Positions 1 to 64,000 of a stretch of 64,000 bases of DNA are shown here, in pieces. A program made the position numbers and the translations under genes. This stretch comes from a bacterium. Its GTDB lineage: Bacteria; Hinthialibacterota; Hinthialibacteria; H5-UNCL2. Location: assembly GCA_015075175.1 (NCBI GenBank), contig JABTUV010000007.1:1-64000 (forward strand). The letters are read 5' to 3'. Each line of letters begins with the position of its first letter. Position 1 is the stretch's first letter. The notes under the pieces were generated by a model. The model was not told where the DNA came from. It saw only the letters and a list, made by a program, of their open reading frames with translations, and did no database searches.

Positions 1-819
1 CGCTGCGTGGCCTCGCCGTCGGCGCAGACGCAGTCGGGGCGCGCGATCCTCGCGCAGCGCGCCGACCATCCGGGCAGCCTCGGCATCGCGATCTCCGAGG
101 CGGTCGAGGTCGCGGCGGGCCGCGACGACACGAAGTACGCGCTGGGCTCGGTCCTCAACCACGTGCTGCTGCACCAGACGGTGATCGGGCTTGAGGCGAT
201 GGAGCAGATGGCGCTCGCCGGCGACGAGCCGGACGTCATCGTCGGCTGCACGGGCGGCGGCTCGAACTTCGCGGGCATCGCGTTCCCCTACGTCGGCCGG
301 CAGCTGCGCGGCGGCCGCAAGGTCCGCGTCGTCGCGATCGAGCCCGCCGCGTGCCCGAGCCTCACGCGCGGCCGCTACGCGTACGACTACGGCGACACGG
401 CGCACCTGACGCCGCTGACCAAGATGCACACGCTGGGCTCCACGTTCACGCCGCCCGGCTTCCACGCCGGCGGCCTGCGCTATCACGGCATGGCGCCGCT
501 CATCTCCGCCCTGGTCGACGCGAAACTGATGGAGGCCCGCGCCGTCCCGCAGCTGTCCGTCTTCGAGGCGGCGATGGTCTTTGCTCGCACCGAAGGCATC
601 ATCCCCGCCCCCGAGTCGGCTCATGCCATCCGCGTCGTCGTCGACGAGGCGCTGGAGGCCAAGAAAACCGGCCGACCCAAGGTCATCGCCTTCATCCTGT
701 CGGGCCACGGCCACTTCGACATGGGCGCGTACGAGGCCTACTTCTCCGGCAAACTGGAGGATTACCAGTATCCGGCCGAGATGATCGCGGAGGCGCTGGC
801 GGACCTGCCCAAGGTGTAA
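1..819 (+). CDS. PLP-dependent TrpB-like enzyme, C-terminal part
   Basis: The frame is open from the first base, so the gene starts before the window; the GTG at 7 is probably an internal Val. The visible 270 residues match the C-terminal two thirds of TrpB2-type tryptophan synthase beta chains. They show the glycine-rich phosphate-binding loop (VGCTGGGSNFAGIAFPYV, near visible residue 79), the LGSTFTPPGFHAGGLRYHG segment typical of the TrpB2 branch, and the EGIIPAPESAHAI stretch. The expected reaction is indole plus serine to tryptophan with PLP, in the cytoplasm. The PLP lysine lies upstream of the window. No trpA is visible, which is normal for stand-alone TrpB2. Family assignment is firm; substrate is inferred. 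Confidence 0.85.
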   Translation, partial: RCVASPSAQTQSGRAILAQRADHPGSLGIAISEAVEVAAGRDDTKYALGSVLNHVLLHQTVIGLEAMEQMALAGDEPDVIVGCTGGGSNFAGIAFPYVGRQLRGGRKVRVVAIEPAACPSLTRGRYAYDYGDTAHLTPLTKMHTLGSTFTPPGFHAGGLRYHGMAPLISALVDAKLMEARAVPQLSVFEAAMVFARTEGIIPAPESAHAIRVVVDEALEAKKTGRPKVIAFILSGHGHFDMGAYEAYFSGKLEDYQYPAEMIAEALADLPKV

Positions 820-906
820 GGGGCGGAGAGCGGAACAGCGACGGCAACGCCGGCCGGCATTCCATCGCCTTGCACGCGACAACGAAGCTGTCACAGTTGG
901 CGGCCT

Positions 907-1105
907 GACTGTCATTTCGACCGAAGGGAGAAATCCTTCCGGCTGCTACCGCCGCCCGGGCGCGAGGCAGAAGATTTCTCCCTGCGGTCGAAATGACAAC
1001 TGCGGTCGAAATGACAGCCAGGTCGAATTGACAGCTGCGGTTGAATTGACAGCTGCGGTCGAAATGACAGCCAGGTCGAATTGACAGCTGCGGTCGAAAT
1101 GACAA
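907..1105. repeat. Family A interspersed repeat (TGTCATTTCGACC cluster)
   Basis: An inverted pair, TGTCATTTCGACCGAAGGG at the left and its complement about 95 bases later, is followed by five or six short copies of the right half (GGTCGAAATGACA, some reading GGTCGAATTGACA) separated by AGCTGC or AGCCA. The cluster fills most of the 415-base gap between the TrpB-like gene and the SAM hydrolase. Related clusters lie near 30981, 32669, 37108 and 58569. Confidence 0.85.
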
Positions 1106-1234
1106 CTGTACCCGTGATACTCGGCCGCGACGCTCGGGCTGTCGACGCTGGGGGCCTCCCGCGTGTTGTTTTTTTCCGCTATACTGCAAATAAACCTCAA
1201 TCACGATGGCACGGCGGAGGCAGGTTCGACGACC

Positions 1235-2035
1235 ATGGCCGGTCCTATCATCACGTTGCTTACCGACTTCGGGTGGTCCGACAATTACGTGGGCGTCATG
1301 AAGGGCGTCATCCTCTCCCTCTGCCCGGAGGCGCGCCTGGTAGACCTGACGCATGGAATTCCGCCGCAGGACGTGGCGGCGGGGGCGTTTCTCCTGGAGC
1401 GCTCGGTGGGATGGTTCCCCCCGCGTACGGTGCATCTGGCGGTCGTCGATCCGGGAGTGGGCACGAAGCGCCGCGGACTGGTCGCCTTGGCCGGCGGGCA
1501 GTTGTTCGTCGCTCCCGATAACGGCCTTCTGACCCACATCCTGGCCGCCCATCCGCAGGCGGAAGTGTTCGCCATCGAGAACAGCTCGCTTCTTCCCGTC
1601 AAGCGCAGTCGGACCTTCCATGGACGGGACGTATTCGCGCCCATCGCCGCGCAACTGGCCGTCGGACTGCCGCCGGTTTCCGTCGGCGCCCGCGCGCATG
1701 AACCCGTGCGACTGACCTTGCCCGCCTGCCGGCGCGAGGGACGCGCCCTCCTGGGTTGCATCGTCTACGTGGACCACTTCGGCAACCTGGTTTCCAACGT
1801 CTCCGGCGACGCTCTGGACGCGCTGGGACCGCCGGACCGCCTGCGCGTTTCCGTCGCCGGTCGAGTTGTGACGCGCGTCATGCCCCACTACGAGGCCGTA
1901 GGCGTGGGGGAATCCCTGGCGGTGGTGGGAGGTTTCGATCGATTGGAGATTTCCACTCGCAACGGCAACGCGGCGGAGTCGCTGGGCCTTTCGGTCGGCG
2001 CCGACGTGCGCGTGGAAGTGGGTATTTCGGAGTAG
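1235..2035 (+). CDS. SAM hydroxide adenosyltransferase (DUF62/SAM hydrolase family)
   Basis: This 266-residue protein matches the S-adenosyl-L-methionine hydrolase family, which splits SAM into adenosine and methionine. Family landmarks are the N-terminal ITLLTDFGWSDNYVGVMKG with its catalytic Asp, VDPGVGTKRRG, FVAPDNGLLT, RTFHGRDVFAPIAA and YVDHFGNLVSNV. The start at 1235 is chosen because homology begins there; a GGAGG at 1214 lies somewhat far upstream. The stop codon TAG at 2033-2035 is supplied by the palindromic repeat that begins at 2032. The gene stands alone and its physiological role is not evident from neighbours. Confidence 0.88.
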   Translation: MAGPIITLLTDFGWSDNYVGVMKGVILSLCPEARLVDLTHGIPPQDVAAGAFLLERSVGWFPPRTVHLAVVDPGVGTKRRGLVALAGGQLFVAPDNGLLTHILAAHPQAEVFAIENSSLLPVKRSRTFHGRDVFAPIAAQLAVGLPPVSVGARAHEPVRLTLPACRREGRALLGCIVYVDHFGNLVSNVSGDALDALGPPDRLRVSVAGRVVTRVMPHYEAVGVGESLAVVGGFDRLEISTRNGNAAESLGLSVGADVRVEVGISE

Positions 2036-2105
2036 GGTGCGCACCGCGCACCACACGCGCAGCACGCTGCGCCACTACGCCATCGGTGCGCGGTGCGCAC
2101 CCTAC
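2032..2105. repeat. Composite REP element: families B and C nested between convergent genes
   Basis: Perfect 21 bp inverted arms (2032-2052 and 2085-2105) each read GTAG followed by the hairpin GGTGCGC-ACC-GCGCACC. Between them, on the - strand at 2057-2078, lies a family C unit: a GTAG head, then GCGCAGC-GT-GCTGCGC. The left arm supplies the stop codon of the upstream gene and the right arm supplies the stop of the convergent gene, so the element ends both. The structure could also act as a bidirectional terminator. Confidence 0.9.
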
Positions 2106-2743
2106 GGCAGGAACTCTCTCAGCGGGCACGACTCGCATTGCGGCTTCGGCTTGCAATAAAGATGCCCCACGGCCACGAATTGAGCGTGGTAATCGTTAAA
2201 CAACGCCGCATCCGCCGGCAGGTTGGCCATCATCAATTCCTGCAACTCTGCGTATGTCGCATTTTCCGCAGTCAGCTGGTGTCGCACCAAAACGCGCTTC
2301 GTGTACGCGTCGATTACGAACACCGGCCGGTCGAAGGCGTAACAGAGAATACTGTCGGCGGTCTCCGGACCAATCCCCCGGACCGAAAGCAACTGCCGGC
2401 GCAGCACGGAAGTCTCGGCGCGCGCCATCCGCGCCAGGCTGCCGCCGTAATGCTCATCCAGAAAGCGTATGAACTCCTTGACGTGCCGCGCCTTCTGGTT
2501 GAAGTACCCGCTGGAGCGAATCAATTGCGCCAACCGCGTCTCGGAAACGCTGCGCAAGCCCGGCACCGACAAGATCCGCTCGCGCTTGAGGTTGTCCAGC
2601 GCCAGCGTGACGTTCTTCCAGGCGGTATTCTGGGTGAGAATGGCGCCCACGATGATCTCGATGCGCGTCTCTCCCGGCCACCAGGAGCGATGGCCGAAGC
2701 GCGCCCGCAGCCGGTGGTAATACTTGAGTAGTGTGCGTCGCAT
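2102..2743 (-). CDS. Endonuclease III-related HhH-GPD DNA glycosylase
   Basis: A 213-residue HhH-GPD base-excision enzyme. The helix-hairpin-helix and catalytic region reads LLSVRGIGPETADSILCYAF followed by FVIDAYTKRVL, where the Asp of VIDAY is the family catalytic residue. The C-terminal Fe-S loop shows three cysteines (CKPKPQCESC) and then ends at CPLREFLP. The fourth cysteine expected about six residues after the third is absent, and the reading frame stops in the repeat arm at 2102. The family excises damaged or mismatched pyrimidines. Whether the cluster still forms is unclear. The gene is convergent with the SAM hydrolase gene. Confidence 0.85.
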   Translation of the reverse strand: MRRTLLKYYHRLRARFGHRSWWPGETRIEIIVGAILTQNTAWKNVTLALDNLKRERILSVPGLRSVSETRLAQLIRSSGYFNQKARHVKEFIRFLDEHYGGSLARMARAETSVLRRQLLSVRGIGPETADSILCYAFDRPVFVIDAYTKRVLVRHQLTAENATYAELQELMMANLPADAALFNDYHAQFVAVGHLYCKPKPQCESCPLREFLP

Positions 2744-2854
2744 GGCGCGCCAGCATGACGGCGCGGCGGCGCCAAATCAAGCCCTGCACGGGACCGCAGA
2801 GAAGGGGCGCCCAAATGGATACCGCAAGGCAGCCCGCCGTAGTAGCATGGGGGC

Positions 2855-3853
2855 ATGAGCGAGCTGGCCGAGGTCATTCGCCGCGAGGCGCCATCGCTGG
2901 GTTTCCAGCGGGTCGGTTTTGCGCCGGCTCGGCCGGAGGACCTGCATCGCGCGGCGCTGGAGCGCTGGCTGGAGGCGGGCCGGCATGCGGGCATGGCGTT
3001 TATGGACGAGACGCGCGCCGTGCGGCTGGATCCACGACGCCTCCTGCCCGGCGCGCGCAGCGCCATCATGGTCGCGCGCTATTATCCCCCTCCGCCTCCC
3101 GTAGAGGGTCCGAGGATCAGCGCCTACGCCGCCGGTCCGGACTACCACGCCAGCATGAAAGAGTCGCTGCACGATTTGTGCGCGACCATCCGCGAGCACG
3201 CTCCCGACGCCCAACTGCTGCCCTTCGTGGACACGCATCCGGTGCTCGAGCGCGCCCGCCGCCGCAGGACTGGGCTTCGTGGGCAGAACACGATGCTCAT
3301 CCATCCGCGCGACGGCTCGTTTTTCTTTCTCGGCGGCATTCTGACCGACTTGGAACTACCGTTGGGAACGCCGCTCACGGAGAATTGCGGGACCTGCCAC
3401 GCATGCCTGGACGCCTGCCCCACGAGCGCCTTCCCCGAGCCGTTCGTCGTGGACAGCGCCCGCTGCATCGGCTACCTGACGGTCGAGCATCGCGGCCGAT
3501 TCACCAACAAACAGCGCGCGATGATCGGCGAGTGGGTGTTCGGCTGCGACGTCTGCCAGACGGTCTGTCCCTTCAACCACAAACCCATGCAGCGCGCCGG
3601 CGAAGCAGGGAACGTGCAGGTTGATGTGCGGAAGATGCTGCAAGAGTTGACGCAACAGCCGTTCAACCGGCTCCACGGCGACTCAGCGATCTCGCGCGCG
3701 CGCCGGCGGGGGATGATCCGCAATCTCCTGGTCGTGGCCGAGAATCTGCACGACAAGTCGATCCTCGACGTGCTTCCCCTGTTTGCAGACGACCGCGATA
3801 AAGTCGTCGTGGACATGGCCGAGGCGACGCGGCGGCGACTGGTGGAGGAATAG
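2855..3853 (+). CDS. queG: Epoxyqueuosine reductase
   Basis: QueG reduces epoxyqueuosine to queuosine in tRNA, the last step of queuosine synthesis, using a cobalamin and two 4Fe-4S clusters. The 332-residue product carries both cluster motifs (CGTCHACLDACP and CDVCQTVCP) and the typical CIGYLTVEHRG segment. Between about 3255 and 3290 the frame reads RARRRRTGLRGQN where family members read an Ala-rich AAAGLGFVGRN. The expected residues are present in the +1 frame, so two compensating single-base indels probably occur here. The start is ATG 2855 after a G-rich run. It stands between the divergent glycosylase gene and the flagellin terminator. Confidence 0.93.
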   Translation: MSELAEVIRREAPSLGFQRVGFAPARPEDLHRAALERWLEAGRHAGMAFMDETRAVRLDPRRLLPGARSAIMVARYYPPPPPVEGPRISAYAAGPDYHASMKESLHDLCATIREHAPDAQLLPFVDTHPVLERARRRRTGLRGQNTMLIHPRDGSFFFLGGILTDLELPLGTPLTENCGTCHACLDACPTSAFPEPFVVDSARCIGYLTVEHRGRFTNKQRAMIGEWVFGCDVCQTVCPFNHKPMQRAGEAGNVQVDVRKMLQELTQQPFNRLHGDSAISRARRRGMIRNLLVVAENLHDKSILDVLPLFADDRDKVVVDMAEATRRRLVEE

Positions 3854-3879
3854 ATCGCCGCTCCCATGTCGTTCTCTCG

Positions 3880-4060
3880 ATACGTCCGCTGTCGCGGACT
3901 ACTCGAGAACTCGGACTTTCTTTTTCCGCTACTCATGAACCCGGATTCCTCTTACACGCGAAAACCAGAGCGGTATGTTGAAGTCACCGACATGGGGAAA
4001 AGTAAGCCGTGTCCTCGAGTAGGCCCGGAGTCTGCGAAGGGCCGTATCGAGAGGCACGGC
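3880..4060. repeat. Family D interspersed element (CTCGAG / TATCGAGAGG), diverged copy
   Basis: The 300-base gap after queG holds CTACTCGAGAACTCGGAC near 3890 and, in the other orientation, GTCCTCGAGTAGGCC near 4012 followed by CGTATCGAGAGGCACGG near 4043. The same pieces, better preserved, form a nested inverted structure at 38758-39145. No gene was recognised in this gap. Confidence 0.65.
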
Positions 4061-4089
4061 GACATGCCACCGTCCATCCACGCAAGCAG

Positions 4090-4122
4090 AAAAAAGGGGG
4101 CGGCGATGGCTCGCCGCCCCCC
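4090..4122 (-). terminator. Intrinsic terminator of the flagellin gene
   Basis: On the - strand an 11 bp GC stem (4096-4106 with 4111-4121, loop of four) is followed by six T (4090-4095). It lies about 30 bases after the flagellin stop codon. Confidence 0.88.
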
Positions 4123-4152
4123 AACTGTCAAGAATCTGACTCCGGTCCGGAC

Positions 4153-5993
4153 TTAGCCGAGCAGCTGCAGGATCGCCTGCGGTTGCAGGTTGGCCTGCGC
4201 CAGGATGGCCGTGCCCGCCTGGATCAGAATCTGATTGCGCGTGAAGAGCGTGGTCTCGAACGCAATGTCGGCATCGCGAATCCGGGATTCGGCGGCCGCC
4301 AGGTTCTCCGACGCCACGCCCAGGTTGGAGATGGTCGCCTCCCCCCTATTGGTGGTCGCGCCCAGATAGGACCGCTGCCGCGACACCTGCTCCAGCGCCC
4401 GATCAATGATGTTGATCGCGTCGTTGGCGCCCTGCAGCGTGGTCACGTCGATCTGGTCCACCGTCAGGCCGGTCTCCACGAACCCCAGCTTGTTCGCACG
4501 CAGGTCGCCCAGCCCCACCACGATCTGCTGACCCGTATTGGCGCCGATCTGGAAGGAAAGACCGTTGTTGACCGCGGAAATGATCACCGTCTGGGCGTTG
4601 GCCGACCCCAGGCCGCTCACGTCCACCACCGCGTCGAAGTTCAGTACCAGCTGCTCGCCGGAAGCGAACCCGGCCGAGGTGCCGCTGCGCAGGAGCACGT
4701 TCTGGTCGCCGTTCTGGAAGGAAACGGCCGAGCCGTTGTCCAGACTGGCGGTGAACGCCTGGGCCACGATCGTCAAAACGTCGGTGCCGTTGGTGAGGGC
4801 GCCGATGTCCACCGTGGTGATCTGCGGCGCCACCGCTCGGACGCGGCGCCTGAGGTCGGCGTGGATGCCGCAGAACGTCACTGTCTGCTCCCTGTTCCAC
4901 CGTCTGCGCTGGATCACGCCGATGGAGACCACCGCGTCGTTGTTGTTGCCCGCCACCGTCACCGTCGAGTTATAGGTGTAGTCGGTCGTGGCGCTGGTGT
5001 CGGTGAAGGTCAACGTCAAGCTGGTCTGGCTGGTCTCGCCGCGTCGTCGGTAAGGGGTCAACGTCGAGTTGGCCCCACCCACGCTGGCCGAGGCAGTCGC
5101 ATCGGCAACGCCGCCGAGATGGCGTCGCGCAGCGCCTGGTAGGTCGTGCCCGCCGAAACCGACATGGTCACCGCGGTGATCGCGGTCCCGTCGGCCGCCG
5201 TGCCCGAGATCACGAACACGTCGCCGGCGTCGATCCCGTTGCCGCCGATCTGCATGTCCACCAGGTTGTCGGCCAGCGCGATGTTGCCGGCGTCGTCGCG
5301 CGTGAAGTCGCCCACGTTCTGCACCCGGGCGGCCGCCGCCCGCGCGTTGTTCACCACCACGTCATACGTGCCGGAATCGAACGTGCTGCCGGTGATGTTG
5401 GTCAGGTTGTTGTTGTTGATGGCGTCCCCACCCGCCCCAACGTCCGCTGCCTGCCGTCACCGTGCGCGTCAGCACCAGATAGTGCCGGTGGACAGCGCGT
5501 CGAGCTTGAGCGTGGTCTGGGCGATGAAACGTTGCGGTCAGGCGGCCCGTCTTGACGGCCGCGAGCCTCGTAGTCGCCGTTCAAAAGGCGGCGGGTGGAG
5601 AACTGCGTGTCGTTGCCGATGCGGTGATCCGGCGATGGACGTGTTGATCTCGTCCTGCGCCGCGATGATGGCTTCCACGTCCAGTCCGTTGGTGTTACTG
5701 CCTACCGCCACTGCGAACAAAGCAGGCGCGCGGTGGTCTCGTTCAGGGCGCCTTCCGCCGTGTTGATGAGACCGATGGCGTCCTGCGCAGCATTGGCGAT
5801 GGCGCGGTTCAGTCATGAATCCGGCTGCGCTGGCGTTCGAAATGGTTTGACCCGATGCATCATCCGCGGCGCGGTTGATGCGCAGGCCCGATGAAAGACG
5901 CTCCAGCGAACGCTGAAGCGCGGCCGCGGTCGTATTCAGGTTACGAGTCGCGTTGAGAGCGGAAATGTTGTTGTTAATCCGCGTAAGGGCCAT
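4153..5993 (-). CDS. Flagellin, frameshifted in the middle
   Basis: The product is the filament subunit of the flagellum, about 610 residues if repaired. The N-terminal D0/D1 domain is clear ([19 protein letters not shown], then [19 protein letters not shown]). So is the C-terminal D1/D0 domain ([19 protein letters not shown], then [20 protein letters not shown]). Between about 5060 and 5830 the frame changes several times, so the central variable domain is broken in this sequence. The start is the second ATG at 5993: an AAGGAGG ends six bases before it, whereas the ATG at 5999 directly abuts the ribosome site. The central domain is larger than in minimal flagellins. No other flagellar gene is visible. 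Confidence 0.88.
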
Positions 5994-6404
5994 GTTCATC
6001 CTCCTTGATGAATGGTTTTACTGTCGGCATCCTTGCCGTTTCCCTCGTGCATTCGCCCGGCCGCGCCTCGACGCGGCGGCACGAGGACCGAGGCCTTTGA
6101 GGCGGTCAACCTCGCTGCGCGTTCGACCCGCTTCCTCCTGCCAGTCTCTCTCTCGTGATATATCGCTGCCGATTTGATTTCGCCAACCTGCACCGCCCGT
6201 TTCACGCGCCTTTGGCCGTCCGACCGACCGACTGATGCGCAAACCGACGCCGTGCAGGCTGATGGACTCTTGCTGGTTGTTTTTATCGGCACAGCGGTGC
6301 ACAACTTGAGCAAACCTGTGGTAAAAAGCGTGCAAACGTGCAAGGATTGTTACACTTGGTACGCGGCGCTAGCAGTTGGCAGGGGTTGGGGCAAGGGACG
6401 CACA
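5994..6404. other. Intergenic region between divergent flagellin and recO
   Basis: No gene was recognised here. The stretch must contain the flagellin promoter on the - strand and the recO promoter on the + strand. I could not identify a convincing sigma-28 or sigma-54 consensus for flagellin. A short purine/pyrimidine strip (CTCTCTCTCG on the + strand near 6144) precedes an AT-rich GATATATC. Confidence 0.5.
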
Positions 6405-7150
6405 ATGGACTCGCTTGAGATTCAAACCCAGGGCACGGTGCTTTCACGCCGGCCGGACGGCGAAGCAGACCGGCTCGTCGTGCTCTTTACCCCTGATTAT
6501 GGTAAACTTAGAGTCAAGGCCAAGGGGGCCGCGCGGGCTCGCAGTCGGCTCGGACCGCTGCTGGAACCGCTGTGCGAACTGGAGGTCCGCTTGGTCCGCC
6601 GACGCGCGGGTCAGGAAATGTTCACTTTGGCCGGAGCGACCCTCTTGGATGCGCGAGCCGGCCTGAAGGGCAATCTGCCCCGGCTGGCGTTCGCCATGCT
6701 GGTCGTCGAGACGGTGGAGGCCTGCTGTCCGTTTTACGATCCCCACCCCGAAATCCACGCGATTCTGCAACGGAGTCTCAGTCGCTTGGAAACCACGCAA
6801 CAACTCTGGGGTTGGGCCTTGGCGGCTCAGTTGGAGATTCTGGCACCGCTGGGGCTGTTTCCGCGCTTGTCGGCCTGCGCCTCCTGCGGCGGGCAAGGCC
6901 TGGCCGATCCCGCGCCGCTGGCGCCGGAGGCGGGTGGCATCCTCTGCCCCCGCTGCGCGGGCGACCAGACGTTCGAGGTGATGCTTCCCCTCCGCATCCT
7001 GGAAAAAATGGCTACGACCCCCGTCGGTCACGACCTGGAGCTCACGCCCCGGGAAGGTCGGACCGTCGAGTGCGCCCTGCGGCGCTTCTCCAGTATCATC
7101 TCGACTGGGAGCTCAAGTCGCTGGAACTTTACTGCTCTCCCTCAAACGCT
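6405..7150 (+). CDS. recO: DNA repair protein RecO, frameshift near the C-terminus
   Basis: RecO anneals single strands and loads RecA with RecR in recombinational repair. The N-terminal OB-fold begins at the ATG at 6405 (MDSLEIQTQGTVLSRRPDGE). A four-cysteine zinc site follows (CASC, then CPRC about 22 residues later). At about 7087 one base seems missing: the frame then reads nonsense, while the +1 frame continues with LLQYHLDWELKSLELY, the expected RecO C-terminal helix. The natural stop is unclear because the coding region runs into the tandem repeat that begins at 7153. It may be the TAG of the first repeat head. Confidence 0.85.
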
Positions 7151-7152
7151 CG

Positions 7153-7466
7153 TAGGGTGCGCACCGCGCACCCACGCCTTCCCGTACGGAAGGGTGCACC
7201 GCGCACTACGCCTTCCCGCACGGGGTGCGCACCGCGCACCTACGCCCTCCCGCGCGGAAGGGTGCGCACCGCGCACCTACGCCTTCCCGCACGGTAGGGT
7301 GCGCACCGCGCACCTACGCCTTCCCGCACGGCAGGGTGCGCCATGCGCACCTACGCCTTCCCGCACGGTAGGGTGCGCACCGCGCACCTACGCCTTCCCG
7401 CGCGGCAGGGTGCGCACCGCGCACCTACGCCTTCCCGCGCGGCAGGGTGCGCCATGCGCACCCTAC
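7153..7466. repeat. 37 bp tandem array of family B palindromes
   Basis: Eight full units and a partial ninth stand head to tail without unique spacers. Each unit is the family B palindrome (TAGGGTGCGCACCGCGCACC) plus a 17-base linker TACGCCTTCCCGCACGG. Two units carry CCATGC in place of CACCGC. The array fills the space between convergent recO and the pilB-type gene, and its last unit ends with the inverted head CCCTAC. Confidence 0.9.
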
Positions 7467-7468
7467 GG

Positions 7469-9211
<1,743 letters not shown>

Positions 9212-9280
9212 GCGCCCATTTCTAGCAAGCGCCGCCCCGGACCGCAAGGGCCGCCATGCACCGGACCGCACCCGGCGCCG

Positions 9281-9460
9281 CTAGTCGTACCAGATGATCA
9301 CGCACACGTGGATGTGCTCGCCCTGATCCAGCGACCGCGCATGGCACTCGGACTGGGTTACGAAGCGCACCGTCTTGTCCTTGATGAACTCGTTGATGTC
9401 CTTCTCCATGTCCTCGAAACGGCTATCGATGTGGCAGCTCTCGTACACCTTGCACTTCAT
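9281..9460 (-). CDS. Small cysteine- and histidine-containing protein, 59 aa
   Basis: A short gene with an excellent ribosome site: AAGGAGG lies five bases before the ATG at 9460. The product starts MKCKVYESCHIDSRFEDMEK and ends HIHVCVIIWYD. It has four cysteines (residues 3, 9, 39 and 53) and several histidines, so it could bind metal, but it matches no family I recognise. It lies between the pilB-type gene and trkA on the same strand. Confidence 0.72.
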   Translation of the reverse strand: MKCKVYESCHIDSRFEDMEKDINEFIKDKTVRFVTQSECHARSLDQGEHIHVCVIIWYD

Positions 9461-9569
9461 GGCAACCTCCTTGGTGTGCGGTTTCGCCTCCGCTCAACTT
9501 GCGCGAGGGACGGCGCCTGCGGGCCGTGCGTCGGTGCAATGGAATGACGCTCCCAGAATAAGGGACGCG

Positions 9570-9632
9570 CTCAAAAAAGACAACTCGGAAACGGCGGGCG
9601 GCGCCCATTTGCGGGTGGGCGGGCCGGCGCCC
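9570..9632 (-). terminator. Possible terminator after trkA
   Basis: On the - strand, just after the trkA stop codon, a GC-rich region with two GGGCGCC-type half-sites can fold into a hairpin. Some 20 bases later comes a run of six T (near 9572). The stem is imperfect. Confidence 0.4.
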
Positions 9633-9634
9633 GT

Positions 9635-10291
9635 TCATAGGCCCGCCAGATACTCGATGTCGTTCTGGCGGCCCACCACGATCAGCTTGTCCCCCTCCTC
9701 GACGCGGGTGTCGGCGCCGGGCACGTGCTCCTCCTTGCCGGCCGCGTTGGAGCGCGACAGCGCAATCAGGTTGATGCCGAACTTCTGCCGCAGTTGGATT
9801 TCCGAAAGGGTCTTTCCCCAGAAGGCCTTGGGAGCGGAGAGCTCGGCGGCGTGGAAGCTGGAGGAGATGCGCACGAAATCCACGATGTTCTGCTGGCACA
9901 ACTGGCGGCTCAGGCGCTCGGCGATCTCCTCCTCGGGATGCACCACGCGGTCGGCGCCGACCCGCGTGAGAATCTGGCTCTGGATGCCCTCGGCCGCGCG
10001 CGCGATCACCAGCCCCACCCCCATGTTCTTCAGATGCACGGTCGTCAGCACGTTGGCCTCGAAGTGCTCGCCGATGCAGACCACCGCCGCGTCCACCTGG
10101 TCGATGCCCTGCTCGCGCAGGGCGTCCTCGTCGGTACTGTCCATGACGAGGGCTACCGAGACGGCGTCCTTGATCTCCTCGATCTTGGCGGGATCGCGGT
10201 CCACCGCGATCACCTCGCCGCCCATCTTCTCCAGGCTGCCGGCCAGGCGCATGCCGAACACCCCCAGCCCGATTACTGCATAGCGTTTCAT
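9635..10291 (-). CDS. Trk/Ktr potassium uptake regulatory subunit
   Basis: This 218-residue protein has the KtrA/TrkA layout of one RCK_N and one RCK_C domain. The N-terminal Rossmann motif is KRYAVIGLGVFGMRLAGSL with the acidic residue VIAVDRD after strand 2. Residues about 140-218 form the RCK_C domain. It sits on the cytoplasmic face and gates the TrkH/KtrB channel in response to nucleotides. The single RCK pair points to the KtrA type rather than the doubled E. coli TrkA. It lies 12 bases downstream of the channel gene in one operon. Confidence 0.88.
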   Translation of the reverse strand: MKRYAVIGLGVFGMRLAGSLEKMGGEVIAVDRDPAKIEEIKDAVSVALVMDSTDEDALREQGIDQVDAAVVCIGEHFEANVLTTVHLKNMGVGLVIARAAEGIQSQILTRVGADRVVHPEEEIAERLSRQLCQQNIVDFVRISSSFHAAELSAPKAFWGKTLSEIQLRQKFGINLIALSRSNAAGKEEHVPGADTRVEEGDKLIVVGRQNDIEYLAGL

Positions 10292-10303
10292 AGCATCGTT
10301 CTC

Positions 10304-12041
10304 CTAACCGATGATGACGCGCGCCTCGGGATACTGCCCGCGACGCCCCGCGCCCCGCTGCGACAGGGCCATGATCACCGTCAAGGGGCCGATCCGCCCC
10401 ACGAACATGCTTGCCATGATGACGAGCTTGCTGGCCGCGTTCAACTCGGCCGTGATCCCCATCGACAGTCCCACCGTGCCGAAGGCGGAAACCTCCTCGA
10501 ACAGAAGCTCCAGCAGCGTATGCTCCTCCGGCTGGAAGCAGCGCAGAAGAAACACCGAACCCCAGATAAACAGCGTCGCCACCACCCCGATCATGGTGGC
10601 GGCCTGCAGCATGTGCCGGGGAATGGTGCGCTGCATCATCTCCAGCCGCTCTCGACCCCGCAACACCATGATGATATAGCCCAGCTGCATGGCGAAGGTG
10701 CTGGTCTTGATGCCCCCGCCCGTGCCGGCGGGACTGGCCCCGACGTACATGAGGAATATGATCAGAAGCAGGGCAGGCTGCGACAGTCCGGCGATGCTCA
10801 CCGAGTTGAAACCGGCGGTGCGCGGCGTGACCGCCGTCAGCAGCGTATCCGGCCAGCTCAGCACGCGCTCGTGAAAGGTCAGCTCCAGCAGCCAGATGCC
10901 GGCCGCGGCCAAAACGATCAGCGCCGCCGTCATGGTCAACACCAGCTTGGTGTGGACGCTGAAGCGGGACAAGAGGCGCTGCTGCGGTCGCCGCCAGGTC
11001 CGCCGCGACAGAATCTCCAAGAGTACCGGAAACCCCAGGCCGCCGATCACGATCAGCACGGTGAACACGAACAGCACTCCCCGCCCCGACAGTCCCTCCA
11101 GACTGTCGGGGAAAAGCGAGAAGCCGGCGTTGCAGAAGGCCGACACCGCGTGAAACACCGCCGTCCACCAGTCGTGCCGCGAATGGTCCGCGGGCCAGAA
11201 CCGGTACAGCAGCACGGCCCCGCCGGCCTCCGTCAGGAACGTGAACAAGACGATCCGCCGCGCCACCTTCCCGATGCTGCCCATGCTCTGCGTGTTCAGC
11301 ACGTCCAGCATGGTCGCCCGCTCGCGGAATCCCAACCCCTGCTGGCTGATGCCCATGAAGCACACCGCCCACGTCATCAGCCCCAGTCCGCCCAGCTGGA
11401 ACAGACCCAGGATCACGCCCTGGCCCAAGAGCGTGAAGTCCCGCCCCGTGTCCACCACCGTCAGGCCGGTCACGCACACCGCCGAAGTCGCCGTGAACAG
11501 CGTGTCCAACAGCGAGACCGGGCGCGTGGTGCAACGCGGCAGGGAAAGAAGTATCCAGCCGACGAGAATGGTGAACGCGAAGGTCAGGACCAAAAGCGCG
11601 CCCGGCGAGAGGCGCAGGATGAACCAGCGGCGGTTCCAGTGAAAGGCCTTCAATCCCAGAAAGAACAGGATGTAGAGCTTCAGGAGCGCCAGGCTGTCCA
11701 TGCGGGCCAGCCAGTGCCCGCCTCCCCGGGGCAGGTCCAGCCCGCGGAACACGGCCAGTTGCGTGAGCAGGAGGAACAAAAGCCCCCACTCCGCCTTGTG
11801 GCTCGCCAGATGCTGCAACCGATCGACGGCGAAGTACAGGCGCAGCACCGCCAGAGCCACGATGGGCCGCCACGATCAGCCCGTCGCCCCAGTTGAAAAC
11901 CGCCCGTAGAGAGGGATGGTCGCGCAGGAGATAGGTCCCGAACTCGCAGATGAGTGACGCCGCGGCCAAGAGCGCCAGATAGACGCCGATCCAATCCAGA
12001 TAACGGTTGATGGTAGCCAGTTGCTGGCGGCCAAGCAGCAT
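10304..12041 (-). CDS. Trk/Ktr potassium uptake membrane subunit, one frameshift
   Basis: A polytopic potassium translocator with four pore loops: SAVCVTGLTVVDT, SAFCNAGFSLF, TPRTAGFNSV and SAFGTVGLSMGIT. Each keeps the selectivity-filter Gly. The main frame begins at about 11860. A further N-terminal section of about 60 residues with two likely membrane helices (ATG at 12041, then YLALLAAASLICEF) is in another frame and joins at about 11865. The total length of 1738 bases is not a multiple of three, which supports a single indel. It forms an operon with the RCK subunit just downstream. Confidence 0.85.
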
Positions 12042-12110
12042 GCCCAGAGCCTAACAGCTTGGCGGGGTGTGTCAATCGTTGTCGCATGGCGGCCCGCTGC
12101 GCCTCCCCCC

Positions 12111-12132
12111 GTAGTTGCGCAGCGTGCTGCGC
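12111..12132 (+). repeat. REP family C unit
   Basis: A GTAG head followed by TTGCGCAGC, GT and GCTGCGC, that is a perfect 7 bp stem with a two-base loop. It lies in the gap between trkH and hisH. Other units are at 2057-2078, 26877-26898, 46476-46497 and 62042-62069. Confidence 0.85.
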
Positions 12133-12156
12133 CGGCCTGCTGCGCTCCTCTTGTTC

Positions 12157-12190
12157 GTCCCATAGGTCCCATCGGTCCTATTGCCTCTCC
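12157..12190. repeat. Family F short repeat (TCCCATAGGTCCCATCGG)
   Basis: An imperfect tandem of a roughly nine-base unit, GTCCCATAG / GTCCCATCG / GTCCTAT, between trkH and hisH. A closely similar run occurs at 40619-40665 upstream of the ABC permease gene. Confidence 0.6.
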
Positions 12191-12200
12191 CACCTTTGCC

Positions 12201-12229
12201 TTGACACTTTCCCCGTCCCCCGGGATATT
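12201..12229 (+). promoter_or_regulatory. Candidate sigma-70 promoter of the his genes
   Basis: A perfect -35 TTGACA (12201-12206) stands 17 bases from GATATT (12224-12229). This predicts a start about 25 bases before the hisH GTG. The -10 is a partial match. Confidence 0.5.
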
Positions 12230-12260
12230 CGACTCCAGCCGACCTGAAGAAGGAGCGCTC

Positions 12261-12884
12261 GTGGGCGCGGAGATTGTCATCGTCAATTACGGCATGGGCA
12301 ACCTGCACAGCGTGGCCAAGGCCCTGGAGCAGGTGGGCGCCCGGGTGCACGTCAGCAGCGAACCGGCGCATGTCGCGCGGGCGCGGGGCATCGTCCTGCC
12401 CGGCGTGGGCGCTTTCGGGGAAGCGGTCCGAAACCTGGCGGCGACCGGCTGCCGCGAGGTGCTCATTGAGCGCATCGCCGCCGGCGCGCCCTTCCTCGGC
12501 ATCTGCCTGGGACTGCAACTGCTGGTTCCCACCAGTGAAGAAAATCCCGGGCAGCCCGGCCTCGCCATCCTGCCCGGCCGCTGCCGACGCTTCGCCAACG
12601 GCAAGAAGGTCCCTCACATCGGCTGGAACGAAATCGAGTTCGCGCCCGGCCATCCGCTGCTTGCGGGCATCCCCTCGGGAACGCATTTTTACTTCGTCCA
12701 CTCGTATTACGTGGAGACCGACCGTCCCGAGGACACCGCCGCGCGCTGCGACTACGGCGGCGAATGCTTTACCGCCGTGGCCGCGCGGGACCGTGTCTTC
12801 GCCGTCCAATTCCATCCCGAAAAGAGCCAGCGCATGGGCCTCCGCCTTCTCTCCAACTTCGTGCGCTGGGTCCAGGCGGGCTGA
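12261..12884 (+). CDS. hisH: Imidazole glycerol phosphate synthase, glutaminase subunit
   Basis: HisH supplies ammonia from glutamine to HisF in histidine synthesis. The 207-residue product has the class I amidotransferase triad: Cys82 in GICLGLQLL and His/Glu in FAVQFHPEKS. It also has the N-terminal VNYGMGNLHSV and the GVGAFGEA loop. The start is the GTG at 12261, six bases after an AAGGAG. Two bases separate its stop from the next gene. No hisF is visible in the window. Confidence 0.93.
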   Translation: MGAEIVIVNYGMGNLHSVAKALEQVGARVHVSSEPAHVARARGIVLPGVGAFGEAVRNLAATGCREVLIERIAAGAPFLGICLGLQLLVPTSEENPGQPGLAILPGRCRRFANGKKVPHIGWNEIEFAPGHPLLAGIPSGTHFYFVHSYYVETDRPEDTAARCDYGGECFTAVAARDRVFAVQFHPEKSQRMGLRLLSNFVRWVQAG

Positions 12885-12886
12885 GC

Positions 12887-13294
12887 ATGGGCGTCGGCTA
12901 CCACCTCCATTGCCCGGAGTGCGGATTGGACCGCCACGTCCTCCTCGGCCAGGGCGACGACGCCTTCTACGAGTTCTGCGAGGAGGCGCTCTTCTATTGC
13001 GAGGATTGCCGTGAGCTGGAAGTCGTCACCGTCCCCATCTCCGCCGAGGACCTGCAACTCATGCTGGAAGGCGACTTCTCACAACCCTGGTCCAAGTTGA
13101 CCCTCCACGACAACCCCGACGAACGCCGCCGCATGGCCGAACAGGAGCTGGTCAAGATTCTCGTCGGCTACTACGACCGACCTGAATGTCCGCGCTGCCT
13201 GGGGATCAACATTCGACGGCTCGTCACTCCCGTCGAGGTATGTCCGCGTTGCGGCGGCCAACTCGCCACCGACCGCGAGATGCTCTGGGAATGA
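12887..13294 (+). CDS. Zinc-ribbon protein between hisH and hisA
   Basis: A 135-residue protein not recognised by name. It carries four CxxC knuckles in two pairs: CPEC near residue 9 with CEDC near 43, and CPRC near 103 with CPRC near 120, as in rubredoxin-like zinc ribbons. The spacing suggests two separate zinc sites flanking a helical middle. It starts two bases after hisH and its stop overlaps the hisA ATG (ATGA), so it is translationally coupled to histidine biosynthesis genes. Function unknown. Confidence 0.85.
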   Translation: MGVGYHLHCPECGLDRHVLLGQGDDAFYEFCEEALFYCEDCRELEVVTVPISAEDLQLMLEGDFSQPWSKLTLHDNPDERRRMAEQELVKILVGYYDRPECPRCLGINIRRLVTPVEVCPRCGGQLATDREMLWE

Positions 13295-14043
13295 ACCCCC
13301 GCTTCACCATTCTTCCCGCCATCGACCTGATCGAGGGCCAGGCGGTGCGCCTCGCGCAGGGCGACTATGCTCAAAAAACCGTGTACTCGACCGACCCCTT
13401 GGCAGTCGCCCGCCGCTTCGAAGCCGAGGGCGCCACCTGGCTGCACGTGGTCGATCTGGACGGCGCCAAGGCGGGCCGTCCCAAGAACCACGAAGTCGTC
13501 CGCCGCATCGTGCACGGGACCAACCTGCGCGTCGAGGTCGGCGGCGGCATCCGGGAGCCTGAGCATTGGAGTCTTTACCTCGAAACCGGAGTTGCGCGGG
13601 TCATCCTGGGCAGCGTCGCGCTGCAACGACCCGAGAGACTGGAGGCGGCCTCCCGCGCCCATCCCGGACGCGTTGTGCTGGGCCTGGACGCTCGTAACGG
13701 CCGCGTGGCCCTGCAAGGTTGGACAGAGACAAGCGAGGAGACCGCCCGCGAGGTCCTGGCCCGTTTCGCCCCGCTCCCTCTCGCCGCCGTCATCTACACC
13801 GACATCGCCCGCGATGGGATGCTCTCCGGCCCCAACCTGACAGACACCCTTGCCCTGGCGGATGCCTCACCTTTTCCCATCATCCTGTCCGGCGGTATCA
13901 GCACTCTGGACGACGTCCGTACGGTCGCCAAGGCGGCGCAGCTGCACCCGCGCCTGGCTGGACTCATCACCGGCAAGGCGCTGTACGAAGACCGCTTTAG
14001 GCTCATGGACGTGCTTGCAATACTCGAGGAATACAAGCTTTAG
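13291..14043 (+). CDS. hisA: Phosphoribosylformimino-AICAR ribotide isomerase
   Basis: HisA catalyses the Amadori isomerisation of ProFAR to PRFAR, a (beta/alpha)8 reaction just before HisH/HisF. The 250-residue product shows the N-terminal LPAIDLIEGQAVRL with the catalytic Asp, the strand-3/4 signature VEVGGGIRE, VYTD-like VIYTDIARDGMLSGPN with the second Asp, and the phosphate-binding ILSGGIST. Its ATG overlaps the stop of the zinc-ribbon gene by four bases. It is the last gene of the his operon seen here. Confidence 0.94.
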   Translation: MNPRFTILPAIDLIEGQAVRLAQGDYAQKTVYSTDPLAVARRFEAEGATWLHVVDLDGAKAGRPKNHEVVRRIVHGTNLRVEVGGGIREPEHWSLYLETGVARVILGSVALQRPERLEAASRAHPGRVVLGLDARNGRVALQGWTETSEETAREVLARFAPLPLAAVIYTDIARDGMLSGPNLTDTLALADASPFPIILSGGISTLDDVRTVAKAAQLHPRLAGLITGKALYEDRFRLMDVLAILEEYKL

Positions 14044-14060
14044 CCTGTCCGGAAGAAAAC

Positions 14061-14088
14061 TTGCGTTTGTACTAATAAGCTATATAAT
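14061..14088 (+). promoter_or_regulatory. Strong candidate promoter in an AT-rich strip
   Basis: TTGCGT (14061-14066), 16 bases, then a perfect TATAAT (14083-14088). It lies in an AT-rich strip (14070-14135) that contrasts with the GC-rich surroundings. No start codon with a ribosome site follows for more than 300 bases, so the transcript may be a non-coding RNA or a long leader. The stretch 14140-14400 between this and the lipoprotein promoter holds no gene I can support, only a family E palindrome (CCCCCTTG ... TTAAGGGGGG) at 14365-14398. Confidence 0.5.
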
Positions 14089-14410
14089 CAACATTAAGTA
14101 ATCATACGTAATTTGTTATTATTAAGGGTGATACACGTTGTGAAGTCAAACTCCAACGGAGCCTTTCCCGACGTGCGGTACGGCCTCTTGCAGCGCGGCC
14201 ATCCCGGGGTTGATCGAGACGCCCGCCGCCGGCGCGATAACAGCTGCCGTCTGCGCGATTTGTGTAGCGAAGGGGACGGCTCGCGCGTTATACAGATAAC
14301 CCTAGCAGCTCCACGTGAATAAACGGCAGGGTTTTGGCGTCTCACGGGGTAAATTGGAGCAGATTCCCCCTTGTCCCTCCTGATTAAGGGGGGAACGGTT
14401 GGCGCCTTCC

Positions 14411-14439
14411 TTGTCAAAGCGGGCTGGGGGCGATAAAAT
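14411..14439 (+). promoter_or_regulatory. Candidate sigma-70 promoter of the glycine-zipper lipoprotein gene
   Basis: TTGTCA (14411-14416), a 17-base spacer and TAAAAT (14434-14439) predict a start near 14446, about 45 bases before the ATG. Confidence 0.6.
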
Positions 14440-14491
14440 TCGGGATCGAGAAGAGAGCAAGACCTTTTAAGAGGGTGGGAGGAGGATGAAG

Positions 14492-14761
14492 ATGAATTTC
14501 GGCAAGTTAGCGCTGCTGGTGGTCGTCGCAAGTGCGTTGGTCCTGGGCGGGTGCACCACGGCGCAGCAGTCCACGGCAGTCGGAACTGGCGCGGGTGCAG
14601 GCGTGGGCGCCATCATCGGCCATCAATCCGGGCACACGGCGGAGGGCGCCCTGATCGGCGCTGGCGTGGGCGCCTGGGCGCTGCATCTACGGCAACGAAA
14701 GGAAGAAAGAGGAGCGCAGTCCAACAAACAGGAGCAGAACTACGAGTATCGCTACCGCTGA
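14492..14761 (+). CDS. Glycine-zipper lipoprotein
   Basis: The start is the ATG at 14492; GGAGGAGG ends about six bases before it, whereas the ATG at 14486 abuts that site. A signal peptide ends in the lipobox VLGGC, so Cys is the likely lipidation site. A glycine-zipper membrane segment follows (GTGAGAGVGAIIG and GALIGAGVGA). Such proteins are small envelope lipoproteins. After the zipper, another frame reads IYGNERKKEE, a common continuation in this class, so a frameshift near 14680 is possible. After the TGA at 14759 the same frame stays open for a further 11 codons. Confidence 0.7.
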   Translation: MNFGKLALLVVVASALVLGGCTTAQQSTAVGTGAGAGVGAIIGHQSGHTAEGALIGAGVGAWALHLRQRKEERGAQSNKQEQNYEYRYR

Positions 14762-14822
14762 ACGCCCTACGACTCGCGCATGGAGAACGACGCCTGAGAC
14801 GGGCGTTTCACATCTACGCGGC

Positions 14823-14903
14823 GGCGACTGCGGCGTCCTTCGGCCCTGCTGAGGTAGGGAGAGCGAAGACGAAAGGATGCGGCCGAAGGACGCCGCAGTC
14901 GCC
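14823..14903. repeat. Perfect 23 bp inverted repeat beside the CRISPR array
   Basis: Arms at 14823-14845 and 14881-14903 are perfect complements separated by 35 bases. A second small hairpin (CATCTTT-CAG-AAAGATG) follows at once at 14905-14921, and the first CRISPR repeat begins at about 14927. It could terminate transcription from the lipoprotein gene or be part of a leader. Confidence 0.85.
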
Positions 14904-14926
14904 TCATCTTTCAGAAAGATGGGGCG

Positions 14927-15897
14927 GTTGTGGCTTGACGGAATCCCTGCTGATACACTTTTTCCATCCTGCCAGCATCCTGCTAGGCTGTGGCTGACGG
15001 GAATCCTGCTTGATACACTACCGGGGGGGCAGGCACCGGCTGTGGCTTCGACGGGAATCCCGCTTGACACTGCCCAGGATCGCCGCAGAGCACGGTGACG
15101 GCTGGTTTGACGGGAATCGCTTGGATACACTTCAAGAGCAAAAGTTTCTCAGCAATCACGCTGTGGCTTGACGGGAATCCCGCTTTGGTACACCTAGTGC
15201 GGGCAGGGCATGAAGTAGCGCCGCTGCTGTGGCTTGACGGAATCCCCGCGGATACACCCGCGTCTTCGCTGCCATCCTGCGGATTGGCTGTGGCTTGACG
15301 GGAACCCGCTGATACACCAGCGCACCCCGCTGGAAATCTCGATGCCCTGCTGTGGCTTGACGGGAATCCCCGCTTGGATACACTCGTACAGGCGCTCGAT
15401 GGCAGCGGCGATCTGCTGTGGCTTGACGGGAATCCCCGCTTGGATACACTCGCTGGTAGGCGCCAACGCGCCGTCCGGCCGCTGTGTTTGACGGGAATCC
15501 CGCTTGATACACTTGAACATCATGGATATTACATCGACTGCGCTGTGGCTTGACGGAATCGCTTGGATACACTCAAGCCCGATCGGGACAACGCGGACAA
15601 GGTGCTGTGGCTTGACGGGAATCCCCGCTTGGATACACTCGATGGGATGCTGGTTGCTGTAGTGCCAGTGCTGTGGCTTGACGGGAATCCCCGCTTGGAT
15701 ACACTTGCGGAAGAAGCTGCTATTACCGCCGCGGCGCTGTGGCTTGACGGGAATCCCGCTTGATACACTATCCAGGTCGTGACCCAGAAACCCAGCGGCT
15801 GTGGCTTGACGGGAATCCTCGCTTGGATACACTCCGAGGAGATAATTCACCGCACCGGCTGGCACCGGCTTTGACGGGAATCCCGGCTTGATACACT
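14927..15897 (+). CRISPR. Type II-C CRISPR array, 16 repeats and 15 spacers
   Basis: The consensus repeat is 36 bases, beginning GCTGTGGCTTGACGGG and ending CCGCTTGGATACACT. Perfect copies start at 15349, 15415, 15604 and 15670. Others begin near 14927, 14987, 15039, 15101, 15160, 15226, 15287, 15481, 15542, 15736, 15798 and 15867. Complete spacers are 30 bases. Many repeats miss one to five bases, mostly in the C and G runs, and the left-hand half is the worst, so either old repeats have decayed or the assembly has indels. Orientation is + because the repeat 3' end is the exact complement of the tracrRNA 5' end. Each repeat contains TTGACG-N16-TACACT, a built-in promoter. The array is convergent with cas2. 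Confidence 0.96.
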
Positions 15898-15898
15898 C

Positions 15899-15930
15899 AT
15901 CCCGGCGTAACTCAGCGGTTGCGCCGGGAT
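15899..15930. terminator. Hairpin between the array and cas2
   Basis: A perfect 9 bp stem (15899-15907 with 15922-15930) directly after the last repeat and before the cas2 stop. It lacks a T run, so its role as a terminator of the array or of cas2 is inferred from position. Confidence 0.5.
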
Positions 15931-15944
15931 ACCCGTCTTCAGGC

Positions 15945-16307
15945 CTCAAAAGCGCCAATTGGGAGGGCGGTTCTTCGGTTTTGCGTCGTTTTTTCCCTTC
16001 AAAAACCTGCATCTTGGCGAACTGCCGGTCGGTAATCCCCACCAGCTGAACCTCCCCCTCGCGGCAGGCGTGCTTTGACCCGCTGGCGATAAACGTCCGC
16101 TTCTTCCTCGCTGGCGCAGAAGCGAACATACACCGAAAACTGCATCATGGTAAAGCCCTCCGACAGGAGCGCCTTACGGAACTTCGTATACTCCTTGCGC
16201 GCCCGCGCGTCGTCCACGGGCAGGTCGAACAGAGCGAACAGCCACATGGCGCGATACCCGGAAAGCTCCCTTTTCTTCTTTGCTCGCCATGAGAATCGGT
16301 CTGGCAT
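15945..16307 (-). CDS. cas2: CRISPR-associated Cas2, frameshifted
   Basis: Cas2 forms the adaptation complex with Cas1. The ferredoxin-fold core is clear: MWLFALFDLPVDDARARKEY, then LLSEGFTMMQFSVYVRFCAS. The protein then continues in another frame from about 16061 with EGEVQLVGITDRQFAKM. The final residues run PPSQLAL and should end Phe-stop, but a missing T in the AAAA run at 15948-15951 (+ strand) opens the frame into the array. The start is uncertain: Met at 16307, Met at 16247 (the MWLF Met), or one in a neighbouring frame at about 16290. The ELSGYRAMW lead-in, usual in II-C Cas2, favours an upstream start. Confidence 0.82.
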
Positions 16308-16334
16308 TTCGTGCGATCGCGAACAGAGAAAAAC

Positions 16335-16412
16335 CGAGTCCCTGAGTAGCGGCCCGCGAAAAGAAATACCGCAGGCGAATGTTCCATCTTGGGCCGCGTA
16401 TCGAAGGGCGGC
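16335..16412. repeat. Family D element between cas1 and cas2
   Basis: GAGTCCCTGAGTAGCGGCCCG at the left (with one mismatch to the family) and GGGCCGCGTATCGAAGGG at the right form the same arms seen at 36064-36148. The element separates cas1 from cas2, which are otherwise adjacent in II-C loci. Confidence 0.65.
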
Positions 16413-16439
16413 CCTATCGCTACAGGCCTTCCTCAAGCG

Positions 16440-17328
16440 CCCGTTACGGGCGTCCCGCAAAAGCGGCAGCCAGAGCCTCTCCTTTCCTCAAACACCGCCA
16501 GCGACCCCGCTACCCGGCCCACGATGTCAAAGCGTGCGGACTCGCCTTCCACCTCGAAGCGCCGCGTCAACGCGCCCACGATGGCCGCCTTGGCACTGGG
16601 GTTAAACTCACTTTGCCCCGTGCTGCTGCACCAGGCGTGACCGCGCGGTCCACCAGCGGGCGAAAGGGTTCCATGAGGTCGTCGGCCAGGGGGAACCCAC
16701 TGTATTTGTTGTGGTGGTGGAGTCCGAGAGCCGGATGCAGGCCGGCGGCGCAGACGGCGCGCGCGACGGTCGCCCGCAGCACGGCGTAGCCGTAGTTGAG
16801 CAGGCGGTTCTGGTCGGCCGCCTCGCGGTTGCGGCGGAAGCTCTCGCCGAAGAGGGCGGGCCAGTAGCGGCGGGACGCCTGCGCCTCGACGTTGGAGGGA
16901 TCGCCGGAACGGACCTTGTCCATGAGCACGTCAAAGGCCGCGGCGTCGCGTCCCAGCGTACGCAGCAGTTCGCCCTGGGCGGCGACCTTGGCGCGCACGA
17001 TCTGCTGCCACAGGCGCTTCTTGACCGGCCAGGCCGCCTCCGCCTGGCGCGCGAACCGCTCGACGACCACGTAGTTGCTCTGCAAGGGCAGCAGCATCAG
17101 CGCCGGCACGTGGTCCTCGTCGCAACCGACGAAGACGCCCCCCGCCTTGGCCAGTCCCGCAAGCACCGCCTGGGTGTACGTTACCTGCGGATGCGCGACC
17201 ACCAGCACGGCGATGTCGGAGAGCGGAACCGAGACGGTCTCCTCCCCGGCGAAATCCAAGAGCAGTTGCCCGTAGCGGACCTTCAGATAGGCGGACCGCT
17301 GCGAGATGTCCAGAATGCGGTCAGTCAT
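16440..17328 (-). CDS. cas1: CRISPR-associated integrase Cas1, C-terminus frameshifted
   Basis: Cas1 is the metal-dependent spacer integrase. The first 230 residues are intact in one frame: TDRILDISQRSAYLKVRYGQ, the metal-site Glu region, then GLHPALGLHHHNKYSGFPLADDL, whose His and Asp complete the active site, and LMEPFRPLVDRAV. Beyond about 16640 at least three frame changes are needed to follow the family: RLVQQHGA, then NPSAKAAIVGALTRRFEVEG, then KERLWLPLLRDARNG. The end near 16440 is therefore approximate. The ATG at 17328 overlaps the cas9 stop (ATGAC-TGA), showing translational coupling in the order cas9-cas1-cas2. Confidence 0.88.
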
Positions 17329-20300
17329 GGGCGTCTCGGACAAGCAGCCCAAGCCGATCGATGCAGACCTTCTTGGGCGCGCACTGCTTAAGGGCCTTTT
17401 CGCTTTGGATGCGGATACGCTCCGCCTTTCGATCAGATGCCTTTCGGGCATCAGTCAGCAGCGAGAACTCCATTTCCCTTGCGCTGATGCCAATACTGCG
17501 GACCAGCTTCCTCGCAGCCCATGTTGATTCGCCCCTTTTTGCGGGGATCTGCATCTCCACTACGTCTCCCCCTGCAAGCGAAAAGACGAACTTCGTCCCC
17601 GGACCGTGATCGGTCTTCACGATGGGTTGCTTCGCCTTCTTCCGCCGATAGGCTTCCAGCATATCCACCAGCGCCCAACCCATGCTCCCATCCGCCCGCT
17701 GGAAGACTTCCACGTGGTGGTTCTCCTTGGTCGTCACGAAGCGTTCGGTAGGCCCGCCGCCCACTTTCATGGGATTGACCGACGCCCGGATGCGCACCCG
17801 GCGGATGGGAACCGGGTCGCCGTGTTTGTTGGGCAGGTGCGGCAGATTGGCCTCGTCCTGGAAGAGCTTGGCCGGTTCGCCGCCGCCCAGTTCGGCGATC
17901 TTGGCCCGCACGACCTCCCGCACGCGCCCGTCCACGATGGCGTCCAGGTTCTTGTCGGACAGCTTGGTGATGGGGATGCGATAGACGCAGAAGGACTTGC
18001 CCTTCTCGTCCTTGCGGGGAGGCGAGTAATGCGTCTGCTCGTGCAAGGGGCCGGAGACGCGGCGGTCGACGCGATGCGAGACCACGATCTTGTCGATCGT
18101 TGCCTTGACCTCCTCGTAGAACCCGTGCCAGGGCGGCTCGCACTTGGGCAGCCAACCCAGCCGTCCGCGCCCGTCGCCGTACTTGGCCGCATCCGAGAGC
18201 ATCTTGACCGTGCGGGCGTCGGCAAAGGCGACGGCGACCGCGTCCACCGCGTGGTGGCGGTGGTCGGCGCGGGTCTTCTCTCCCCCGTCGCCAAGAATGC
18301 GGTTGAGCCCCCACACGTCGCGCAGATAGGCGGTGATCTGGCCCTTGCAGGTTTGCACGCGCATCCGTTTCATGTCCTCCGTGGGCGGGCCGTAGAGGCG
18401 TTGGAGGTACTGGGCCGCCACGCGGGAAATGTAGCGGGTGTCGTTGAGCTGGCGGCTGGAGAAGTCCTCAAACGATTCCAGCGAGGTCAGCGCGAAGCGC
18501 TGCCACTTGCGATTCGCCTCCTTCACCGTCTTCCTGACGTAGCCGTCCCTGACCTTCTTCACGTACACGCGCTCCACCCCCATGAAGCCGCGCACTCGCT
18601 TCAGCATGGCCTCCCAACGCTCGGGATCGCCGCCCTCGGTCTCGAACGGCGTCTGGTTCCGCTTGCGGTTGCGGTTGTATTCGACCTGGCAGATGGTTTT
18701 GTTGGCGAAGGAGTTGTCCAGGCAACGGCTGAAGGGGATGATGCTCCACGTCGAACTGAGGATGCTCGCTGAAGAGCCGGCCATGCCGAAAGAGAGGCCG
18801 GTATAGGGACAACGCCAACCGCACTCGTCGGCCAGAAGCAGCTTTTCGACGTTGCGGCGGTTGGCCTCGATTCCCTGCGACTCCAGGCGCTCTTTGGCGC
18901 TTTTGCGCAACTCGGCGCGGATGCTGTTCTGAGCGTGCAGTTCCATGCGGCGTGCGCGCGGATTCTTCATGTCGCGGGCCAGCTCGACGCGGATACGCTC
19001 CGGTTTGCCGAATCGCTTGACGACGGCGTTGACGACGCCCCGCAGCTCGGTCAGCGCCCGCTCGACCACCGGGTTGCGCAGGTCGCCGAAAGCCTGGCGG
19101 ACGGACGGCAACAGGTCCTCCGCCGCCGGCGCCGGCAGGTCGCCGAACGCCGCCATGCGCGCTTCCGTCACCGACAGCCCCGCCTCCAGATGGGGCAGCA
19201 GCATCTTGATCGCCTTGGCGGAGAAGGCGGCGTAATCGTCCTCCAGCTCGGCGGCCAGCTTGGCGAACTGCTCGGACTCGACGCGGGACAGTCCCCAACG
19301 TTTCTCCCCCCGCCGCGCCAGCTTGTCCATGCGCTGGAAGCTGCGCAGGTCGTGGATGATCGCCTCCCGCTCGGCGGGCGAGAACTGCCGCCAGCGTTCA
19401 TTGAAAAACGCCCGCAACTTCGCCTCGGTGCGGTTGCCGATCAGTTTGTCCTTGCCTTCATGTTCCAGATTAAATTCCCACGCCTTCTCCAAGCCCAACG
19501 CTTTGCGGGCCTTGGCAAACGTGAGATCACCCACGGCGTCCAACTCGAAGAGCAGTCGCTCCCGCTCTTTTTCATTCAGGCGCCGCTCCTCACCCGTGTC
19601 CTTGTGGGTGATCCGCAGGTTGTTAACCTCTTGCAGGAGGCGGAAGCGCTGCACCGGCGGGCTTGCCAAAGGCGCTCGCCGCAGGCGCGGGAAAACCTGA
19701 CAAGTGCCCACGAACTTCTTGGCGCTCTTGAGGGGGCGCTGGAAGAAGAGGTCCTTGAAGAGTCGCCGCTTAAGCTTGGGAGTGAGCAGCTCGGGATGGT
19801 GAGGCATCTGTGCCTCCCAAATTTTCTCAAACTCATCCTTATACATTTGACGAGAAGTATAGTTCTTACGAATCCGCCGCTGAGCTGGGTTGTGCCGAGA
19901 AAAGAGTTCACCCAACGTCCGGGCGCCGGTCGCCTCCATCTCCGACTTAATGGCGTTGATGCCGGTTTCCACCGCGCCCAGCTCCTTCTTATCCGCCTTC
20001 TTATCCAGCTTCGCGTTGCTCTGGTAGCCGCGCCGTTGGGCCAGGTGCAAGAAGACGCGCCCCAACTCGAACGGTTCCAGCCGGTGATCCAGCGCCCGCG
20101 CGCGCAAGAAGTAGGGAAGGATGTTCCGCCTTGGGTGGGACATGTCCGCGCCCTCTCCCAACTGCTTGTCGAGCGCTACCAGCGCCTCGTGTCGCGCCTG
20201 CGGACTCCCAAGGTCGCAAACGGGCGTCAACCCGTGCTGTTGCAGGCGCTTCCACACCTGCCGAATGCGCACCGCGCGGCGGTAGGTTTGCCGCCGCGCC

Positions 20301-20518
20301 AGGCGCGCCAACCGGCGCTCGCGGGCGTTGGACTCGTCTTTGCCCGCCTCAATGTCCCCGCTCACGGGCGCCTCGAAAATACGAACTCCCGCGTTCAGCA
20401 CCGCCACGGGGCTGGGTGCACGGTCCCCCAGGGGTCCATCCAAGGCTACCCGGCACCACCCCACCGAAGTCGGTCCCAAGTCCACGGCCAACAGGTACGG
20501 TCTCGATTCATGCGACAT
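17321..20518 (-). CDS. cas9: CRISPR-associated endonuclease Cas9, type II-C size
   Basis: This 1065-residue RNA-guided nuclease carries RuvC-I (LLAVDLGPTSVGW, Asp13), an Arg-rich bridge helix (RLARLARRQTYRRAVRIRQV), RuvC-II (RIRVELARDM, Glu near 511) and RuvC-III (HHAVDAVAVAFAD, near 756). RVDRRVSGPLHEQTHY in the C-terminal part is typical of II-C. The HNH core is broken by compensating indels: residues about 583-596 read as an unrelated Ser-rich stretch, while the neighbouring frame encodes LFSEHPQFDVEH followed by IIPFSRCLDNSF. The start is the ATG at 20518, preceded by AAGGGGG about ten bases upstream. An open frame continues back to 20641, but it overlaps the tracrRNA gene. Confidence 0.95.
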   Translation of the reverse strand: MSHESRPYLLAVDLGPTSVGWCRVALDGPLGDRAPSPVAVLNAGVRIFEAPVSGDIEAGKDESNARERRLARLARRQTYRRAVRIRQVWKRLQQHGLTPVCDLGSPQARHEALVALDKQLGEGADMSHPRRNILPYFLRARALDHRLEPFELGRVFLHLAQRRGYQSNAKLDKKADKKELGAVETGINAIKSEMEATGARTLGELFSRHNPAQRRIRKNYTSRQMYKDEFEKIWEAQMPHHPELLTPKLKRRLFKDLFFQRPLKSAKKFVGTCQVFPRLRRAPLASPPVQRFRLLQEVNNLRITHKDTGEERRLNEKERERLLFELDAVGDLTFAKARKALGLEKAWEFNLEHEGKDKLIGNRTEAKLRAFFNERWRQFSPAEREAIIHDLRSFQRMDKLARRGEKRWGLSRVESEQFAKLAAELEDDYAAFSAKAIKMLLPHLEAGLSVTEARMAAFGDLPAPAAEDLLPSVRQAFGDLRNPVVERALTELRGVVNAVVKRFGKPERIRVELARDMKNPRARRMELHAQNSIRAELRKSAKERLESQGIEANRRNVEKLLLADECGWRCPYTGLSFGMAGSSASILSSTWSIIPFSRCLDNSFANKTICQVEYNRNRKRNQTPFETEGGDPERWEAMLKRVRGFMGVERVYVKKVRDGYVRKTVKEANRKWQRFALTSLESFEDFSSRQLNDTRYISRVAAQYLQRLYGPPTEDMKRMRVQTCKGQITAYLRDVWGLNRILGDGGEKTRADHRHHAVDAVAVAFADARTVKMLSDAAKYGDGRGRLGWLPKCEPPWHGFYEEVKATIDKIVVSHRVDRRVSGPLHEQTHYSPPRKDEKGKSFCVYRIPITKLSDKNLDAIVDGRVREVVRAKIAELGGGEPAKLFQDEANLPHLPNKHGDPVPIRRVRIRASVNPMKVGGGPTERFVTTKENHHVEVFQRADGSMGWALVDMLEAYRRKKAKQPIVKTDHGPGTKFVFSLAGGDVVEMQIPAKRGESTWAARKLVRSIGISAREMEFSLLTDARKASDRKAERIRIQSEKALKQCAPKKVCIDRLGLLVRDAHD

Positions 20519-20531
20519 GTCAATTTCCCCC

Positions 20532-20561
20532 TTGACAATTGGAATCCGCCTGGAATACCCT
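20532..20561 (+). promoter_or_regulatory. Promoter of the tracrRNA
   Basis: A perfect -35 TTGACA (20532-20537), an 18-base spacer and TACCCT (20556-20561). It predicts a start at 20568, exactly the first base of the anti-repeat. The -35 overlaps the untranslated leader of divergent cas9. Confidence 0.7.
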
Positions 20562-20567
20562 TTGGTC

Positions 20568-20684
20568 AGTGTATCCAAGCGGTGATTGCTCTGCTTGTCA
20601 TAGCAAGCTTTCACGCAAGGCAAGGCTCCAGGGAGCCCCACGGCCGGCGCGCCTCGATTGAGGATTGCCGGCCTTTTTCTTTTT
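20568..20684 (+). ncRNA. tracrRNA
   Basis: The first 15 bases (20568-20582) are the exact complement of the last 15 bases of the CRISPR repeat. Further on, GTCATAGC (20597-20604) can pair with the repeat 5' end GCTGTGGC through two G-U pairs. This gives the usual upper and lower duplex with an internal bulge. Next come an AAGC/CAAGG nexus-like segment and a hairpin (GGCTCC, 20624-20629, with GGAGCC, 20632-20637), then the terminator hairpin. Total length is about 117 bases. It lies 50 bases from the cas9 start and is divergent from it. It would guide crRNA processing by RNase III and crRNA loading on Cas9. Confidence 0.9.
20642..20684 (+). terminator. Intrinsic terminator of the tracrRNA
   Basis: A perfect 7 bp GGCCGGC/GCCGGCC stem (20642-20648 with 20667-20673) holds a nested CCTC-GATT-GAGG hairpin. 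It is followed by ten T interrupted by one C (20674-20684). Confidence 0.93.
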
Positions 20685-20777
20685 GAGCAGGCGCACAGTA
20701 GGAGATGCGGTAAGAATAGCCTACATTTCAGGACTCAACAAGGGTGTTAAGTTTGTTCTCCGGCTGGTGGGGAGGCC

Positions 20778-20798
20778 GGTGCGCGGTGCGCACCCTAC
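20778..20798 (-). repeat. REP family B unit
   Basis: A single 21-base unit identical to the arms at 2032-2105, reading GTAG then GGTGCGC-ACC-GCGCACC on the - strand. Its TAG (20795-20797) is the stop codon of the CotH-like gene. Confidence 0.9.
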
Positions 20799-23700
20799 CG
20801 CAAGAAATGCCAAGCTGATTCAAGCACGGCGCTGGGAGCGGAAATCACGATCTCCAATTGCCGGTCCGACTCCAGCCCGCTGCCGTCGCGCGCGCGGAAG
20901 GTGAGCACGCTGCGCCCCGGCTCACGCACCTCCACACTCATCCATCCATCACTCGACAGCGAGGCCAGAAGCGCGGTCGTGTTGCTCTGATGCAGGAGCG
21001 AAATCTCCAGTTGTCCCGAGGGCGTGAAATCGTCCACGACGAAGGCAGACACACGTAAGACCCGGTCATAGTTTCTCGGCGTCGGACCATAGCTCAAAAG
21101 ATGGGGCAAAAACCACTGCGGCGGATGATTGGCGCCGGGCGGGATGGTAGGCGTCGGCGTGGGCGTGGGTGTCGGCGTGGGCGTCGGGGTCGGAGTTACT
21201 ACCGACGTGGTGAAGCTCCCCTCGCTCGACCACCATCCCCACTTGTTGGTCTCATCGCCGTAACGGGCGCGCCACTTGTACGTCATCCCACCGGAGAGAA
21301 TTCCCGCGGGAACCCGGACCTCCGTCGTCCCCGGTTCGATCCTGCCGCTGTCCCACAACGGAAAGAGCCAGTCACCGCCGCTCTCCACAATCATCCAGCG
21401 CGAGCCGGCGAACACGGCGTTGCCGTTCGGGTCGGAGAATGCGCCGGCGCGCAACACCACGCGGTCCGGATGCGTGTCGCTCACCGGCAGGAGTACCGGC
21501 GCCGCCGGCATCTGCGAATCCTGGACCATGGGCAGGAGCTCCGTGCGGCGGTTCAGAATCCAGTTCTTGGTATTGGCGATGCGTTCCGCCAAACTCCGGT
21601 AGTCCCCGTGCGCGGGCTGCAGTTCGAGCGGCGTCGTGCCGCCGATGCGGTTGGTGAGGGGCGCGTAGTCCCACCGCCACCGGTCCGCGGCGGCGATCTC
21701 GGTGAGAAACGCCTCTTTCTCGTCCAGCAGGGGAAACATGTACTCGGGCGTGAACATGAGTTGATACAGCTCGCGCAATCTATTCAGATATTCCTGATAG
21801 AGCGCGGGGACCGCCTTGAACGCCTGCCACAGATAGCCGTTATTCGAGTTGGTCAGAGACTGCGCCGTCATCACGTGGTCCACGTCCCACGGCCCCTCCT
21901 CCCAGCGGCCCGTCATCGGATTGCGATAATAATAATAGTTCTTATATGTCAAATCATAGTGGCGCAGCAGTTCGCCGACGGCGCGGTAGCTTATATAGGT
22001 ATCGAGCTGCAAATTGTTCTGAAACCACGCCAGCGTAGGGCTGGATCGATAGCCGGAGCGGAACGCCAACACGTCGCTCTGATCCGTGTCCCAGTCGAGT
22101 GCGTGCTTATCGAAGACGCTGTTGAATTCATGATCCACCTTGTAGAGGGGGCCCACGGGACGGTTGATGCGCTCCAGCGCGTTCTCGTTGGGCGCCTCGA
22201 TGTCCTTGAAGGTACCGAACCAGTCGCCGTAATACTGGTCGAACTCGACCGGCGAATCCACGATTTTCAACTGTGAGAAGACGCACTGCCACGAAATGAC
22301 GCCCACGCGGCGGAAGAGCTCGTAGGCCATCCACTCGGTGACGCCGGTGTCGCCGCGGATGCGTCCCGGCGGATAATGCTCGCTTACCAGATTGATGCGG
22401 CTGCGCTCGTAAGCATACGGGTTTCCGTCGTTGTCGCGGCCCTGGGCGGTGCCCGGAAGGGAGCTTCAGGCGCCAGCTGCGCTTGGGATAGTGAAAACGG
22501 TGCGCGGTTCCTCCGCGCAAGCGCATCCGCACGTGGTCGTACACGTCGCCCTCATAGTAAAGAGTTACGCGCCACTTGTAATCGTTGCTGTAGATGCCGT
22601 TGAACTGCGCCTCATAGAAATCATAGGGATGGCCGATCATGGTGTAGGTGGGAATGGTGGGATGGTGTGTGCCGTCATAGACGAAATAAGCGTAGTTGGG
22701 CTGCGGATCATCCAGGTAGGGAGAATACTCGATCTTTCCCTGCGAATCCTCGGCGCGGATGCGATAACGCACAAGGTGGCGGTGGGGAAAGGGCGGGATG
22801 ACCCCGACGTAGGCGCCGTCGCCCGCGATGAGATCGGGACTCCGCCCGTCGTCGCGCAGGGGCACGACGGTCCACGTGCTCTCATAGGTCGAATCCGAAA
22901 TGCGATGGTATCCGCCGGGCGGATTGTCCTGCATCTCCAGGGTCGCGGCGCGAATCATTCCGGAATCGTCTGAAATATTGCAGCGTACCACCACCGTGTC
23001 GCTGGAGCGCGGCTGGTAGGGAACATGCGAGACGGAAGAGATGAAGGGCGGCAGGTTGTCGGTGCGCTGGGTGTTGACGCGGCCGGGCGTCGCCAGCGCG
23101 GTCGCGGGCGCTGCGCCGGTGATGCGGCCGGCACAGCCCGAAACCCCATATGTACTGCCGCTCATGCGCGCCTCCAGCGTGATTCCCGGGGTAAGAAACT
23201 TCACCCACATGGTCACGTGGTAAATCTCGCCGATCGCCACGGCCTCGTACATGGGTTCCTGCTTGAGGCTGTTGGTCGTGCTGCCGCCGCCGCCCGAGGC
23301 TACGAGTCGCACCGCGCCGTCGCCCAGATAGGTGTCCTCGCTCATGACATAGCTGCCCGCGTGATTGCCCACCACCTGCCAAAGGCCGAAGCCCTCGTCA
23401 AAGCTGCCGTCGCCGATGGAATTGGTCGCGCTTCCCACCCGCACCACTTCAACTTCATCCACCAACACTTCACCAGGCGAGAGCAGATAGATATAGAAGC
23501 GGCTGAGCGTCCCCGCCGTGCCCGGCCCGCTGAAGGTGAAGCGCTGCCAAGTCGGCTCGGGGGGACGCGCGCCCGCTCCGCGCCAGTTGTCGGGCAGCGC
23601 ATTGGACCGGAAGGGATTCAGAAGCTCCAGCGAGGCGCCCGTGCCGTCGGGCGACACCGGCCAATCGGGCCGGTCGTCGTAGCGCACCGTATCGATCACC

Positions 23701-24062
23701 TGCCCGGAAGCGTTGCGCAGCTCGATGCGCTCGCCGCCGTTGTCCAACTGCCCCGAGAAGGGGCCTGCCAAGTTGGCTGTCCCGTAGACCTGGTTGAGCC
23801 GGAAGGGATTGGCCGCAACCGCCAGGTAGCCGTCCGCCGCCAGGAACACGCCGGCTGGAAACGTATAGTCGATGCCGTCGGAGAAATACCAGCCCGACAG
23901 ATCGACGGCGTCCGGGCCGCGATTGTAGAGCTCGACGAACTCCAAGCGCGGATCGTCCTCGTCGGGATGATAGTGAATCTCATTGATGACGACGTCCGTG
24001 TCTCCACCCCAGACCGACAGGCACAGGGAAACCGGAAATAAGAGAAGCAGCAAACGTCGCAT
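20795..24062 (-). CDS. Secreted lamin-tail / CotH-kinase-like protein, one frameshift
   Basis: About 1089 residues. The start at 24062 gives a clean signal peptide (MRRLLLLLFPVSLCLSVWG). A lamin-tail domain follows (VVINEIHYHPDEDDPRLEFV, LYNRGPDAVDLSGWYFSDG), then beta-rich regions and a CotH-like region (MRLRGGTAHRFHYPKRSWRL, later WDVDHVM and the helical TGRWEEGPWD). A TP-repeat linker (TPTPTPTP, near 21150) leads to a C-terminal beta domain. One base is missing at about 22450; without it the two halves join through a region ending GVTEWMAYELFRR. CotH proteins are atypical kinases, but the substrate here is unknown. The stop codon is supplied by a REP unit. Confidence 0.82.
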
Positions 24063-24108
24063 CGAACCTTGGAGCCGCGGAGCTGTAGCGGGAACGCCCG
24101 GGCGCTCC

Positions 24109-24318
24109 TCAGGCGTCCTCATTGAGGATGTCGCCGATGGCGTCGATGAGTCCCTCCCGGCTCTCCAGTTGCCGGTGGGCCTCGGCGAGGCGGTTCTCCA
24201 GATCGCGGACCTTATCCTCCAACTTGCGGATGGCGGCGTCCCGCTCCGCTATCGCCTGATTCTTGATTTCCAGCTTGGAGCGCACCATCTTGATCACGTC
24301 TTCGTTGCTGTGGGGCAT
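24109..24318 (-). CDS. Small coiled-coil protein, 69 aa
   Basis: A 69-residue, highly charged helical protein (KLEIKNQAIAERDAAIRKLE, then DKVRDLENRLAEAHRQLESR) with clear heptads. There is no signal peptide. A GGAGAGG site lies four bases before the ATG. It lies upstream of the CotH-like gene and downstream of the lytic transglycosylase gene on the same strand. Function unknown. Confidence 0.75.
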   Translation of the reverse strand: MPHSNEDVIKMVRSKLEIKNQAIAERDAAIRKLEDKVRDLENRLAEAHRQLESREGLIDAIGDILNEDA

Positions 24319-24345
24319 GGACCTCTCCTTGCCGACATGCGCGCA

Positions 24346-25092
24346 TCACGCGTCCGGCACTCTATCAAGTTTGTACTTCTCCTGCAACATGCGGTAATTG
24401 GCCATCACGCGGGAGAGATAACCCTCCGGCAGGCCCTCGCCCTGCCGCAGCTTGCGGGCGATGGCGGTCGGACCGGCATTGTAGGCGCGAATGGCCAGCG
24501 CCAGGTCCCCGTCGAAACGGTCCAGGAGCTGCGCGAAATAGAGCATCCCCAGCTTGATGTTGGTCTCGGGATCGTAGAGGTGCTCCGGCGCCCTCGCCGT
24601 CCATCCCATCGAGGCCGCCTCCTCGGGCGCCAGCAGCTCGGCCACGTGCAGCGAGAGATCCAGTCCCACTTCCGGCAACAGTTGCATCAGGCCGTGGGCG
24701 TTTCGGGGACTCTTCGCCTCCGGCCGCACGCTGGACTCGGTGATAATGAGCGCCATGATGAGCAGCGGCGAGCAGCCGTGCAGCCGCGACTGTTCCCACA
24801 CCGCCTTGCCGATGCGCATCTTCTGCTCCGGCGAAAGGCTGGAGTTGAGGTCCTCGATGATCGCCTTGATGCGCACCTGCTCGCGCAACTGCCGGTTCTC
24901 GTCGTCCAGTTCGCGGATGCGCGCCTCCAGCGCCTGCACCTGCCGCCGCATGGTCTCCAACTGGTTGTCCTTGTAGGCGTAGATGTAGAACATGAAGCCG
25001 AACTGGGCCACCACCAGCGCCATCATGAGCACGGCGACGCCGGTACTCATCTTGACGCCGGTCCTGCGGTTGAGACGCACGGGGGCCATCAT
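24346..25092 (-). CDS. Membrane-anchored lytic transglycosylase (SLT domain)
   Basis: A 248-residue protein with one N-terminal membrane segment (GVAVLMMALVVAQFGFMFYI). A coiled coil of about 35 residues follows (VQALEARIRELDDENRQLRE), then a soluble lytic transglycosylase domain. The catalytic Glu lies in ITESSVRPEAKSPRNAHGLM with the GLMQLLP signature, and AYNAGPTAI closes the fold. It would cleave peptidoglycan glycan strands at the periplasmic face of the inner membrane. The ATG overlaps the stop of the upstream permease gene. Confidence 0.9.
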   Translation of the reverse strand: MMAPVRLNRRTGVKMSTGVAVLMMALVVAQFGFMFYIYAYKDNQLETMRRQVQALEARIRELDDENRQLREQVRIKAIIEDLNSSLSPEQKMRIGKAVWEQSRLHGCSPLLIMALIITESSVRPEAKSPRNAHGLMQLLPEVGLDLSLHVAELLAPEEAASMGWTARAPEHLYDPETNIKLGMLYFAQLLDRFDGDLALAIRAYNAGPTAIARKLRQGEGLPEGYLSRVMANYRMLQEKYKLDRVPDA

Positions 25093-26375
25093 CTACCTGC
25101 CTTTCCGCCGCGCGAGCCGCGCCGGCTCCGCCGGCGTTCACCCACCCGCGGCGCGGGCGAGAATTGCGGAAAATAAAACTCCTTCAAAACAACGCGCGCC
25201 ACGCACGCCGCCGGTACCGCCAACAGCATCCCCGGCAACCCGAAAAACCGACCCCCCAGAAGCAGCGCCAGCATCACGATCAAGGGATGAATGTCCACCT
25301 TGTTCGACATGATCCTGGGCGAGATCACCATCCCGTCCATCGCTTGCACCACGCCGAACATCAGGACAAGCTTGAAGAGCATCCACGGGATCGAGCCCAG
25401 CGAGTCCCACTGCTCCACCACGATCAGTACCACGCCCGTCAGCAGTCCCATGGCCGGGCCGAGATAGGGGATGATGTTGAATACCCCCGCGACCAGCCCC
25501 ACGATCAGCCAGCCGTTCAAGCCGATCAGGAGACTTCCCACCGACATCATCACGCCCATGGCGACCGCGATCAACGCCTGGCCGCGAAGGAAGCCGGACA
25601 GTTGCAGGTCGATGTCTCCGACCACTTTCTGGAAACGGCCCTGAGCGCGTTCAGGTACGAGCTTCAGGCAGAACTGCTTGAAATGGTTGAAATCGACGAG
25701 GAGGTAGAACGTTACGACGAGCACCAGCGCCAAGAGCGTGGAGAAGCGCGCCAATCCGCCCAGGCCCCTGACCAGCGCATCCCAGACGAAACTTCCCGCG
25801 CGGTAGAGGAGATTGCCGGCCTGGCTGATGCCGCTGCGACCGACGGAGAGCATGCCCTCGCGCGAGACGCCCGCCTCTGCGAGGGTCTTTTCGAGCCGTT
25901 GCAGGCGCGCGCGCAGGTCTTCCAGCGACCACTTGTCGGTCAGGCGCGCCCAGGTGCCGGTTGCCTCGGGGAGGGCGGCGGCCGCCTCGCCTGTCGTGTC
26001 GGGAACCACGGGCGCCGTCATGCGCCGGTGCACGTCCTCGAAGCGATCCAGAATCTTCTGGCCGTATTCCAGCGTCTGGTTGGCCAGGATGACGGATAGA
26101 ATCGTGCCCGGCACGAGCACGATGAACGCCAGCGCGAGATAGAGCAGGGCCGCCGCTCCCACCCGGCCCAGGCGCGGGAACCGGCCCGAAATCGCCGACA
26201 CAACCGGATCGAACACGTAAGCCAGGAGCAGCCCTATAAGGAACGGCGCCAGGACGGCGGCGATCTCCCTGCCCCGCAGAAACGCCAGCACGAGCAACAG
26301 CAGAAGGGGGGCGCCCCACTTGACCACCGTTCGCCAGTTGAACGAAAGAAGCGTCTCCGGCGCGTTGGGCGGCAT
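25089..26375 (-). CDS. AI-2E/PerM-family membrane transporter
   Basis: A 428-residue polytopic protein of the AI-2E exporter-like (DUF20/PerM) family. Hydrophobic helices flank a long periplasmic-sized loop rich in charged residues (about residues 110-200). The conserved C-terminal region LIGLNGWLIVGLVAGVFNII, PYLGPAMG and GMVISPRIMSNKVDIHPLIV is diagnostic. The substrate is unknown in most members. The start at 26375 follows the stop of the pseudopilin-like gene by one base. A Lys/Arg-rich tail ends the protein. Confidence 0.87.
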   Translation of the reverse strand: MPPNAPETLLSFNWRTVVKWGAPLLLLLVLAFLRGREIAAVLAPFLIGLLLAYVFDPVVSAISGRFPRLGRVGAAALLYLALAFIVLVPGTILSVILANQTLEYGQKILDRFEDVHRRMTAPVVPDTTGEAAAALPEATGTWARLTDKWSLEDLRARLQRLEKTLAEAGVSREGMLSVGRSGISQAGNLLYRAGSFVWDALVRGLGGLARFSTLLALVLVVTFYLLVDFNHFKQFCLKLVPERAQGRFQKVVGDIDLQLSGFLRGQALIAVAMGVMMSVGSLLIGLNGWLIVGLVAGVFNIIPYLGPAMGLLTGVVLIVVEQWDSLGSIPWMLFKLVLMFGVVQAMDGMVISPRIMSNKVDIHPLIVMLALLLGGRFFGLPGMLLAVPAACVARVVLKEFYFPQFSPAPRVGERRRSRRGSRGGKAGR

Positions 26376-26376
26376 C

Positions 26377-26771
26377 TTACAGGCTACCCAGGGGGATGTC
26401 GTAGCGGAGATCGTCGGGCGTGTTGTAGGCGTGGTCCCGCCCTTGCTCTTGAGAATGAGCGTGTTTTCCGTCCACTCTTCTTTATAGGGTTCGCCCCAGG
26501 GGTCTTCGACAGCCTTGGCGGGAAGATAGTTCATGTTCACCATCTCCTCCAGCGAGGTGGGACGCCGCCCGTAGGTCGTGATGAAGGCCGTGATCTGGGT
26601 GCGCAGATGGTGCACGTCCACGGTACTGGCCACCTGGCGGGCGCGGTCCATCTGGTTGATGGTGTTGGTGATGGGATCGGGTTCGAGGGCCTTTTGTCCC
26701 AACCAGTCGATCCCGTGCTTGATTCCGACCGCGAGGACCACGACCACGGCAAGCCAGAACAGTTTGCGCAT
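26377..26771 (-). CDS. GspG/pseudopilin-like small membrane protein, one frameshift
   Basis: The ATG at 26771 has an AAGGAG site six bases upstream. The product has an N-terminal membrane helix (KLFWLAVVVVLAVGIKHGID). A globular part resembles major pseudopilins of type II secretion: TFITTYGRRPTSLEEM-like spacing and PAKAVEDPWGEPY, the calcium-site region of GspG. There is no prepilin peptidase motif before the helix, so it is a GspG-fold relative rather than a standard pseudopilin. Near 26437 the frame must shift by one base to read RDHAYNTPDDLRYDIPLGSL and stop at 26377; 395 bases is not a multiple of three. Confidence 0.7.
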
Positions 26772-26849
26772 GAGGGGCTCCTTGTGAGCGCATTCGGGAA
26801 CTAATATCAAGTATATAAATGGTCGCTGGGAGTGTCAAGCCAGGCGCGT

Positions 26850-26943
26850 GTCTGGAGTGCGGCTGCTTGCTGCCGCGCGCAGCACGCTGCGCAACCACGG
26901 GGGCCTTATCCCCCCCCAAACCTCCTTTATTAAGGGGGGAGCT
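26850..26943. repeat. Cluster of families H, C and E upstream of the large secreted protein
   Basis: Three short elements abut: GGAGTGCGGCTGCTTGCTGC (about 26854), a reversed REP family C unit with a GTGG variant head (26877-26898), and a palindrome CCCCCCC ... CTTTATTAAGGGGGG (about 26909-26940). Together they fill most of the 270-base gap. Confidence 0.7.
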
Positions 26944-27044
26944 GATTGCCGCAGCCTGGCCTGTCGCCGAGATGATTCGAGACGGCTTGGAAGGGCGTGT
27001 CGCCTGTGGTAAAGTGCGTCCATCACGGTTCCGAGGTGTCTCCC

Positions 27045-30000
27045 ATGTTTCCATCCCACACGCGCGTTTTCGTTCTCGTCGGTTTTCTTATGTTAACGTT
27101 AATAACAAGGGCCGAAACGGTCTTTCAGGCGGGCGACTTCGAATCGGTGAGCCTGTCCGAGCTGCCGGCCTGGCCGCTTCCCCTCCCCCGCCAACTGCGC
27201 ACCGCCCTGGGACCGGAATGGTCCCCGGACGCGCGCACTTGGGGCCCCCGCGCCGACTGGCAGCAGCCCGACGCGCTGCCGGAAAGCGGCCTCCTCATCC
27301 TCGTTGCCGACCCCCCTGCGGAGGTGGCTGCCAAACTTGCTACACCTCTGCGGCAGTTCCTGTCGCGCGGCGGCGGCCTGCTCGTCACGCACCGTGCCAC
27401 GCGCGCCCTCGCCGCGCTCGGCATCGACCCCCGCCCCAACGATGAAGAGCAGTACTCCTACAGCGCGCGCGACTATGCCTGGGGCTTCTCCGTCGCGCCC
27501 GACGCCGCCGGCCATCCTCTCTTCGCCGGCCTGTCGCCGGTCAGCGCGACCCGTCCCCACGACTTCTTCATCGCGCAGACGGCTGAGGCGCAGTCCGTCG
27601 TCTTCAGCCGCTACATGAACAACCGCCCCGCCGCCGGCCAAGTCCTGGCTACCTACTGCCGCCGCGAGGGCCGCGAGTTCATGAGCTACGCCCAATGCAC
27701 CCTGATCGAGTGGACGGTCGGCGAGGGGCGCGTCCTCTCCATCGGCATCCCGCTCTTTCCCGCCGGCCGATCCAACCCGGCGACCGAGCCTAATCGACAG
27801 CGCTTTCTGGCCAACGTCATGGCCTATCTCAATCCCAAGGGCCTACCCGTGCGGCTCCTGGCGCCGGCGGAGGACGCCAAGCCGCCGCGGCTCGCCGCCT
27901 GCGACGAACTGGCCGCCCCGACCGGCGGCAAGGCGGATATCTCCGTGCCCGCGGGCGCCCGCCGCTTCGACGGCGTGCCCGGCGTCCTCCACAACGAGGG
28001 CCTGGGCGTTCCCGGCTTCTCCCTCCGTTTGCCGCTGCAACCGGGCGCCTACCGCATGACCGTCGCCTACCAGGAGACCGGCGTCGGGATGCGCGTCTTT
28101 CTCCAGGTCGATGGCCGCGACCGGGGCCTCTTCTTCGTCCCCTCCTACGACGTCGGGCCGCCCTGGGCCACGCGCAAGTTCAGCCGCGATTTCGTCATCC
28201 AGAAGAGCGGCGAGCACACGGTGGGACTGGAGATCGAAGAGGGCGCGGGCGCGGTCGTGCTTGATGCGCTGTCCATCGAGAAGCTTCCCATGCCCACGGC
28301 GCGCGACTGGAGCCGGGACGAGACCGCCGGAAGGCCCGCCATCGACGCCTGGGGCTGGTACGCGCCCGTCAGCTACCAGCGTCCTACCGAGTTCGGCGTC
28401 GATCTCGCCTACATGAAGCGCCGCGTCATCGACGAGAGCTGCACCTGGGGCAGCAACATGGTCGAGCTGTTCCACGACCACTTCTTCCCCTTCAGCAGCT
28501 GGTACATGCCCTGGGACGAGAGCGATCCCAAACGCCCCCGGTCCTATCGCTACGTGAAAAACCCCCACTGGGGACCCGAGGACTTTCTGGGCATGGCCCG
28601 TTACTGCCATGAGCGCGATATGCTGTTGCACTGGTACCACTTCACCGGCGGCACCCAGACTACCGCCGACAAGCTGGCGCTCCTGGCGAAAGCTGCCGAC
28701 GACTACGGCGACGCCCTGGAGATGCCCCCGGATGACCTCATGGATGGGATGGGCCTGGAGACCTTTGTCATTCCCCCCCAACAGGTCGGCGAGACCATCC
28801 TGCCCTACAATCCGGGTTATTATCTCTACGATCTGAACCGCAGCACGACCGAGGCGCTCTCGTTCTTCTCCCCCTCGACCATGTGCGCCCACGCCTGGGA
28901 GCCGGAGGGCTACGACGACGCCTATCCCATCGTCTATCCCTCCGGCGACGGCCAGGAATACTACTGGCGGCGCTATCCCAATCCGGCCAACGGGCAGCAA
29001 CGGCTCGGCTACCAAGCCGACTGCCGCATCCGCCGCCCGCCCGCCGGTCCTTTCAAAGACACCTGGTTCTTCGGCGGCGGCTGCCATCCCGACTGGGTCG
29101 TCAAACAGTGCTTCGATTTCCTGCGCGACGCCTATCTTGATCCGCCCACGGGCATGGGCAGCGCCGTCTGGTGGATTACGGAAGTCGAGGAGATCACCGA
29201 CGACCCCATGCGGCGGATCGTCTATGCCGCCAGCATGGACCCCATCCGCGCGGCGCTGGCGTTCGATCTGGGCACGACCGGCGTCGGCGGCTTCTTCGAC
29301 CAGACCGCCGCCAAGCACCCCGACATCTCCACTCGCCGCGAGACCATCTGGCGGCCGCGCCTCGACCGCCCCTACACCGATCACGTCCTGCAGAACAACT
29401 ACTTTCGTCTTTACATCCCCGCCGACGGCTCGCCCGAGGTGCTCGATTTCGACCCGACGGGCACGGCGCATTTTGATTTCAACAGCATGGCGGTGCGAAT
29501 TTCCGATCGGTTGATCGAAGACGGGAAGGCGGGCGCGACCCCGGAGATCACGATCCAGGAGACCGGCGGCGTAACCGCCGCAATTCATTCCCGCCGGCAA
29601 GACGGTGAACAACGCGGCTATTACACGATCGCAGATTTGCCCATGTTCACCATCGACCTGGGCGGCCCGGATTCGCATTCCTGGACGCTGAATCTCGCCG
29701 CTTACGAAAGCCGCGAGCCGTCGCCGGCCGACCATGCCGTGTACTGCGTGGATAAGGACGGCGTATTGCCGTCGCTGCTGGTCGTCGGCGACCTCGATGT
29801 GAAGGAGGGCCGCATCGTCGTAACACGTCCTTGCCAAGTGGCCGTCGCGCTTCAAGCGCCACCTTATCTTTCCAGGGCGAACCTGCTGGAAATCGTGAAC
29901 GCCACGCCTTCCCAAACGCGCGACGGCGAAAATATCACCGTTACTGCGACCGGCGCGCCGCGCGCAACCCTGGTAAACCTCACGACGCAATTGGATCGCC

Positions 30001-30641
30001 CCCGCTGGGTGCAAGAGCGCGGCTGGTGGTGGTATCGGGGGATTCAACCCAGTCAGCAAGGAAGTCGGGCTTTTGTGAAAGCCTACACGGCCCCCGGCGA
30101 TAGCGTGCAGATTCGTCCCTACGGCTTTCTGCCCGAGGGCGTGAAGTTCGCGTGGGGCAGCCAGTACGTCCTGACCTTCCGCGACGTGAAGCGTTCGGGC
30201 GAGACCGTGACGCTGACCGCGCGCGTCCTGCGCACCACGCCGTGGGTGTTTGCGCCGCGACTGGAATTTGAGAAACCGATCGCCTCCGTGACGCTCGATG
30301 GGGCGCCGTGGTTCTATTTCGACGGCTCGTATCTCATGCTGCCCAACGTGATGGGCGACTACCGGCTTGAGCTGAAGCTGGGGACGGCGGCGACGCCCAC
30401 GCTGGCGCGGACGCAAGGCGTCCCCAGCGCCTTCAAGTGGGAGAATGAGATACTAAGTCTCAATATCGGCAATCCCGGCCACATCAAGCAGGCCGCGAGC
30501 GGCGAGGAGCACTACGCGCTCCTGCGCCATCCGGGACGCAGCGTCGCTGGAGTCACGGGCGCGCGTCTCGTACGCAAGGGTAAGGAGGGGAGCATTCTAG
30601 CGGGCCCGCCGGGGAACTGGGCGGTCGCCTTTAAGCCGTAG
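27045..30641 (+). CDS. Large secreted glycosidase-like protein, 1198 aa
   Basis: The start at 27045 gives a signal peptide (HTRVFVLVGFLMLTLITRA, then ETVF). The first 270 residues resemble a glutamine-amidotransferase-like (ThuA-type) fold (SRGGGLLVTHRATRALAALG). A malectin/CBM-like beta domain follows (VPAGARRFDGVPG, then GVGMRVFLQVDGRD). The central 500 residues are rich in Trp, Tyr and acidic residues (SCTWGSNMVELFHDHFF, then YCHERDMLLHWYHFTG), as in TIM-barrel glycosidases. The C-terminal third is beta-rich. The family is not one I can name, and catalytic residues are not assigned. The gene is monocistronic, flanked by repeats on both sides. Confidence 0.75.
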   Translation: MFPSHTRVFVLVGFLMLTLITRAETVFQAGDFESVSLSELPAWPLPLPRQLRTALGPEWSPDARTWGPRADWQQPDALPESGLLILVADPPAEVAAKLATPLRQFLSRGGGLLVTHRATRALAALGIDPRPNDEEQYSYSARDYAWGFSVAPDAAGHPLFAGLSPVSATRPHDFFIAQTAEAQSVVFSRYMNNRPAAGQVLATYCRREGREFMSYAQCTLIEWTVGEGRVLSIGIPLFPAGRSNPATEPNRQRFLANVMAYLNPKGLPVRLLAPAEDAKPPRLAACDELAAPTGGKADISVPAGARRFDGVPGVLHNEGLGVPGFSLRLPLQPGAYRMTVAYQETGVGMRVFLQVDGRDRGLFFVPSYDVGPPWATRKFSRDFVIQKSGEHTVGLEIEEGAGAVVLDALSIEKLPMPTARDWSRDETAGRPAIDAWGWYAPVSYQRPTEFGVDLAYMKRRVIDESCTWGSNMVELFHDHFFPFSSWYMPWDESDPKRPRSYRYVKNPHWGPEDFLGMARYCHERDMLLHWYHFTGGTQTTADKLALLAKAADDYGDALEMPPDDLMDGMGLETFVIPPQQVGETILPYNPGYYLYDLNRSTTEALSFFSPSTMCAHAWEPEGYDDAYPIVYPSGDGQEYYWRRYPNPANGQQRLGYQADCRIRRPPAGPFKDTWFFGGGCHPDWVVKQCFDFLRDAYLDPPTGMGSAVWWITEVEEITDDPMRRIVYAASMDPIRAALAFDLGTTGVGGFFDQTAAKHPDISTRRETIWRPRLDRPYTDHVLQNNYFRLYIPADGSPEVLDFDPTGTAHFDFNSMAVRISDRLIEDGKAGATPEITIQETGGVTAAIHSRRQDGEQRGYYTIADLPMFTIDLGGPDSHSWTLNLAAYESREPSPADHAVYCVDKDGVLPSLLVVGDLDVKEGRIVVTRPCQVAVALQAPPYLSRANLLEIVNATPSQTRDGENITVTATGAPRATLVNLTTQLDRPRWVQERGWWWYRGIQPSQQGSRAFVKAYTAPGDSVQIRPYGFLPEGVKFAWGSQYVLTFRDVKRSGETVTLTARVLRTTPWVFAPRLEFEKPIASVTLDGAPWFYFDGSYLMLPNVMGDYRLELKLGTAATPTLARTQGVPSAFKWENEILSLNIGNPGHIKQAASGEEHYALLRHPGRSVAGVTGARLVRKGKEGSILAGPPGNWAVAFKP

Positions 30642-30980
30642 CGCCGGCGTCCCGCCGGCTTGCGTGTGGGAATCCTGCCCACACGCTTCGTGGCCAATGG
30701 ACCGGCGCGCCGGACGGAAGTACTTTTTTCCCTCGTCGAATCGATTTTTCTGGACTTGCCGGCCGGTTATGTTAGCGTTCACACGGTCGTCGCAGAAATG
30801 CGGTTCGATCTCCCCCCGAACGACGTTCAAGTTACAGGTACTACCGTGCCCCTGCCCGGGACCCAGAGTCCCAAACCTACCGTGCTCCTGCCCTTCCTAT
30901 CCGCTTCGCCCGGCGGACCCTAGCGTCGCAAGACCTGCGGTCCGCCGGGCCGCACCTCGCGGTCCTTTGGTGCGCTCCCA

Positions 30981-31176
30981 GCTGTCATCTCGACCGCAGC
31001 TGTCATTCCGACCACAGCTGTCATTCCGACCGCAGCTGTCATTCCGACCACAGCTGTCATTCCGACCGCAGCTGTCATTTCGACCGCAGCTGTCATTTCG
31101 ACCGAAGGGAGAAATCTTCTCTGCCATCCACCGGCCCTGCGCGCAAACAGGATTTCTCCCTGCGGTCGAAATGACA
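30981..31176. repeat. Family A repeat cluster
   Basis: Seven head-to-tail copies of AGCTGTCATTYCGACC, alternating CCGCAGC and CCACAGC linkers, lead into the full element (TTTCGACCGAAGGGAGAAATC) and its inverted partner ending GGTCGAAATGACAG. The 570-base gap 30642-31212 contains nothing else I can support. Confidence 0.88.
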
Positions 31177-31212
31177 GAGACGCGCAACGCTGCCCGTCGT
31201 TCGCGCCGATGT

Positions 31213-32606
31213 TCACGAGCGGCGCGCGCGGCGCGCCGGAACCGCCCCGCCCTGCGGGCCCCACAGCGGCTCGGCCAACTGCACCTCCCACGCCGCGTAA
31301 GCCTCCTGCATCTGCTTGAGATCCGCCGGCTTTTGCACCGACAGGTCGCGGCTTTCTCCGACGTCTTCGGCCAGATCGAACAGCCCCTGCCCATCGCGCG
31401 CCACCGTCCATTTCAGGTTGCCTGACCGGATGGCGCGCTGCTCGCCGAACCGCCAATACAGGAAATCATGGGGACCCAACCGCCCCGACAACTGACCCGT
31501 GAGGAACGGCAAAAGGTCCTCGCCGTCCATGCGCCGATCCGACGGCGCCTTGGCCCCAACCGCCGCAAGCGCCGTCGCAAACACATCCATCGCGATGACC
31601 GACTGGTCGTAAACCCGTCCGCCGCGCAGCTGGGAGGGCCAGCGCAGAAGAAACGGCACGCGAATCCCGCCCTCCCACGTGGTCCCCTTCACGCCCCGCA
31701 GCGGCAGGTTGTTGGACCCGTTCGCCCCCGTCGGCCCGCCGTTGTCGGAGAGGAAAAACACCAGCGTATCCTCCGCCAGCCCGCAATCGGACAACGTCGA
31801 GAGGACCCGGCCGATGCCCTCGTCCATGGCCGCCAGCATTCCCGCCATCCTGCGACGCCGGAGGTTCTGGATGTCTCGGAAGGAGTCCGTGAATCGCGGC
31901 GGCGGCGCCAGCGGCGTGTGTACCGCGTTGTAGGCGAGATAAAGAAAGAACGGTTCCGCGCGATGGCGAGTAATGAAGTCCGACGCCTCGCGGCTGAAAG
32001 CGTCCGTCAGGTACTCCTTCTCCTCGACCGCCTCACGCCCGCGATAGATGGGCCGCAGGTTGGGCCGCGAGAGGTCCAGATAGGCGTGAGCGCCGCCCAG
32101 AAAGCCGAAGTAGTCGTGAAACCCCGGCTCATGGGATGATACTCCGCCGTCTCGCCCAGATGCCACTTGCCTACAAGGCCGGTCCGGTATCCCTCTCTCG
32201 CCAGAAGTTCGGGCAGCGTGACCTCCGACACGGGCAGCCCGATCGGCCTGCCCTCGCTCATGCTGTTGGGGCCGGGATTGAACTCGTGCCCGTAGCGCTG
32301 CTGGTAGCGGCCCGTCAGGAGTCCCGCGCGCGTGGGACTGCATACCGGGCATGTGACGTAGCCGTTGCTGAAGCGCACGCTCTCCCCGGCCAGGCGGTCC
32401 AGGTTGGGCGTCGGGATGTCGCGGCAGCCGTGAAACCCCACGTCCGCGTATCCCAGGTCGTCGGCCAGGATCAGCAGCACGTTGGGCCTGCGGGCCGGTG
32501 CAGTCGCGCGCTGCGCGCTCCGCGGCGCGCAGCCCAGAAGCGATGCTGCGGCCGCTCCGGCGGTTACGGAAAGAAACTGACGGCGGGAGAAATCGGCGAG
32601 GGACAT
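31213..32606 (-). CDS. Tat-exported arylsulfatase-type lipoprotein, one frameshift
   Basis: A sulfatase of about 464 residues. The N-terminus has a twin-Arg signal (FSRRQFLSVTAG) and a lipobox (SLLGC), so it is probably Tat-exported and lipidated. Metal-binding Asp-Asp is in LLILADDLGYADVG. CSPTR, at Cys89, is the CxPxR site converted to formylglycine. GKWHLGE, LSDNGGPTGANG and the C-terminal GGIRVPFLLRWP follow family order. Near 32127 one base is missing in a GGGGTTT run, joining HPMSRG to FHDYFGFLGG. It would remove sulfate esters from polysaccharides. No formylglycine-generating enzyme is visible. Confidence 0.9.
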
Positions 32607-32668
32607 GTGACAGAACCCCCTTTGGCGAAACCGGATGCAATTTGAGCTTGTTGTCCTTGTGACCAAGG

Positions 32669-32798
32669 CTGTCATTTCGACCGAAGGGAGAAATCTGTCC
32701 CCTGGCGACCGGCCCTCCGCGTCAACAAGATTTCTCCCTTCGGTCGAAATGACAGGACGCTTCGGTCGAAATGACAGGACGCCTCGGTCGAAATGACA
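32669..32798. repeat. Family A repeat cluster
   Basis: A full inverted pair (CTGTCATTTCGACCGAAGGG and its complement near 32735-32753) followed by two extra copies of the right half spaced about 22 bases apart. It lies upstream of the radical SAM gene. Confidence 0.88.
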
Positions 32799-32844
32799 CC
32801 TACTTTGGCCGGGCTCCGCCGCCGCTGCGGAGGAACCACGTGCC

Positions 32845-32874
32845 TTGACACTTCTCCGAGTTATGCGCTAATCT
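32845..32874 (+). promoter_or_regulatory. Candidate promoter of the radical SAM operon
   Basis: A perfect TTGACA (32845-32850), 18 bases, then TAATCT (32869-32874), about 45 bases before the GTG start. Confidence 0.6.
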
Positions 32875-32919
32875 AACCCAGAAGGACGCGGCCCCGCAAG
32901 GGTTACGAAAGGACTTCCC

Positions 32920-34596
32920 GTGGCCAGAGTCGCCTTGGCGGCCATGTACGACGAGTATTGCCTGGGCATCCGCTACCTGTCCGCTTACCTGTCGGCCCAC
33001 GGACACCAGACCCACGTCTTCATCCTCAAAGACCTCAACCGCCTCAAGCGCCCCTGGGGCGATCCGTCCGACGGCGGTTACTATTACGACCCCTGCGCCG
33101 TCAGCGCGAAGGAGATCCAGCTCTTCACCGACGCCGTCGCCGCATTCAAGCCGGACCTCGTGGGCATCTCACTGGCCAGCAACTTCCTCGGGCTGGCCGA
33201 ACGCCTCACGCGCGAGTTGCGCTCGCGCCTCTCCGTCCCCGTCGCCTGGGGCGGCATCGAGCCGACCATCAATCCCGAGTACGGCATCACGGTCGCCGAC
33301 TTCCTCTGCGTGGGCGAGGGTGAACAGAGCGCGCTGGAGCTGGTCGAGTCATTGACTCGCGGCGGCGACGGCCGGGGCATCCCCGGCATCTGGTCGCGCC
33401 GCGGCGACGCCATCCAGCGCATGGAGCCTCGCCCCTACGAGCAGGACCTGGACAGGTTCCCCTTCCCCGATTTTGAGGAGAAGAACACCACGCTGGTGGA
33501 GGACGACCGCGTCTTCGCCGGGCATTATCCCCCTGACAGCCGCCTCCGCCACAGCATGATGGTCATCTCCCAGCGCGGCTGCCCTTACTCCTGCACCTTC
33601 TGCTGCAACAACGTCCTGCGCGACATCGTCGGCAAACAGCACTACCTACGCCGCCGCTCGGTCGAGAACTTCATCGCCGAAATGGAGCAGCGCAAGAGAC
33701 GCCAGCCCTCGCTCAATATCGTCGAGATCGAGGACGACGTCTTCACCCTGGACAAGAAGTGGATGCGCCGCTTCGCCGAGCTCTACAAGGAAAAAATCGG
33801 CCTTCCCTTCTGGTGTTACACCTACCCCAAGGTGTGCGACCGCGAAATGATGACCATGCTGGCCGAGGCGGGCATGTTCTCGGTGACTATGGGGATGCAA
33901 TCGGGCAGCGAGCGGCTGCTGGCGGACGTGTACGGCCGCCGCACGACGAAGGAGGAAGTGATCCGCGGCGCCAGGATCATTCACGAACTCGGCCTCAATC
34001 TGGTCGTGGACGTGATCGGCTATCATCCCCTGGAGAACGAAGCCGACCTGGCCGAAACGCTGGACGTGCTCCTGGCGCTGCCGACGCCGTACACGATTCA
34101 TCCCATCAACCCGATGTCGTTCTACGGCGGGTTCAAGATTACCGAGATGGCTCGGGAGGCGGGGGTGGACCTGATCTTGGCGCCGGGAACGAACAAGTAT
34201 TACGCCCAGGGACCGCCGGACTACGATCGCTGGGCGGCGCTCTACTACATGTGCCAATTCGCCGAGATTCCGCGCGAAGTCATCCGCGCGCTGGCCGAGG
34301 ATCCGCGCTGGAAGTCGGACCCCGCCACGCTGCGCAAGCTGGCCGACGGCATCCTGGCGCTCGGCAACCACAACGGCGACGTCTATCTGCGCAAGGAGCA
34401 GCGCATCCGGCAACTGGAGGAGGAGCTGGGGGCGCTCCGCGGCAGCCGGCTGGTGCGCTGGGCGTTGGCCTTGCGCGGCCGGCTCGCCCGCATGCGTCCA
34501 GCCAAGAAGAACGGCAAGGGCGATCATGGCCCCTTCGTCCTCACCAGCGAGCAGCCCAGCCTGCCCGCCGTCCCGGATACTCAACCCAATGGCTAG
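32920..34596 (+). CDS. Cobalamin-binding-type radical SAM protein, 558 aa
   Basis: The N-terminal 150 residues form a B12-binding-like Rossmann domain (GIRYLSAYLSAHGHQTHVFI, LVGISLASNFLGLAERLTRE, DFLCVGEGEQSALELV). A radical SAM core follows with CPYSCTFC near residue 223. There is no DxHxxG motif, so cobalamin may be bound base-off or not at all. A C-terminal helical region ends in a coiled coil (RKEQRIRQLEEELGALRG). The start is GTG 32920 after AAAGGA. Its stop overlaps the next radical SAM gene. Substrate unknown; relatives act on sugars, lipids and peptides. Confidence 0.85.
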   Translation: MARVALAAMYDEYCLGIRYLSAYLSAHGHQTHVFILKDLNRLKRPWGDPSDGGYYYDPCAVSAKEIQLFTDAVAAFKPDLVGISLASNFLGLAERLTRELRSRLSVPVAWGGIEPTINPEYGITVADFLCVGEGEQSALELVESLTRGGDGRGIPGIWSRRGDAIQRMEPRPYEQDLDRFPFPDFEEKNTTLVEDDRVFAGHYPPDSRLRHSMMVISQRGCPYSCTFCCNNVLRDIVGKQHYLRRRSVENFIAEMEQRKRRQPSLNIVEIEDDVFTLDKKWMRRFAELYKEKIGLPFWCYTYPKVCDREMMTMLAEAGMFSVTMGMQSGSERLLADVYGRRTTKEEVIRGARIIHELGLNLVVDVIGYHPLENEADLAETLDVLLALPTPYTIHPINPMSFYGGFKITEMAREAGVDLILAPGTNKYYAQGPPDYDRWAALYYMCQFAEIPREVIRALAEDPRWKSDPATLRKLADGILALGNHNGDVYLRKEQRIRQLEEELGALRGSRLVRWALALRGRLARMRPAKKNGKGDHGPFVLTSEQPSLPAVPDTQPNG

Positions 34597-35701
34597 CGTC
34601 CTTACCACGCCCCTCGCCAAGCTGCGCCGCTTCGCTCAGTCCTGGCAGGCGCCCACCTACTATCCGGACGGGCCGCCCTATTATCCCGAGGACATGATCG
34701 TGTTCGTGACCGAGCGCTGCAACATGCGCTGCCACCACTGCATGTTCATCGAGCGCGTGAGTCATCCGGGCGGCGATTTTCCACGCGAGTGGATCGTCGC
34801 GATGGCGAAAAGCATCCCGCCCTTGCGCAGTTGGAACCTGACCGGCGGCGAACCCTTTTTGCGCGCCGACCTGCCCGACCTGCTCGCCGACATCGAGACC
34901 CACAACCGTCCCCGCAAACTCCAAATCAACACCAACGCGCTGCAGACCGAAAAAATCCTGCCCATGGTCGAATCCATGCTGGAGCGGCTCCGGACGACCG
35001 TGCTCCTGCAAGTCTCCATCGACGGCGTGGGACAGACGCACGAGGACATGCGCAACCTGCCCGGCTGCTTCCCGCGCGTCGAACGCACCTTGCAGGAGTT
35101 GGTCAGGCTGCGCGACGCCCGCCCCGACCGCCTCGAGCTGGTCGGCGCCTGCGTTCTCTCCGAGCGCAATTACCGCGAGGTGGATGAAATTATCGCGTAT
35201 ATTTTCGACAAGATGCGCGTCGTCCCCACGTTCGACTTCGTGCGCGGCAGCGGATTCTCGGTTTGGAACCTGCCGGAGCATCTGCAAGTGCACGAGGACC
35301 CGCCCTATTACAAGCTGCCGCCCAAGGAGGCGCTGCCCGAAGTCTACGAGAAGATCCGCGCCTTCAATCGGCGCATGGGCTGCGCGGCGGACTACTACAT
35401 CGCCCACCTCAAGCACCAGATCGAAATGTACCTGACGGAGAAGCCCACCATCCCGTGCATTTCCGCGGGCAGAAGCTACGCGGTGGTCTACTCCGACGGG
35501 CAGGTCGCCGCCTGCGAGTTTACCAGGCCCTTCGCCCACTTGCGCGACTACGACGGGGACCTGTATCGTCTCTGGAACTCGCCCGAGGCGGAAGCCCGGC
35601 GGCGGGAGATTACCCAGTGCTACTGCACGCACGCGTGCTTTCTCACCACAAGTATGGAGAAAAGCCGCCGGGCGCGGCTGCGCCTCTTACGCGACCTGTA
35701 A
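34589..35701 (+). CDS. Radical SAM enzyme with SPASM-like C-terminus, 370 aa
   Basis: The core has CNMRCHHC (4Fe-4S and SAM binding) and the GGEPFLR motif. The C-terminal part holds further cysteines (PCISAGRSYAVVYSDGQVAACEF and then QCYCTHACF), as in SPASM/twitch auxiliary cluster domains. The ATG at 34589 overlaps the stop of the preceding radical SAM gene (ATGGCTAG), so the two are translationally coupled and likely act on one pathway. Peptide- or aminoglycoside-type modification is possible but not shown. No precursor peptide was found next to it. Confidence 0.85.
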   Translation: MASVLTTPLAKLRRFAQSWQAPTYYPDGPPYYPEDMIVFVTERCNMRCHHCMFIERVSHPGGDFPREWIVAMAKSIPPLRSWNLTGGEPFLRADLPDLLADIETHNRPRKLQINTNALQTEKILPMVESMLERLRTTVLLQVSIDGVGQTHEDMRNLPGCFPRVERTLQELVRLRDARPDRLELVGACVLSERNYREVDEIIAYIFDKMRVVPTFDFVRGSGFSVWNLPEHLQVHEDPPYYKLPPKEALPEVYEKIRAFNRRMGCAADYYIAHLKHQIEMYLTEKPTIPCISAGRSYAVVYSDGQVAACEFTRPFAHLRDYDGDLYRLWNSPEAEARRREITQCYCTHACFLTTSMEKSRRARLRLLRDL

Positions 35702-35772
35702 CCGGACGCTCCAAAGCCGCCGTGCCTCTCGATTCGCGTCCCTCGATACGGCGAATACGCCTGCTCGGGACG

Positions 35773-36040
35773 CTACTCGAGGACAAGGCTCTGGTGTCTG
35801 CATGATGGGGCGGAATCGCGCCGTCGTGTCCTACCCGAGGACAAGGTTCTGGTTTCTGCATGATGGGGCGGAATCGCGCTGTCGTGTCCTATCCGAGGAC
35901 AAGGCTCTGGTGTCTGCATGATGGGGCGGAATCGCGCTGTCGTGTCCTACTCGAGGACGCGGCTCTGGTGTCTGCATGATGGGGCGGAATCGCGCTGTCG
36001 CGTCCTACCCGAGGACAAGGTTCTGGTTTCTGACTGGGCG
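35773..36040. repeat. 58 bp tandem array carrying the family D arm
   Basis: Four units starting at 35773, 35831, 35889 and 35947, and a partial fifth at 36005, are exactly 58 bases apart with about 95% identity. Each starts CTACTCGAGGACAAGG (with CCCGAGG or ATCCGAGG variants) and continues CTCTGGTGTCTGCATGATGG. There are no unique spacers. Confidence 0.92.
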
Positions 36041-36063
36041 CCGAATATTCCCGCCATAAGCAC

Positions 36064-36148
36064 AAGTCCGCGTCCTCGAGTAGCGGCCCGACGAGATGTT
36101 ACTGACAACGCGGCTTGTATCTTCGGGCCGCGTATCGAGAGGCGCGCT
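36064..36148. repeat. Family D element
   Basis: GTCCTCGAGTAGCGGCCCG at the left and CGGGCCGCGTATCGAGAGG at the right enclose about 45 bases of other sequence. This is the reverse-oriented arm that closes the 58 bp tandem array. The 480-base gap after the SPASM gene is thus almost wholly repeat. Confidence 0.75.
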
Positions 36149-36181
36149 TGACACCGCCATGTCCCGCTGATTGAATGCCGT

Positions 36182-37108
36182 ATGCCACAGATTACCGCCG
36201 TATCCCTCGTCTCCGCGGTACTCGTCTCCTGGAACCGCCGGCAGCAACTGCGCGCCGCCCTGGACAGCCTTTTTGCCCAGAATTATCCCGAACTGGAAGT
36301 TCTTGTGGCCGACAACGGCTCCACCGACGGCACGTCCGAGATGCTGGCGTCCGATTACGCCGGGCGCGTAACCGTCCTGCCGATGGGCCGCAACGTGGGT
36401 CCGGCGGTAGCGCGCAACGCCGCCGTCGCCGCCGCACGCGGGACCTACCTCCTCTTCATGGACTCCGACGCCGTTCTGCTCACGCCCAAGGCCATCGCCA
36501 ACCTGGTCGCCCAGCTGGAGCGCGAAGCGCGCCTGGCCGCCGTGACCGGCGTCATCTATCTCGACCGCGAGTGCAGGAACGTCTGGCTCTGGGGCGGTAA
36601 GGTGGACCCTTGGGGCTACATCGACATCGCCCGCTCGCGCGGCCCGGGTCATCCCGTGGACGTCGTCTCCACCTGCTTTTCAGTCGCCCGGCGCGAATCG
36701 ATCGTGAAAGCCGGCGGGTTCGATCCGTTCTATTTCTACATGCACGAAGACACCGACCTGTTTCTCCGCATCGCGCGCATGGGCTACCGCTTCGCGGTCG
36801 ATCGCAACGTCGCCGTCTGGCACGACATGCGCCCGGATGGGCGCAAACCTACCAGCCTCTTCGACCGCGCCCGCCACTTCGAGTACCGGCGCATCTACAT
36901 GATGCTCAAGTTGTACGGTCTGTCCGGTTATCTTCGCAGCCTTCCCGGAACGCTCGGCCATTATCGCCGGCTCTTGGACGACCTGGGCGTGCCGCGCCTG
37001 ACGCGCGCGCAGGAGCTTTATCTTTTCGGCGTGATGCCGCTGGCGGTCCTATGGCTCTATGCACAGGCCAAGGCGGCGCGGCAGAAGCGCTTTCTTCCAC
37101 CCAGTTAA
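36182..37108 (+). CDS. Family 2 glycosyltransferase, 308 aa
   Basis: A GT-A fold transferase with the N-terminal VSAVLVSWNRRQQLRAALDS, the nucleotide-sugar site LVADNGSTDGT, NVGPAVARNAA and the metal-binding DxD (FMDSDA). The later HEDTDLFLRIARMGYRF contains the catalytic ED of inverting GT2 enzymes. A hydrophobic helix near the C-terminus (LFGVMPLAVLWLYAQ) may anchor it. It is likely to build surface glycan. A TTGACA at 36148 with TTGAAT 17 bases on would start transcription right at the ATG. Confidence 0.9.
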   Translation: MPQITAVSLVSAVLVSWNRRQQLRAALDSLFAQNYPELEVLVADNGSTDGTSEMLASDYAGRVTVLPMGRNVGPAVARNAAVAAARGTYLLFMDSDAVLLTPKAIANLVAQLEREARLAAVTGVIYLDRECRNVWLWGGKVDPWGYIDIARSRGPGHPVDVVSTCFSVARRESIVKAGGFDPFYFYMHEDTDLFLRIARMGYRFAVDRNVAVWHDMRPDGRKPTSLFDRARHFEYRRIYMMLKLYGLSGYLRSLPGTLGHYRRLLDDLGVPRLTRAQELYLFGVMPLAVLWLYAQAKAARQKRFLPPS

Positions 37109-37220
37109 CTGTCATTTCGACCCCAGCTGTCATTTCGACCGGAGGGCGAAATCTTTAGCCGCACATCCCGCCGGCCGCCCGGCACAGAGGAGATTTATCC
37201 CTCCGGTCGAAATGACAGCG
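37108..37220. repeat. Family A repeat cluster
   Basis: Two left halves (CTGTCATTTCGACC) followed by the element and its inverted right half (CCTCCGGTCGAAATGACAG) between the glycosyltransferase and the haem protein genes. It begins at the glycosyltransferase stop codon. Confidence 0.85.
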
Positions 37221-37281
37221 ACGGAGCATGACGACGTCGGCGCGTTGATTTATCGCAACAGGCGGTTTAGACTTCCCGACC

Positions 37282-38679
37282 ATGAAGCGCCCTCTCGTGT
37301 TCGTTCTGGTACTCACCTTCGCCGTCCTCGCAATTTTTCTTTTCTTGCGCCGGCGCGACGCCGGGAATCCCACGCCCTCACCCTGGCGCGATGCTCTCGA
37401 CCGCGTCGACCTGCGCGTCTTCCTCACCGGCCAGACCCAGAGCTACCTGGACGTCTGCGGCTGCGCCACCCGGCAGGAGGGCGGGCTGGCCCCGCGCGCT
37501 ACGCTCCTCTCTGACTTGCGCAAGCAAGCGTCCGCTACGATCTGCCTGGACGCGGGCGGACTGCTGGGGAAGTCCGAGAGTTTGGACGTGGAGCGCGCCG
37601 AGGTCAATCTCGCCGCCATGGAGGACATGAACTACGACGCCGTCCTCCTCTCCGGTCCTGATCTGGCGCGAGGCTATGAGCTTCTGGCGGGCTTGGCACA
37701 GGACAGCACGCTGGAGTTCATCAGCTGCAACGTGGCTGCGGCAGACGGCCGCGAGGCCTTCTGGAGTCCCTTTCGCATCCTGGAACGCGGCGGCCGCAAG
37801 CTTGCCGTCATCGGCCTGTCGCGCCTGTTCGGCGTTGGCCCGCCCGCCCAAGTCAACGGTTTTGTATTCCTGGAATACCTCTCGGCGTTCACCGAGGCCC
37901 GCCGGGCGCTTCAGTCCTTCGAACCTGACTTGACCCTTCTGCTCTGCGATCTCGCCCCCGGTCTGGACGACGCGGTGCTCGCTTCCCTTCCCGGCGTGGA
38001 CCTGATCCTGACCTTCGGCGTCGCCGATGCGACCGGCGCGGCGGGATCACGACCCGTGCTCTTTTCCGTCCCGAAGGGTATGCGCCTGACCTGGGCGGAC
38101 GTGGAATTCTCGTCTCTCGGCCCGCGTTTTTCCAGCGGCGAACGCTCCGTCAGCGAGGGCGTCCCCAAGGACCCGGTGGTGCAACGTCGGCTGGAGCAAT
38201 TCTACCAGCGCATCGTGGACCAATACGGCCCGTCCTCGCCGAAGCCCCTGGCCGGTTTCAAGGAGGAGAAGGATGAGAAGAACTTCTACGTCGGCGCCAC
38301 CTTCTGCAAAGACTGCCACAAACCGGAGTACGCGCAATGGGAGACGACCACGCATTCCATCGCGTATAATCTACTCTACGGACCCAACCGGCATTACGCG
38401 CCGGACGTGTTCGCGTACTACGTGACCGGTTGGGGCGCGCCGACCGGATTCCATCGCGTGGATCCGACTCATCCGTTGGCGCACGTGGGCTGCGAAACCT
38501 GCCACGGCCCCGGCGGCAGGCACCTGGAGAGTGAGAAAAAGGAGGACATCCGCGGCAAGGTGGGCAAAGACGTATGCCTGGCCTGCCACGTACCGGCCTG
38601 GGACCCGCACTTTGAGCGGGAGTACGATCAGAAGCTGAAAGCGGTGCTGCACCGGCCTGCGAAGGACGCTGGAGATTAG
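37282..38679 (+). CDS. Membrane-anchored phosphoesterase-like protein with three c-type haem sites
   Basis: A 465-residue exported protein with an N-terminal anchor (VFVLVLTFAVLAIFLFL). Residues 40-290 resemble UshA/5'-nucleotidase-type phosphoesterases (VFLTGQTQSYLDVCGC, LDAGGLLGKSESL, YDAVLLSGPDLARG, FISCNV), though the usual His/Asp metal ligands are degenerate. The C-terminal part is a cytochrome c554-like region with CKDCH (residue 342), CETCH (404) and CLACH (432). Extra His residues (HSIAYNLL, HPLAH) could be distal ligands. The CGC pair near residue 60 is an oddity shared by this architecture. It would act in the periplasm in electron transfer; partners are not visible. Confidence 0.85.
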   Translation: MKRPLVFVLVLTFAVLAIFLFLRRRDAGNPTPSPWRDALDRVDLRVFLTGQTQSYLDVCGCATRQEGGLAPRATLLSDLRKQASATICLDAGGLLGKSESLDVERAEVNLAAMEDMNYDAVLLSGPDLARGYELLAGLAQDSTLEFISCNVAAADGREAFWSPFRILERGGRKLAVIGLSRLFGVGPPAQVNGFVFLEYLSAFTEARRALQSFEPDLTLLLCDLAPGLDDAVLASLPGVDLILTFGVADATGAAGSRPVLFSVPKGMRLTWADVEFSSLGPRFSSGERSVSEGVPKDPVVQRRLEQFYQRIVDQYGPSSPKPLAGFKEEKDEKNFYVGATFCKDCHKPEYAQWETTTHSIAYNLLYGPNRHYAPDVFAYYVTGWGAPTGFHRVDPTHPLAHVGCETCHGPGGRHLESEKKEDIRGKVGKDVCLACHVPAWDPHFEREYDQKLKAVLHRPAKDAGD

Positions 38680-38757
38680 GGACAGCCGCTCACGAGGCTT
38701 CGCCTCAGCCATGGACGGTGGAATCGGGGAGCCTGCAAGCCACGTCGCCGCTCGCCA

Positions 38758-39145
38758 GCCGTCCTCTCGATACGCGGCGCGAATTATCTCCTCGCATCTC
38801 AAGTTGGTGTGTCCGCGCGCCGCTACTCGAGGACTCGGGCCTTCCTTGGGCTCGAATTAATGCGCGATATTCCTGTTCTTCGCAGCAGCTCCCATGGGGG
38901 CCTGCTTTGGAGACGCATTACTACGTCGGCCACGCTTTACCTGGCATCGAGAAGCCGTAGTTGCCCAGCCTGCTGCGCCCGCGCCCGACTTCCCAAGCCA
39001 GGTATTTCCCGGCCGCCGTAGTAACTCTGCCATGTTCGGACAAAACTCCCACGTAAAAGAAAACCCGAGTCCTCGAGTAGCGGCGCGCCCGATCGCCTGC
39101 CTGAACTGCGAGATGGGACTTCGCGCCGCGTATCGAGAGGACGGC
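38758..39145. repeat. Nested family D inverted element, 388 bp
   Basis: The outer arms (38758-38783 and 39120-39145) are perfect 26 bp complements containing CCTCTCGATACGCGGC. The inner arms (38815-38839 and 39064-39088) are perfect 25 bp complements containing GCCGCTACTCGAGGACTC. About 225 bases of non-repeated sequence with no supported gene lie inside. Just outside, a further pair (CGCTCACGAGGCTTCGCC near 38687 and its imperfect complement near 39195) suggests a third shell. Confidence 0.9.
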
Positions 39146-39210
39146 ATGAAGGCGAGCGGCCCGCCTTCGGAGCTGCCTTGGTCTTCCTTCTCCACGAGGC
39201 AGGCGAAGCC

Positions 39211-40490
39211 TCACGAGCGACTTTCCCAGAGTTCCACCACCCGCTTGTACACCTCGACCCCGCTGTCGCTGTTGGTCATCACCACGATGCCGCTGCCGTC
39301 CGTCGGATCAAAGCGTGAAATACAGCGGAAGCCGGCGCCGTTGGCCCCGCCGTGGAAATAGTAGCGCCCGTCCTCGCCCTCATGGATGTGCCAGGCCAGC
39401 CCGCAGCGCGTCGTCTCGTCCTTGCGGCTCTGGGGAACCAGCATCGCCTCGCGCATTGCGTTCGACAGCATGTGCGCGCCGCGCGGACGCGGCGCCATCA
39501 TGGCGCAGAGCAACCGGCTGTACTCAACCGGCGTCGTATAGAGCGAAAACGCCGTGTTGCCGCGACGGTAATGCGCGAAATTCTTCAACTCCCCCTCGCG
39601 GTTGTGGCCCATCGCGTAGCTCGTCTCATATTCGTCGCGCCACTCGTAGCTGCTGCGCGCCATGCCCAGCGGCCGCATCAACACGTGCTGCATCCAGTCG
39701 TTGATCGCCTCGCCCGTCAGATGCTCGACGACCGCTTGCAGATAGGTAAAGCCTTCGCCCGAGTAGGTCCATTTCTCGCCCGGTCGGGCGATCAGCTTCA
39801 GCGGCCCGCCCCGCAGCCATCCGCCCGGCCGCCAGTTGGGCAGGCCCGTGGTGTGCGCGAGCACCATCCGCGCAGTGATCCGGCCCGCTTCCGGCTGGTC
39901 CGGGAGGTAGGGCGAAGGCAGATAGGCATCCAGCGGCCGGTCCAGGTCCAGTCGGCCCTCTTCCACCAGCTTGAGCACGGCGTAGGCGAAAAGCGCCTTG
40001 CTCATGGAGCACGCCTCGAAGACGGAATCCTCCGTGATCGGTTCGTCTCCGGTCGCGGCGCGCACGCCCAGCTCGGCGTGCCAGACCGTGCGCCGGTTGC
40101 GGATGACGGCGATCCCCACGCCCGGCACGTTGTAGCGCGCCATCCAGACGGGCGTCTTGTCACGAATGGCGGTATACAGGTTGCGCGCATGACTGGGCGA
40201 GGGAATTGCCGGGAAGCCTTCATGGTTGCTCCGTAGCGTGTCAACGACACGATCTCTCCGTCTCGGCTCGCGTCCAACCGGGCCGCCAACGCCGGAACAG
40301 CGTAGCGGCCATCCGACATTTTCACCATCAGACACGGCTCATGGTCGCTGAGCGTCAACGTCAGCCTTCCGTCAGTGTTGTCAATCTCAACAGAGGTTTC
40401 CGCGTCCAGCCAGTAGCGGCCGGACGGCTCCGCGCACCAACCCGCCGCCGCGGAAGCGAGAACGAGAGTAAGGATGAGCGCCCTGCCCAT
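39211..40490 (-). CDS. Exported beta-lactamase-fold serine hydrolase, one frameshift
   Basis: A class C beta-lactamase/esterase-type protein of about 426 residues. The ATG at 40490 follows a G-rich ribosome site and a signal peptide (MGRALILTLVLASAAAGWC). About 90 residues of a small beta domain follow. At about 40205 the frame shifts into the hydrolase domain: SxxK is CSMSKALF, the Tyr motif is TYSGEGFTYL, and HGG is FHGGANGAGF. Such enzymes hydrolyse esters, D-peptides or beta-lactams; the substrate is not predictable. It is convergent with the haem protein gene across the 388 bp repeat. Confidence 0.87.
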
Positions 40491-40618
40491 GTTCGACCCC
40501 CCCCTCGCGTGATGCTCGGGAGCATAGCTCAGAAACGCCTCCCCGGCAACCGTACTTGCGCAGCGCCTTGTCCCGAGTAGGCCGCGGGCCGTAGCGAGAG
40601 ATGCTGCGCGCGCCGCCC

Positions 40619-40665
40619 TATTGGTCCCATCGGTCCCATACGTCCTATCCGTCCTATTCTCCCCT
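40619..40665. repeat. Family F short repeat, with a family D fragment just upstream
   Basis: TTGGTCCCATCGGTCCCATA and CGTCCTATCCGTCCTATTC repeat a roughly nine-base unit also seen at 12157. A diverged family D piece (CCCGAGTAGGCCGCGGG ... CGTAGCGAGAG) lies at 40570-40600. Confidence 0.6.
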
Positions 40666-40687
40666 CCCCGCCCCTCAAGGGAAAACC

Positions 40688-40717
40688 TTGACGGCCCGGT
40701 CGCCGCTCCGTTATGGT
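40688..40717 (+). promoter_or_regulatory. Candidate promoter of the sugar ABC permease gene
   Basis: TTGACG (40688-40693), 18 bases, then TATGGT (40712-40717), about 60 bases before the ATG. Confidence 0.45.
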
Positions 40718-40780
40718 CAGGCGTCGAGTCCCTGTCGGGACTCATTCCGAATCCATTCCCGCGGAGCCGCCACGGTTGCC

Positions 40781-42013
40781 ATGAACGCTGTCATCCGCTT
40801 TTTTACCACCACTCTGCCCAGGGCGGTCGGAACCTTCTTCTCCCGCTTTCCCGAGCTGTGGATCGCCGCCCTGACGACCTGCATTTTCCTCCTGCTCTTG
40901 CCGGTCAAGTTCTGGTGGGTCGTCTTCACCGTTACCGTGCTGCTGGTGGGGACCTTCCGCCGCGTACGGGAGATCCCCGCCGTACAGCGCGTGCTGAGGT
41001 TCGTCGAGCGCTACCAGAGCTACCTCGGCTTGATTCTGATTTTCATTCTCGGCATCGTGGTCTGCCAGATCAACGCTCCCACCGACCGCGACGGCAACCC
41101 CTACAACCCCTTCCTGACCGCCCGCAACCAGACCAACGTGCTGCGGCAGGTCAGCATCAACGGCGTTTTGGCGGTCGGCATGACGGGCGTCATCCTGGCC
41201 GCCGGCATCGACCTGTCGGTCGGGGCGGTGCTGGCCCTGTGCGCGGTCGCGGCCGCCGACCTTTTGCGCTACTACCAGTGGCCGGTGGTCGCCGTCATCC
41301 CCGCGGTCCTGCTCTTGGGCTTCGCGTGCGGTCTGACCAACGGGTTGCTCGTGACCAAGGCGCGCCTGCAACCTTTTATCGCTACCCTGGCCATGTTCAG
41401 CATGGCGCGCGGCTTGGCCAAGTACTGGGGCGTCTGGCACGGCGGCGGCAACCAACTCATCGGCCTCTCCCCGCAGGAGATCATCGGCGGCCAGACCGTC
41501 CACTACGACAACATCCGCCAGTTCCTCTTTTTGGCGTCCAACATCGGCGGGGGCCTGAAGTTCCAGAGCGTCATCTTTATCACCGTGGTCGCGCTGGGCA
41601 TTTTCACGCTCAACAAGACCCGCTTTGGGCGCTACATCTACGCCATCGGGGGCAACGAGGAGGCGGCGCGGCTCTCGGGCATCAACGTGACCTTCGTCAA
41701 GAATTGGGTGTTCGCCATCTGCGGACTTCTGGCGGGCGTGGCCGGACTGGTTTACGCCGCCGACCTGCAGTCGGGCGACCCCAACGCCGGATTCGGTTTC
41801 GAGTTGGACGCCATCGCCGCCGTCGTCATCGGCGGAACCAGCCTGATGGGCGGCGTCGGCGGCATGGTGGGGACCCTTCTGGGCGCCTTGATTATCGGCT
41901 ACATTAATAATATCATGGCGCTCAAGGGTTTGGGTTCCGAGCTGCAATTCATCCTTAAGGGCATTATCATCGTCTTGGCGGTGATGCTGCAGCGGAGCAA
42001 GAAGGCCGGTTGA
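40781..42013 (+). CDS. Ribose-type ABC transporter permease
   Basis: A 410-residue member of the RbsC/branched-chain permease family with about ten hydrophobic segments. Diagnostic regions are VGMTGVILAAGIDLSVGAVL, GLTNGLLVTKARLQPFIATL, FGRYIYAIGGNEEAARLSGI and VVIGGTSLMGGVGGMVGTLL. The N-terminal 90 residues, with two extra helices before the core, are longer than in RbsC. It imports a sugar with the binding protein at 42475. No ATP-binding subunit is encoded nearby, so the ATPase must be supplied from elsewhere. Confidence 0.9.
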   Translation: MNAVIRFFTTTLPRAVGTFFSRFPELWIAALTTCIFLLLLPVKFWWVVFTVTVLLVGTFRRVREIPAVQRVLRFVERYQSYLGLILIFILGIVVCQINAPTDRDGNPYNPFLTARNQTNVLRQVSINGVLAVGMTGVILAAGIDLSVGAVLALCAVAAADLLRYYQWPVVAVIPAVLLLGFACGLTNGLLVTKARLQPFIATLAMFSMARGLAKYWGVWHGGGNQLIGLSPQEIIGGQTVHYDNIRQFLFLASNIGGGLKFQSVIFITVVALGIFTLNKTRFGRYIYAIGGNEEAARLSGINVTFVKNWVFAICGLLAGVAGLVYAADLQSGDPNAGFGFELDAIAAVVIGGTSLMGGVGGMVGTLLGALIIGYINNIMALKGLGSELQFILKGIIIVLAVMLQRSKKAG

Positions 42014-42154
42014 TTCAGGACCGGCCGACGACTTCGATTGCTCGTTCACAGGGAAAGGTGCACGAAAGTAGCCGTTCACGAATCGATCGTGGGCGACGAT
42101 GGACCAATTCTACTGAGACAGCCCTTCGTGTTTGAAGGGAAAGGAGTAACAGCC

Positions 42155-42289
42155 ATGTTGCACAAGTTGTTGGTATTGGTTGTGGTGATTGGTTTGACCT
42201 TAGCGGCGGTTGGGTGCGGCAAGGGCACAAGCACGCCCGCCCCCACGACGCCTCCCGCCACACCGACGCCAGCCGCACCGGCTATGTAA
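42155..42289 (+). CDS. Small Pro/Thr-rich lipoprotein, 44 aa
   Basis: ATG 42155 follows AAAGGAG by eight bases. A signal peptide (LLVLVVVIGLTLAAVGC) ends in a lipobox (AVGC). The mature peptide is only about 25 residues of Thr, Pro and Ala (GTSTPAPTTPPATPTPA). It sits between the permease and the binding protein genes; that binding protein has the same type of Pro/Ala-rich segment after its lipobox. Role unknown. Confidence 0.7.
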   Translation: MLHKLLVLVVVIGLTLAAVGCGKGTSTPAPTTPPATPTPAAPAM

Positions 42290-42340
42290 GCCAGCGATGG
42301 GCGGTCCGGTCGCGGTTGACCAGATCGGATGAGAACCGAA

Positions 42341-42378
42341 CCGGGCGGAGAGGCCGTTGCTTCGTCCCCTCCGCCCGG
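42341..42378 (+). terminator. Hairpin between the small lipoprotein and binding protein genes
   Basis: A perfect 10 bp stem CCGGGCGGAG/CTCCGCCCGG (42341-42350 with 42369-42378) without a strong T run. It could attenuate or stabilise the transcript, allowing different levels of the permease and binding protein. Confidence 0.5.
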
Positions 42379-42474
42379 AATTCTTGCGGTTACCACCGCC
42401 GCAAAGGCCGCCAAGAGGAGACAGGGTGGATTTTCAGGAGGGCGAGACAGAAAGAAATGCGAAAGGAGACGATG

Positions 42475-43569
42475 ATGGCCAGAAAGAGCTTGATGTTAAC
42501 CGTCGTTCTGGGATTCGGGTTGTGGCTGATGGGATGCGAGTCGGGCAAGCCCAAGAGCGCGGAATCGCCGGCGGCGGCGCCCACGCCGGCCGGGACCGTC
42601 GAGTCGCAACCGGTCGCCCCGCCGGCCCAGCCAGCCACCGGCGCGGAGGCCCAGCCCGCACCCGCGCCCGCGCGCAAGTGGCGCGTCGGTTTCTCCCACA
42701 GCAACTACCAGGAACCCTGGCGCATCGCCATGAAAAAAGCCGCCGAGCGCGAAGCCGAAAAGTACAAGGACATCTTGGACTTTGAAATCCACGACGGCCG
42801 CGGCGACAATACCGTCCAGAAGGCCAATACCGAGGCCATGCTCACCAAGGGCATCGACCTCCTCATCATCTCCCCTCACGAGGCCGCGCCCCAGACGCCT
42901 CCCGTCGCCGAGGCCTACAACCGCGGCATCAAGGTCCTGGTCCTGGACCGCAAGATCGTCGGCGACACCTACAACTGCTTCATCGGCGGCGACAACGTCC
43001 AGATCGGCCAGGAGGCCGGCAAGTGGGCGGTCGAACAGTTCAAGGGCAAGGAGATGAGTGACGTCAAGACGGTGATCCTGCAGGGCCAGTCGGGCGCGAC
43101 CCCGACCAAGGAGCGGCAGGACGGCTTCATGAGCGTCATCAACGAGTGGAACGCCGGCGAGGGCAATACGCCCAAGTTCACCATTGTCTTCAACCAGATC
43201 TGCGACTACGACCGCGACAAGGCCAAGACCCAGATGGAGAACGCGTTGCAGGCCAATCCGCGCATCGACCTGGTGTATGCCCACAACGATCCCATGGCCA
43301 TCGGCGCCTATCTTGCCGCCAACGCGGCCGGCCGGCGCGGCGAGATGAAGATCATCGGCATCGACGCCCTTTGCGACCCGGACGGCGGGGTGCAGGCCGT
43401 CATCGACGGCAAGATCGACGTCACCTTCGTTTATCCGCCCCTGGGCAAGGAGGCCATCGAACTGGCGGTCAAACTCCTCCGCAACGAGCCGGTCGAAAAG
43501 AACATCTCGCTGCCCACGATCCGCATCGACAGCACCAACGCCGCCAGCTACATGGAGGCCAACAAGTAG
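42475..43569 (+). CDS. Sugar ABC transporter substrate-binding lipoprotein
   Basis: A 364-residue periplasmic binding protein of the RbsB/LacI-like class. ATG 42475 has AAAGGAG seven bases upstream; ATG 42472 is also possible. A signal peptide ends in the lipobox LMGC. A 45-residue Ala/Pro linker precedes the first lobe, WRVGFSHSNYQEPWRIAMKK. LLIISPHEAAPQTPPVAEAY, DRKIVGDTYNCFIGGDN and LVYAHNDPMAIGAYLAA follow family order. The ligand is probably a pentose or similar sugar; the exact ligand cannot be read. It works with the permease at 40781. Confidence 0.92.
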   Translation: MARKSLMLTVVLGFGLWLMGCESGKPKSAESPAAAPTPAGTVESQPVAPPAQPATGAEAQPAPAPARKWRVGFSHSNYQEPWRIAMKKAAEREAEKYKDILDFEIHDGRGDNTVQKANTEAMLTKGIDLLIISPHEAAPQTPPVAEAYNRGIKVLVLDRKIVGDTYNCFIGGDNVQIGQEAGKWAVEQFKGKEMSDVKTVILQGQSGATPTKERQDGFMSVINEWNAGEGNTPKFTIVFNQICDYDRDKAKTQMENALQANPRIDLVYAHNDPMAIGAYLAANAAGRRGEMKIIGIDALCDPDGGVQAVIDGKIDVTFVYPPLGKEAIELAVKLLRNEPVEKNISLPTIRIDSTNAASYMEANK

Positions 43570-43605
43570 AACCGACCGGCTGAAGACCCACCAAGGAATA
43601 TGCCA

Positions 43606-43632
43606 AGCGGCCCGAAACCTCGGGCCGCTTTT
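43606..43632 (+). terminator. Intrinsic terminator after the binding protein gene
   Basis: An 8 bp GCGGCCCG/CGGGCCGC stem (43607-43614 with 43621-43628) followed by TTTT, about 37 bases after the stop codon. Confidence 0.85.
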
Positions 43633-43652
43633 GCTTGGTGCCGCGGCTGTCC

Positions 43653-43777
43653 CCGTACTCGTGCTCGTACTCGTAATCGATTACGATGCTGCCGCCTCGC
43701 ATCCGGTCATGTGGAGTGCGGCTGCTTGCTGCCTCGTCCCCCGCGAAACGGCCGCGGCAGCACGCATTCGCACTCCA
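43653..43777. repeat. Hexamer array and family H inverted element
   Basis: A run CGTACTCGTGCTCGTACTCG (about 43653-43675) is a hexamer-type array also seen near 58473 and 60765. It is followed by an inverted pair, TGGAGTGCGGCTGCTTGC (43712) and its imperfect complement ending GCACTCCA (43777). Nothing else is seen in the 350-base gap apart from the promoter at 43862. Confidence 0.65.
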
Positions 43778-43861
43778 AACGGATATTATGATAGATTTTG
43801 TGGTATTGATATGAATTATGAAGCATTATCGAGAAAAATAAAGCGCTTTTATGAAAAAGGC

Positions 43862-43889
43862 TTGACGACGTAATATGCCGCATTATAAT
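43862..43889 (+). promoter_or_regulatory. Strong promoter of the HTH-PTS IIA gene
   Basis: TTGACG (43862-43867), 16 bases and a perfect TATAAT (43884-43889). It has the same -35 hexamer and spacer length as the promoter inside each CRISPR repeat. The predicted start near 43896 makes the ATG at 43898 unlikely as start codon. Confidence 0.75.
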
Positions 43890-43918
43890 TCACTTGGATG
43901 ATTGGAGAACCTCGACGC

Positions 43919-44635
43919 ATGATGCGATACAAAGACGATATCATGACCACGCAGGACGTGGCCCGCTATATTAAGATGAACGAGCGGACCGTCCTCAAGC
44001 TGGCCCAAGAGGGCAAGATCCCCGCCATGAAAGTGGCCAGCCAATGGCGCTTCAAGAAGAGCCTGATCGACGAGTGGCTGGACATGGAGATGAAGAACTT
44101 CTCCAGGGAGCAACTGGAGGAGATCGGCGCCCAGGGTCCCATCGTCGACGTCGCCCATCTCGTCAATCCCCGTCTCGTGATTCCCGAACTTACCGCAACC
44201 GACAAAGAAGGCGTCTTGGAGGAGCTGGTCGGCCAACTGGACGAACTGGACTATCCGGTGTACTTGGACCGGATTCTCTCAGCCGTGCAATTGCGGGAAA
44301 AGACGTTTACCACCGGGATGCCGGGCGGGGTGGCGTTGCCGCATCCGCGCAACGTCAAGGAGATGCGGCTGACGCAGTCGCACCTGGTCGTCGGGCGCTC
44401 CACGCCGGGGGTGGACTTCGGCGCCATGGACGGCAAGCCCACCTATCTGTTCTTTCTGCTCTGCGCCAACAACGAGAAGTCGCACTTGAAGCTCTTGGCG
44501 CAGTTGTCGATGCAGTTGCGGATTGCCGAGAACGTGGCCCGGCTGCGCGCCGCCGCCGGCCATGCGGGACTCTTGGCGGCGCTGGAGGAAGTGTTCGGCG
44601 CCGGCCTGGGTTCCGCACGCGCCGCCAATCAATGA
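43919..44635 (+). CDS. Helix-turn-helix / PTS IIA fusion regulator
   Basis: The first 55 residues are an excisionase-type winged helix (MTTQDVARYIKMNERTVLKL, then KVASQWRFKKSLIDEWLD). Residues about 85-235 are a PTS EIIA-2/PtsN-like domain with the phosphorylatable His in GGVALPHPRN. Such fusions are thought to link DNA binding to phosphotransfer state. The start at 43919 is preferred over 43898 because the promoter start falls at about 43896 and GGAG lies upstream; 43943 is also possible. It ends 32 bases before the zinc-ribbon gene. Confidence 0.85.
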   Translation: MMRYKDDIMTTQDVARYIKMNERTVLKLAQEGKIPAMKVASQWRFKKSLIDEWLDMEMKNFSREQLEEIGAQGPIVDVAHLVNPRLVIPELTATDKEGVLEELVGQLDELDYPVYLDRILSAVQLREKTFTTGMPGGVALPHPRNVKEMRLTQSHLVVGRSTPGVDFGAMDGKPTYLFFLLCANNEKSHLKLLAQLSMQLRIAENVARLRAAAGHAGLLAALEEVFGAGLGSARAANQ

Positions 44636-44667
44636 GGACAATCCACCTCGTTAACGGGAGTCGATAG

Positions 44668-45027
44668 ATGAACGCCAGATTGCAGAGCTTTCTTCACTAC
44701 CAGGCGCTGGAATTGGAGCGATTTCGGGTGCTGCATCACGCCCAGCGGCGCGGTGCGGTGCGCGCGCGCTCGCTGGAGGAGATCGAGCGCGACGTCGGTT
44801 CGCTCCTCACCGTCATCGAGCCGGCGATCCGCAACCGCATCAGCCTGTTGATCCGCAACGGGCAGCCGACCGCGCTGGTACCCCTGGAGGACGAATGTTA
44901 TTGCGGGGGCTGCCATCGGCGCCTGACCGCGCGCGAGGCGCAACTCGTGCGGCTGGGAGACGTGGTCACTTGCGAGCGGTGCAACCGCCTCATCTACGAC
45001 GGCCAGGAAGCGGTCGGCGCCGCCTGA
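44668..45027 (+). CDS. Zinc-ribbon protein, 119 aa
   Basis: A helical N-terminal half (residues 1-70) is followed by a four-cysteine ribbon (CGGCHRRL, then VTCERCNRLIYD), like the C4 zinc-ribbon domain of CT398/CdsZ-type proteins. GGGAG lies seven bases before the ATG. It probably shares the transcript of the HTH-PTS IIA gene. The exact role is unknown; relatives with a long coiled coil are linked to export machinery, but this one is much shorter. Confidence 0.75.
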   Translation: MNARLQSFLHYQALELERFRVLHHAQRRGAVRARSLEEIERDVGSLLTVIEPAIRNRISLLIRNGQPTALVPLEDECYCGGCHRRLTAREAQLVRLGDVVTCERCNRLIYDGQEAVGAA

Positions 45028-45092
45028 CGCGCACCGCGCGGGCCGTCCGGCGTCCGCCGAACGGCTCCGATTCACATATATTCCTCCATCCA

Positions 45093-45121
45093 GGGGACGC
45101 CCAGCCGGGCGTCCCCTTTTT
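45093..45121. terminator. Bidirectional intrinsic terminator
   Basis: A perfect 10 bp GGGGACGCCC/GGGCGTCCCC stem (45093-45102 with 45107-45116, loop AGCC) followed by five T, between convergent zinc-ribbon and serS genes. Confidence 0.92.
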
Positions 45122-45129
45122 GCTTGCGC

Positions 45130-46402
45130 TCACGACCGCCGCGGCGCGATCCGCTCCAGCCCGCCCACGTAGGGCCGCAACGCCTCGGGAACCGTAACCG
45201 ACCCGTCCGCGTTCTGGTAATTCTCCAGAATCGGAATGAGAATCCGCGGCGAGGCGATCACCGTGTTGTTGAGCGTATGGCAGAAGCGCAGCTTGCCCTC
45301 CCCGTCGCGGTACCGAATTCCCAGCCGCCGCGCCTGAAAATCATGGAAGGTCGAGCAGGAATGGGTTTCGCCGTAGCCGCCGCGACTCGGCATCCACGCC
45401 TCCAGGTCGTTCTTTCTCACCTGCCCCTGCCCCAGGTCGCCGGTGCACACGTCCACCACCCGGTAGGGAAGCCGCAGACGTTGCAACATCTCCTCGGCGT
45501 TGGACAGGAGCAGCGCATGCTCGCGCGCCGACTCCTCCGGATCCGCCCGGCACAGGCTCACCTGCTCGACCTTCTGAAACTGGTGGATGCGATACAGACC
45601 GCGCGTATCCTTCCCGTAAGTCCCAGCCTCGCGGCGGAAACAGACTGAATAGCCGCAGTAATGCAGCGGCAGGTCCTTCTCCTCCAGAATCTCCCCCATG
45701 TGGTACGACGTGACGCTGACTTCCGAAGTGCCGATCAGGTATAGACCGTCCTTTTCGACGGCGTAAGCCTGCTCAACGCCCAGGGGAAAGTAGCCCGTGC
45801 CCACCATGGCCTCCTCCTTGACCAGGTGGGGCACGATCATGGGGGTGAAACCGCGTTCGATCATCAGGTCCAGCGCCATGCGCAGAACCCCCAACTCCAG
45901 GAGCACGGCCTCATTTTTCAAAAGATAGTTGCGGCTGCCGGCCAGCCTGACTCCCCTGGGAATGTCGATGATGTCCAAAATCTCGCCCAGCTCGACGTGA
46001 TCTTTGGGCGAAAAGTCGAACCGGGGCGGTTCTCCCCACGTGCGCACGACCACGTTCTCGGATTCGTCCCGACCCACGGGGACCTCGGGAGCGGGAGGAT
46101 TGGGGACGCGCAACATGAGCGCGTTGAATTCCCCGAGAACGCCGGCGAGCGCCGCCTCCTTCTCCTTCAGCTCCGGCGGAGAGGCGCTTCATCTCGGCGA
46201 TCACGGCCTGCTTGTCCGGGCCGGCGAGCGGGGATTTCGTCGTTCTTCCGGTTGCGCGGCGCAGGCTCGTCCACTTCCACCTGCGCGCGCCGGCGCCGCT
46301 CATCGCACCCAAAAGCGCGTCCAGGTTGCAGTCCAGCCCCTTCTTCCGGGCGCCCTCGCGGACCAGCTCGGGATGTTCGCGAATAAAGGCGATATCCAGC
46401 AC
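45130..46402 (-). CDS. serS: Seryl-tRNA synthetase, N-terminal arm frameshifted
   Basis: SerRS charges tRNA-Ser. The N-terminus at 46402 (MLDIAFIREHPELVREGARK) is typical. The coiled-coil arm needs two or three frame changes between about 46100 and 46320 (for example VEVDELRAQRN-type and AVIAEMKRLSA pieces lie in different frames). From 46116 on, the class II catalytic domain is continuous: LYLIGTSEVSVTSYHMGEIL, CFRREAGTYGKDTRGLYRIH (motif 2) and NNTVIASPRILIPILENYQ (motif 3). As an essential single-copy type gene, its breakage is better explained by sequence errors. It ends next to the bidirectional terminator. Confidence 0.93.
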
Positions 46403-49039
46403 TTATACAGCCTCCGGCGTCTCCTCGAAGCGCCAACTTAGTGCTCTCGCTTGCTTGGCGGGGCATTCAAACATAGTAGCTGCGCAGCGTGCTGCGCTTG
46501 CGCCCTTCCCTCCCTTGCAGGAAAGGTCTCTGCTGAAGAGGTCGTCGTCGGGCGGCTTCTTCGCCTGGCCGGTCGAACCACCCCCCAGAAAATCGTCATC
46601 CACGGAGCTCGGTCCGGCCTCGGCGCCGGCCGACCGCTCCTCACCGAACAGGTCCTCTTCGGCCAGCACCACGGGCTTCTTGCGCGGGCGCAGCCGCCCC
46701 ACCATCATGCCCAGCACGGCCAGCGCGACCAGGCCCACCCCCGACACGAACGAATACGCCGCGATGGGGTCTCTCCCAAGAAACGTATAATCCACCACCG
46801 CCGGCTCGGGATCCGCGTTGCCCGCTTCGTCCACGCTGGTCACGTAAACCTTGTAGCCCGGCGACCAGAATCGCACCGGCCGGCCGGAAAGCGTCAACAA
46901 TTCCCGATCCGCAATCGGCTGCCAATTCACGTTGTCGAAAGAGTAACGATACGACAGCCGGGTCGGCGGCGTGAAGTTGTCCTCCGCCGACAACTGGATG
47001 ATGGGTTCGTAATTCTGATTGAGAACCAACTGGTCGATGGGGGCCGTCTTGGGCGGAGTCAAGTCCACCGTGAAGGTGTGGGTCAGATCCTTCCTGCTGG
47101 TGTTGCCGATTTCATCCTGCGCCCGCACCGCTACGGTGTGCACGCCCTCCGGCAGGTTGGTGAACGTGAAGCGCGGCTCGGGGATGGGCTCGGACCAGGC
47201 GCCGCCGTCCAACTGGTGCACGTAGTTGAACTGCACCACGTCGGGCGTTTCGTCGCGGCAATCCCAGGCCAGCGGATACGAATTCTGGTTGGTGATGATC
47301 GGCGGGGGCGCCGGGAAGAAGCACTCGATGCCCAGCTCGACCCGGAAGGGAAACACCGCCGGCGAGGGGTCCACGTTGCCGCGACTGTCCTTGGCCCGCA
47401 CCTCGAACACGTGGTCGCCCTCCCGCAGGCCGGCCAGCTCAACGCTGGTCTCGGCCTTGAAATCGCTCGGCGTCTGATCGTCCAAGCGGTACGAGTACTT
47501 CAATTGCGCCGGGCTGTCCGTATTGTCGCGCCCCGCCCAGGCGAATTGATGCCTCCGCCGCACCACGACCTCCTGGCGCCCCTGGGTAATCAGGGTCTCG
47601 GGAGCCACCCCCGAAACGTCGAATTTGAGCACCGCCGGATTGGGCTGCACGTTGCCCGCCTCGTCCATGGCGGCCAACTCCACGTCGTACGGCGTGGGAC
47701 GGTCCGGCGGGGCCAGGATGCGGACGCCCTCGATGCGCTTGAACTCCGACCACGAACCTCCCGTGAACCGATAGCGGAAAACCAATCCCTCGGGCGGACT
47801 GAAATCGTCGCTGCCTTCCCAGTTGATCCAGAACGGCGACTCGTTGATGAGGGCGACTTCGCGGCCCGCCGGCTCGGTAAAGCGCGAAGTGGGCGGCGTG
47901 CGGTCCGAGCGCACGTAAGCAATCCAGCTGGAGTCGCTCTCGCTCCGGCTCCACACCACGTGCGTCAGGTCCCCGTCCGTCCAGAACGACGGAATCGAGC
48001 TGATGTCCACCGGGTCGGTCACCCGCTCCGGCGCCGCCCCGGGTTGGCTCAACAACTCGATCACCACCTTGCCCGGACGGTTCTCCACCCGCACCTGCTG
48101 CAGGCGGTTGCCCAAAAACCGCGGCGTGATGAAGTGATTGGTGTCGAAGCGCTGGTCGTAAACCACCGTCCAGGTCTTGGCCGTGGGCGTGTACTTGCGC
48201 GTGATGACCTGCAGGTTCTCCGTCATCGCGCAGTAGAGATTGCCGAACTGGTCCGTATAGGCCTCGAACATCCCGGGCACGCCCAGATCCGCGGAAGGGT
48301 TGCGCACCCGGTCCGGCTGAACCTGGTAGGACACGTTGAGCATTCCGAAGTGAACGCCGATGGAGTTTCGCCGCGTGTCGCGGCCGAGTCCTCGGAAATC
48401 CACGTCCAGGTTGACGCTCTCCGGTCCCTGAGCGCCCTGCACCTTCAGCGTGTCCCTGCCGATCATCTCGGTCACCGCCGACTCGAACGCGCTGGGAGGC
48501 TGGATCACGTTGTACCAGAAGAGATAGAGGCCCTGCGACGTCAAAACGAAGCGCGGACTGAAGGCGTGGTTGTCGCGCCCCGGGTCGACCACCACCGCGG
48601 GGGCGTCCCATTCCGTCTGGCCGCGCTTGCGCTTGGCCAGGAAGATGCGGTAGGTCCCTTGATGATAGCTGTGCCAGGCGACCAGGAGATGGCTGCGGTC
48701 GGCGATGATGGCCGGGCGTAGATCGCGCGACACCCCCGCCAAACCGGCCCCGCTGGCAATCGAGGAGCGATTCAACACCGGCCCCCGCGAAATCGACACC
48801 GGCTCGCTCCAGGTGCGGCCGCCGTCGCGCGACTCGATAAACCACAGTTCGCGCTTCTGGTAGACGACCATCACGTGGTTGCCCTCGGAGTAAACCGCCG
48901 GCGCCGTCAGACGCTCGCTGCCGATGGGCGAAAACGCCAATTGCCGCGCCGGTTGCCACCCCACCGACGCGGCGTAACCCGCGCACTCCAAAAGAACGGC
49001 GAAGGCAAGAAGTAGTGTTACGCGTGGGCCAACTGACAC
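46403..49039 (-). CDS. Exported BNR-repeat protein with C-terminal membrane anchor, 878 aa
   Basis: The start is a GTG at 49039, six bases after GGAG and overlapping the end of holA. It gives the signal peptide TLLLAFAVLLECAGYAAS. The N-terminal 400 residues form a sialidase-like beta-propeller with an Asp box (ESRDGGRTWSEP). Four or five Ig/Y_Y_Y-like beta domains follow (FEVRAKDSRGNVDPSPAVFP). A membrane helix (YSFVSGVGLVALAVLGMMVG) and an acidic cytoplasmic tail close the protein. Catalytic sialidase residues are not evident. The last 35 residues are encoded by a REP family C unit (46476-46497) and flanking DNA, so the true stop was probably lost by an indel near 46520. It resembles two-component hybrid sensor ectodomains without a kinase. 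Confidence 0.8.
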   Translation of the reverse strand: MSVGPRVTLLLAFAVLLECAGYAASVGWQPARQLAFSPIGSERLTAPAVYSEGNHVMVVYQKRELWFIESRDGGRTWSEPVSISRGPVLNRSSIASGAGLAGVSRDLRPAIIADRSHLLVAWHSYHQGTYRIFLAKRKRGQTEWDAPAVVVDPGRDNHAFSPRFVLTSQGLYLFWYNVIQPPSAFESAVTEMIGRDTLKVQGAQGPESVNLDVDFRGLGRDTRRNSIGVHFGMLNVSYQVQPDRVRNPSADLGVPGMFEAYTDQFGNLYCAMTENLQVITRKYTPTAKTWTVVYDQRFDTNHFITPRFLGNRLQQVRVENRPGKVVIELLSQPGAAPERVTDPVDISSIPSFWTDGDLTHVVWSRSESDSSWIAYVRSDRTPPTSRFTEPAGREVALINESPFWINWEGSDDFSPPEGLVFRYRFTGGSWSEFKRIEGVRILAPPDRPTPYDVELAAMDEAGNVQPNPAVLKFDVSGVAPETLITQGRQEVVVRRRHQFAWAGRDNTDSPAQLKYSYRLDDQTPSDFKAETSVELAGLREGDHVFEVRAKDSRGNVDPSPAVFPFRVELGIECFFPAPPPIITNQNSYPLAWDCRDETPDVVQFNYVHQLDGGAWSEPIPEPRFTFTNLPEGVHTVAVRAQDEIGNTSRKDLTHTFTVDLTPPKTAPIDQLVLNQNYEPIIQLSAEDNFTPPTRLSYRYSFDNVNWQPIADRELLTLSGRPVRFWSPGYKVYVTSVDEAGNADPEPAVVDYTFLGRDPIAAYSFVSGVGLVALAVLGMMVGRLRPRKKPVVLAEEDLFGEERSAGAEAGPSSVDDDFLGGGSTGQAKKPPDDDLFSRDLSCKGGKGASAARCAATMFECPAKQARALSWRFEETPEAV
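46476..46497 (+). repeat. REP family C unit
   Basis: GTAG, then a short CTGC link and the stem GCGCAGC-GT-GCTGCGC. It lies inside the open frame of the BNR protein tail on the opposite strand. Confidence 0.82.
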
Positions 49040-50010
49040 ACCAAGTGCTCCAGAATATGCCCCGGCTTGCCGCCGGAGGTTTTCATTTGCCGGTCGGCGT
49101 CGGCGAACATGCGCCGCACCGCCCGACGTTGATCTTCGCTCCAATCCCGTCCCCAGGGAAGCAATTTCTGCAAGGCGAAAGGCTTGGTCCCCAGGCTCCT
49201 GGCCAGATCCTCCAGGCTGCCCTGGCGCGCGCGATGATGCTGCGCGAGGCAGGCGAGGCGAAAGCGCCCGTAAAGAAAACCCAACAGCGCGATGGGTTCC
49301 TCGCCCTCCTCCAAGAGCGCGGCGGCGGCCGAAAGGGCGCCCTGCCCGTCGCGCGCCACCAGCGCATCCACCAACCGCCAGATGCTCTCCTCGTGCACGG
49401 TGACGAAGAGGTCCTCGCAGAGGGCGCGCGTCGCCGTCTCGCCCGGCGCGAGCGCCAGCGCCAAAAGGGCGACGCGCTCACGCACCTCGTCGGGGCGCCC
49501 GGCGGCCTGCGCCACGAGAAACTCGACCGCCTCCGGCTCGATACGAATGCCCGCCGCGGCGGCCGCCTGTCGCACCCAGCCGGCCAGCGCCTCCGGGCGC
49601 GGCGCGCCAAAATCCACTGTCGGCGCCGCCTCCAGTAGCCGCTTCCAGCCGCTGCGCCGCCGGTCCGGCGCCGTCGCCGAAACGATCACCGTAGCAAACG
49701 GACTGGGACGCGCCAGGTACCCCGCCAGCCGCTCCAGCCCCTCCGCCGGCAGCTTCTCCGCCTCCCGCAGCACGAAGATATACCCTTCGTCCAGCATCGG
49801 AACCACGCGCGCCAGCCCCAGAATCTCCGCCACGCTCTCGTCCGCGCCGAAGGTCTGCACGAGAAACCGGCCCGCCAACCTGACCCGCAACTCGTCCAGG
49901 AGGCCCTCCTTCCACTGCACGGCCTCCCCCAGCCACAAGTACAGCGGTTGCCTCGGTCCGTCGCACAGCTCCCTAAGACCGTCCTCGGGCGCGAGCGTTC
50001 CGGCGGCCAC
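49018..50010 (-). CDS. holA: DNA polymerase III delta subunit
   Basis: HolA is the clamp-loader subunit that opens the beta ring. The 330-residue protein matches the family in length. It shows the N-terminal PLYLWLGEAVQWKEGLLDEL, VVPMLDEGYIFVLREAEKLP and a helical C-terminal collar domain (LLGFLYGRFRLACLAQHH). It lacks a P-loop, as expected for delta. It lies directly downstream of the lptE-like gene, an order (lptE-holA) common in Gram-negative bacteria. Confidence 0.87.
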   Translation of the reverse strand: MAAGTLAPEDGLRELCDGPRQPLYLWLGEAVQWKEGLLDELRVRLAGRFLVQTFGADESVAEILGLARVVPMLDEGYIFVLREAEKLPAEGLERLAGYLARPSPFATVIVSATAPDRRRSGWKRLLEAAPTVDFGAPRPEALAGWVRQAAAAAGIRIEPEAVEFLVAQAAGRPDEVRERVALLALALAPGETATRALCEDLFVTVHEESIWRLVDALVARDGQGALSAAAALLEEGEEPIALLGFLYGRFRLACLAQHHRARQGSLEDLARSLGTKPFALQKLLPWGRDWSEDQRRAVRRMFADADRQMKTSGGKPGHILEHLVCQLAHA

Positions 50011-50016
50011 CCCGAC

Positions 50017-50511
50017 TCACCATCCCTCCAGCACAGTGCTCTTGATCTCCTCGCACAGGCGGATGAACACGTCGTCCTGCCGCGTCTGGCGCGGCTGCGG
50101 CGAGTCGAAGAAGATGCCCGCCTGGTTGAAACGCCGCTTTTCCACCAGCGGCCGCCCGCTGCGAGCGTCCAACAACTCCACTTCCACCGCCACGTCCACC
50201 AGGAACCCGATGGCGTGGTCCTCGTCGTCGTACTGCCGCCCCTTGATCTCGTAGCCGATGATCTCCCCCAGAAGCAGGGCGTCGGCGTCCGACGGCCGCA
50301 CGACGCGCAGGCGCCCGTCGCGCAGAAACTCCTGCACCACCACGTCCGTCAACCGCTCTTCCACGCCGTATTCCAGCGTCTTGTTGCGCCACATGGGAAT
50401 GCCCAGCGTCTTGACGTGCTCGGGCAGCACCTGCTCTTCCAGGGTCAGGCAGCTCGAAAGGAGCGCCGCCAAAAGCATCCATCCCGCACCCCGCAACAGA
50501 CGGCGCTTCAT
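50017..50511 (-). CDS. lptE: LptE-like outer-membrane lipopolysaccharide assembly lipoprotein
   Basis: A 164-residue lipoprotein with lipobox LLSSC. The core IPMWRNKTLEYGVEERLTDV and VVQEFLRDGRLRVV is typical of the LptE/RlpB family, which plugs LptD at the outer membrane. GEIIGYEIKGRQYD and the VDVAVEVELLDARSG strand follow. The context lptE-holA supports the call. Its start overlaps the stop of the upstream gene. Confidence 0.85.
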   Translation of the reverse strand: MKRRLLRGAGWMLLAALLSSCLTLEEQVLPEHVKTLGIPMWRNKTLEYGVEERLTDVVVQEFLRDGRLRVVRPSDADALLLGEIIGYEIKGRQYDDEDHAIGFLVDVAVEVELLDARSGRPLVEKRRFNQAGIFFDSPQPRQTRQDDVFIRLCEEIKSTVLEGW

Positions 50512-50873
50512 GCCGCCAGCCGGTTGCGCAGCACCGCCTGCAACTTGCGGGCCTGGATGGTGGCGTCGTGCCAGATCGACTTCATGTGATTGATCTTGAT
50601 GGGCGATTCGCCCCGCAGGATGTCCAGCGACACCGAGTCCGTCAGCACCTTGAAAACGTTGCCGTCAAAGTCCATCTCGCCCTCCAGGAGCTCCTTCATG
50701 ATCTGCGCATGCTGCGCGATGCGCAGGTGCAGGGCGAGAAACTTCTGCTCCGCCTCCGGCTCCACTTCCGGGGCCGCCAATCCCTCGTTCAACTGCTTGT
50801 AGTATTCGTCCCACAGCAGCAGAAACTCCTGCAGATACTTGTACTCGATTTCGGTGATCGGGTCTCCGGCCAC
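50508..50873 (-). CDS. Conserved helical protein, 121 aa
   Basis: A soluble, mainly helical protein (EYKYLQEFLLLWDEYYKQLN; LHLRIAQHAQIMKELLEGEM) with no signal peptide. No family recognised. Its stop overlaps the lptE ATG by four bases, so it is translationally coupled to outer-membrane assembly genes. Confidence 0.8.
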   Translation of the reverse strand: MAGDPITEIEYKYLQEFLLLWDEYYKQLNEGLAAPEVEPEAEQKFLALHLRIAQHAQIMKELLEGEMDFDGNVFKVLTDSVSLDILRGESPIKINHMKSIWHDATIQARKLQAVLRNRLAA

Positions 50874-50888
50874 GGGTGTGAATCCTCG

Positions 50889-50999
50889 CTATTTCTTCTT
50901 GAACACGTCCAATGCGTAGAGCAGGTAAACCGCAAACAATAGCACCAAGAGGCCCACGAAGATCTCGTAGCGCAGCACCAGGTTATTCCAGAATCCCAT
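50889..50999 (-). CDS. Single-helix membrane peptide, 36 aa
   Basis: AGGGAG lies six bases before the ATG at 50999. The product is one hydrophobic helix (YEIFVGLLVLLFAVYLLYAL) with a basic C-terminus (DVFKKK), consistent with a one-pass inner-membrane peptide. It sits between the large coiled-coil lipoprotein gene and the 121-aa gene, all on one strand. Confidence 0.7.
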   Translation of the reverse strand: MGFWNNLVLRYEIFVGLLVLLFAVYLLYALDVFKKK

Positions 51000-51034
51000 G
51001 AAAAGCTCCCTTGTGCGCCGGCCCGTGCGCGCGC

Positions 51035-54000
51035 CTACAGCTCATAGCCCCAGATGAGATTGCCCAGCATCTTTTCGATCCCGCGCGACTTCTGCTGCAG
51101 GCGGGTGAGAAAATCGTCGGCGCGCCGGACCGCGGTCGGCTGGTCGTAGCGGAAGGCCTCCTCCACGCGCGTGCCCTCCAACATCAACCGGTCCACCTCC
51201 AGCATCAGCTTCTCCCGCTTGTGATAATGGTCGAAGGCCGCCTCGATGAACTTGCGACGCGACTCGGTGCCGTAAGTGTAGTCTCCGTACTTCTGGAACA
51301 GCTCACCGGTCAGCGTCAGCTCCTCGAAGGACTGCACGACCAGCGCGTGCAGCTTGACCATGGTCGGGGGCGGCGTCATGTCCTTGACGCGCTGCTCCAG
51401 CGTCTGCGCGGTCAGATAGAACTCGGAGGCAGAAATGATGCGCTGCACGCCCGCGAAAAGGTCGGCGCGATGACTGGACTGCGCGGTCCGCCACCCCAGC
51501 GGCCCCACCTCGATCACGTAGGCGAACTTCTTCAGCAGGTTGTTGGCGTTGTCGATCTCCCGATAGGCGGCCGTGCGATAAACGCCCTCCGCGCGGTACA
51601 GACGGATCGCCTCCACCAGCTCGATGGACTGATTGCGGGCGTCCACCACGGCGGCGGCGACCTCGGGATAGTTGCGACCCTTGGGCATGTCGCCGGCCTG
51701 TCGCCATGCCGCTTCCGCACGCATGAAGCGATTGGGGAAGATACGGCCTCCGCCTTCCTGCGCCGCCGACTCCAGGTTCGACCGCGTCTCCGCCAACATC
51801 TGCTCGGTCGACAGGCGGATGGTCTCCTCCATCACGTCCAGCTCGGCGGCGATCTGCTGGTCGGCGCCGCGGATGCGCTCGTTGTTGGCCAACGGGGCCG
51901 GTCCGGCCAAAAGCGACTCGATCTGCTCGGAGAGCGACTTGAAAGTCGCCGCCGCCAGGGGCTCCGCCCCGGTCGCCCGCCAGGCGTCCAACTGCGCCTT
52001 GCGCTGCGCGTACATCACCTGCCGATTGCGCGTCACCACCTGCGCGACGGCCCCGTCCAGGGCCTTGGAAAGGTTCTCGTAGGCGACGAACGAGGCCCGC
52101 AAGTCGCCCGTGCGGCGCGTCACCACGGCGGTGCGACCCGCCGCCCTCCCGCTCTCCGCCATCGCAATTCCCACCTCGTCGCTCACGATCTCCCCCAATT
52201 GCTCCAACCGACGGGTCTCGCGCGCCACCACCGACTCCAGCGACGCCTCCAGTTGTCCCCGCGCCTTGCCCGCTTCCACAAGGCACCGCTCACCCGCCGC
52301 GTACGCCTCCTTGTACAAGCCGGCGGCACGATTGCCGCGCATGTCCAGGAAGGCATCCAGGGCCGGACGAAAATAATCCGTCGCATACTGCACCGCCAGA
52401 TTGTTGGTCAAAAAGGCGATCTCGCCCTCCGCCTGGGGCGCCAATTCGGCTACCCGGCGCTCCCAGCTTCGAGACTCCGCCGAGGCGAATTGAGCCGCGG
52501 CCTGGTCCGCCAGCCGGTTGGCCTCGTCATAACGATGGGCGTCCATGGCCTCGCGTGCGGCGGCCAGCGTCTGGTCGGCGGCAGCGAAAGCCGCCGCCTC
52601 CAGGCTAGGCGCTTGAGCGGTCTCGGCGGCGGCGCGCGCCGCCTCGGCCGCCCGGATTTTGAACAACCGGGCGCCGGAAAAGCTCGTCAATGCACGTTCC
52701 GCGGCGGCCAGAGCCGCCTCGCCGCTCTCCTCGGCCACCAACGCCGCCGCTTCCGACTGCGCCGACTCGCCCGCGGCCAGCAGCTGCGGCGCGAAGCTCT
52801 CCGCCCCCGCGGCGCGCCCCGCCGCCGCTTCCCCGCTGGCCGCCTCCAGCTTCTCCCGCGCGTGCGCCAGTGTCGCCGCCGCATACGCCTCCTGCCCGGC
52901 TTCCCCCGCGCGCGCCGCCGTCTCGATGGCCGCAGCGTAATTCTTGTCCGCCAGCGCGGTAACCGCCGTGTCCAGCGCCCGCTTGGCACTCTGATACTCC
53001 GCCGGCGCATATCGGCCCTGGTCGGCCTCCGCCGCCTTCTCCACTACCTGCCGCGCCGCACCCACCGCCCGCTGGGCCAGATCCGACAACGCCTTCTCCA
53101 GTTCGTCCAACGCTTGCTCGCTGCCGTGTCGTCCACCACCAGGGCGTCGAACTCCACCTGCGGATCCTGGCCGGCCATCTGCCCCACGGCATCCTCGGCG
53201 GCTACCAGCAACTGCGGCGTTAATTCCGCGCCTTCTGCGCGGTCAGGCGCTCAGGCGGCTGCGAGCCGCCTCGACCATGGTTTCCGCCTGCTCGCGCCGC
53301 GTCTCCTCGACTGCCTCTTTCAGGTTGGTGATGCGCCAGCCGCGTCTGGGCAAGCAGCACGTCGGCCTGACCGGCCTTCGCGGCCTCTCCGCCGCCGTTG
53401 GCGCGTTCTGGCTGGCAGTGAACTTGGCGCTGGCGCACCTGCGGCGCATCCACTTGGCGCGCCGTCTCCAGCAGCCCCCGCGCCTCCTCCAGAAGGCTCT
53501 CCACTTCCGCCTGCATCCGCGAGACGGCGGCCCCCGAACGGTCCGTGGAGGTCTTGGCCTGGGAAAGCGCCCGGATAGTTGCCGGCGTCGCGCGCCGCCC
53601 GCGCCGCCTCCAGCGCCTGGCTGGCCTCGCCATACTCCTCCGCGGCGTAGTCCTCCGCCCCCATGTCCCGCGCCTTCCAACCCTCCTCCGCTGCCCGCAT
53701 GGCGGCGGAGACCTGCCCCTCAAACGCCGCCTTTACCATCGCCAGCGCGCTCTCCCGGAAAGGCCTGTAAACCGACAGGAAGCCCGCGTAATCCTGCCTG
53801 CCCAACAGGTCGAGCAGCTGGCCGCGCGTGGCCTCCACCCGCCATTCACTGGCGCGGCTCACCGCCGCGCCCGACTGCATGAGGTTGTCCCAAAGAACTG
53901 TCATCTCCTGCGATGCGGCCGCGACCTGCGTCGCCAACGTGGTGTTGAGAACGCCCTGCGCCATGGTGCGGGCCACGTCGATGACGCTGCCCGGCGTGGC

Positions 54001-54481
54001 TAGGTTGATGAGCGCGCCGGCTCCACCGCGGCTGCGCCCGTCGCCGAGGCTACCTCATTGATGGCTGTCTGCAGCGCCTGCCGGGCGGCCAGTAGCATCG
54101 GGCGCCGTCTCCGCTGCCCCGCCCGCTGCGCCCTCTCCAGCAGCATCCTTACTTCCTCCAGCGACTGCCCGATGCCCGCTGCCTGCTGCTCGAACTGCAT
54201 TCGTCCCCTGGCGCCATTCGGTGCCTGCTCGTATAGTCCCGCCGCCTCCGCCAGCTTGCCTTGGCCTCCGGATACTGGCCCTGGTCCTTCAGCGCCATCG
54301 CCTCCTGGTAGGTGCGCTCGGCCTGGGCGAACTGCAGGCCCGCAAATCGGTTGGCCTCCGCCGCCACCGCCTTCTGCTTGGCCTCCTCCGCCTGCGCGAC
54401 CGACTTGTCGAAGCCGAAGCGGGCGAAAAACCCACAACCCCCCGCCAATACGGCGCATAGGATGAAGACGCACGTTCGCAC
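51035..54481 (-). CDS. Large Ala-rich helical-repeat lipoprotein, heavily frameshifted in its first third
   Basis: The N-terminus at 54481 is a lipoprotein signal (MRTCVFILCAVLAGGCGFFA). The rest is a chain of helical hairpins of the type FAGLQFAQAERTYQEAMALK and YAPAEYQSAKRALDTAVTAL, where A..Y..A spacing recalls DUF4398/TPR-like repeats. From about 53110 to the end at 51035 the frame is continuous for 691 residues. Between 53110 and 54300 it changes many times, although every frame segment still reads as the same repeat type. The whole would be about 1149 residues in the periplasm. No enzymatic motif is seen; a scaffold role is possible. Confidence 0.72.
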
Positions 54482-54536
54482 GGATACCTCTTCCTCATGC
54501 TCTGGTTCCTTCCTACGGTGTGGCCTCGCCCTGGCG

Positions 54537-54953
54537 TCAGGTCCGGAGCGAATCGTCCAAAAGAACTTTGTAATGCCCGATGGTCCGAGCCAGGTTCAAA
54601 GCGACCCGGTGCCAGGCGGTCTCGATCTTGACGTAGAAATCCCGCTTGTAGTCGGCCATGTGGCGCAAGTCCATGGTGTCGCGCAGAATCTTGGTGATCG
54701 GCTCCATGCACGTAATCCTTGCCCAGCCAATAGACCAGGTACTCGTGCTTGCGCGCCAACTGGCATTTCATGCGCAGAAACTGCTCCTCGCTCGCGCGTG
54801 ATGGGCGCGCCGTTTAAAAGCCGCTCTTGAACATCTTGAGATAATTAAACCACATCTCCTGAAGTTGCGGATTTCGGCCAGTTGCTTTTCGGCTGTTTCC
54901 TTCTCTTCCTTGCTGAGTTTGGGATGCTTCTTGACCTTGTCCCTGGGCGCCAT
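54537..54953 (-). CDS. Hypothetical helical protein, frameshifted
   Basis: Pieces in three frames join to about 138 residues: APRDKVKKHPKLSKEEKETA, then MWFNYLKMFKSG, FLRMKCQLARKHEYLVYWLG and ITKILRDTMDLRHMADYKRD, ending ARTIGHYKVLLDDSLRT. No signal peptide, no family recognised. It lies between the two long exported-protein genes on the same strand. Confidence 0.55.
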
Positions 54954-55014
54954 AGGAAGACACACTCATTCTGTTCGAGAATCAGAACGATGCGCGAAAC
55001 GATGCGGATGGCCC

Positions 55015-56038
55015 TCACATGCCGCCGGAATATCCGCCGTAAAGGTATCCTGAGGACGCTCGCGCGGCTGGCGGGCTGGCGCTGGCGCGTCTACGCGTGC
55101 GCGCGCCGCGGCGCCGCCGCTGCTCCGATCCTGGTTGTAACCCTGCTGGTACGGATCCATGCCCGCCATCCCCTGCGCCAACGCCGACTGCTGGGCGCCC
55201 GCGGCTCCGCCGCACCCAGCGCCGCCTGCATGTACGTGTTGGTCGGGCTGCGGCTGAGTACGCCTGGAAGCGCAGGTCGCGGTTCTCCGCGATCTGGTCG
55301 CGCTGCTGCTCCCGCCGCTCGATCGACTCTTCCCGCAGCTTCAGCCGCCCGTCCAGGATGTCTTCAACCTCTTGCGGCGTGCGCGTCGCGTCGAAGTACA
55401 CCTCGCCCCCGTCCACGATGCTCCACACCTCGAATCCCTCGTAGCGCAACAACTCCTGGTTGTCGATCTCCTCCACCTTGCGGCTGATGCTGTCGCGCCA
55501 ATAGAGGCCGAGAACTTTCCAACTCCCGCCGCCCTCGGGCGTGCGCGCCGCCGCCGTTACGTACGGGTCCGGCGACACCGCCGGCAGCCGGAAAACTTCA
55601 CCGGCCCGTTGTCCACCATCTCCTGCTTCATCGCGATGATCCGGTCGCGGTTGCGCGCCGCGTAGATCGACATGTATTGGCTGTTGATGATCTGGATGTT
55701 GCTGGGCATCCTGTCGTTGGGCACTTGTCCCCGCCGTTGATGCCGTCGTCAAAGTACACCTTGTCGTCGAACTGGCTGGCGCGCAGCGGGATGAAGTCCA
55801 CGTCGTAGTATCAGCACGTGCGGTTCCACCGCGTCGAAAATCTTCCTTCCTGCTTGACGAAGATGATCGGCTCCTGCTGCTGCGGCTGCACCTGTTGGGG
55901 ACCGGCCCCGAACATCTCCTGGTTGAGGGCGTCCAGCGCGTTCGGCGGAATATACTGGCTGGTCTGGGAATAAGCGCCCCCCGTCGCGGCCAGCGCGAAT
56001 GCCGCGAACAGGGTCAACCGAACGACTGTTTGTGTCAT
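55015..56038 (-). CDS. Exported Gln-rich protein, frameshifted
   Basis: The ATG at 56038 has GGAGAGG upstream and a signal peptide (VVRLTLFAAFALAATGGAYS). The mature protein starts with a Gln/Pro-rich segment (GPQQVQPQQQEPIIFV). The middle, in several frames, reads FIPLRASQFDDKVYFDDGIN, then SWKVLGLYWRDSISRKVEEI and YEGFEVWSIVDGGEVYFDAT with a long helix (LREESIERREQQRDQIAENR). It ends SGYLYGGYSGGM. It looks like one gene of about 340 residues broken by at least four indels. Function unknown. Confidence 0.6.
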
Positions 56039-56382
56039 GGTTTTGACCTCTCCCTCCGTCGGCGACGGCGACCTTCCCACCACGGGCACACCCCACCCCT
56101 CCGGCGCCCTTTTGCGCTTCCTTATTGCTCGCAGAGAAAACTATCAAAAAGCCATCCCAGTGTCAAAGAATTTGCGCCCCGTCGCAACTTGTAACCAACT
56201 GAAAGTGAAGAGTTATCCGAAACATGCCGAAACCTCCCCCAAGCTCGGTCCGCCCAGTCTCGCCCTTGACAAGCGCGCGGACAGGCGGGACTTTACTCCT
56301 GGCCGCGGACTGGCGGCGAGCGGCGGGTGGCTCACGCATACCTGCCGGCGGCGCGGCGACGACGTTTTTGATGAGGAGTGCG

Positions 56383-57209
56383 ATGACGATCCGGGCTTCT
56401 TCCCGCTTCATCCCGATGCTCGTCCTCGGTCTCGGGCCTGCGCCCTTGCCTCCGGCCAGATCGCGCCGTCCGTACTGCGCATCGGCACGTTTTCCTGTCC
56501 CCGACGAGGCCGCCCACCTGCGCGAGGCTCTCTACCAGCGGTGGCTGCCCGAGTGGATCGGGGCTGGAACCATGGAGATTCGCGTTACCGCCGATCCTCA
56601 AGTCGAGTGGGCGATGGTGGGATACGCCTCCAGCGAGCAGCGCTTCGACCTTCTGGAAGTCCACCCCGGGGCGTTTTACGAGCAGTGGCCGCGGGTCGAG
56701 GACCGTCCGCTGTTGCCGTTTCTGGAGTGGTCGCCCACCTCGACGCGCTGGCCGCGCGCGCGCCGCGAGGCGCTGCTGCTGGCCCGGCACGAAGCGCCCA
56801 ACCCGCCTGACCCTTCACCTTGGCTACCGTCAGTCGCCACAGTTGGTTGGGAGGCCGCAAGCAGGTAGCCATGCTGGCACTGGAAGGGCGTTCGCCGGCC
56901 CGAGAACTTCACCTGGGAACCGCCCAGGACGCCCTGCGCGCGCTGGCCGTCGGCTGGGCCGACCTGGCCGCCGTCCCCCGCGATCCCGACTTCCGCTGGG
57001 GACTGCCCTTTGACCTCTCCTCGCACTTCGTGATCTATCGCGTCTCGGACCCGCAGCCGCCGCCCCTCTGGGTACTCGCCACGGAGTGGGGGCGCGCCTG
57101 CCCACTGGGCAAAGCCGCCCTGCGCGAGTTCCTGCCGCAGTATTTCGGCGTCCAGGACCTGGCCCCCGTGGCCGTCTTGGGGCGCGCCGCACTGGTCTCC
57201 CCGCCATGA
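56383..57209 (+). CDS. PhnD-like periplasmic binding protein, frameshifted
   Basis: The start at 56383 has GAGGAG four bases upstream. A signal-like stretch is split by a frame change near 56440. The C-terminal part, in a second frame from about 56815, reads LHLGTAQDALRALAVGWADL and LPFDLSSHFVIYRV. This matches the phosphonate/phosphate-binding PhnD fold, where the GSH.DAV..V..G.AD region contacts ligand. The stop overlaps the ATG of the histidine kinase gene (ATGA), so it probably works as the sensory partner of that kinase. Confidence 0.6.
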
Positions 57210-58477
57210 AGCCGCCCTCCGCCCCCTTGCACCGCGGCGTGCTTCTCGCCGCGCTTATCGCCGTCGTCGCCATTACCGCGTGCACCCTCCTCTGGATGCG
57301 CTTCTCGCTGGAGAGCCAACTTGGACGCACCATTCTGGAGTCGCTGGCGGAAGAAGTGCAGGAGGTGCTCTATCCGCAGCCCGCGCCGTTTTTCGGCCGG
57401 CGGCTGGAGGAAATCGCCCGGCGCGCCCAGCGCCAGCATCCCGAGATCGCGCGCCTCGTCATCACCGTCTTCCTGCCCACGGGAGCCGAGGGACGCCACC
57501 AGGAACGCGTGGTCTTTCCCGACTCCATCCTCTTCGGCGGCGGGGAATGGTCGCGCCATCGCCCCAGCGCCTCGCTGGACTGGACGCGCGAGGGCCAGCC
57601 CCTGATCCGCCTCTACGTGAACCTCTCGCTGGCCCGCTCCTATCGCCTTAACCTGGTGATGGCGGCCCTGGCCGGCGCCATTCTACTCCTGGCTCTGCTG
57701 GTCGCCGCGGGCATCCGCCAGCAGGAACGCCGCCTGGCCCGCAACAGCGTGGAACTTTCGACCGTGCGCGGCGAACTGGCCAAACTGGAGCGCCGCGCGC
57801 TCGTCGGTCAGATCAGCGCCAGCCTCATCCATGACTTGAAGAAACCCGTCCTGCACATCCGTGAAGAGTCCACCCACGCCCAGCAGCACCATCCCTCGCT
57901 CGCCCACATCGCCGAAAACGCCGAACTCTTTCTCGCCATGATCCGCGACCTCAAGCTGGAAACTTTTCTCTCCTCAGACTCCGCGCCCGCCGAATATCTC
58001 TACCTGGACGAGACCGCCGATCAGTCCTATCGGTTGGTGCAATACGAGGCCAAACAGGTCGAGTTCCAGAACCGGATTCCCCCCGACCTGCCCATGGTCC
58101 TGGCCGTCCCGCATCGCTTGATCCAGGTGTTCTCAAACTTGTTTCTCAACAGCCTGGAAGCGATGGAGGGCCGGGGGCGTATCCTGGTCGAGGGGCGCCG
58201 CGCGTCCGAGCGTCGGATCGTGGTCACGGTCGAGGACAACGGTCCGGGGATCCCGCAGGAGAGCCTGCCGCACATCTTCGCGCCCTTTTACTCCTCACGC
58301 AAGCGCGAGGGTTCCACCGGCCTGGGACTTTACATCTGCCGCAGCCTCATGGAGGAGATGGGCGGCACGATCGATCTCGACCGGCAGTTCGCCGGCGGAG
58401 CGCGCTTCGTATTGACCTTTCCGGAGGGCGCTCCCCCGCATCGCACCCAACCACGAGCGGCGGAACACCGCTCTTAA
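57206..58477 (+). CDS. Membrane sensor histidine kinase, 423 aa
   Basis: Two membrane segments (GVLLAALIAVVAITACTLLW, residues 11-30, and LVMAALAGAILLLALLVAAG, near 150-169) bracket a periplasmic domain of about 115 residues. The H box is SLIHDLKKPV (His209). The N box is FSNLFLNSLEAM, and the G boxes are VEDNGPGIPQ and GSTGLGLYI. No HAMP or receiver domain, and no response regulator gene, is visible. It is translationally coupled to the PhnD-like gene. The stop TAA is the first triplet of a TTAATCTTGATC hexamer array. Confidence 0.9.
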   Translation: MKPPSAPLHRGVLLAALIAVVAITACTLLWMRFSLESQLGRTILESLAEEVQEVLYPQPAPFFGRRLEEIARRAQRQHPEIARLVITVFLPTGAEGRHQERVVFPDSILFGGGEWSRHRPSASLDWTREGQPLIRLYVNLSLARSYRLNLVMAALAGAILLLALLVAAGIRQQERRLARNSVELSTVRGELAKLERRALVGQISASLIHDLKKPVLHIREESTHAQQHHPSLAHIAENAELFLAMIRDLKLETFLSSDSAPAEYLYLDETADQSYRLVQYEAKQVEFQNRIPPDLPMVLAVPHRLIQVFSNLFLNSLEAMEGRGRILVEGRRASERRIVVTVEDNGPGIPQESLPHIFAPFYSSRKREGSTGLGLYICRSLMEEMGGTIDLDRQFAGGARFVLTFPEGAPPHRTQPRAAEHRS

Positions 58478-58727
58478 TCTTGATCTTAACCTTGATCTTA
58501 ATCTTGATCTTAATCTTGATCTCACGCGTGCTCCTAACCGTGCGCGTGCCCTGCAATCTCCGAGACCCCCTGTCATTTCGACCGAAGGGAGAAATCTTTC
58601 CCGCCGGTACTGCGGGTTGAGTGCGAGGCAGAAGATTTCTCCCTTCGGTCGAAATGACAGAGAGATTCGGTCGAAATGACAGAGAGATTCAGTCGAAATG
58701 ACAGGGAGCTTCGGTCGAAATGACAGC
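58473..58727. repeat. Hexamer array followed by a family A cluster
   Basis: 58473-58523 repeats TTAATC/TTGATC about eight times. From 58569 a full family A inverted pair (CTGTCATTTCGACCGAAGGG and its complement) is followed by three right-half copies spaced about 22 bases apart, ending near 58727. Confidence 0.88.
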
Positions 58728-58820
58728 TCAATTCCAGCGAAAACGCGACGACTGGCGGGAGCCGTTCCGCGCGGTTTGCCGCCGCATATTTCTACGGCTG
58801 CGCCCGCGTTGCATCGCTTG

Positions 58821-58849
58821 TTGACAGCGCCCCCGGCGTTGTTTATAAA
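58821..58849 (+). promoter_or_regulatory. Strong promoter of the cheC-cheD-STAS operon
   Basis: A perfect TTGACA (58821-58826), 17 bases, and TATAAA (58844-58849). The predicted start is about 63 bases before the TTG start codon of cheC. Confidence 0.78.
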
Positions 58850-58918
58850 GAAACCGTTCGCGGGCTTGCTTCCAGTGAATCAGCCGCGGTCGCCGCGCTG
58901 CACCGCGAGGTAAACGAC

Positions 58919-59527
58919 TTGACCTCATCGCCCGAGCTTTCCCACAGTCAGATGGCGGCGCTGGAGCGCGTGGGCCGCGTCGGTTCGGAGCTGGCGGCGG
59001 AGTCGCTGTCGCGCATCATCGGCCGTCCCCTGCGCGTGGCGGCCAGCTCGGCCACCCTCCTGCCGTTTCAGAAAGTCCCCGAGGTGCTCGGCGGCCCCGA
59101 GGCTGAGGTCGTCGGCATCTACCTGGCCATTCACGGCGCCGTGGAAGGGCGGATTCTTCTGGTCATACCTGCCGACCGCGCGTACGCGCTCACCCATCGC
59201 ATGTATGAACCCGGAGAAGTGAAGGATGCCGACTCACCGCGCTTTCGCGTGGGCGTGACTCTCGTCGCCGACGTGCTGGCGGCCAGCCTCCTCTCCGCCC
59301 TCTCGGGTACGACGCGTTTGCCCTTGTACTCGACGCCCACCCAGACCGTCACAGACATGGCCGGCGCCATCTCCAGTCAGTTGCTGGCCGAGGCCGGCGC
59401 GCACTCGGAGAACGTGCTCGTGTACCGGTGCCGATTCGAGTGCGGGGAGCTGATCGCGGAGGCGCACTGGCTGCTGGCGCCCGCGCCGGCTTCGATGAAC
59501 ACCATCCTGGAGGCATTGGGCGTCTGA
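58919..59527 (+). CDS. CheC-family chemotaxis protein with altered active-site motif
   Basis: A 202-residue protein of the CheC/CheX/FliY phosphatase fold. The first conserved helix is LERVGRVGSELAAESLSRII. CheC proteins carry E-x-x-N here (as in KEIGNIGAG), but this one has Arg at both the Glu and Asn positions, so the first phosphatase site looks dead. A second, partly conserved repeat is at GVTLVADVLAASLLSALSG. The start is a TTG at 58919 with GAGG upstream. It is followed after one base by cheD, and CheC-CheD interaction is well known. Confidence 0.82.
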   Translation: MTSSPELSHSQMAALERVGRVGSELAAESLSRIIGRPLRVAASSATLLPFQKVPEVLGGPEAEVVGIYLAIHGAVEGRILLVIPADRAYALTHRMYEPGEVKDADSPRFRVGVTLVADVLAASLLSALSGTTRLPLYSTPTQTVTDMAGAISSQLLAEAGAHSENVLVYRCRFECGELIAEAHWLLAPAPASMNTILEALGV

Positions 59528-59528
59528 G

Positions 59529-60032
59529 ATGGCCAGCATGTTCAACGTCGGCATCGCGGAGCTGAAGACCTCACGGGATCCGGGCGACACGCTGATGGCG
59601 CTGGGGCTGGGCAGCTGCGTGGCGGTGAGCGTGTACGATTCCGCCGCGCGGGTCGGGGGCGTCTTGCATTTCATGCTGCCCTGCGCCAAGGAGCACGAAA
59701 GCCGCGGCTCACCTCTCAAGTTCGCCGACACCGCCGTGCCCATGTTGCTGGAAGAACTGGAGCGGCTGGGGGGCGCTCGCGGCAATATGGTCGCGCGGCT
59801 GGCGGGCGGCGCCTCTATGTTCCCCAACCCGGGCGGCGGCGCAGGCAGCGCAGGCAGCTCGGGCGACGTGGGCCGCCGCAACGTCGCCGCCGATCACGCC
59901 AGCCTGGCCCAGTGCGGCGTCCGCGTCGCCGGTGAAGAGACCGGCGGCCATCGCGGCCGCACCCTCAAGCTGGAAATCGGCACCGGCCGCACTTTCGTCC
60001 GTTCCATCGGCGAGCCGGAAAAGGAAATCTGA
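59529..60032 (+). CDS. cheD: Chemoreceptor glutamine deamidase
   Basis: CheD deamidates receptor glutamines and binds CheC. The 167-residue product has LGLGSCVAVSVYD with the catalytic Cys, GVLHFMLP with the catalytic His, and the C-terminal GRRNVAADHASLAQCGVRVA and GGHRGRTLKLEIGTG. A Gly/Ser-rich insertion (PGGGAGSAGSSG) is unusual. Its stop overlaps the start of the STAS gene. No receptor or CheA gene is visible. Confidence 0.9.
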   Translation: MASMFNVGIAELKTSRDPGDTLMALGLGSCVAVSVYDSAARVGGVLHFMLPCAKEHESRGSPLKFADTAVPMLLEELERLGGARGNMVARLAGGASMFPNPGGGAGSAGSSGDVGRRNVAADHASLAQCGVRVAGEETGGHRGRTLKLEIGTGRTFVRSIGEPEKEI

Positions 60033-60388
60033 TGCCCGCTCCCTCGCCGGCCTTCAACCTGACCTTCTCCCAAAGCGGCCGGGTTTGGCTGGTGCGACCC
60101 GAGGGAATTCTGGACGAGATCAACGGCGCCCGACTCCTGGACGAGATCACCGCGCGGTTGAAAGCGGGCGCGCGCAACTTCGTCTTGGACGGCTCGGCGG
60201 TGGTGATGACCGACTCCGCCGGCCTGGGCCGCTTGATTCGATGTTACAGCGACGTGCGCGCCGCCGGCGGCCGCCTGGTGCTCAGCCAGATTTCCCCCGA
60301 ACTCCGCCGCACCCTCGTCCTGACCCGGTTGGTGCGCTTCTTTTCGCTCTATCCCTCCAACGAGGAGGCGCTGGCGGCTCAGGACTGA
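60032..60388 (+). CDS. STAS-domain anti-anti-sigma-like protein
   Basis: A 118-residue SpoIIAA-type STAS protein. The phosphorylatable Ser lies in VVMTDSAGLGRLIRCYSDVR, and GGRLVLSQISPELRRTL follows. It would bind an anti-sigma/serine kinase partner, which is not in the window. Coupled to cheD, it may connect chemotaxis output to a partner-switch regulator. Confidence 0.85.
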   Translation: MPAPSPAFNLTFSQSGRVWLVRPEGILDEINGARLLDEITARLKAGARNFVLDGSAVVMTDSAGLGRLIRCYSDVRAAGGRLVLSQISPELRRTLVLTRLVRFFSLYPSNEEALAAQD

Positions 60389-60412
60389 TTCCGCCGCGTG
60401 GAGGTGTCAATC

Positions 60413-60730
60413 ATGGAAGTGACGCTCAGAATCCCCAGCGACCTGGAAGTCTACTTCAAGGAAGTGGTGCGCGAGAAATTCAAGGGCGACGCCGAGGCCG
60501 CCGTACTGGAGGCGGTCGTCTCACTGATCGAGCGCGAGCGCCGCCAGATGGTGGACGACGTCAAGTTCGACGCCGCCGCCGAGAAAATCCGCGACCGCCA
60601 CCGCCGCAAGGAGGAAATCGCCGACAAGGAAATCTCCGACGCCTTCCGCAAACTTACGGAAAAAAAGAAGCGCGCCGCGGACCTCTTCGCCCAGTCGTTC
60701 AAGAAGCCGGAAGACTCGGAACGAAAGTAG
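60413..60730 (+). CDS. Charged helical protein, 105 aa
   Basis: The N-terminus VTLRIPSDLEVYFKEVVREK resembles the strand and first helix of ribbon-helix-helix proteins. A long charged helix follows (DRHRRKEEIADKEISDAFRK, KKKRAADLFAQSF). Start 60413 is preferred to 60398 because a GGAGG at 60399 lies nine bases upstream. It is the last gene of the cheC operon. Function unknown. Confidence 0.65.
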   Translation: MEVTLRIPSDLEVYFKEVVREKFKGDAEAAVLEAVVSLIERERRQMVDDVKFDAAAEKIRDRHRRKEEIADKEISDAFRKLTEKKKRAADLFAQSFKKPEDSERK

Positions 60731-60875
60731 TCTCCGATGCCGTGCCTCACCCCATGTCGCGCATCGTAATCTCAATCGTGATCGTGCTCGTGCTCGCCCC
60801 ATCCCCATGCAAGAATGCCCGGACTACCCGCTGATTGGGAAAGCAAGACCAAGCGACATGGAAAGGCGCCTGGGT

Positions 60876-62045
60876 ATGAGTGACCTTGAGAGCAACTCTC
60901 CCGACCCCGAGACCGCCCTCGGTCGGTTGTTGTCGGAGCTCACTTCGGAGCTGGCGCAGTTGGAACAGGAGCATCAGCGGAGGCGGTTGGCGACCGCGCG
61001 GCGGCTGCCGGGCGGGCGCATCGAGCTCGAGGGGAAAGTCCTCTGGGACTTCTCGTCCAACGATTATCTGGGCTTGTCGCAGCATCCGACGGTCGTCGAG
61101 GCGGCCGCGCAAGTGGCCCACGACTACGGCGCCGGCGCGGGAGCGTCCCGGCTCGTCTCCGGCAATCATCCGCTGTACCGCGAGCTGGAGGCGCGGTTGG
61201 CCGAACTTAAGGGCGCCGAGGCCGCCCTGGTGTTCTCCAGCGGTTACACCTGCAACCTGGGTCTCTTCTCCAGTCTGGCGGAGAGGGGCGATCTGATCCT
61301 GTGCGACAAGCTGGACCATGCCTCCATTTTCGACGCGGCCCGGCTGTCGGGCGCGACTGTGCGTGTGTTCGAGCACGGCGACGTGGACCAGCTGGAACAA
61401 CAGCTCATCCGCTACCGGCGTCGTCGCATGTTCGTGGCGACCGAAGCCGTTTTCAGCATGGACGGCGATCTGGCCCCGCTGCCCCGGATGTTGGAATTGT
61501 GCGAGCATCACGGCGCCGTTCTTGTGGTGGATGACGCGCATGGTTTCGGCGTATTGGGCGAGCGCGGAACCGGCTGCCTGGAGCACTGGGGCCTTGACCC
61601 CGCGCGTCTGATCGTGATGGGCACGCTCTCCAAGGCGGTGGGATCGGTCGGGGGATACGTGACCGGCCCGCGCGCCTTAATCGAGGGTCTCGTCAATCGC
61701 GCGCGCTCGCTCATTTACAGTACGGCACTGCCGCCGGCGGCGATCGGCGCCGCGGTTGCGGCGTTGGAACTTATTCCAACCCTTGCCGACGAACGCGCGC
61801 ATTTGAAGCGACTGCGGTCGGCTTTTGGAGAATGTTCAGCCCCGTCCACGCCCATTGTCCCCTGGATCGTGGGCGACAGTCGTCGCGCCCTGGAAGCGGC
61901 GACGGCCTTGCGTGAGGCGGGCTTCTTCACCGTCGCCATTCGCCCCCCCACGGTTCCCGGCGGCACCGCCCGCCTGCGCCTCAGCCTGTCCGCGGCCCAT
62001 CCCCTGGAAGTCGTCCACGCCCTCCTGGAACACCTGCGCCCGTAG
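60876..62045 (+). CDS. 8-amino-7-oxononanoate synthase / KBL-type PLP enzyme
   Basis: An alpha-oxoamine synthase of 389 residues. It shows FSSNDYLGLSQHPTVVEAAA, GAGASRLVSGNHPLYRELEA, the PLP-stacking His (DKLDHASIFDAARLSGA), VVDDAHGFGVLG with the PLP Asp, and the Schiff-base Lys in MGTLSKAVGSVGGY. BioF (pimeloyl thioester plus alanine) is the likeliest role, but Kbl (glycine plus acetyl-CoA) cannot be excluded without other bio genes. The start could also be the ATG at 60858. The stop TAG (62043-62045) is the GTAG head of a REP unit. Confidence 0.85.
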   Translation: MSDLESNSPDPETALGRLLSELTSELAQLEQEHQRRRLATARRLPGGRIELEGKVLWDFSSNDYLGLSQHPTVVEAAAQVAHDYGAGAGASRLVSGNHPLYRELEARLAELKGAEAALVFSSGYTCNLGLFSSLAERGDLILCDKLDHASIFDAARLSGATVRVFEHGDVDQLEQQLIRYRRRRMFVATEAVFSMDGDLAPLPRMLELCEHHGAVLVVDDAHGFGVLGERGTGCLEHWGLDPARLIVMGTLSKAVGSVGGYVTGPRALIEGLVNRARSLIYSTALPPAAIGAAVAALELIPTLADERAHLKRLRSAFGECSAPSTPIVPWIVGDSRRALEAATALREAGFFTVAIRPPTVPGGTARLRLSLSAAHPLEVVHALLEHLRP

Positions 62046-62069
62046 TTGCGCAGCGTGCTGCGCAACTAC
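62042..62069. repeat. REP family C unit, perfect palindrome
   Basis: Arms 62042-62054 and 62057-62069 are perfect 13 bp complements, each beginning GTAGTTGCGCAGC in its own orientation, with a GT loop. The TAG of the left head terminates the BioF-type gene. Confidence 0.92.
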
Positions 62070-62130
62070 CGACACTGACGGCCCCACCGTGCAACTATCC
62101 CGCCGCCTTCGCTTGTGATAACATATACGT

Positions 62131-63144
62131 ATGATTATCACGCCGCTGGCGGCGGGGGAGCCGCTCACGTGTCTGGCCGGCTACACCGAGGCGCTGCGAC
62201 CGCGTCCTTACGATTATCTCGCCCCGCTCACGGGTGAGTTACTGGCGCGCTACCTGCGCGGCGCGCTGGAGAGCCTCTGCGGGCAGGGCGCGCATCTGCT
62301 CGTGGCTCGCACCGACAAGGGTCCGGCCGCCGTCCTGGCCTGGCGACGGCTCGGCTTCGACAGCGATCTTTTCGGCTTCCCCGTCGCCCGCCTGGAGCAC
62401 TTGGGCGGTCTGGGCGGGCCGCGCACACAGGAGGCGTTGCTCGCTTCCCTCCTGGCCCGCGCGGAGGAAGACTGGCGGACCGCCGGCATCGCGCTCCTCT
62501 ACGCCAAGGTGCGCATGGAGCATCTTCCCGCCCAGCGCGCCCTGGCGCGGCACGGATTCTCCCCCGTCGGCGGCTGGATCAACTACGGCCTCTGGCTGGA
62601 ACGCTGGGAGTGCCCCCGCCTGACCCATCCCGCCTCGCTGCGACCCGCGACCGCCGAAGACGCCCGCATCCTGGAAAACCTCGCCGCCCAGTCCTTCGCG
62701 CTGGACCGCTTTCATTCCGATCCCCGCATCTCGCCCACCCGCGCCGATCAACTGCATCGCTTCTGGATTCGCAACAGCGTGACCGGCAAGGCCGCCCAGG
62801 CGGTCCTCGTCGCGGAAAACGATCTCGGCCAGGTCAGCGGCTTTCTCACCTACAACATCCGCGACGAGGCGCCCGAGAAGCTGGACGGACTTCGCCTGGC
62901 GCGCGTCATCCTGAACGCCGTGGACGCCCGCGAGCGCGGCCAGGGCGTCTATCCCAAGATGCTGTCCAACGTCATTCTGGAATGTCAGGGGCAGGCCGAC
63001 TTCCTGTCCGCCGAGACGCAGATCAACAACTACGCGGTGCAACGCAGCTGGGCCAAGCTGGGACTGGCGCCGGTCGAGTCGGGCCTCAATTTTCACTACT
63101 GGCTGCAACCCGAAGGCGAGGAGAGCGGCGACCGTGGACGGTGA
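62131..63144 (+). CDS. GNAT-family acetyltransferase-like protein, 337 aa
   Basis: Two GNAT-like halves. The first contains LGFDSDLFGFPVARLEHLGG and ALARHGFSPVGGWINYGLWL, and the second LARVILNAVDARERGQGVYP and YAVQRSWAKLGLAPVESGLN. This layout resembles sugar N-acetyltransferases of the WecD/FdtC kind. The second half has the acetyl-CoA loop in a diverged form (RERGQGVYPKML). It overlaps the PIG-L deacetylase gene by 11 bases; an acetylase and a deacetylase together suggest a surface-sugar pathway. Confidence 0.78.
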   Translation: MIITPLAAGEPLTCLAGYTEALRPRPYDYLAPLTGELLARYLRGALESLCGQGAHLLVARTDKGPAAVLAWRRLGFDSDLFGFPVARLEHLGGLGGPRTQEALLASLLARAEEDWRTAGIALLYAKVRMEHLPAQRALARHGFSPVGGWINYGLWLERWECPRLTHPASLRPATAEDARILENLAAQSFALDRFHSDPRISPTRADQLHRFWIRNSVTGKAAQAVLVAENDLGQVSGFLTYNIRDEAPEKLDGLRLARVILNAVDARERGQGVYPKMLSNVILECQGQADFLSAETQINNYAVQRSWAKLGLAPVESGLNFHYWLQPEGEESGDRGR

Positions 63145-63810
63145 ACGGGTCGTCGTACTGGCGGCGCATCCCGACGACGAGACGCTGGGGGCGGGCGGCG
63201 CCATGCTGGTCCATCGCGCCCACGGCGACCGCGTGCACGTGGTGGTCGCCACCGAGGGCGTCACCGCCCGCCATCCCGAGACGGGCCGTCAGGAGGAATG
63301 CCTGCGCCGCGCCATGGCCCGCCTCGGAGTGGATTCCGTGCGTACCCTGGCCCTGCCCGACCAGCGCCTGGACAGCCTCCCCTGTTGGAGATCATCCAGA
63401 CGCTCGACGACGTGTTGGCGGGCCTGCGTCCCACCGTCCTCTACGTCCACTCGGCGTTTGACGTAAACCAGGACCATCGCGTGCTGCACGCGGCGGCGCT
63501 GGTACTGTCGCGGCCCAAGCCGGGCGCGACCATCCACACCCTGCGCGCCTACGAGACCCCCAGCAGCACGGAATGGACGCCGCCCGGCAGCCTGGGCGCC
63601 TTCCGCCCAACTGCTACGTGGACATTACCGAGCACCTCGAAACCAACTGGCGGCGCTCGCCGTCTATGCTGAAGCGTATGTTGGCGAAGTCCCTGCTTCG
63701 CCGCATCCGCGTTCTCTGGAGTGCGCGCGCTGGCGGCCGCGCGCGCCGAGGAAAGCGGCGCCGGCCGCTATGCCGAAGCCTTCATGACGCTCCGCCGCGT
63801 GCTGCGGTAA
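63134..63810 (+). CDS. PIG-L/LmbE-family N-deacetylase, frameshifted
   Basis: The GTG start at 63134 lies inside the end of the acetyltransferase gene. The zinc site AAHPDDETLGAGG is intact, as is HSAFDVNQDHRVLH with the later His ligands, but these lie in two frames joined near 63385. A third frame from about 63605 gives NCYVDITEHLE and the end AEAFMTLRRVLR. The repaired protein is about 225 residues. The family removes acetyl groups from GlcNAc-type sugars. Confidence 0.83.
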
Positions 63811-63937
63811 CGCGCCCCATCGCCTCCATCCAGCACCTGCCCCCTTAACAAGGGGCCGCGGGGATGGCACCGCGCGCTTTACCCGCCCCGACAACTCTGT
63901 TAACCTCCTCACCTATCACGACCGGATCGGCAGGCGG

Positions 63938-64000
63938 ATGGCGGAGAAGTATGTCATCATCGGAGCGGGAGCGGCGGGCAGCGCCGCCGCCCGCACCCTG
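63938..64000 (+). CDS. FAD/NAD(P)-binding oxidoreductase, N-terminal fragment
   Basis: The last 63 bases encode MAEKYVIIGAGAAGSAAART, a classic GxGxxG dinucleotide-binding beta-alpha-beta motif. The frame is open upstream of the ATG (RFTRPDNSVNLLTYHDRIGR), so the true start could be earlier. The gene continues past the window. Confidence 0.75.
   Translation, partial: MAEKYVIIGAGAAGSAAARTL

Follow-up and report, generated by a model that had tools for sequence, protein, structure and literature searches.

The long form of the S. pyogenes tracrRNA is a natural single guide that acts on the cas promoter. Among type II-C systems, EHCas9 (PMC10281378) and Clostridium cellulolyticum (PMC7038990) have tracrRNA genes located upstream of cas9. 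In the minimal type II-C system of C. jejuni, promoters borne by the repeats have been shown, and the tracrRNA pairs with the repeat (PMC3656092). Repeat-borne promoters have also been reported for N. meningitidis, according to a citation in PMC7038990. In types II-B and II-C the array is described as being read opposite to the cas genes (PMC3936727).

The locus analyzed here lies in a stretch of DNA of 64,000 nucleotides, referred to in full as the window. As in S. pyogenes, its tracrRNA gene sits beside cas9 and could affect cas9 expression. The feature is almost certainly a complete type II-C tracrRNA gene, predicted to start at its anti-repeat and divergent from cas9. It resembles the EHCas9 (PMC10281378) and C. 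cellulolyticum (PMC7038990) genes in its size of ∼100 nt, in its position beside the start of cas9, in having a promoter, an anti-repeat and a terminator, and in lying at a locus whose array is transcribed opposite to the cas genes; it differs from them in sequence. The overlap between the tracrRNA −35 box and the cas9 ribosome-binding site is given as a feature of the present locus, EHCas9 and C. cellulolyticum having been compared on other features. Promoter elements within the repeats (predicted here) and pairing of tracrRNA with repeat are shared with C. jejuni (PMC3656092); relative to C. jejuni, the present repeat differs in containing two predicted boxes, one −35-like and the other −10-like.

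The cas genes and CRISPR array

cas9 (17321-20518, minus strand) encodes 1065 amino acids, matches TIGR01865 with 610 bits (cut-off 100) and contains the RuvC motifs. The best matches among solved structures were full-length Cas9 chains, the first being 6jdv, the type II-C Cas9 of N. meningitidis. One full-length Cas9 was found in the genome, a second, short match to the model on another contig falling below the cut-off. cas1 (16567-17328, minus strand), the frame of which is broken near the 3′ end, matched the type II Cas1 profile TIGR03639 over positions 2-230 of 278. A broken cas2-like reading frame (15950-16247, minus strand, limits approximate) was assigned from position and translation, no family match being obtained for it. 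The interval between cas1 and the array showed no room for a further cas gene.

Array detection located a CRISPR array of 16 repeats at 14927-15897 (plus strand) with the consensus GCTGTGGCTTGACGGGAATCCCCGCTTGGATACACT. Each intact repeat contains TTGACG-N16-TACACT, with a promoter score of 9.7. The orientation of the anti-repeat implies that the array is read on the plus strand, opposite to the cas genes. Assignment to type II-C was made on the type II Cas9 and on an array that runs opposite to the cas genes and has predicted promoter elements in its repeats. Assignment of the RNA gene as a type II tracrRNA was made on complementarity to the repeat of its own locus, 3′ hairpins with an intrinsic terminator, and a predicted promoter of its own.

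Upstream of the tracrRNA region, a minus-strand gene (20795-22330) matches CotH kinase (PF08757). Elsewhere in the window, at 30979-31107, an 18-nt unit, CAGCTGTCATTCCGACCG, is repeated head to tail about seven times.

Promoter, anti-repeat and 3′ hairpins of the tracrRNA gene

A −35 box, TTGACA (20532-20537, plus strand), and a weak −10 box, TACCCT (20556-20561, plus strand), were read in the sequence and supported by promoter scoring. The promoter scored 9.0, above the 99th percentile (6.5) of random 15-position stretches of the window, and a promoter is likewise placed in most relatives. The spacing of 18 nt between the boxes is slightly long compared with the tracrRNA promoters of the relatives, which mostly have 16-17 nt. 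The preliminary description had placed the transcription start at about 20568 from these two boxes, and both the reading and the score agree; 20568 is an A and the first base of the anti-repeat, and the true start could be within a base or two of it.

The upper block of the anti-repeat, AGTGTATCCAAGCGGTGATT (20568-20587, plus strand), is complementary at 19 of its 20 bases to the 3′ end of the repeat, and its first 15 bases form the perfect complement previously noted. Its local-alignment score was 35, and scores elsewhere in the window outside the array were at most 26. RNA duplex energy with the repeat was −48 kcal/mol, the best in the window, followed by −42 kcal/mol for the next separate site. 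A better anti-repeat, sought in the window by alignment score and by duplex energy, was thus found by neither measure. Across the whole genome, strong partial matches to the anti-repeat were confined to the array repeats.

Folding of repeat and tracrRNA together, as the preliminary description had proposed, paired both anti-repeat blocks with the repeat. The second complementary block, GTCATAGC (20597-20604, plus strand), is retained in this predicted co-fold, in which it pairs with repeat positions 1-8, GCTGTGGC, G-U pairs included. The co-fold runs in the order upper duplex, internal loop, lower stem and three hairpins, with the T runs after the last. The nexus-like part, hairpin and terminator described earlier were recovered in the co-fold and in single folds. 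They comprise a nexus-like hairpin, GCTTT-CACGC-AAGGC (20607-20621, plus strand), seen in the co-fold and likewise placed in most relatives; a second hairpin, GGCTC-CAGG-GAGCC (20624-20637, plus strand), seen in the folds; and an intrinsic terminator (20642-20684, plus strand), recognized from sequence and folds. The terminator has a GC-rich stem (20642-20673, pairing 20642-20649 with 20666-20673) followed by T runs (20674-20684), and its isolated fragment folds at −22.9 kcal/mol. No damage is visible in the tracrRNA gene itself. An Rfam search returned no family above threshold.

Comparison with related loci

A search of 386 genomes at E ≤ 1e-80 gave 20 relatives besides the window, and one more was obtained from genome contigs. 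Identity to the Cas9 of the window was at most 47% among the relatives found. Viral contigs yielded no closer relatives, and neither did the phyla to which two of the best relatives belong; plasmid matches had less than 35% identity among the matches listed. An array was present on the DNA compared at 16 loci, the window included.

All 16 loci with an array have a tracrRNA gene near the cas9 start that reads away from cas9. When every repeat was paired with every anti-repeat of these loci, the own repeat was the best or tied-best partner for each anti-repeat. Conversely, the own anti-repeat was best for each repeat except in L033, where it was second by 0.8 kcal/mol; the closely related L010 and L039 have identical repeats and tie in the matrix. 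Own pairs had a mean energy of −54 kcal/mol, and none of 20,000 permutations was as good. Comparison with the tracrRNAs of relatives therefore supports the complete gene divergent from cas9 that had been proposed, and no other evidence for function within the group is as strong as this joint change of repeat and anti-repeat.

A sigma-70-like promoter with a score of at least 9 directly precedes the anti-repeat at 15 of 19 loci; the first base of its −10 box is 9-16 nt away from the anti-repeat. Transcription beginning at the anti-repeat, or no more than a few bases from it, would accordingly be a shared trait. The order of nexus hairpin, second hairpin and terminator is common to the window and most relatives, with differing stem sequences, as judged from single folds. 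The shared hairpins rest on single folds: when nine 3′ halves were aligned automatically with MAFFT and examined for covariation with RNAalifold, the alignment was poor and almost no consensus structure emerged. The nexus hairpin gave a combined p of 0.0005 over the loci; in the window alone p was 0.2, which is not significant. The terminator of L034 was not matched by the terminator pattern used. From sequence and comparison taken together, the predicted promoter, anti-repeat, hairpins, terminator and layout of the gene are established.

Insertions and deletions at the locus

Only 4 of the 16 repeats are exact; most of the remainder are short by one to several bases, frequently within runs of a single base. 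Frame changes between 15950 and 16640 disrupt both the cas2-like frame and the 3′ end of cas1. Two nearby indels in cas9 leave the gene open but shift the frame of the roughly 17 HNH-domain residues between them (18738-18776); the deposited Cas9 reading consequently lacks the HNH catalytic histidine, which every relative compared has. Such damage would be expected if the intact tracrRNA gene were a relic in a dead system. However, many of the deletions shorten single-base runs, as uncorrected long-read errors would; the HNH motif FDVEH is still present in a different frame, cas9 is otherwise open over 1065 codons, and the tracrRNA still fits the repeat. We therefore regard a relic as rather unlikely, if the most serious of the alternatives, and the indels in the array, cas1, cas2 and HNH region as probably uncorrected sequencing errors in preference to real decay.

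Similarity of the tracrRNA promoter to the repeat

The tracrRNA promoter (20531-20561) looks like a directly oriented, degenerate CRISPR repeat (CTTGACAATTGGAATCCGCCTGGAATACCCT vs CTTGACGGGAATCCCCGCTTGGATACACT), the blocks CTTGAC, GGAAT, CCGC, TGG and ATAC.CT occurring in repeat order from the −35 to the −10 box. This likeness was noticed after the fact. Its p value was 0.0014 when the 18-nt spacer alone was shuffled, 0.001 when the region was shuffled, and ∼0.016 after allowing for 16 loci. It was clear in none of the relatives. A repeat-derived tracrRNA promoter was rejected as a rule of the family, since p was 0.001 in the window yet 0.11 when combined over the 16 loci.

The likeness may be due to chance, helped by both sequences being promoters, or to a captured repeat. 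The specific proposal that the promoter is a captured degenerate CRISPR repeat followed immediately by an inverted anti-repeat is, in our view, improbable. If it were true, the tracrRNA would start in the manner of a crRNA, about seven bases past a repeat, which would support the view that such tracrRNA genes arose from two repeats in opposite orientation. A natural single-guide form was also considered and rejected. Unlike the S. pyogenes long form, the repeat-like stretch upstream of the anti-repeat is without the first seven bases of the repeat, which supply the lower stem; the lower stem cannot then form, and no natural single guide is indicated.

Arrangement of tracrRNA and cas9 signals

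The cas9 ribosome-binding site AAGGGGG (20527-20533, minus strand), read in the sequence, overlaps the tracrRNA −35 box by 2 nt, and the −35 box thus lies inside the cas9 leader as first described. In the window, the cas9 start codon and the first base of the anti-repeat are 50 nt apart. In relatives this spacing is 50 nt (L031), 48 nt (L033), 50 nt (L034), 52 nt (L036), 49 nt (L037) and 46 nt (L046); where several starts were possible, the one with a plausible ribosome-binding site was taken. Longer distances were found elsewhere, for example in L032 (135 nt) and L013 (162 nt). The compact head-to-head layout as predicted (46-52 nt, seven loci) is common to the group and not universal. The layout singled out in the preliminary description is therefore present, but it is not peculiar to this locus, as several relatives have it.

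Overlap of the cas9 ribosome-binding site with the tracrRNA promoter requires the cas9 mRNA to begin within the tracrRNA promoter or gene, or beyond, on the antisense strand. Two sequences, neither of them strong, are the window's best candidates for a cas9-strand promoter: TTGTTG-N17-TATTCT, with its −10 at 20718-20713 beyond the terminator, and ATGACA-N17-TTGGAT, whose −10 at 20578-20573 falls inside the anti-repeat. From either, transcription would give a cas9 leader that is antisense to part of the tracrRNA promoter or gene, and mutual interference between the two transcription units, were they active simultaneously, is plausible in principle.

The same geometry could suit an RNA whose main role is to regulate cas9 in antisense by way of the leader they share, in place of partnering crRNA: the tracrRNA promoter overlaps the cas9 leader, and the best of the cas9-strand candidates are located inside the tracrRNA gene or past it. 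However, joint change of repeat and anti-repeat across relatives is not something that a purely antisense role would demand, and we hold this explanation to be very improbable. Chance likeness in the place of a tracrRNA gene, for which the missing Rfam match speaks and nothing further, runs counter to the anti-repeat alignment, duplex energy and promoter score, is in effect refuted by the comparison across relatives, and is scarcely credible.

On its opposite strand, the anti-repeat mirrors the promoter of the repeat itself, for example as TTGCAA-N17-TACAAT in L033. Among cas9-strand promoter candidates in L031, L033, L036, L010 and L039, the reverse strand of the anti-repeat ranks first and is strong by consensus; it is perhaps the cas9 promoter in these five loci. 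As a general rule this was rejected, the score in the window being 0.8 and the combined p over 19 loci a marginal 0.03.

Proposed function and significance

The tracrRNA gene is an ordinary representative of a known type, with a layout shared with its relatives. By analogy with known II-C systems, it would be transcribed, processed by RNase III and bound by Cas9. RNA polymerase would start at about 20568 and stop at about 20680, within the T runs; the transcript would measure roughly 110-117 nt. The crRNAs would be supplied by the array on the same strand, probably from the promoter in each repeat. The first 37 bases of the tracrRNA would pair with the repeat part of a crRNA as upper duplex, internal loop and lower stem; the upper duplex would be cut by RNase III, and Cas9 would hold the lower stem, the nexus and the following hairpins.

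The gene as predicted yields a complete, well-bounded guide-RNA scaffold for a Cas9 that is at most 47% identical to the relatives found, from a distant Cas9 lineage in a bacterial phylum represented here by few genomes. The head-to-head arrangement of cas9 and tracrRNA with overlapping signals appears common to several II-C loci, and mutual interference between the two genes is testable there.
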